Source: Sycon ciliatum
Taxonomy: Eukaryota; Porifera; Calcarea; Leucosolenida; Sycettidae
Reading direction: 5' to 3'
Length of the DNA: 64,000 nucleotides
Assembly: GCF_964019385.1 (NCBI RefSeq)
Contig: NC_088643.1
Coordinates: 44,571,214-44,635,213, forward strand
In this document: positions 1 through 64,000 of the stretch, piece by piece
Layout of the letters: each line of letters starts with the position of its first letter
How positions within the stretch are numbered: the first letter of the stretch is position 1
The notes under the pieces: model-generated
Databases searched by the model: none
Told to the model about the DNA's origin: nothing
Seen by the model: only the letters and a program-made list of their open reading frames with translations
Position numbers and translations under genes: made by a program

Positions 1-7313
<7,313 letters not shown>

Positions 7314-9830
7314 TATGCTGCATGTTGAAGCAGCTTCCTGATGAGAAGAAGGACTGCTCTGCCAACTTTGAGAGGCCTTGTACATGCATGTGTGTCTCTT
7401 TTCACCTCCCCCCCCCCCCCCACACACACACACAATCTTCTTCTCCGATGGAGCCATAACTATAAAGCCATTCGTGTAGATATGGTATACATCCAGATCC
7501 CAACGCTGCTGGCTGATGCTGCTTACTGCTGATCTATCGTGGGCGGCAAGTGACTTATTCTTTGTCCGCTGTAGGCATGAGTACAGCAGACAGCATTCCT
7601 AGCAGACATGTTTGAAGTTGGGTAGACAGAAGGAAAACCCGTTCTGTTGTCTAAAGTCTATTTTTTCATTGCCTGAAAAAAATATGGCGAAATATTCTTC
7701 TATTGTTCTTGTCCTCCAGCACCAAAACAGCCACTGGATTCATTTAGGTACTTGTTTTCTCTCTTTCTTTTCTTACGCATTGTTCCCATTGATCTGAGAG
7801 AACATCGCAAATCTCCTGTAACCAAACCCCTGAACTTTTTTTTTATCGTCAAAGCTCGTACAGTAACCATCTATTTAATTGTCCTTGCGTTTGCAAACTA
7901 TTGCGCACATACATGTCTCGATACACACTTTTGCCTCGGACCTTGCACTCCGAACCCCTTTGCTTTCTACTACCCTTGCCGCACATTCTTAGAGAACCGG
8001 TTTGAAACGGGAGAAATCGGATACGTCTAGAACGCCTAGCGGGACAATGCACCGCACACCTCGTCGTAGTGCTTGTCAACCCTGCTCTTAGCTTAGACTC
8101 CCGGTCAATTTCTGACCGTGGCGCTGTATATATTGTATGTAGCAGTTACTGTGTGTTTCGTCTCCGTTTGTTCATTGTTGCACTGTGCTGCTCTACTGTA
8201 CTATAGGCCCTGCTTTTGTAAATATCTCTTCACTGTCGATTGACCCTGATCGTCGCTGCTGCTCCGCTGTAGTGCTTTGCATGGTAGCTGTAGATCTAGC
8301 TGACGCTGCTCTACTAGAACTTTCTATTGTAATATGCTGACTCAATGTTATGTTGACTCTTGATTCTTCTGATGTGAAAATGGCCCACAATTGTGCCGAC
8401 GTCCATGATCTGGTTTGCTGGGCTATGTTCAAATTGTCAACCCTCGTGTTTTGTTTCGTACACTCTGTATCTCTTGATTTTTCGAACTCCTTGCAGCAGC
8501 TCTATTGCTTTTGATTTCTTGCTTTATTATTAACATGACCTTGGAATTATATCAACCAACGCCTGTTGTGTGTGTGTGGGGGGGGGGGGGGGTTCGCAGA
8601 AGTGGCGACCGCAAACATCATCAGAATTTCTGCCTGGCTCAATAAGCCTATCATCACCTTCGGCAATGGGGCGTCACAACTTACAAGTTATGTGTGTGTG
8701 TGTGTGTGTGTGTGTGTGGTGTGCGCGTGCAACTGTGGAGCCAGCAGGACTGGTGCACTGCCACTGGCAGTCTTTTGTATATGTAGTTGGGTCATCACTT
8801 GCACCGCCATCCCACTCATATTATACATTATCATATCCGCACATTCACACTGGCGAATGAAACTGGAAATGTGTTTTGTGAATATAAAGCAAACACAGAC
8901 CCAACCCAGTGTGGTCAGAGTACGTCTCAGCCTTTTATATTATTATTGTACAAGTCATGAACAAGTGCTGTGCTGCAGGTATTACAGTGGCGGGCTATCC
9001 AGCTTTGAAGCAGTAATTTTGCGTTCAGTGTTTATAATATCAGGCCTGTTGAATTACATTTTTGCCATGATGTATGATGACAGTATCGCGAGTCTGGGTG
9101 ATACGCATACCCGCCACATGCAAGACACGCACACACTACCGGTATAGTTTAACATGTTTTTCGATTTTGACAGCATGTTACCGGGACTCTGCCAACCGGG
9201 GTTGTAGTCAGGAGCACAACGCGTCCTCGCCTCGGTACTATAGTTGTAGTACACTGTAGCGGTATGCAGTCGTCAATTAGCTTGCAGTCTAATCCAGGAC
9301 CTGGCCTGACACATGCAGACTGAGGCTACAAGTCAAATACCCCCTTATTCATTGCTCAAGAGATGGAAAGAAAAAGACACAGACCTTCTCAGCTCCCTCC
9401 CGTCTGTTTGCATGCACATGCAGACAAGGCAGTCCACTGGCCCGCTACTGTATTAGTCGGCTGAAAGTAGACTTGGAATTAGATAGAACTCCAGGAAAGC
9501 ATTGGAGGTTGGAGGATAAACGAAGCGTGTGGCCAGCAATGCAGCACTGGATGTGCAGCAAACATGATTACGGGCAGCAGATATGGGTTCCCCCTGTGCA
9601 GCAAGTAGGCATTCTTTAAAAACATCAAAAACAGAGAGAAAGAGAAAGAGAGAGAGAAAGAGAGACGGAAAGAAAGATGACCTAGTTCCAGGCATTGAAT
9701 TGTTCTACAAGCCTGTGTGAGACCAAAAACCAACGAGGCTGTCTATTGAGGAAAACTAAAAGAAGAGCTAAGGACAAAGAACATTGTGTACTTTCATTTC
9801 AGTGACCTACTAAGTATAAATAAGGGATGC
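7314..9830. other. Intergenic / 3' UTR DNA between the polyQ gene and MDH2
   Basis: No convincing exon on either strand. The region is the 3' flank of two convergent genes (polyQ gene on plus, MDH2 on minus). It holds a poly-C run at 7409-7419, a poly-G run at about 8578-8591, a (GT)n tract at about 8690-8718, and a short segment near 8650-8676 resembling the tail of the 18.4-kb SINE-like repeat. Confidence 0.7.
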
Positions 9831-10249
9831 CTACTTCTTATCGAAGTATTGCTTTGCAAACTGGACGCCCTTCTCAATATCCTTGATGAGCTGCGGCTTG
9901 ACTTCCTCTTCTAGAAGCTTGCTCTCAAACTCATTCAAGACAACATCCTTGGTGGGCAGCTCAAACTGACCAGGGCTCAAGATCAATGGCAGAGCAAAGT
10001 AAGGCATGCCAAACTGATTCTGAGAGGGCATTGGTGCATAGCCGCATGCCCGGACCGTGGCTGGCGAGCTGTCGATAGAGCGAGTGACGTTCTTGACGAA
10101 GCGAGCACCAGCGTACGCCATGGAGAGCGTGGCAGAGCCAGCGCCAGCCTTGGCCTCCACCACCTCGGTACCGGCATTCTGGATGCGTACAGTCAGTTCC
10201 TTCACCTTCTCCTGTGAGTAGTGCAGTATACATACACGGCGCGCGCACA

Positions 10250-10287
<38 letters not shown>

Positions 10288-13200
10288 TGCCTATGAAGAT
10301 ACAAAATGTGTACCTCATTTTTGAAGTATAGAAATATCAGTTACATTTGTACATGGTTAGAAAACACGCATTCTTCGTCACCTGAAAAACGTCATAAAGG
10401 GAAGCAGCCAGTGCAGCAGAAGTGCCCAACAACAGTGCAAATCTAGAAGCCCCATAAAAGACGTGCACAGTGCTGTGTTGTACTTGCATGCAACAAGAAC
10501 CACAACGACGAGCTTCACTCGCTCTCTTTTACTCTCGCAGCAAACACCCAAATGTCTTATAGATGTGCATTTCTCAAGCTAGAGTGCAATGCAAAGCTGT
10601 TACCGTTGCCTAACTTACATCAGACAGGCCGTGCTCAATGGAGGACAACAGTGGCAAGATAGTTACACCGGAGTGGCCACCAATGACGGGAATGTCCAGC
10701 TCATGGGGAGCCTGGCCAATGGCCTCGCCAATAAAAGTGTTGGATCGAACAACATCGAGAGTGGTGACACCACAAACCTGATTGTTGAAAACATTCTTGC
10801 GTTGGTAAATCTGAGCAGGAAGGATGGAGAGACAAAATATTATGGCAAGTTCCTCATCGGCGTACATCGAATAACTTCGAACGTGCATGAAATAACAGCG
10901 GCCATCAGCCTTTTTTTCCGGTTGTTACATGAGTCGTATCAACAGTAGGATTGCTGTATTCCCATTCTAGTGGTCATCACCTCTCTTTCAGGTTGAGCTT
11001 GATCCACAACATGTCCTTACAGAAGTTCGCAATCTTATTGCAGCGACAAATTCCACAAATTCCTGACTAAAGCTGCAGATGTTGAAGTTTTTGCTATATT
11101 TAGTTACTACGAATAGCGAGAAGTTAAAAAGGTAAAGGAACTAATAAAGGGTGCTAGAAATGGAGATGGAGGAAGGAGAGAACACGCACGTGACACATCA
11201 CATCATTGCCGCTGCCAAATTCGCGGGGAAAAAAGTAGAGCTTTCAGAACCAAAGATGGTCTGATTGCGCAAAAGAGGCTGTACGAGCACCAGCGGTAGC
11301 TACCAGGGAGGGAGAACTAAACTGTTTACTGATTTCAGTACTTCAAGTACTCCTGATAGTTACAGGCACCGAATGTTTCAATGTTCGTGGACAAAAATTA
11401 TGGGAACTGCCTCGCAAGAGTGAAATTGCTTTTTTCCTTGTGCCATATGCATACCTTCACTGCCTTGTGCCATATGCATACCTTCACTGCAAATATACTG
11501 TTTACTAGTATGATCCGTGAAACTTGCGCAACTTTTGATATTTTTCCGCGAATTTCCACGGTACAGTACTCGCATAACACAAGCGTACTTATGCTACGAA
11601 GTCAACTGAGCCACGCAGAATTCAGTGCCACAATCATCAATGCTACAGCTGCACACAACCGACTAATCATTGTACACAGCGGTTGTACTAGCAACAGCAG
11701 CACGTACAGCAGAAGTACACATTAGATCGACATTACAATACATGACTTGTACTAACGTCAACAGCCAGCGGGACCATAGAGTTGACCGGGTTGGTGATCA
11801 GGCAGAGGACGGCGTTCGGGCACACCGTGCTGGCGGCGTTGGCCAGAGTGGCGACGATGGAGGCGTTTGTGTTGAACAGGTCATCGCGAGACATGCCTGG
11901 CTTGCGCGGCATGCCGGCGGGGACAACGACAATGTTGGCTCCCTCAAGGGCGCCAGCCAATTGGTCAGCTCCGAGATGGCTAGTTACCTGACGCAAGGCA
12001 AAAAGGACCAACTCAGCCTTTCATCACAATAAGAATGCACGGATATAGATGGATGCACCAATACCTAATTCTACAACAACCAGAGGCCAACATGGGTAGG
12101 TGTTATGTCACTACAGCGTCTTGTTTAAAATACGCGATCTAATAGGGCTTGAAAGTGCTACGTCACAGCATAGCAACAATTTCAAAAATTCAAAAACTGG
12201 ATCCACTTGGATCCAGTTTTTGTATGGATTCAAGCACATTTCAAGCCGTCTTACTCACAGCAAGGTGATGTAGCCAGTGAAACTGACTGATTTGGCTACT
12301 GGGGGCGGGGTTACAACTGGTGGCGAAGTAAAAGTCACGACTGCATACGACATGAGTGGGTTGCTATGCACCCACACACTGAGGCAATAGCAAAGTCACA
12401 CCTTAGTGGATCCAAAATAGAAATGTGATGTCAACTTACTACTCCCTGGCCGTTTTTGACGTCATCACTTTCAAGCCCTATAGCCAATAGTTCTCAACTA
12501 GCAGGAGCAGCACCGCATGCAAGAATACAATTGTGTGTACGGACTAAAAATACAGGCAAGTATTATACCTGGCACTACACCACACCCGCACGACACCCTG
12601 TCCGTCTCTTTCTCTCTCTCTCCGTCTCCGAAGTAAGCCACGAAAGCCGGGAGGTTCTGCTGATTGCAGTGCATGACCCTGGTTAATGCAAGTAATTACG
12701 TGTACTTCACACTAACCTCTCTACAAAGCCTTTGGCATGGCTTTTCACTACTTTGAGGCATGCTACTGTTGAAATGACTTGCTTTTTATTCCTCCTTCTC
12801 TCTTCAACCCAAAATCTTTCTTCTTCATGGTCTATCCACCACGGATCTTTCAATATTTCCTATGCTAGGTGTAGTTCTTGTGCGGGTTTTAAATCGTCCT
12901 GCACGGATGGCCGATGCGTGGTTTGTTATTATCATCCCCCTCATTTCTTTATGAGCTACAAAGTATTCATGTCTTGAGATGGAAAAATTGCACTTGATTT
13001 TTCAAAACTTTCTGTCCAAAAAGTGAAATGCACCTATTATGACCGCAGCCGGACTGGCGCGCAACAGAGGTGAGTACCATGAGGCATTAGAATAAAACCA
13101 ACCTTGCAAGAAGTATCGATATGGCTGAGGTCAGCAGTGACACCGGGAGCATGAGCAACATCATACAAAGCCAGATGCTGAATGCCAACGAAGCTAGTTT

Positions 13201-13336
13201 TCAGCAAGAGTGACAGGGGCTGACCAATACCTCCAGCCGCTCCGAGAACCGCAACCTTGGTGTTCCTTGGAGCACTAGTAGACAGTTGGCGAGCAAGGCT
13301 CGGAACTCCGCGAACCATCTTTGCAGTGAACGCCAT
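9831..13336 (-). CDS. MDH2: Malate dehydrogenase, mitochondrial
   Basis: NAD-dependent interconversion of malate and oxaloacetate in the mitochondrial matrix (TCA cycle, malate-aspartate shuttle). Exons, in transcript order: 13336-13103, 11987-11757, 10810-10619, 10211-9831. All junctions are phase 0 and give 345 residues (human 338). The N-terminus is rich in Arg, Ser and Ala ([20 protein letters not shown]), a presequence. Visible motifs are the Rossmann loop [17 protein letters not shown], the substrate/active-site loop [33 protein letters not shown], the catalytic-histidine segment VIGGHSG, and [16 protein letters not shown]. The start is the ATG at 13336, matching the presequence; an upstream in-frame ATG would put [10 protein letters not shown] ahead of it and is unlikely. 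It is divergently paired with DPH5. Confidence 0.97.
12145..12478. mobile_element. TA-flanked MITE in MDH2 intron 1
   Basis: The termini GGGCTTGAAAGTG (12145-12157) and CACTTTCAAGCCC (12466-12478) are perfect inverted repeats bounded by TA on both sides (12143-12144, 12479-12480), a Tc1/mariner-type target duplication. Similarity continues inward around a CGTCA motif. The interior holds a perfect 30-bp palindrome centred on ACTTGG, with AAAAACTGGATCC arms, near 12194-12223. No coding capacity. Confidence 0.88.
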
Positions 13337-13851
13337 GGTGGAGAGAAACTTGAAGATGATCAGAAAAAGCGAGGTCAAATCTTTCTCCCTCAAATAATTT
13401 CGACCTTGAAAGCTTCCCCACCAACGATGAGTTGACCTGGTGACTGTGGTTGTGCAAGACTGATGATCTGATCGCCGCTACACCATGTACTGTGATGTAG
13501 ACATACAGGCACGCTACTTTTTTTGTAGTGGCCGCGCCGTACCCCGTGGCCGAGGCATGTATGGCATATCCGGGATATATATGGGGGATATGCTGGCCCG
13601 GCATGCATGATCGATCTAGCGCTTGCGAAGCATGCATAGAACACGTGCCGTCCTCGAGCGCCTCGCGCCTCGGCCTCGGCCGCCGGCCTCACATTAATTT
13701 TTGCATTCAAAACGAATAAATTATTTTTGCAGTTCATGACTGATCGATTTGGACCATGTACCAGCGGATTACAATCTCATTTGCTTTTAGATCCACATTG
13801 TGCTCATCCTCCTGTCTCAAGCATTGTTTCCAACATAAGATTCCACTCGCA
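13337..13851. promoter_or_regulatory. Divergent promoter shared by MDH2 and DPH5
   Basis: The two start codons lie 515 bp apart on opposite strands, so both promoters and 5' UTRs must fit here. A CpG-dense block lies near 13640-13690. Near 13562-13596 there is an imperfect hairpin (GGCATATCC with GGATATGC). Individual transcription-factor sites and the start points cannot be placed by eye. Confidence 0.7.
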
Positions 13852-16800
13852 ATGTTTTACCTGGTCGGATTGGGCCTGGCAGATGCCAAAGATATTACAG
13901 TCAAAGGGCTAGAAATCGTCAAGAACGCTGAGAAAGTCTACCTGGAAGCATATACGTCTATTCTCACGGTCGGGAAAGAAGCTCTGGTAGGCCACTGACC
14001 TTCTGCTAATTTCAATATTATTGATTTCGTGCTATTTTAAATTATTAAAATGATGATAGTAAACATACACGTGGAGAAGTGGGGAAATGCACGCCTGCCC
14101 ACACAAGTGGGGGAAATGCACGCCTGCCCACACACACACGCTCTCTAGGCTGCAGAGTTACTTGCAAGCACCGTACATGTTCTATCCCAGTCCTTCATAG
14201 AGCGCAGACCTGCCAACCGCCATTCCTCTTGGGAAGGAAGATCTCTGCCCTGTTCAAGTTGTCTTGTCGGCAGGAAGGCTATAGGCAGTATAGGCCTTCA
14301 ACATGTGGTGGTGAACATGAGCACAGTACTGCATGTGAACAGTGCTCGCAATTCCGCCAAGCAAGCACGACGACCGGATGGTTTGGCATCTTTTCCTGTA
14401 CGGGTGTGTGTGTGTGTGTGTGCAGATGTACTCTAGTCACGTTTACGTAGTCTTATCAAGAGTACATGTACAAACAATGTATATACCACTCCCCAGGAGT
14501 GTGCAACTCTGCATGGGTTTGCTAGGGGGAGGGGCTGCCGACGGCGAAACTCACGTCACGTGGTGTACAGTGCGTATCGCCTATAAGGTTGGCGGCTATA
14601 GTGATCAACTTCTCAAATTCCAAAAAGAGAAGAAAACACATGAGAACGAGTTATGCAGCAACTATCGACGGATGTAGCAAGATCATAAACAGTCAGAAAG
14701 TGCGATAATAGGGCACAAAACTGACAAGCTACTGAGACATTCAGCATTTGCGGTAACTAAGTACTGTATTTTCCGAGTATACGCCGCACTTTGGACACTC
14801 GAAATTCGGGGGGGGGGGGGGGGGGGGGAGTTGCGGCTTGTGCTCCAGTGCGGCTTATACTCCGGAAAATACAGTATACACAGTTACCGCGTATACTGGT
14901 AGTAATTATCGTCTATAGTGATCAAATTCAATTTTCAAAAGACCTCTTACATTATTTTTGCATTGGTTAATTAAAGTACTATAAGCAGAAATATTCGTCT
15001 GGAAGTTAATTTCGTCTTTTTCGTCCAATGAGCTTTGGACTAAATTAAATGCTAGACTACAGTCCATTTCAAAAACACTTATAACTATAAGTGTTTTTGA
15101 AATATTTCAAATTTAGCTGGAACTTTTTGAGAAAAGTTTTCGGAATATTGCTCAGGTCCGCTCCACAATTACTCTCATATAGTTTCTAAACGATTGGATA
15201 ACAGACGCCCAATTTGGAAAAAATTATGCACAAAGTGATCATAGATTTTATGTGGTATAGATGCTGGCATAACGGTTTTTGCCTGGGTACGCGCCTATCT
15301 CTTAATTTGCTAAATCCTATATATAGGATTTTGGTCATATTTTTCAACTCAAAATGCGTGTGGCATGAGCATAGGGAAACGTATGTGACCAATTCTTCCG
15401 CTTTAGGTCTTAGTCGATATGGAGAGTTGAATAAGATACTTTTTTCAAATACTAACATCTAAGGCTCATCTCCTTGCGCAATATTTCTAAGGCCTGTGCC
15501 CTATTTTTTGAATCCTATATATAGGATTTGAGATTTTACTGGACCTTGTTTTATCCTTAAAATTGGTAGTTTCACGACGGCATGTGCGATATGTCGTCAT
15601 GAAACCACCCCGTGCCACACCTGTAATGTTCTTTTGCACATTCACTGCTTCAGTCCTTCCCATGACACCAGCTGAACAATGCTGCTCAAAATTCCAATCC
15701 TTGCTCAAAATGGGTATTCATGATGTCCTATGAACCTAAAAAGTAAACATCCATGCCTCAAACATATTTACAGCTTCTAATAAAACCATTATGCTCTTAT
15801 TATGGGTCATGAATGACTCATGATGACCAATAACAACGGCATAAAGGTCACGCATTTTCAAATCCTATATATAGGACTTTTGCCCAGCAAATTAAGAGAT
15901 AGTTTTGAAATGGACTGTAATGTCGATTTGTCCAGCTTTTCAATACACTCTAATGATCCATGGACGAAATTTACAACTGGACGAACTCCCTTTCTTTGGA
16001 GTTGGACGAAATTATTGACCGACGAAATTTTCTGCCTGTACTGTAATTGATGCGGAAATCAAGTGGTGCCAGAGACGAACAGGTTGTTAATTTTGTGAGC
16101 TCTACTTGCAGTAATAGTTGTCCAAACTGCCTCCATCGTGAGGGTATGCTGATGTTTTGTGTCAGGAGCCTTGGCTGCATAGCATGCATTTCTTAATGTA
16201 TGCACTATAAGACCAGTGATGTTAACGAACATTTAGGGCATGTTTGATTGGGGAATCCGGATTCAGATCAGATTCACTGGAGCAGTCAGAACAACAGTTC
16301 CCAATCAAGCAGAACACAGAACAAACAGATCATATTTTTGCCAGAAATATTGTAGAACTCATGATAGCTCACCATGCCGCGGACTTCAACATTTCCACAG
16401 AGTTGATAGATTTTTTTACGTTCCTCAAGATGAAAAAATGTCATCGTAGATTTTACTACAGATCGTAGAGTTGTTGTTAATCATTTGACGTGTCTACTTC
16501 TGGCTTGTGATTGATTGCAAGCATGGATTGTTTGCGACGCAGGAAAAGGAAGAAGAGGAGACAAGCTGCTGCGATTGTCTCGGCGGTTCTGTGTATTCTG
16601 CTGTCTAATGGAGGTGTGCTAGCTGGTCATCGTCAGCGACTTTTGAATGATCTAGCAGTTGGAAGTACCGGAAGCACTAACAGCAGCAGAAGCACCAACA
16701 GCTGGTGTTGCATCTGCTGCATCTGCATTGCCACCGGGCGCCTGGGTGCCCAAATCACCTGGTCACCACGCCAGCAGGCGGCAACTTTCACACCAAGGTT

Positions 16801-19800
16801 CAACTCGAGTTCAACTCGAGTGACAGGAGTGCACCCAAAAAAGGTCAAACAGGCTAGTACGTTGTACCCTGCAGGCACGGTGACCAGGTGACTGGCGTAC
16901 GCAGGAGCACGTGACCGCTTGTTCAACCATGTTCGATTGGGAATAAAGGAGGAACGCTGCATCGCAGCCTTTTCGGACCAAAACCAATCGACTCAGCGTC
17001 CAAACGACTACAACATATGGGCCAATCGCGGTCATCCATGCTTTTATAAGAACGAAATGGCGCTTTTAGTGATATTTTGCATACAAATCCCCATCTAGTA
17101 GGGCGCAGTCACCCAGTTTCGGTGGAAGTGCGCGAGTTCGATTGGGATTCAAGTAGGAAGGGAGCGTCTCAGCTTCCTCGGACTACGACCATTCGACTCA
17201 GCACCCCGAAGACTACAACTGGTGAAATTTTAATTTTTGCCTTAACTTCCCCTTTAAGGGCAGGTGGTCGCTGGTCGCTAAACCCAGAGGTCGCTTACAC
17301 CAGGTTTTACTGTTGTAATAATTATATCGACCCCACTGGCATACAGTGCATGCAGTATTGGTCATAGTAATTTATCTCGCTTTACCAGTATTGATGAAAT
17401 GCTCAAAATCAAAGAGCAACGCTACAGCCCAGTATAGGCAATACATATCAAAGAGCAACGCTACAGCCGTGCAGTATAGGCAATACATATCAAAGAGCAA
17501 CGCTACAGCCGTGCAGTATAGGCAATACATATCAAAGAGCAACGCTACAGCCGTGCAGTATAGGCAATACATATCAAAGAGCAACGCTACAGCCGTGCAG
17601 TATAGGCAATACATATCAAAGAGCAACGCTACAGCCGTGCAGTATAGGCAATACATATCAAAGAGCAACGCTACAGCCGTGCAGTATAGGCAATACATAT
17701 CAAAGAGCAACGCTACAGCCGTGCAGTATAGGCAATACATATCAAAGAGCAACGCTACAGCCGTGCAGTATAGGCAATACATATCAAAGAGCAACGCTAC
17801 AGCCGTGCAGTATAGGCAATACATACTGTCCTGTAGTGTTCATGTGATACTGCATTCCCAGTCTGTTTCTGGGCGAGCGATAGCACCCCCTGAAAGAAAT
17901 CTACTCAAGTTACGTAATCTGTGCACTGCCTTCAATTTCCTGTCTCCGTGTCCGTCTGCAGGAGAGTTACTATGGTCGTGAGGTCATACTCGCAGATAGA
18001 GAGACGGTGGAGCAGCTTGCCGGTATGTTTACTCACAACCCGAATGCCCTGGATCTTTAGAATTTACTGTGTGTTCAGCTCGTGGCCAGGGATGGCCAAT
18101 CAAGCCGACCGTTGTTGTCGAAACAAGAAAGAAATGAGATCTCTGCAGGTGGAGTGGCTTGGGAGGTTGCCCTGTTATGCAGGGGTGCATGCCCCCCCCC
18201 CCCAAATTTTGCAAATGTACAACTGAAAAGATCGGAAATTTCAAGCATGCACAAAAGGACGTCCGTCCAATCACAGTGCAGTCGAGGAGCACTTCTACAT
18301 TTGCTTTCGATGTGAAAATGACCTGCAGACGTAAAAACACACACACTAAAACACATTTTGGTGTGAGTGTGTGTGCATGTGTGTGTGCGTGTGTGTGTGT
18401 GTGTGTCCCATATGGTGCAGTGGTATGTGCAGCGATTTCCAATCGAGAGGTTACGGGTTCAATTCCCGACGATTATGGTCACACACGTCTTTCTTCTCTT
18501 TCTCAGACTCCTGACTTTTGTTTCATTCTCCTGGGTGGTTACCAACAGCCAGTGCATGCCGGAGTATGTGGTGTGATGTGTGTGCGGGGAAAAAATGGAA
18601 AAGACCAAAAATTCGGGATTCACTGGCCAGAAAAAGCCACTTCGTAGCTGTGTGGTGTAGACCAGGCTGAATAGTGGCGGTCAATTCTTCAGCCTTGCAA
18701 GCTGTTGAATGGTGCAATCCGTGCAATCCCAGAACAAGCTGCTATGGCTTCTGCCGTAGCATCGCTATCATCACCTCCGGCGATGGGCGTCAAATGTGTG
18801 TTGATGTCGGTGTTTGTGCTCAATACAGATGACTTGCTATCTGGTGCCGTAGAAAGTGATGTTGTCTTGCTGGTTGTTGGTGATCCGTTCGGGTGAGGCA
18901 TATTCTACTTCGAAGGATACATAATAGGAGTTGTAGTGTTCACATTGGCGGTGCCAGTGCAGTATCAATGCAGCAATGCCCATACATTCACGTGTTTGTG
19001 TGGGGAACCCATGCATTCATGTGTTTGTGTGTGTGTGGTGGGGGGCATGCATGCATGTGTTTGTGTGGGGGTGCTTGCATTCACGTGTTTGTGTGGGGAT
19101 GCCCATACATGCATGTGTTTGTGTGGGGGTGCTTGCATTCATGTGTTTGTGTGGGGATGCCCATACATGCATGTATTTGTGTGGGGATGCCCGTCATGCA
19201 TGTGTTTGTGTGGGGATGCCCGTCATGCATGTGTTTGTGTGGGGATGCCCGTCATGCATGTGTTTGTGTGGGATGGCTGTACACTCACGTGTTTGTATGG
19301 GTGTCTGATTTATGTTTAATAGAAAACAGTGCAATCTTCTTGATTTGTGTGCTGCATACATTTCAGCAGTGTTTACTAATAGAAAACAGTGCAATCTTCT
19401 TGATTTGTGTGCTGCATACATTTCAGCGCCACCACCCATACTGATCTAGTGTTGCGAGCCAAGCAGGCTGGTATTGAGGTCGGGGTTGTGCACAACGCCT
19501 CCATCATGAACGCTGTTGGTTGCTGTGGACTGCAGGTAAGGACTGGCAGGTGTTTCTCGGCGTATGACCAATACCAGCATATTATTTTGGGACGCTGTCC
19601 GCATAGAGATTGATCTGGCTTGAGTTGCAAGCATGCAGAAAACAATACCCCGTGAAGGCATGCAGCTGGATTTTCGTTGCTAATTGCGACTGTGGTGCTG
19701 CCTACAGGGACAGGGCAGGGCATCTCAGCTGCGTTGCTGCAGGATTGTAGACAACAGCATCCTACAAATGATGAAAACATTGTTGACACAAGGCTGAATA

Positions 19801-20204
19801 TTTGATCTGAAAACAGCAGCTTTAGCTTGTTCAAGCTAGAGTAGTTAGCGCATGTCCAGCCATTCCAAGCAATTCTTTTTCTGCTTGTATAAGTTCCAAT
19901 TTCGAAGGATGTTTGCCATAACTTGCGAACGAGACGGTGTTGCCGCTTTTTGATCCATCATTTAACTTTCTTCTGGCCGCTTTGTAGTTGTACTCGTACG
20001 GCGAGACTGTGTCCATTGTGTTCTGGTCGGACAACTGGAAGCCAGAAAGTTTCTATGACAAGATCTGCCACAACTCCCAGCGCGGTCTCCACACCCTCTG
20101 TTTACTAGGTGAGCGCTCTTCCTTCCTATTACTAGTAGTAGCACACATACGTACGCATGCGCGCGCGCACACACACACACGCACTCACACATATATATAC
20201 GCAC

Positions 20205-20286
<82 letters not shown>

Positions 20287-22032
20287 CTGGCAGTGAATTC
20301 ATAACTTTTTCTGATGTTTTCTGTTTCCCCTGTAGATATCAAGATGAAGGAGCAGTCTGTAGAAAACCTGATAAGGTATGTCAAACAGTAAAATGGTGTA
20401 AGAATGGACTCGGATGGAGAGCCAAGGATATTAAAATTTATAATAAAGAAAAAGGACCAAGAAACTACAAGTTACGCTATAATGTCCACTAACACCACCA
20501 GTTACTAAACAATCAGCTCATGCGATAACATTGCACGACACTGACCGACGACCTGTTAGCCAGTTAGTTGTAGAACGTCAGTACCGTCGGTCAGTGTTGT
20601 GCAATGTTATCGCATGAGCTGATTGTTTAGTAACTGGTGGTGTGAGTGGACATTATTAGTGGACATTATAGCGCAACTTGTAGTTTCTTGGTCCTTTTTC
20701 TTAATTATACTTGAAGTAAGTAAAATGGTGTGTGAGCATTGCTGTCCAATTCTCCTGTGAAGCCTGCACGTCCGTGTGTATCTCGGCAGTGCATGAACCA
20801 GCGTGACTGCTAGCTGCTGGTATCAACATGATCTATGGCTATGCGTGCGTGTGTGTATGGGCGTGCATGGTGCAATGTGCAGAGGACGGCAAATCTTCGA
20901 ACCGCCTCGTTTCATGACCACGCAGCAAGCGGCCGAGCAACTTATTGCCATTTACAAGCGGCGCACGGCAAGCAGTGATGGCAAAGGCGACAGTTCGGAT
21001 GACGAAGCCGCCGCAGACCAGAATTTATTTACCGGTATGCGCTGCGAGCATGTGTTTGTTGGGCTTGCTGTAAACAAATGATGTTGAAAGTTATTAAGTT
21101 TGTATGTTTGAGTATTGGAGTATTGCTTCTCTAGACACATGTAGTGTTGGTGTTGACCGTAAGTACTACAGTAGCCAGTCAGCATGCATACACATCTTTA
21201 GCAGACTACAAGTACTACAGTAGCCAGTCAGCATGCATACACATCTTTAGCAGGCTACAAGTACTACAGTAGCCAGTCAGCATGCATACACACATCTTTA
21301 GCAGACTACAAGTACTACAGTAGCCAGTCAGCATGCATACACATCTTTAGCAGGCTACAAGTACTACAGTAGCCAGTCAGCATGCATACACATCTTTAGC
21401 AGACTACAAGTAGGGAGTGCTTGTAGGAAGAGTGTCTTCCTGTATCTTTAGCAGAACTAGAGCGAAATTGTGTCTCGAGCTGATTATATGTGGGGGATTG
21501 AACCTGTGGCATTCTGTGTGTATTTCTTTCATTTCTTTGGAGTAGGGTACTAGTACTAAAATATTACATTAGATAGGTTCCAGAGTACGATTTTTCGTGC
21601 CAAAATCCGTAGAGGCGCTACGGATTTTTCATACGTCGTTTTTGAGCAGTGAAATGTTCCGGAGTACGGAACTTCTGTGTTTGCCGTCATTGCCTAGGTT
21701 ACGATCCCAAACACGTCACATTCCCGCGCTATGCCTTTATGTTTTGAAAAATTGTACCGAAACCAAAACTTCCCGCGGAAAATCGATGTTTCTCGTACCA
21801 AATTTGTACGCGAAAAATCTTTCTGCACTCGATGACGCAAAATCTCCGTACGAAACATGGTTCGTATGAAAGCCAGTCCACACGGATTCTCCGTGCCGAA
21901 AAATCGTATGGAGCACGCCTCGAAAATATCCGTAGCGCCCATACGAATTTTGGCGCGGAAAATCGTACTCCGGAACCTCTCTATTGTGCTGTTGTGTTGT
22001 CCCTGCATTGTAAGTTGCTTGTGTTTGTTTCC

Positions 22033-22074
<42 letters not shown>

Positions 22075-22316
22075 ACGGTGACTTTATCATAGATGTAACA
22101 GAGGAAAGTCTGGCAGTGGGTGTAACACGCGTGGGCAGTGACTCTCAGCGCATCGCAGCTGGCACTCTCCAGCAGCTAGCCGACACTGATCTCGGTGATC
22201 CGCTGCACAGTTTAGTGGTGGTGGGACATATGCACTGCTTGGAGCGGGACATGCTACGCCAGTACGCCATCGATGTGGCTGACTTTGATGAGCGTACAAA
22301 GCACGTGAAGGAGTAG
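13852..22316 (+). CDS. DPH5: Diphthine synthase (diphthamide biosynthesis methyltransferase)
   Basis: A cytosolic SAM-dependent methyltransferase that methylates the modified histidine of elongation factor 2 during diphthamide synthesis. Exons: 13852-13986, 17962-18022, 18829-18892, 19427-19535, 19988-20108, 20336-20375, 20883-21034, 22093-22316. Every phase agrees; the CDS is 906 nt, 301 residues (human 285). Motifs: [150 protein letters not shown]. It has an acidic insertion ([10 protein letters not shown]) near residue 220. Intron 1 is 4 kb and packed with mobile DNA. The start is the ATG placed exactly where the family begins. Confidence 0.97.
14764..14874. mobile_element. Small TA-flanked MITE (CTGTATTTTCCG ends)
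   Basis: CTGTATTTTCCG at 14764 and CGGAAAATACAG ending at 14874 are inverted and each is bounded by TA. Just inside, the arms continue as AGTATACGCCGCACT and the related AGTATAAGCCGCACT. A run of about 22 G (14808-14829) fills the middle. The ends resemble a widespread animal MITE type with GTATTTTCCG termini. Located in DPH5 intron 1. Confidence 0.85.
14981..16040. mobile_element. Foldback-type element with three TATATA palindromes
   Basis: The end sequence AAGCAGAAATATTCGTC (14983-14999) is mirrored by GACGAAATTTTCTGCCTGTA (16021-16040). Two internal blocks are also inverted: ACAGTCCATTTCAAAA (about 15060) against about 15903-15918, and TCTCTTAATTTGCT next to CCTATATATAGG (about 15297-15326) against about 15862-15902. 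A perfect hairpin with arms TTTCAAAAACACTTATA lies at about 15066-15101. The CCTATATATAGG palindrome occurs three times (about 15315, 15514, 15864). No coding capacity seen. Confidence 0.7.
16236..16900 (+). mobile_element. Possible PIF/Harbinger-type remnant
   Basis: GGGCATGTTTGATTGGGGAA starts at 16236 directly after TTA. That resembles Tourist/PIF-Harbinger termini and their TWA target duplication. An open frame at 16526-16891 begins [19 protein letters not shown], a basic start reminiscent of Harbinger ORFs, but no DDE residues or matching right end are visible. Treat as tentative. Confidence 0.3.
16931..17219 (+). repeat. Diverged 83-bp direct repeat, two copies
   Basis: 16931-17018 and 17137-17219 are related direct copies. 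Both start TTCGATTGGGA, contain CGACTCAGC and end GACTACAAC, with scattered differences between. They lie about 206 bp apart in DPH5 intron 1, just downstream of the possible Harbinger remnant. Confidence 0.7.
17408..17823. repeat. 42-bp minisatellite, nine full copies plus one shortened copy
   Basis: Nine apparently identical 42-bp units (each includes AAAGAGCAACGCTACAGCCG and GCAGTATAGGCAATAC) follow a first copy that lacks three bases. Because 42 is a multiple of three, the array stays open on both strands. It lies inside DPH5 intron 1 and has no sign of splicing, so it is not called coding. Confidence 0.95.
18411..18800 (+). mobile_element. tRNA-derived SINE-like element
   Basis: An A-box-like TGGTGCAGTGGT (18413-18424) is followed by an exact pol III B box GGTTCAATTCC (18456-18466; consensus GGTTCRANNCC). 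A non-tRNA body follows, and its 18599-18770 part matches 3076-3245. The head does not fold as an intact tRNA. It sits in DPH5 intron 2, just upstream of exon 3 (18829). Confidence 0.65.
18985..19300 (+). repeat. About 29-30-bp GT-rich tandem repeat
   Basis: Roughly ten imperfect copies of a unit built around TGTTTGTGTGGGGATGCC followed by CATGCATG lie in DPH5 intron 3. The last copies (about 19180-19270) are the most uniform, which suggests recent growth at that side. Confidence 0.9.
19317..19426 (+). repeat. 60-bp tandem duplication of the DPH5 exon 4 splice acceptor
   Basis: AATAGAAAACAGTGCAATCT and the following bases through TTTCAGC occur at about 19318-19367 and again, apparently identical, 60 bp later. 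The copies carry the same polypyrimidine/acceptor region. The downstream AG (19425-19426) opens exon 4 in the correct phase. The upstream AG (19365-19366) would give Gly-Ser-Val-Tyr and then TAA. Confidence 0.93.
20206..20285. repeat. (TC)n microsatellite
   Basis: An almost pure TC tract lies in DPH5 intron 5, 50-130 bases before exon 6. It may add to the polypyrimidine content of that short intron. Confidence 0.95.
20438..20710. mobile_element. Long hairpin (foldback) insertion in DPH5 intron 6
   Basis: The left arm 20438-20550 and right arm about 20583-20710 are near-identical inverted repeats of more than 100 bp around a loop of about 33 bp. The right arm carries a 14-bp internal duplication (around AATGTCCACT). 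A 12-bp direct repeat GTAAAATGGTGT brackets the structure at 20388-20399 and 20720-20731. The exon 6 donor (GTATGT at 20376) is only 12 bases upstream of the first direct repeat. Confidence 0.9.
21160..21412 (+). repeat. About 49-bp tandem repeat, five copies
   Basis: Five copies of a unit containing AGTACTACAGTAGCCAGTCA and GCATGCATACACATCTTTAG lie in DPH5 intron 7. Successive copies alternate GACTAC and GGCTAC at the junction, so the array has a two-unit higher-order pattern. One copy has an extra CA. Confidence 0.93.
21575..21978. mobile_element. MITE with AGGTTCC termini in DPH5 intron 7
   Basis: AGGTTCC[A/G]GAGTACGATTTT at the left is mirrored at the right. Similarity continues through GCCAAAAT and GGCGCTACGGAT, giving imperfect terminal inverted repeats of more than 50 bp. 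The interior of about 300 bp has no coding capacity. A target-site duplication is not clear. Confidence 0.85.
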
Positions 22317-23649
22317 GAAAGAAGCTGGTTTAGTTGCTGCTGGCGACAATGATGAGATGGTGACCCTGTATGCTCCTGGCTGGACCACTGGTTGTAGTGC
22401 TAGTCTCGTTATGGTGCGGTTGTGACCATACTGGCTTGCCCTTATCTATTATCTTGGAGAGTGTGAGGTCCCCAGTGCCACCAGCCGGAAGGGTGTCTTA
22501 GCACTCGCGTGCCACCGTACACCAGCTCGGTCTCAGCGATGTGAGAGCTGTAATCACAGACCATGCTGCTGCTGTATCTCTCACTGCATGTGTGCTGCTG
22601 CAGTTAGGGACTTCCCCTCGGGCGGTGTTTGTGTATTTACAGCACCGGAGAACACAGTCCGCTAAGTCCATGATCCGTGTTGACTACTTCAAAGTAGTTG
22701 TAGCGCGTGGGACATAGCAAGGTGTTCGGCCGGGCAGGAGCTTGCCGCACACGTTTGTGTGTGTGTGTGTGTGCTGCGCTCTTTTCTGACAAGCCCTGCG
22801 GGGCGTCTCGAGTTTCCGAGCTTTGATCCCAAGTGACCAGGAGACTGGCTGTCGTCACACGTGCCATACAAGTACACCACCAGCTACTTAGCTTGTACGC
22901 TGTACATGCCTGTGTTGTACTACTGCAGCACTATCCGGGTATCCCCCTCCCCTTCCTTAACCATTTAGAATTTCAACACTAGCAATGTGCGTGTTCTGCT
23001 TCAAAGTACCTGTTATTATTTCAAATCCTCCCGTGCCTCTTCTCCTGTGCCTCTTCTCCTGTGCCTCTTCCTTAGAAGCTTCACAAGAAACTAGAAGCTA
23101 GATGTATACCTCAGAGCACCAGTGATCATTCTATAATTCTATTTTTCCGAAAGAAACGCCAGATCAAGAAATTGAAAACAGTTGTGTGAGTGTGTGTGCG
23201 TCTACAACAGCAGCTCGAATGTTTGTCTGCTGTGCATCGCTCCGTGCCTGCTACTACAGTATAATGCCCATACCGGTGTCTACTGATACTGACGGTATGT
23301 TCTATGGGTACTGGTCGAGTATCCAGTTATCAGCCAAATAGTATTATGTTTAGCATCATTATGTACAAGCAACATTGCGCACAGCGACAGGCACATAATT
23401 GGATTACATGTTCAACAAATCCAATAACACGGCTAGCTAGAAAAAAACTTCCAGTATTAAGAGTGAAGTCTCATGCCTACCTATAGTGTTTCTATTCGTA
23501 CACATGTGTATGTATGTGCGTGTTGTACTAGTATTCAATAGCAGAAAGCTGGTGGTGTTTCTTATGGAATGAGGTAATATACAAGGCAGTGTGTTGTGGT
23601 TGCCAGGTGACCCCAAGGCCGATCTCTCGGCATTGACTAAAATAGTAGG
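22317..23649. other. Convergent intergenic region (DPH5 / PDCD6 3' ends)
   Basis: Both flanking genes end here. No further exon is visible. It holds a short (GT)n at 22756-22773 and three CCTGTGCCTCTTCT-type units near 23035-23070. Confidence 0.7.
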
Positions 23650-26903
<3,254 letters not shown>

Positions 26904-27675
26904 AGTCGCTGCTTCGTTTGCAATGACACCATCCGCGGGCTACTGTTGCAACGCCTGAACGAGTGCGTTCAGCTGTGCACGATCACCATGCAGTTCGCCC
27001 ACTTGAAAATATGTTGCCCCTCAAAGGCTCCTACCAGTCTTCCCTTCCATTACATCCATCGACGGACGCAAAGTAATAATAAGGAATCCTTCCTATCCTT
27101 TCTTTTCTACGACTACGAGTACGAGTTCAGGAAACAAACAAGCAACCAGTTGGTCCGCGGGGCGCGGCGGACGCAGATTCACCGCTAGCGCGCCGGAACT
27201 TCGCGGTAGCGAGGCATTGTTTACATCAGGGAGTCGTAAAATACCTGGTATTTTACGACTCCCTGGTTTACATGATGCGGCCACATTCGTATCGCCGCGA
27301 CTATCGGTGCGCCGGGTTGGGTGCGCGCGCCGGCAGGATACGTGCGCACTTAGCTTTACTAGATCGAATGAGTACTCGTACGATCGTACAGATCTTCACA
27401 AAAAAGAACTGATTCTTTGCGTGTGACGGTGTGGTCACTCAGCTGGTTGGAACTTACTTACTTGGAAGCCCATCATGGCATTCATGCATATGCACGGCCA
27501 CATCCATGCACCGTGTAGATGTCTACGTGTAGTGCACCCGCGATTGGTCCAATGCGAAGAGAAAATTGTCATTCACATTTCACCAGGAAACTCAAGAAGT
27601 CAGGTCTTGTTCAGCCTTTTTTACTAGTTGCAGAGGCTTGGTGTGTTGTCTCAGTATCTACTTCGTTTGCTGAAA
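26904..27675. promoter_or_regulatory. Divergent promoter shared by PDCD6 and NAA15
   Basis: 772 bp separate the two opposite start codons. A CpG-rich stretch occupies about 27155-27340 and contains a 39-bp palindromic insertion. No TATA box is evident at a sensible position. The 5' ends of both transcripts must lie here. Confidence 0.7.
27227..27265. mobile_element. 39-bp hAT-like palindrome with 8-bp target duplications
   Basis: The arms CAGGGAGTCGTAAAATACC and its exact inverse are separated by a single T. The unit is flanked by identical GTTTACAT octamers (27219-27226 and 27266-27273). CAGGG ends plus 8-bp duplications are hAT hallmarks. It is effectively two terminal repeats with no interior, lying in the PDCD6/NAA15 promoter. 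Confidence 0.88.
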
Positions 27676-42940
<15,265 letters not shown>

Positions 42941-43855
42941 ATGCATTGACATGTTCACAGTGTGCCTAGAGGAGAAGTGTATATTTCTGGGTGACTTCAA
43001 CTGCCTGCTTGTTTGCAGCTGCTGCTGCTGCTACGACTACTACTTTGACTACTACAACTGGCTGACTGTGTTTTTGTGTCCTGGTGTGCTTGGCATAGCT
43101 GCACCCCATTGACCTTTGGCCCGTGTGGGGCTAGGTAAAGTCGGCTCCACTAGTGGCACTAGCTTCAGCGTGAGCTGTAAGACTGTAGCACTTCAGCCTG
43201 CTTTCAGTCATACATTGCACTGCACATTGTCATCGTTGCCACTGGTTTTTCTTGCTGGTGGAAACGTGCAGTGCCAACAACGCTGGCTGGGTACCATTCT
43301 GTGGCGGTTTTTCAATCGAGCGTCCATGCACGTTGACAGGGTGACGGCACCACGCGTCCCCGTACATCGTTGCCACGGGGAGCTGTTTCACGTTATGTAG
43401 CACCTGGCAACCGAGGTCTATTTTGGCTCTGCTTGTGATTGTTTGATGCCATCATTACATCGCGGCGTGGCATGTTTTCCTTGACTGCCTGCGCTCCGCT
43501 AGCATTGGAAATATGCCGGGTCTCTTCCTGTTGAAAATACACACACTAACACGCCATCCTACCCTTTCTCATGCCCAATCCCTCTATTTTTTGGTTCCTT
43601 TATTTTCTTTAGGGAAATATGGCTTCATGTTGGACATGTTGATTCACCTTCTCTCGTACTTTCCTGGAAAGCGAAAACGCCCACACAGAGTTTGACTTTC
43701 TGCCGTTATTTGATCTTTTTTGTCCTTTCAGCTGTAGGCTACTGTGTATATTATGATCTGCTGGTGCTGATACTACTGCTTCCGCTGCCTCTGCTGCTGC
43801 TTCTTCGACCCTGTTTTTCTTTTTCCTCTTCTGCTGTGTACAATCGCTATTTGCT

Positions 43856-43886
<31 letters not shown>

Positions 43887-45621
43887 GCGTGTGTGTGCCC
43901 ATGGCTGCTTTCCAAAGACGTACTGTTTGGACATAAGACTGGTTGACCCAGTGTGGATTTTGCATTCCCCAAAGTTTTAATTAATCATGCTCCAAAATTC
44001 TTTTCTTTGTTTTTTGTCTTCCTTAGTAATTCACGTACGGGTATGCAAAAAAAAGCTTGAACAAGGATAACTGTGGCGTGTGCCGCGCAGGTGTGTGTTG
44101 TTTGTGTTGACCGGCAATGGACTCTTGCTGTGTTATCAATGACAATGGAGCCGGTGGAGCAGTTTCATCAGATTCAATCATTATTCTCTCTTCTCTTTCC
44201 CGGCTAACTATGGAGACGACTCACGTGACCAGTTTCTGACTAGACTGCGAGCAAGTAGACTACAGCACAGAGTACAGTACAGTATGATACACATGCACTG
44301 ACACTGAGTCTGTAGTGTTTGCTGTTTGTATGTGGTGTGTCTGTGTGCTTCTGTGAACTCGCATTACTTTTCGATGGCATAATTAATTTTATCATTAATT
44401 TTCCATACCCCTCCGGAGCTCCCCCGGCCTGAAAAAAAAGCACTTCAGTAAAACCTGCCTACAATGACATGTAGGCGACCTGCCTGATCCGAGAGAACCA
44501 CTACAACCAGAGCCATATTTCCAGTCAAGTGAACCGGATAAGAAGACCACCTGTACACATGCACAGGGGACCGCAGTTGTGAGGTCCGTTCCAGGGAGCC
44601 CTACACATAATGTTGTGAGATACTATGAAGAGTGACCACATTTTTGTTGTTGTAGTAAACACTCTTGATACCATGCTCCCAGGTCCCTCAGACAGTGTTT
44701 TACTGTTAGTGGCAACGCCTGGTCGACACATGTACATTGCCCATGCGCACGTACAACAGAGAAAGCCATTATTCTGACGAGGCGCATAAAATAACAAGCA
44801 TTGTAACGATTTCCTAAAATTGATGGTATACGTGTTTACAAAAGGTAACGATTCTCACTAATTCTCAATGCTCAGTTGTACTTCTTCAGACTCCAGGCAC
44901 CATTCACATGTATCACCAACCACTGTCGACATGTCTTACTCTTAGTCTCTTACTCGTAGGTTTGACTCAGGGAACAGGCTCACATACTGGTAGACAGCAC
45001 ACAGTCGGTAGATCAACTTTTCCAATAAGTTTTCCCCACCTCCACACGTGCAAATGTCACTCATTACGACAGCCTGGTAGTGGTAGGATTATAGCAAATA
45101 TCTTCAAATATAGGATAGATGTGATTCATTTGTTCTCTCTCACTCTCAACGCAGGTGCTAGTATAGTTGTCAGTAATATCAGAGCTCCTTTCGTGTAAGT
45201 CGCTCAACTGTATGGTCAAAGGAACATTATATCCGGGATAAATCATGGGAAAAGGTCACTGTCAACAGTCAAGGAAGTTTCAAAGCCGGAGAAAGTGTCA
45301 AGCCAGCAGGTATAGCAGACCTGTATCAACTGTGGCAATATCGAGCACACAGTAATGAACTCAAGAGCAGTGTTCAAGGAAACTCGGTGTGTGCGTGCCC
45401 AGCAAGCAACTCGTGGCGTAGTTGCTATCTAGCATCTCAGATCAAGTGAAATAATTATTATAAAAACAGCAGATACAGCCGGGGTGATACCTATGATGCA
45501 GTGGGTAGTGCTTCTCTGGAAGCTGTAGAAGAAGTCCTGTAATTGCAGGCTGCACACGGTTGATTCAGTGCGATTGTGCGCAGGTGATGTGAAATAGTTC
45601 TTAGAGGCAGCTCTCCGATGC
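42941..45621. other. Convergent intergenic region (NAA15 / SMAD 3' ends)
   Basis: No convincing exon. It has a (GT)n at about 43856-43898 and, at 44447, CAGTAAAACCTGCCTACAAT, a MITE-like terminus whose partner is not clear. Related CAGTAAAACCTGG-type ends occur on the minus strand near 17303 and on the plus strand near 61186. Confidence 0.65.
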
Positions 45622-48600
45622 TTAGTCGCTTTCTGGCTCAAAGAATGCTTCAATCCAGCACGGGCACTGCATGACAGTAGGGCGCCGATGGCCATAGCCC
45701 CAGCCAGACACCATGCTCACACGCACTGCCATCACATCAAACGGAAACGTCAGCTGCCTGCGACTGCGGAGGTAATCCTCCAGCTGAACGGCACGCTGCC
45801 AGTCGAAGATCTCTACAATGTGACCGGACGGAATCGCCTTGACCAGCTTGTCCTCGCCGTCTAACTGAGAACAGGCCAGCGTGGGGCTCTGCACATACAT
45901 TGAGTGCTTGCTGCCATTGTACAGGCACACTTTCTGGTTGTCATGCGTCCGCCACATGAAGAAGCCACTTCCGATCTGCTGGCGGCGTTTCTCGGCAGCA
46001 GCACTGCGGCACCGGCTCTTGATGCTGCCAATGTTGAACGAGCCGTCGAGCTGCGCAGAACCCTCGTGGTAAACATGCATGGCGGAACTCTTGCACGTCC
46101 GCTGGCGACCCATTCTCTCTCTTCCTTCCCAGTAGGCCATGGTGAGCCATGACTCAGTCGCTGGACGCTCTCGTCGTCGAGCAGGGCTGACAGGCTTCTC
46201 TACAATAGCAGCAGCAACATGGAAAGAACCACACACAGACAAGCATCTGTCAGAAACGTGTCATACAGCACATACCAGTAGAATGTAAAGTCATGCCCGG
46301 ATAGCAGAGCAGCACGTACATACGCATGGGTGGCCTTTCCCCACACAACACCAGGCCATCCGCACATGCTACTTGTATGTGTGTCGGTTCCTATCTACAG
46401 GAAAACGTGCCAAATCCTGAATGACGGATGATGGCATTTTCAGACTTGTGGCCAGGGCAGCTACATTGTCCAACATTCAACCTGTCAGAGAAACTTCTGC
46501 CTTGGAGCCAATCATGCCAGAATACCCATTCCCAGCGCACATAGCCTGAAAGGAAACGTGCACACCTCCGTCCTGCCCAGCCTACCTAGCACCAATGACT
46601 GATGACAAGCACATGGCATTGAGGCCAGTTGAATGAGTCATGCCTGGCAGTAGGTTCGAATGGAACGTCATTCTGCCTCTTTGTCTTTGTAGACTTTGAA
46701 CCAAAGCCGGGCTTCTACCATTATTGCACTGCCAAACCACCAACAATAATACTTGTCTTGTTAGAAACAAAATCCAGATATTATAGTGACTAACTTGAGC
46801 TAATAAATCAAGCCATCCGGAATCTGCTGGAGAAGTGCCAACCTCTCAAAGCCCTAATTTCCCCTGCAGCAGCAGCAGCACCATTGCTACCACTACACAC
46901 TACTACACTACATACTGGACTGAAGACAACTGCAAGCTACTGACAGTAAAATTATTGTCCTCGCGGACCTCGTCATCAGAATTAGTTCACGACCAGGACG
47001 GGAAATCTCACTACATCCCACTTTCATTCACGACTGGATACCAGTAAGCTGAGCTATAGTTCTTGGCAAGGCCTATCTCGGACTTCACGTTGACACGCAG
47101 CTACAGAACTCAGAAGACACAGTTGAATTCCCTCGATCACGTGCCGCTCCCCAAACACACCAACTACTTACACACTTTCTGTAGTTTCTGCCCAACCGTT
47201 CAACGCGATCGAATGCCTCAAGTCAAAAGAATTATTCCTTCTACTGCTATCAATACGATCGGCACAGTTCACTGCTAAAACACTTCTGTCTAGTGCAGAA
47301 GAAATGCACACAGGCCAAGAAAACTCACCATGTTCTCCAGCATCCAGATCAGGGCAGCACGCTTCGTAGGCTAGTGAAGCGCCGCTACTTCCCTCCATGC
47401 CGCTCTCCTCTGAGCCCGTTGTGCCGTCCGCTGCGAAATGTCTGCGTACGATCGTGTGTTGTCTGCCAGCTGAACTCGAGACAGTGGTTTCGTCGAACGC
47501 CGAATCACAGCTGACAGAATCTGTACGGGGACACGTCCAAACACAGGGTAGAAAAAAGGGAAACAAGACTGTTACAATGTAATCAATGATCCCACAACAA
47601 ACAAAACTCTGTGCCTGCGGTCTAACCAGCGCATTCCACTTCATGCGCATATGCATGTATGTCACAAGAAGAGCTTCCTTTCACGCACGTCACATCGTCG
47701 CGTCTTGCTCACTTGCATGATTTGGAAAAAAACACACACGTGCGGCAATCAAACGGAACGCAGACTGGAAGTCTCCTCCGCCGCAGTTTCGTTGACTGCA
47801 GTACAAAACGCCGTCACTTGCCTACTACAACCATGTACTTCACAGACTGCGACAAAATACACTGCGTCGAATGATGTACATGTTCATGGCACTATGAAAG
47901 CTAGACGGACAGTCAGACAAGACGTACAGCTTGTTATCCCACATCCCCTGAGCGGGCCACAAACACGCATTCTTGTCGCCAGCCCCTGAACTAGAGCCAC
48001 CATACCATCAACACCACCATCATCGTCATCGCGAAAGAGGCGAGAGTGCAAGTGTGAGATGGCGCAGCGCTCAACGTGCAATTTCATCACCAACCAATCA
48101 AAGTCTGAGATAACGTGGAGATGCGGTGAGGTTTGCTTGCTTACCTGAAGTCTTGCCGAGCTCTGTCGTTGATGAACAATGTTGCAATGATATCCTGTCC
48201 AGTGGTGTACTCCCTGCAAAATCAGCAATGACAAAACAGCACAAAGCAACAATTATTTCTCAAGTCAACAGGAAAGGAAATGAGTCCCACGCCACGTGCA
48301 TACTCGTGAAGTCGACACCAATAAAAACACAAACACTCCACGTGGGACGGTCTTCTCGCAGGAATACACCCTCATTATAGAAACTAAAACGCCACCGGGC
48401 ATATACGGAGATGACACACGGACCGTATCGTGTACATACAGACAGTTCTGCGCAGTTGAGTAACACTTCAGGGTCGCAAGCACACACTACGACTTTATCA
48501 CACAGTCACAGCATTGCTGCCTGCCACAAACTGACTAATCGCTAAAAAGTAAGAAACCCGCTAAAATCCCTGCCCGCGACACTTTGTCCATGCATTGGAG

Positions 48601-49031
48601 AATCAAGCCAAGCGATCATCACAGTTCAACTACTCACTGAAGTGTAATAGTTTGCCAAAGTGAAAGGGATTGCAGCAGCGCTTGCCAGAGCTTGTTGCGT
48701 CGGGGCAAATTGGCAATCTGCGAATAACATCTTCCGCAGAGAGATCCAAGTCCGGCCATCTGAAAACCTTACAACACACCGCCTCGGGTGTGACATTGAG
48801 AAGGTGCTGTTCACCAGAAACCACTACATTGACACTGACGGTGTTCGTCGGCAGCATCCAGCACGCTCCAGCGTCATCCTCCTGTGCCAGGCCAAAGCTC
48901 TTCAGCTCTTTCGCTTCTGATTGCTTGCAAATAACTTTCAGCAATTCCAGCATTGAATCTCCTTCAGCGTGACTTGCAACACTGGATGATTTCCACAACT
49001 TTTTGATAAGACTTTTCTTGGATGACAGCAT
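45622..49031 (-). CDS. Inhibitory SMAD-like protein (SMAD6/7 type)
   Basis: Intracellular antagonist of TGF-beta/BMP signalling by family analogy. Exons in transcript order: 49031-48638, 48213-48145, 47520-47329, 46199-45622. Phases agree at all junctions; 410 residues. The N-terminal MH1-like domain (about residues 1-130) keeps CCKVFRWPDLDL and KRCCNPFHFGKLL with zinc-ligand Cys/His residues. A Ser/Thr/Glu-rich linker spans about 132-230. The MH2 domain (about 230-410) starts ESWLTMAYWEGRERMG and keeps SGFFMWRTHDNQKVCLYN, YVQSPTL, HIVEIFDWQRA and SGWGYGHRRPTVMQCPCWIE. It ends soon after CPCWIE with no C-terminal SSxS, which excludes a receptor-SMAD and fits SMAD6/7. No PPxY motif is present in the linker. 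Orthology to SMAD6 versus SMAD7 cannot be decided. Confidence 0.92.
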
Positions 49032-50940
49032 GGTTGCGGAGTAAGACGAGCGATCAACTCGAAACCAACACTCGGAGCTATGGCGATTAGAAAAATAATA
49101 ATTATTTGGCGAGAGGCGAGCAAAAGTGCTGCTTGCTTTCTCTTCAGCACACCAAGACTAATGCTTGGAGTAGCGATGACAAAGACTAAAATCGAAGGTG
49201 TCGGCATTGAATGTCGATCGGGCACGGCAGCTGTGGTGTGCGGCGGTACTGTCCCAGTGCAGTGTGCATCTTGTATGTTTTCAAAGACTGTCGACACACA
49301 GACTCAGTACAGTATCAGTTCACTACACTGCAGACACTCTGTCTGCAAGACTGCATGACTGTGGAGATCGCATGCATTGGACCCGCACGTACTTGAGCAA
49401 CGCCGCTCACATCACGGGCATGTGTGATGAAAGAGGACAGTGCGTGTATGTGTTGCAGATGATCCTGCCTCCTTGTCGCGTCGCCAGACGTCCTGGCGTC
49501 CGCTGCGCATTGACGATATGGGGAACATGTTGCTGTCCCTGATGTACCTGCACGGCGTGCTGGCTGTGGCCATGTGGAGTATGGCGTGCGTGTCTTGCAT
49601 GCCAGAACATCATGTATGTACCATGTGTACTGTCATATCAGTGGATCAAGGACTCGTGACTCTTGAGTGCATACTCAGATACTGTACAGTCATACTCATC
49701 GCGCGCTCCCAACTCCAACCAAGTGACTGCAAAGATCATGACTTGAGGTCGAGAGCGCGAGCGCACTCACTCACATGCATGCAGACGTGTCATGTCACTG
49801 AGAAGATACACAGCACAAACGTGAGAGGGCTCGTGTGATCCATGGGCTCCGACGAGACACCCAGCTCGGCGCCAAGCTTTCACCGGCTATGCGGCGCCGT
49901 GAGGTGTGAAGTCCATGTTGCACTCTGCATTGTTCACTGCGATCATCATGATCATGCGAAGGAGACTTCAGCTCATAGTCAGGGAGCCGACCTTCAAAAA
50001 AGTGGCGCTCCAGGTCGGGCGAGATGGAGTACAAGATCTCTTCAGCAATGGGTTATGGGTCTATCAGAGAAGGGCTTTCGAGTTCTTGGCCATCCCAAAG
50101 CTGTGCACGGACATCGCGAGGACGCATTTTGTTCGATGGTCAAATTCACAATTGTCAAGCATTTAGGCGCAAATGTTTTTCGTTCTCAGCCGACTTCTCG
50201 GTTTGAGAAGTAGGTGCGCACGCTCAAAATTCCAAATCAGTGACTATGCGCCTGTCCAGAAGATGACGACGCTGCAAGCTTACTTTCTCAAAGCGTGACA
50301 TACATTTTCATTACGATTTTGGCTTTGAAAGTGAGAATAGTATTGCCATCGTCAGGTCCACTAGTCACGAAGCATGGCGCTTCTGGACAAAAGCGCAACA
50401 TCGAGTGTGTACCAGCAATAGTGCACAATAATACTCGCGCCTACTCCGGCAATTCTGCAACGCGTGCAAGCAAAGTTTCAAAAGTATATTTCCAGGTCTG
50501 ACTGAGGTCGAGTCGAGCGAAGATTTCGGCAGAGTAGGCGAGATGTTGCTTGCTGACAAGTCGGCCTCCGCGTCCCTGAGTCTTGACTGCCAGTGCCACA
50601 GCCGTATGCACCAGTGACCAGTCACCGGACGTGCAAGATCATCATCACCCATGTCGGTACTCTGCCTGGCCTATTTATCTGCTGGTGGTGTCAACTCCGT
50701 TGCAGTTTGCCAGCTTGTTTGTTCCGGTACTCGTTCTTCAGGTGAGCCTAGCTGCTTTTGCACAAAATACTTTGTGGATCCTGTGAGAGATCATGTAACT
50801 CGAAAACGAGACGTTGTTTGAAACAAAGGTAGAATGACAATCACTGCCAGTTCCACATGCACTTCTGACAGGAACTACGACAGATGTCTACATGGCAGCA
50901 CCAAAGGAGAGCATGGGATAGGCAACATAACAAGATAGAA
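49032..50940. other. SMAD upstream region, no gene recognised
   Basis: The SMAD promoter and 5' UTR should lie at the start of this stretch. Several short open frames exist on both strands but none shows conserved motifs or consistent splice phases. Confidence 0.6.
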
Positions 50941-50944
50941 CATA

Positions 50945-51800
50945 CATGCGCGCACGTGCATGTGTGCGAGCTTGTGTACACGCGCGCACGCCCACACACG
51001 CTTGCAAGCGTGTACTCACATGTGTGCGAGTGTGCATGAGTGCACACACACGCACACACATGTGACTCTCTGTTCGCACACACACACACATACATGTGTG
51101 CGAACATGCGCGCATTCATCACACACGCGTGCGCACATACACACAGGTGGATGCGCACATGCCAATGCTCACACACACACGCACACGCATACACGTGTAC
51201 ATGTGCACGCACACACACGCGTGCGCGCTTGCACGCACATACACACAGGTGGATGCGCACATGCAAATGCTCACACACACATACACGCATACACATGTAC
51301 ATGTGCACGACACACGCGCGCGCGCGCGCGCACACACAGAGGTGGATGCGCGCACGTGCATGTGTGCGAGCTTGTGTACACGCGCGCACGCCCACACACG
51401 TGCACAAGCGTGTACTCACATGTGTGCGAGTGTGCATGAGTGCACACACACACACATGTGACTCTCTGTTCGCGCACACACACACACATACATGTGTGCG
51501 AACATGCGCGCATTCATCACACACGCGTGCGCACATACACACAAGTGGATGCGCACATGCCAATGCTCACACACACGCATACACGTGTACATGTGCACGC
51601 ACACACACGCGTGCGCGCTTGCACGCACATACACACAGGTGGATGCGCACATGCAAATGCTCACACACACACGCGCATACACGTGTACAAGTGCACGACA
51701 CACGCGCGCGCGCACACACACACGTGGATGCGCACATGCAGATGCTCACACGCATACATACATATAAACACACACACTCATGCACGCGCGCGTCATTATC
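50945..51800. repeat. Higher-order alternating purine-pyrimidine (CA/CG) repeat
   Basis: About 850 bp consist almost wholly of CA, CG and TG dinucleotides. A block starting CGCGCACGTGCATGTGTGCG occurs near 50949 and again near 51351, and the unit GGTGGATGCGCACATGC recurs at irregular spacing, so small units are organised into a duplication of about 400 bp. Long open frames on both strands (Cys/Val/Arg or His/Thr/Ala) follow from the composition and are not genes. Confidence 0.9.
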
Positions 51801-54300
51801 TACGAATCTCAGAAACATGCAACACGCGGCCAGAAGTTAATCATCACCAGTGAACTTGCTGTGATTGTGGTACCAACAACATGCTGTGCAAGAACGTCAC
51901 CATCATCGGCTGCTCTGAGGTAGCATTCCAGAATGGCAATTTACAAAGCCGCTGTCTAGTGCCCTACTATCATCTCCACAGAGCAGCAGTCGGAACCCAG
52001 GAGATAACTGCTCGGCATAGCTGCAAACATCGCAAAGGTTACAGCACTGGATGCTTCTAGTGCAACGGGTCACCCCAACCCTGTACTATACTTGCTGGTG
52101 CATGTCCGAATGTGACAACCCAATCATTAGCGCCCATGTTCTGGACCGTCACTAACGCTTCCGCCCAGGGCCTTATTACTGGCTTTTACGGTACTCACCG
52201 ATGCATGTCCGAATGTGGCAACCCGCTCAGCAGCACTACACATGTGAGCAACAAGTGGACGTCGTTGGCAGCACAGAGCAGAGGATCGCAAACCGGATGA
52301 AGAATGGATACTGTTCTCCATGATGAAGGGATCAAAAACCGTTCAGCACAGATATTGCGCTACATCGTCTTGCCTGGATGTATGCGGTGGTGCCGATGCA
52401 TATCGCGTCCATGACACTGTTTACATATCTGCATTCAGCCTTTGTTCGCATAAATATGATGCACCGTAGCTGTAGTTTTAAAATGATTATATTCTACATG
52501 TTACCGCCACATTTACTGATTGCGTTTGCGGAAATTCCTAAAATATACTACGTCTACTACTACTCAATTTACCACACAAAGGACTGAATGAAGTAGGGAA
52601 ATAATCATCCCATGATCTTCTACAATGTGAATTCTTCCATGTACGCGCATGTCATTGTGCAGCATCCGAAACTTCAACAAAACAATGATTCAAGGAGACG
52701 TTATTCAAGATAAGTCATGCATTTCCACGTTCACTGGTATAATCAAAGATTCCGTTCAAGGCAGCTGCCATGGTGTGTACCTTATCACCTTTAACACACG
52801 TTGTCAGTCCGCTCATTGACTAGCATGAAATCGTTTGTAGCAGGAGTACTCTTGTTTGTAGTGAGGATCAATCTACAAAACACTATTGGTAAAAACAATC
52901 CAGAGTCACCTCGATGGAGACGGACAGTTCCTACGAGACCTGCCTGTCGACATCAGGGTCAAGTGGCAAGTCATTTAGCCGTTACGCACGACAATCTCAG
53001 GAACACCAGTCATGTCCTCCTCCGACGAACCAGCTACTGTATGTTACTTCAGAACTCAGAACGACACAATTATACAAACAGAATGAAAAATGCTTCATCG
53101 ACGGTGTGACTTTGCGTTTCGCTTCGTGTTTCTTTGTGTTTCTCTTGAAAATCTAGCAAAATTGAGTCATTCGCATGAAAATGTCTGGTTACGTCAGCGA
53201 AACCCGCTGATTTTCCCCATTTTTCAAGCGCTGAATGGCGCAAAAACTGTGAAATCACGGCAACGAAATAGTGTTCGACGAGCGAACAAACCTCCTTGCA
53301 CCGGCATTGGTGCACAGCTTCGGGACGGCCAAGTTCTCAAATCGTCCTCTAGAGACCCTTACCTACCTCTGTGCGAAGTTTCAAGTCCTCCCTCTGAAGT
53401 GGCATACCCCGAAAATAAAAAGCATCCTACAGATTTCAGCTCCCGGACTATCATGCTCGCGCTCACTGCCAGCACTAACTGAAATAATCATGATAATGGA
53501 TGTGGACTACACATGGCTGACTTTCGACTTCATAGCCCGTAGATCTACCATGATCTAGATCTACTGTTGATACATAATTATATGGGGCCATAGGCATAGG
53601 TGACACTCCACTCGGGTAATAGTACTACTACTAGTAGTAGTAGATTTATTATTTTGATAGGGAAGGCCCTACAGACGTTGCCGTCTTATAGTTATACTAT
53701 GACTGATTGTACTACTACTAGTAGTACATGACTGTATCCATGGAATCTGTGCCCAGTAATATGGCAGTATGCTATCGATCCCTCAGAGTCAGAGTCAGGC
53801 TCCTTTGTCCTTCGCCTTGCCTTTTAGTACGGGGGCCAGGCATCAAAAAAGTGGCTGAAAAAAACTTTCGTTTCCACTTCGTCCGCACAACAATTTGACT
53901 GCAGATAATGAAAGCAGTGGCCTTCCTGACACGGAATCAACAAAAAATTGCTTCAAAATGCGAATGGAAGGCCTCCATCGAGTAACTTTTCTCGCACCTG
54001 TTCAGCCATTGCCGCTTGTCTCTTGCGCTGAGTTTCTTCTCCGCGCGAGCAGTCACGCAACGGTAAGTTTTCCTCACGGGACTGTCCCGTCCATTGTACG
54101 GCGAACTGAGCATAGTCTGCGCTGCGCGAAACACGCATACAGAGTCTAGTCTCACACCTCACGTGCTCAGCGGTCCACGTGGAGTGTCAAGTTTCAAAAG
54201 TGAACTCGGATGTGTCGATTCACGTACTACTACTGCGCTTCTTCTCCGTTTTTGCCTTTTTGTACTCTCACGCATAATAGTAAGTAGTTTGTTTTCGGGT
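51801..54300. other. Intergenic, nothing recognised
   Basis: No exon with support on either strand. The palindromic TACTACTAGTAGTA motif occurs at about 53626 and 53711 around a short AT-rich segment. Confidence 0.6.
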
Positions 54301-54320
54301 GGTGAGGTTCTGGAAAGTCG

Positions 54321-56214
54321 ATGTCACAGGCAGATTGTCCCCAGCGGACAACTCGGCAAAGTCTATCTGTACCAGTTGTAGAGCCAGGGCGAAAGGAGTG
54401 CATATTCTGTCAGAAATTTCAGCTGGGAAAGAAGCACAAGTATCAGAAAACTTCGCAGTGCCAGTCACACAACGCTGCCCAGAAAGTGCTAGACGCAGCT
54501 AAGTTGCGGAGAGACGAGGCTATTGTAATAGCTATTGGTTCTCAGTCTTGCCTCATAGCACGTGAAGTTCACTACCATTGGCACTGCTTCCGAGAGTACA
54601 CCAGACTATTGGAGGTCGAGGATCCTGGGGACGACCCTCAGGGAATTGGTGGACAGGCTCCTTCGGAGGAACAAGTAGTTGCCCAGTTTCTTGAGGTCGT
54701 GCGTCAAGAATTGTTTGACAATTCTGCACTGCTGACCTCTGCTGATCTCCAGTCCATCTTCCAGACCTGCTGTAACAAGGAAAGTGGCAACTTCTGCACT
54801 CAGGTCAGAAATCGAAAACTGAAGAGCATCATTTTGAAAGAGTTTGATGGCCAGCTCGCTGCAACGCCCCTGAATTGTTGTGTGCTGTTAGCTCGACTGA
54901 CAACTTTATCAGACAGTTTGCACTGCTGAAGGAGGAAGTTGCAGAAGATGAACCCCTAATGCCCGCCGATCCTTATTGCAGTGAGTCTGGGGAGGAGTCT
55001 GAGGATGAGTCTGCCAAAGTGGAGAGTAGCCATGTCTGGACCAATGAGTGTGAGGAATGGAGAGTCTTATATTATGCAGCAAACATCCTCCGCCAATCCA
55101 TCGAGCACCATGTCAAGTCCACGAAGCAAGAACTGAGCGGTGCACGGCTGTCTCCTGAGGATAGCGCGCGATTGATTCCTGACAAGCTCTTTAATTTTCT
55201 TGCATGGACCCTGGACAAGGATGCCGAATTCCCGACGTGCCGCTTGCCGTCTCTTGAGAGTGTTCTGCAACGCCGTATCCATGCCATCTGCCAGGATCTT
55301 ATCGGTTTTGCGGCACTGGTTACCGCACTCCGAAACACATTGTGCTGGGCATGGCAATCCATCACCTGTGCCGCAGTAAGCAGATAGTTACCATGTTGAA
55401 TCGTCTTGGCTATTGCTGTAGCTACAGCCAGGTACTGGAGCTGGAGACTTGCTTGGCAGAGTCTTTTACACGCCATCAGCACAATCAGTCTTTCTTGCCT
55501 GCCGCCATCGACACTCGCAAGCCGTACCATTTCGTGTGAGATAACAATGACCCTTGCGAGGAGACACTGAGCGGACTTGCGACTACGCACTGTACAAATG
55601 GTATCGTTGTACAGCCTTCTCTGCAGGATGAATCGGTAGCAAGTGAAGCGACTTCCATCTCTCTGCCTACACTGTCAACGTCGAAGCGAAAGCGCTCATT
55701 GACAATGGTCCCGGAGATTCAGCCTGTGTTTGCAATGCCTGCAAGACAAAATCCACCTCCCATCATACGCCTATGCTGCTGACACCCGCTCTGGTGCTGC
55801 ATTGATGGACTTTGTCTGGAAGCTCTCCCGGTTCTGCCCAGATGGACAGATCAGCAAGCCTCGTGCAGTCATTGAGATTGGAGCTGCAGCTGATGGCAAG
55901 TCTCAGAGCATACCCGCGTGGACAGCATTCAATTATCTCGCGACGAAGAACAATGTGCCTTCTAAGTCGGAGATTGGTTACTGTCCGGTGATCAATGCAT
56001 CGCCAATATAGAACCTCACTGTCTATACCCTACTATGCCGCTCCATTACTATGGCAAGGCAGGCTGATCTTCCATTCACGATGGTAGTTCTGGATCAAGC
56101 AATTTATGCCAAGGCTGTCGACATCGTGTTGCAGAGACCCCAAGAATTCCGCTCTGTGGTTCTCCGGAGTCGACTTGAAGTCAAACTTGATGACAGCATC
56201 TGTAATGTCCATGC
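54321..56214 (+). pseudogene. Degenerate copy of a multi-copy invertebrate gene family (possibly mobile)
   Basis: Frames in order: 54321-54929, then a shift to 54875-55387, then about 55340-55796 with an in-frame TGA at 55537-55539, then about 55730-56011, then about 56051-56214. The N-terminal segment has CIFCQKFQLGKKHKY and, later, YHWHCFREY, a Cys/His zinc-binding look. After the stop comes DNNDPCEETLSGLATTH plus CTNGIVVQ, and downstream QSIPAWTAFN, IGYCPVINASPI and DQAIYAKAVDIV. These are segments I associate with a family repeated many times in cnidarian and sponge genomes; its biochemical function is unknown to me. At least three frameshifts and one stop show it is dead. The 3' end is lost. 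Confidence 0.7.
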
Positions 56215-57216
56215 TCTTGTACACATTATTATCGATGAAATATATTATGTCATGTTCTTGTGGGCCATCGAAACTGGCCTTCTGTCTACTTTAATGCGCA
56301 TGCCTGCTGGAATCGTAACCAATGTGCATGTACAGTGCGTATCGGTTATAGCGTGGTCGTGTAAAAGAATATACTGCATACAAGAATGAACCCTCATGTT
56401 TTCATAATCATAACATGGATTTCAAGTGCACATTTATTCTTACAAGCAATTTTATCCCATAGTAGAATATATCGGTCCTAAGAATGGACTTTGTGTAGCG
56501 AAACATGCCAATTAGTACAAAGTGTATCGCCTGTAGTAATAACATCTGTCCAATTCCGTTCTGATGTGACTCTCGTTGCGTCGTAGTGCTGCAGATTCAA
56601 CTGTTGTGGCCATGTAACTCAATTTTTGCATAGCCACATGTAAGCTTATGGGACTATGACCAGCCACATGCACAGAAGTACTGTGTTGCATGTACGATGA
56701 TCTTCCTGCCCCTGCGGACATGCATATGATATGCCACACTTGATTTATCATGTGTAAGAAATATCGGAAATAAGAATAGAAAGTCGTTTTTCAAAAACCC
56801 ACGCTATAACCGATACCTACTGTACATGCTTTGAACATACTTATGACTGACTTCCTGTGCTGGAAGGCATGATTGTACATGTACAAGTACCCTGTGGAAT
56901 AAAGTATGCTTTATCTCTGCGTGTGGTGAAATAGTCAGCTGCTTCCTTCATGCCAGTACACTGTATTCTGATTTGATACATATAATGTACACAATGCTGT
57001 AGTACATGTACATGTACATGACTCTATAATTATGACTATTCGCATTGATACAATAGAGTGCACGATGTGCATGATACTCCATGTACATGTATGTTTTACT
57101 AATAGCAGTGCCAGTCGACACGAATACATACATAGTATGTACCCCTCAACAAATTTGGAGCTTCTGTGGAAGAAAATAACATGAAAAACACGCTGTTGCC
57201 ATACTGTTGCTATGCA

Positions 57217-57230
57217 GTTGCCATGGCAAC
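57217..57230. promoter_or_regulatory. Perfect palindromic X-box (RFX-type site)
   Basis: GTTGCCATGGCAAC is the full palindromic RFX-family binding motif. It is preceded by two half-site-like GTTGCC/GTTGCT sequences (57195 and 57206). In animals RFX sites often lie in promoters of ciliary genes. The nearest supported gene is more than 3 kb away, so the target is unknown. Confidence 0.55.
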
Positions 57231-59923
57231 CCATGGGAAACTTTCAAATGCCAATTCCACACCGTTCCATCCCGATTCCAGGGGTGAAAAATATATCAGG
57301 GGACTCTACACGACTAGGGCTACAAGATGAAGTACATATTTTGTTGTGCGCTCTCAGTGGAAACGAAACTTCACATTTCTCAACCCTGGCCCCCGTACTA
57401 TTTGCCTTGGCTTGAGCCAGGCAAGTGATTCCTGCCAGCACTGGCACTACACTACTGTGCAGTATTATTAATTTTTTGTTTGAACTAAGAACACGCGCGG
57501 GGACATGAAAAGCACAATCATACTCGCACGAGTCATAGGCGCTAGGCCTTCAGTGACAGGTACTAGGTAGCGGCGCTAGCGCTGGCAGTGGCGGGCATAA
57601 CATAAGCTAAGGTGAGCGCTTTGCAGCTTTACACACAACAAATACAGTAATTATTATTACGTCGCCGGCCAGCATGCAGCCATGCATGCCAGTCTTGCAT
57701 TCCTGAGTCGATCAAAGTTAGTACAGTTTTTAAACTGTACTAACTACTTCAAACGATATAAAAAATTAATAAATACAATAAAACTGGCTGATGTAGTCTG
57801 TAAGACATCGATCGACAGTAAGGACTGAGCTATGGCGCGGCGACAAGATCTAGTGGCACGTGCCAGAGCCGCGGACTCGACTGTACTAGCGTACTGTTTT
57901 TGTTGGCATGTGCAGTCGACGTGCGAGTTCCCATCGCGTCGAGGTGTTGAACACGTAGATCTATGACCTGTGTGTTACCCAACATGTAGTAGGCACAGAT
58001 ATGAGAATAGTTTCTCCTGAAGTCACATAGTGGAAACGCTTCCGATAGAACATGACCAGAGATGACCGTACTGATGTCCTTTGAATAAGACGCTAGTGTG
58101 GTAGACCTACGTACTGGTGGTAGGGCTAGGCCTAGGCTAGGGCCGCCCGCTTTTGTTTCATTTTTACTAAGGTGCCGCCGGGTGTGTACATGTGTGTGAC
58201 TGTGGACCGTCCTGGCCCTGCAAATCAGGCTTTGGCCTAGCTAGTCCTGCCAGGCATCAGCGCTGTAGACTCTATACGACTACGCGTCGCCCGCCATTGT
58301 TTCTTATTCTGAATGAATGCTGGATTGTAGATGCCGGACGCGAGACTCGCGAGTCTTTATTCTGGCCGAGCTGGAGCTAACGACACGTAACCGTTGCTTC
58401 TGTCAAGTGTGACGCCTTGTTGTTTTTGAAGACGCTGTAAATGCCAACAGTTCATGTCGACAGCATTCACTATCGCGCAGGAAAATCGTCTGGAGGCGCT
58501 GGACTCTGGCGTGACCACCACTAATAATAGCATGATGATCGATGATGGAGACAGGCCTTGGCTCTGCACGAGTCTGCAGCGACACGCGGCGGATAATGGC
58601 CGTCACCGAAGCATTGGCCTGTCGTCGAGTCGACACAGTGATCTAGGTGGCCGAGCGCATGGCATGCTGCTCGCTGCCGTGGCCCATGGTGTTTCCTCCA
58701 CCTTGCTGGCATGTTGCTTGCAAGCACGTCGCGGCTGCCGTCCCGCGTCTTCAGCCCCACACATTCCCAAGCTAGACAAGTCCTGGCGTGGTGCTGTACC
58801 TGTTGTGGCAGGGGTGCCTTCAATGGCTGGGGTTCTTCCCGCAACTACTACTACTTACTAGTACTGAGTACTACTAGTAGTACTCTCTCCAAGTAAAGTG
58901 CTGAAATATTCGTAGCCTAGGTCATGTGAACGACTGGCCTCAGTCCTGTCTACACGTAGATCTTCTGGAGCATTCCTCTTACAGTCTTGGATCTATTTGT
59001 GCCGGCGACGTCCAGACTGGTGAGTGGTGCAGTACTTATTACCATGATTACGCTGCACATGCTGCCATTGTTATGTACTCATTGTTCGCTTGTGGTCGAC
59101 GCCTAGGCCAGCGCCTGTCAAGAAAGGCGTGCTGGGCTTGTATTTTCTGGTCAAGTAACGTGTTTTGATTGGAATTTTTTCCGATGAAAAGCCTGTCACC
59201 CGGACCAAGGCCAAAAACAGTTCTACTAGTACTAGCCAGTGATTGTGTTACTTAGCAAGAACCTGTAACACTAACATTGTGAGAAGTTAGTGTTACTGTT
59301 GAATGTTGCAAATATTAGTATGTGCCTCACAATTCACCTCTTCCGCATCATCGTCTCATTTTCATTCTCAGGCTTTACTTGGTCAGGGTAGTAGATCACG
59401 GTAGATCTACGCAGACAAAATGCAGACAGGATGCTAGCATTCAGTCATCATAATGGTCATGGTCCTCATACTAGTCATACCAGATCATGACCTCACTCAC
59501 CTCCGTCTGTATTTTAAATCTTGACAAAGCTGACTCAGTGACTGCGCTGAGCTGAGCCACATACATGTACATGACGTCATGCATGCTCTAGCCCTACACT
59601 ACAGTACATCATTACATGTACAGAAAATGAGTTATGGCTACTGTATAAGTACAAATTTTCGTTTATGAAATCGTTCGTTAGATCACTCCACCAGCAGGTT
59701 CATTACGTACTAAATTTCATTTTTGATCGAGGTCGGTCACCCCGAACGTTCAGGAAAAAAACTTGAGTTTGGTACAAACTTTTGTTATTTCGTGTCCCCT
59801 AACGAATATAGCGAAAGTTAATCCAAACGAAACTTTTTTTATACAGCATGAAGCAATAAAAAGAACTAACTCTGCCATCACCATCATGCATCAACTAGGC
59901 ACCGCACTGGCTAGGCACCGCAC

Positions 59924-60092
59924 TGGCGGATTATGCCGGCAGAAAAATTGGCAGAGTTCGATACTTTTTCTGGCAAGTTTCATGCATGTTTGGTATGTGG
60001 ATAAAGAAATGGAGCAGAATTCGAGGAATTGCCCGCCATAAGGTTTGCATGGTTCTGCCAATTTCACTGCTTTTCGAGCAGAATCCGCCGGT
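59924..60092. mobile_element. Small inverted-repeat element
   Basis: GGCGGATTATGCCGGCAGAAA and AATTGGCAGA at 59926 are mirrored imperfectly by TCTGCCAATTTCACTGC and GAGCAGAATCCGCCGG ending near 60092. No target duplication was read. A tandem 17-bp repeat (CTAGGCACCGCACTGG) lies just before it. Confidence 0.55.
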
Positions 60093-60307
60093 CCCTAGCA
60101 TCAACGAAGTCAAATGTTTCCATAATCGATTTTCATGTCACTCACTAGCTGGATCTTTGCTTCCTGTCTGCCATGTTGTTTTAGAGTGGCTTTCTAGCCT
60201 AGAAGGTCACGGGCAGCTCGTTCTACAGCACTCGGCGGTCATGACAATCAATAGGAATGAAGACAATGATCACCTAAAAAGTTTCCTCGGAGACAAAAAC
60301 GCTAGAA

Positions 60308-60495
60308 CACCAATAAAGAAAGAGCCCACATTTCAAGCTTTTCAACACCAACATTTTGAAAAAGTTTCATTGTTCCTGTTCCTCTGTTCGTTTTTGCCTG
60401 TGCCTTACCTGAGGAGAAGCCACGAAAGTTTACCTGTGGAATTGTTTCAACATGTTGGTGTTGGAGCACCTGAAGTGTGTGATCTTTCTTAATGG
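60308..60495. mobile_element. Foldback element of about 190 bp
   Basis: ACCAATAAAGAAAGAGC and TCAACACCAACATTTTGAAA at the left are mirrored at the right by GTTTCAACATGTTGGTGTTG and GATCTTTCTTAATGGT, giving arms of about 58 bp with roughly one mismatch in five. Confidence 0.75.
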
Positions 60496-60628
60496 TCATC
60501 TAGTGGAGGGGGCGGGGGGGATTGTTAGGGTAGTTGTCTAACCAAACCTGTGGAATTCTGTTTGTGCATGATACTATTGATAGGTTGGTGAACTGCTGCT
60601 GCTGCTGCTGCTGGGACTACCAGTCTAC

Positions 60629-62189
60629 TTGTTGGCTGAAAGTACCGGGTATCAGAACATGTCCTCCATCACAGTTCAGCCTGGTGTCGGAAGTGGTGTC
60701 ATGGCACTTAGACCTGGCTTTCTTGTATCCTGCAATGATAGTGGACAAACTGTCGTCATACTTGGGCCTAAGGGTAAGCATGCGGTTTTGTTTTCCGGCT
60801 TTTGTTTGGTGCCCAAGTAAGTTTTTGTTTTTCACGTCACAGTGCAGTACTGTGCTGTACGTCTTTCGTAATAATAAATTATGACTGTATCAGTATCCTA
60901 TTGGCATCCAGCTGGGTTTGCAAAGAACTACTCTTCATGCTAGTAACATAGTCATCACAGTGTATCAGTAACTCAGTCATCCCTCTCAGTGTATCAGGAA
61001 ATGATCAGTCATCACAGTATATCACTAACTCCGTAATCACAGTGCCAGTATCAGTAGTAGTGGTACAGTGCACCAGTTCAGTGCAATGTACATGTACATG
61101 ACAACAAGTAACATGTACAGCCAGGAGATGTAATATGCAAACATGTACCTCCCAGGGAGGGGGGGGGGGGGGGGGACATACATGTAAAACCTGGTGTAAC
61201 TACATTGTATTGTACATGTAGGTGCTGTATACCGTGTATTCAATACCCAATAAATATACATCAGTGTACTAGTCAAGATGTACATGTACAGTTCTTTTAT
61301 TTTTTCAAAGATGGCCAGCTCTGTGCTACTAAAGGAGACTGTACTTTTATTGATTCCGGCTGACACTTGAAGATTCATCGCCTGCCATGGGTGTCATACC
61401 ACTCATTATAATGATACTTTACAGCTGTAGAGGTACAGTACCCCAGTAATGTCGCTCACATCCGATTCTGGCATGCACTACTATTAGAAACGTATCCTGT
61501 TATATTTCGACCCGCCCTCAACATGTACACATACATGTATGTTACTACTATAAGAGAGGTACATGTACTAGTGTTGAAGATGTGTACAAGCGGCATTGGG
61601 GGAAACTACAGTATCCAAGGTCAAATGACTGGAAATAGATACAATGTATACAATGTATACAATGTATACAATGTATACAATGTATACAATGTGTACAATG
61701 TATACATTGTATACAGGGTCTTCATATATTTTCCGATGCAAAGTGATTTTTATTTTTAATTCCAGGGTACTTTATGCTGAATCATGAGTTTCCTCCATGC
61801 TGCCTATCGTGAGCCGTCAACTCACACCAGGGTTGTCAGGTATTTGGCCATTTGTGAGAGGTGACGTCTTCAACACTGATTTTGATTGGGATATAGGGAT
61901 ATGTACTTCTGAAGTAGTCGGGTACTTCTCCAAAGCCCGCATGTGGCACATCACACTGCAAAAAGAAGGTAATATCACATGTGTGTTTTCGATCAGCTTG
62001 CCATAGTTGAAATCATAGCGCAACCGTATTTACCACCACCTGGGACTGCCTTGGCCGTACACACATGCAGTGATGACTGTGATGTGTGCTGTGTATATTG
62101 CAGGGTGCTCAATATGTTACGGCACTTTGGCCATTCCAGGCTTTGTTGCTGTGTATTTCACTCCACTCCAAGTTCACCCATACACATGA
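60629..62189 (+). CDS. Unrecognised spliced gene (3' exons), probable frameshift
   Basis: Three exons join in matching phase 1: about 60620-60773, 61766-61968 and 62104-62189 (stop). The first reads MALRPGFLVSCNDSGQTVVI then LGPKG. The second begins GYFMLNHEFPPCCLS and meets a TGA at 61811-61813, but the next frame over runs on as VSRQLTPGLSGIWPFVRG, DVFNTDFDWDIGICTSEVV and ARMWHITLQKE into the third exon, GCSICYGTLAIPGFVAVYF. A single missing base near 61810 explains this. I do not recognise the family. It may be a recent pseudogene or a sequence error. The 5' exons were not found. Confidence 0.45.
61640..61717. repeat. 10-bp tandem repeat (ACAATGTATA)
   Basis: About six copies end in the inverted half TACATTGTATACA, so the tract can fold on itself. 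It lies in the intron about 50 bases before the 61766 acceptor of the unrecognised gene. Confidence 0.9.
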
Positions 62190-64000
62190 GCCAGGATGTA
62201 GTAGTGCAATGCATACTGCAGCCCACTAGGCTCGGGCAGTTGAAGACTGAAGAGCAGGGTCACTAAACACATTGCAGAGAGAGAGGGCATCATGGAACAT
62301 TGAACAATTACAATTGACTATTCAGCATGGCTATTCTTCACACATTAAAAACAATATGGGGCTATGTGGATTGAACACATTGTAATGTATTTATAGCAGC
62401 ATATGGGATCAATGGTGCGTCTTTATGTCTTTGATAAGATGAGAGTGGCATTCACCCTCTTGACATGGAGCTGCTTGTGCAATCATCTACTGTATTGGGA
62501 CTAGAGTGGCTGGGTCGTGCTGTGCTGGAGTAGTTTTGACTTGGAGTCACCATGTCCTTGTGAGGTGTGGGCAATCCAAGCTGTTCGCAAAGTGGACCAT
62601 CCATGTCTTACAACATTAGAACACTGTAGCAACAGATTACTGGCGCTGATGCGGCTATGGGCTATATGGTGCCTGGCTGCACGGCTCCATGCACGGGTCT
62701 TGTGAGTCAAGTGGGCATGATTCTGTCACTGTGTCAGCCCTTGTTTTGCAGTTGATTGGTACTGCTTGAGTGATGACATGCCCACTTACATCTGTATGCA
62801 GCCAAGCTGCTCTCCAGCTCCCGGCCAATAGTTTGTTTGAAGGCAAGCAGGAAGATGGTCAGCACCATGATTTTTTTTAAATTTACTTTGTGACTGCAGC
62901 CAGCATTGAGCCCAAGGCCCAAGCTAGCCCAGGCATCTGCTGATGGGAAGTGGGGGCCAGTCAGGCGTCTGGGCATGCAACACAAGAGCTCAGGTACATG
63001 TATGCTGTGCTGTGCTGTGCTGCTGATTTTTTGCTGGACTGGTCACATCACTCAACAGTCAAGAGTGTATTGCTAGATGTGGGTCTTCCAAGAGCCTAGC
63101 TTTCCAGGCATCTTTACAGGCCTGTTTTTTGGCAGCTCAATGGGATCAGATGAGGCATGTACCAGGTTAGGTGTGGTCCTGCTGAGTGATGAGTGATGAC
63201 TGATGAGTGATGGGGCTGATAATCACTGTACAAAGACGACGACGAGGTGCAATGCTGTGAAGGTGTGAATGCATTCTGGCAGCTGATGTCATAGCCACCT
63301 TGGCCAATGCATTATGAACTGGTTGGCGCGGCATTCTTTCATCTTGGACCAGCTCTCTCCAGTGCAGCTAACTTGGCCGGCAATGCCTGCATGCAGACCA
63401 GTACTGGCCGTAGTGGCACCACTCTGCTCAGTGCTGTAGCCGCAAGTGCAGGAGCCATGCATGCTGTCCAGCTTTACTTGCCGCAATGCAATTCCATTCC
63501 AATCGGATAGGCTCCAGCACCAGGCTCCAAAGCCAGGCTCCAGCATGTCTTTTATGCAGTCATGGCCTGTCAAGCACTTGACACCTACTTGATGCGTGCC
63601 GAAAACCCCTTCACTTCTCTGGCTTCATCAGCTAGCTCAAGCCGCTTGGGTGGCTTGGCAGGGGTGGAAGCATGTGCTGACAGCACACTCCAAATTTGGC
63701 TCCACTGTGCACAGTCATGTTCTAATGTTTCTTCTACTTCTCAAGTGTTTTCGTGTGACCTATACTAGTAGTGTAGTGGTGCTGGTCTCCTCACCTGCTG
63801 TCAGAGCTGCGGCCACACTCGGAAACCATCCTGCTCTCTGCGCCTGGGCCTGGGGTATTTTATTTGCTGAACATACTATTGAATATGAAAATAGAGTACT
63901 AAAAATTAATACTACATGTAGTAGCATTCATTTATGCGGCTGAGTTATGATCACTTAAAGTCTTTATTACTACAGCTGCACTCTTATAGGTCTGGGGAAG
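62190..64000. other. 3' flank, nothing recognised
   Basis: Short open frames on both strands show no conserved motifs or supported splice sites. Confidence 0.55.

Follow-up and report, generated by a model that had tools for sequence, protein, structure and literature searches.

A 39-bp perfect palindrome located between two divergent genes of the calcareous sponge Sycon ciliatum is a miniature element of the hAT type with nothing left but its ends, and is one of hundreds in the genome. We found it in a window of 64,000 nucleotides (C1:44571214-44635213 of the 538-Mb assembly), i.e., the whole stretch of DNA analyzed here. These palindromes are probably a non-autonomous hAT-type transposon that consists of its terminal inverted repeats, 19 bp each, with zero or one base between them, and that spreads as a unit. 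The surprise lies in the apparent spread of so small a unit (38-39 bp), not in the copy in the window itself.

Direct reading of the locus at 27219-27273 gives GTTTACAT, CAGGGAGTCGTAAAATACC, a single T, GGTATTTTACGACTCCCTG, and again GTTTACAT. The palindrome is perfect (19+T+19) and has an exact octamer on each side (Table 1). As the sequence-only reading had placed it, it lies between the divergent start codons of a PDCD6-like gene (ATG at 26903, minus strand, 315 bp from the locus) and a NAA15-like gene (ATG at 27676, plus strand, 402 bp from the locus). The names PDCD6 and NAA15 are those of the sequence-only reading, and the Pfam matches in later exons agree with them. Among palindromes with a spacer of 0-1 bases, this one has the longest arm in the window (19 bases, the runner-up having 10), and 20 simulations of the window under a first-order Markov model each gave a longest arm of 7-10 bases. 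The probability of a 19-bp arm with such a spacer in 64 kb is around 5e-7, assuming equal base frequencies and leaving the duplication uncounted. Taken as a single strand, the palindrome forms one long hairpin with a folding energy of -19.2 kcal/mol (DNA parameters) and a z-score of -9.57.

Table 1. Coordinates of the palindrome, its flanking genes, and the host repeat of related copies (positions in the window, or locus identifiers).
Feature	Position	Strand	Basis and remarks
Left 8-bp target-site duplication GTTTACAT	27219..27226	.	sequence; fits nTnnnnAn (consensus of 35 perfect duplications)
Left terminal inverted repeat CAGGGAGTCGTAAAATACC	27227..27245	+	2,176 exact matches across the assembly
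Lone central base T, 39-bp class	27246..27246	.	49 T-centre places vs 620 spacerless (the commoner class, 38 bp)
Right terminal inverted repeat GGTATTTTACGACTCCCTG	27247..27265	-	exact reverse complement of the left arm
Right 8-bp target-site duplication GTTTACAT	27266..27273	.	sequence
PDCD6-like gene, first coding exon, 22 residues (context)	26838..26903	-	translation; EF-hand Pfam matches in a later exon
NAA15-like gene, first coding exon, 20 residues (context)	27676..27735	+	translation; NatA_aux_su Pfam matches in later exons
~690-bp host repeat bearing the 39-bp palindrome	L066-L067, L078-L080, L082, L085, L093-L095		inverted ends of ~43 bp

The window harbors other repeats. A second hAT-like element of 388 bp (29674-30061) has the ends TAGGGGTGAAA and TTTCACCCCTA and an exact 8-bp duplication, AATGTGGG (29666-30069). 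A 271-bp fold-back at 20439-20709 has arms that are 96-97% complementary, and an 8-bp duplication was not found at its ends; two 31-nt inverted repeats at 56326-56829 are 94% complementary and 442 nt apart, with no 8-bp duplication found. Finally, recurring near-identical reading frames indicate a tandem array with a period of ~278 bp at ~32191-33740.

Exact matches to the 19-bp arm number 1,091 on the forward and 1,085 on the reverse strand of the assembly, against none for the reversed-pattern control. A pattern for the tiny palindrome, made of the two inner 11-mers placed 0-12 bases apart with the outer 8 arm bases left free, was found at 738 places genome-wide (control 0). Among these, 620 are spacerless (the 38-bp class), 49 have a central T or A (the 39-bp class), and by subtraction 69 have other centres. 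Allowing six variable bases per arm in the spacerless pattern raised the count to 1,141 places (control 0). Some of these variants are symmetric and have exact duplications of their own: the arm AGTAGTACAATACC at four sites (CTGACAAG, CTGGAAAC, GTTCAAAC, and CTCGTAAC), the arm GTCGTCAAATACC with the duplication ATGCACGG, and the arm GTGGTAAAATACC with the duplication GTGAGCAC. Of the 20 variant-arm loci that we fetched, 10 show exact duplications, and 8 of the 20 are hitch-hikers within one larger repeat. There is also a second family, defined by the arm CAGGGAGTAGTACAATACC (456+545 matches genome-wide), with 220 palindromic places at spacers of 0-16 bases (control 1). Its centres are varied, with a spacer of 1-15 bases in 18 of the first 50 places listed, pointing to many separate origins of tiny forms. 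The palindromes have also been multiplied inside short tandem arrays, with periods of 57 bp (second family, C1:70398025-70398213) and 87 bp (L044).

If these palindromes were inserted, they should be flanked by duplications that differ from site to site. Grouped by the similarity of their 100-bp flanks, 73 distinct copies fell into 55 independent sites, and each site was represented in the scoring by its best member. Copies with more than two substitutions or with flanks shorter than 100 bp were left out; this is a non-random sample, as the loci were picked by exact arms, inner arms, or first listed places. At 35 of the 55 sites the two flanking octamers match perfectly, at 11 there is one mismatch between them, and at 9 there are two or more, while the control octamers just outside have at least three mismatches at 55/55 sites. 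The 35 perfect duplications represent 34 different sequences. Hence, the many copies with different 8-bp duplications that had been predicted from the window alone do exist. The two outcomes named beforehand as fatal to this idea, a palindrome unique to the window or copies lacking duplications, did not occur, given the 738 places and the 46/55 sites with at most one mismatch. The perfect duplications follow the consensus nTnnnnAn (T2 in 28/35, A7 in 27/35, both in 20/35), with which the window octamer agrees, and only 3/35 have the central TA of the Buster type. One 38-bp unit (L022:1493-1546) lies between inverted, not direct, octamers (GTTTGTAC and GTACAAAC) and is possibly a rearranged copy.

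Outer ends face each other 0-12 bases apart at 22 places, and the gap is exactly 8 bases at 18 of them, with 14 of these 18 octamers fitting nTnnnnAn. This excess has a p of around 5e-17 if the 13 spacings are equally likely and the places independent, a value that is too small since some places, such as C5:21196763 and C5:21198222 with their identical octamer, are apparently duplicates of a single event. The simplest reading is that a second element entered the duplication of the first one, both sharing one octamer.

One insertion could be compared with its empty sites. Among the 30 T-centred copies that were fetched, 10 share the duplication AGCAGGAT and sit in a repeated element of ~690 bp (insertion included). 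The shared duplication and common host indicate that these ten copies are one insertion multiplied with its host, and we rejected counting them as separate insertions. We then searched the genome with the flanks joined at a single octamer, a query of 188 bp, compared with the 235 expected of a filled site. The 40 matches scored, out of 217 candidates, were all full-length. They span 187-191 bp, with exactly 188 in 33 cases, and the three empty sites that we read have one AGCAGGAT each and no palindrome. Hence, for this AGCAGGAT insertion, filled and empty sites differ by exactly the 39-bp unit and one octamer; the evidence covers one insertion event in one host repeat.

The 8-bp duplications, the CAGGG ends, and the nTnnnnAn target together place these elements among the hATs. 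The terminal inverted repeats of hAT elements begin with CAGNG, and CAGGG ends are typical of the superfamily. The 19-bp arms starting with CAGGG fall within the 5-27 bp given for hAT terminal inverted repeats (PMC3517528, in excerpt), and nTnnnnAn is the target pattern of Hermes (PMC10368747, in excerpt). The sequence-only reading had described the locus as a transposed pair of hAT ends with essentially no interior, and the CAGGG ends, the target pattern, the hundreds of copies with their 8-bp duplications at most sampled sites, and the precise empty sites support this description. The palindromes also fit the description of MITEs: they are short, non-coding by their length, and have inverted ends, duplications, and 738 places (spacer 0-12). 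One difference concerns size. In the excerpts of PMC10368747, the ends of characterised active elements are long (~200 bp in Hermes, at least 200 in Ac, 200/150 bp in Tol2, and ~100 bp in Tag1), whereas the whole Sycon unit has 38-39 bp. These 100-200 bp are a functional need of Hermes, Tol2, Ac, and Tag1, not part of the definition of the superfamily.

Longer relatives with the same ends are present in the genome. A 29-base extended arm, CAGGGAGTCGTAAAATACCGGGAGGCGAC, has 91+86 matches genome-wide, and the first 100 of these listed form 36 facing pairs. The size of 32 of these pairs is 2,080-2,970 bp, and the remaining four have 3,608, 4,910, 6,926, and 8,737 bp. Three of the longer elements that we read have exact duplications of their own (GTGCTGAG, GTGTTCGC, and CTAATCCA), and the other two are 97-98% similar to the first. 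A fourth shows a repeat of 7 bp together with part of a second right end. Both ends of the longer elements carry CCGG (ATA-CCGG-GAGG and CCTC-CCGG-TAT) exactly at the junction of the tiny units, so that one deletion between the two CCGG motifs yields exactly the 38-bp form. Pairs were defined from neighbouring facing matches among the first 100 listed for each pattern (of 2,176, 1,001, and 177). In each of the two families, the adjacent exact-arm pairs in these first 100 matches measure either 38-53 bp or more than 2 kb, with none between, a gap that random interior deletions would not be expected to leave. Arm matches without a partner amounted to 50/100 and 58/100; in the loci read, this is mostly because the partner arm differs. 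In two long pairs of the second family (C1:24523547-24526641 and C1:38083006-38085925), a 38-bp palindrome lies ~975 bp from the right end, as judged by coordinates alone. The tiny unit seems to be nested in them and copied along with its long relative.

Do the tiny units move themselves? The T-centred class, to which the window copy belongs, bears on this point. Once copies with more than two substitutions or with flanks shorter than 100 bp are excluded, 23 of the sampled ones remain; they represent 17 independent sites, with 12 perfect duplications and 2 with one mismatch. Only 3 places in the whole genome show a T-centred arm that continues with CCTGG plus a non-T base, this pattern being blind to a next base T or a changed arm. 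The complementary case was examined in 121 loci: among the T-centred arms followed by T (31 on both strands), 31/31 run directly into the partner arm. We thus saw no longer T-centred source, either with the genome pattern for a next base other than T or in the 121 loci for a next base T. The 17 independent sites and the lack of a longer source in these searches indicate that the tiny unit itself most likely moved. The size gap among the listed pairs and the excess of tiny places (620) over long-end matches (177) also speak for mobility. Against it weigh the long ends needed by known hATs, the varied centres, the 9/55 sites with two or more octamer mismatches, and the lack of a recognised transposase in the long elements searched.

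The transposases of hAT elements excise their substrate with the formation of hairpins on the flanking DNA and then integrate it. In the reading that we favor, a hAT transposase encoded elsewhere would bind the ends in trans and excise the unit, which would then be joined to an 8-bp staggered cut whose repair would give the duplication. The tiny form would have arisen from a longer element that lost its interior between the CCGG motifs, giving the 38-bp unit, and the T-centred 39-bp class would then have spread as its own unit, the window copy being one of these. Extrusion of a cruciform could bring the two ends next to each other at its junction, which is a possible solution for the synapsis of ends 38 bp apart. 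A more ambitious proposal, that bare joined ends transpose without subterminal sequence, possibly via a cruciform, and so represent an unrecognised hAT mode, is speculative and in our view doubtful.

One might instead suppose that only elements of at least 2 kb transposed and that the tiny palindrome is the scar of in-place collapse after gap repair was interrupted at CCGG, never moving itself. Long same-ended elements with their own duplications do exist, and the 38-bp form is exactly what the CCGG at their two ends would lead one to expect. Such collapse would also suit the varied centres, i.e., the 18 of the first 50 listed in the second family and the 69/738 others in this one, as well as the long ends needed by all hAT elements characterised in the excerpts of PMC10368747. 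It accounts poorly for a T-centred class present at 17 independent sampled sites when no long T-centred source was seen, and for the absence of adjacent exact-arm pairs between 54 and ~2,000 bp among the matches listed. Moreover, the 620 tiny places outnumber the 177 long-end matches (a long element with both ends intact accounts for two of these), and the 39-mer inside the ~690-bp host was evidently tiny already when this host multiplied. We consider this explanation unlikely, if still worth weighing.

If the unit moves by its own ends, the mobilising transposase should be encoded elsewhere in the genome. The hAT dimerisation domain PF05699 has at least 150 matches in the genome (150 scored of 422 candidates), some of them in open frames of 660-695 codons present in several copies. 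Among these scored matches, none falls inside the 36 long pairs; the nearest approach noted is a listed hAT match ~2.7 kb beyond a long element on C4. Pfam gave no family above the cut-off for eight reading frames of the long copies L031 and L034, the sequence comparison of one reading frame with PDB gave no match, and in three intact hAT genes a stretch of 321 bp at the 3' end lacked the arm. The autonomous hAT element with the same 19-bp ends that had been anticipated was thus not found by the PF05699 genome search, in the Pfam analysis of reading frames, or at the three gene ends. The mobiliser is thus a putative hAT transposase. Since no transposase with the same ends was identified, one could argue that another superfamily producing 8-bp duplications moved the palindrome. 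This is very improbable: hAT transposase domains are abundant in this genome, and CAGGG ends are typical of hAT. Also, the 8-bp duplications with nTnnnnAn are as in Hermes (PMC10368747, in excerpt).

Larger repeats have copied some of the palindromes passively. This holds for the AGCAGGAT group in the ~690-bp element and for a GCATGAAT group with common flanks. It also led us to reject a candidate mobile subfamily defined by near-identical mismatched arms (L096-L101, L111, and L113), whose members share flanks and duplication and are hitch-hikers that count as one site. As a general account, in which the palindrome owes its copies to the larger repeats around it instead of its own ends, hitch-hiking is ruled out by the 55 independent sites among 73 copies with their different duplications, and we give it hardly any weight. 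Finally, the divergent promoter location and the strong fold might evoke a chance palindrome, or a regulatory one under selection, with accidental octamer repeats, but such an origin is practically inconceivable given the hundreds of copies, most of those sampled having their own duplications, and the precise empty sites. A later regulatory role at the PDCD6 and NAA15 promoters is possible, and the palindrome is a candidate for it.

Known elements provide partial parallels. Hermes is alike in its inverted ends (17 bp), 8-bp duplications, and nTnnnnAn targets, but it needs ~200 bp per end in cells and has subterminal repeats, for which the 38-39-bp units have no room (PMC10368747, in excerpt). 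Mar of Drosophila willistoni is, like the Sycon units, non-autonomous, with inverted ends, 8-bp duplications, and a longer same-ended relative; it has hundreds of bp and Buster-type nnnTAnnn targets, whereas the Sycon units have no interior and use nTnnnnAn (PMC3517528, in excerpt). Maize Ds elements share hAT ends, and their homology to Ac may be confined to these ends, as in Ds1 (~400 bp) and Ds-l4 (~1 kb, with little over 30 bp of Ac homology per end), but their interior has hundreds of bp, compared with 0-1 bp in the main Sycon classes (PMC3260210, in excerpt). We found no description of a bare-end hAT unit in titles and abstracts among the matches listed, a search whose scope left out most subscription literature, and the arm strings retrieved only work unrelated to transposons, by title and abstract. 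Bacterial REP palindromes are likewise tiny, occur in hundreds of copies, and are mobilised by an enzyme encoded elsewhere, which is in their case an unrelated HUH enzyme that leaves no 8-bp duplications. Scans run without a positive control gave no match to the exact arm or the degenerate 39-bp-class palindrome in viral contigs, nor to the degenerate 38-bp-class palindrome in bacterial and archaeal genomes. To our knowledge, a 38-39-bp unit, if mobile as bare ends, would be the smallest cut-and-paste unit.

Repeat annotation is generally expected to discard repeats as short as 38-39 bp, so that perfect palindromes scattered in hundreds of copies could escape notice. Should the tiny unit be mobile, the 100-200 bp per end seen in Hermes, Tol2, Ac, and Tag1 would not be a general lower size limit for hAT elements, and models built on long subterminal binding arrays would need to be revised.
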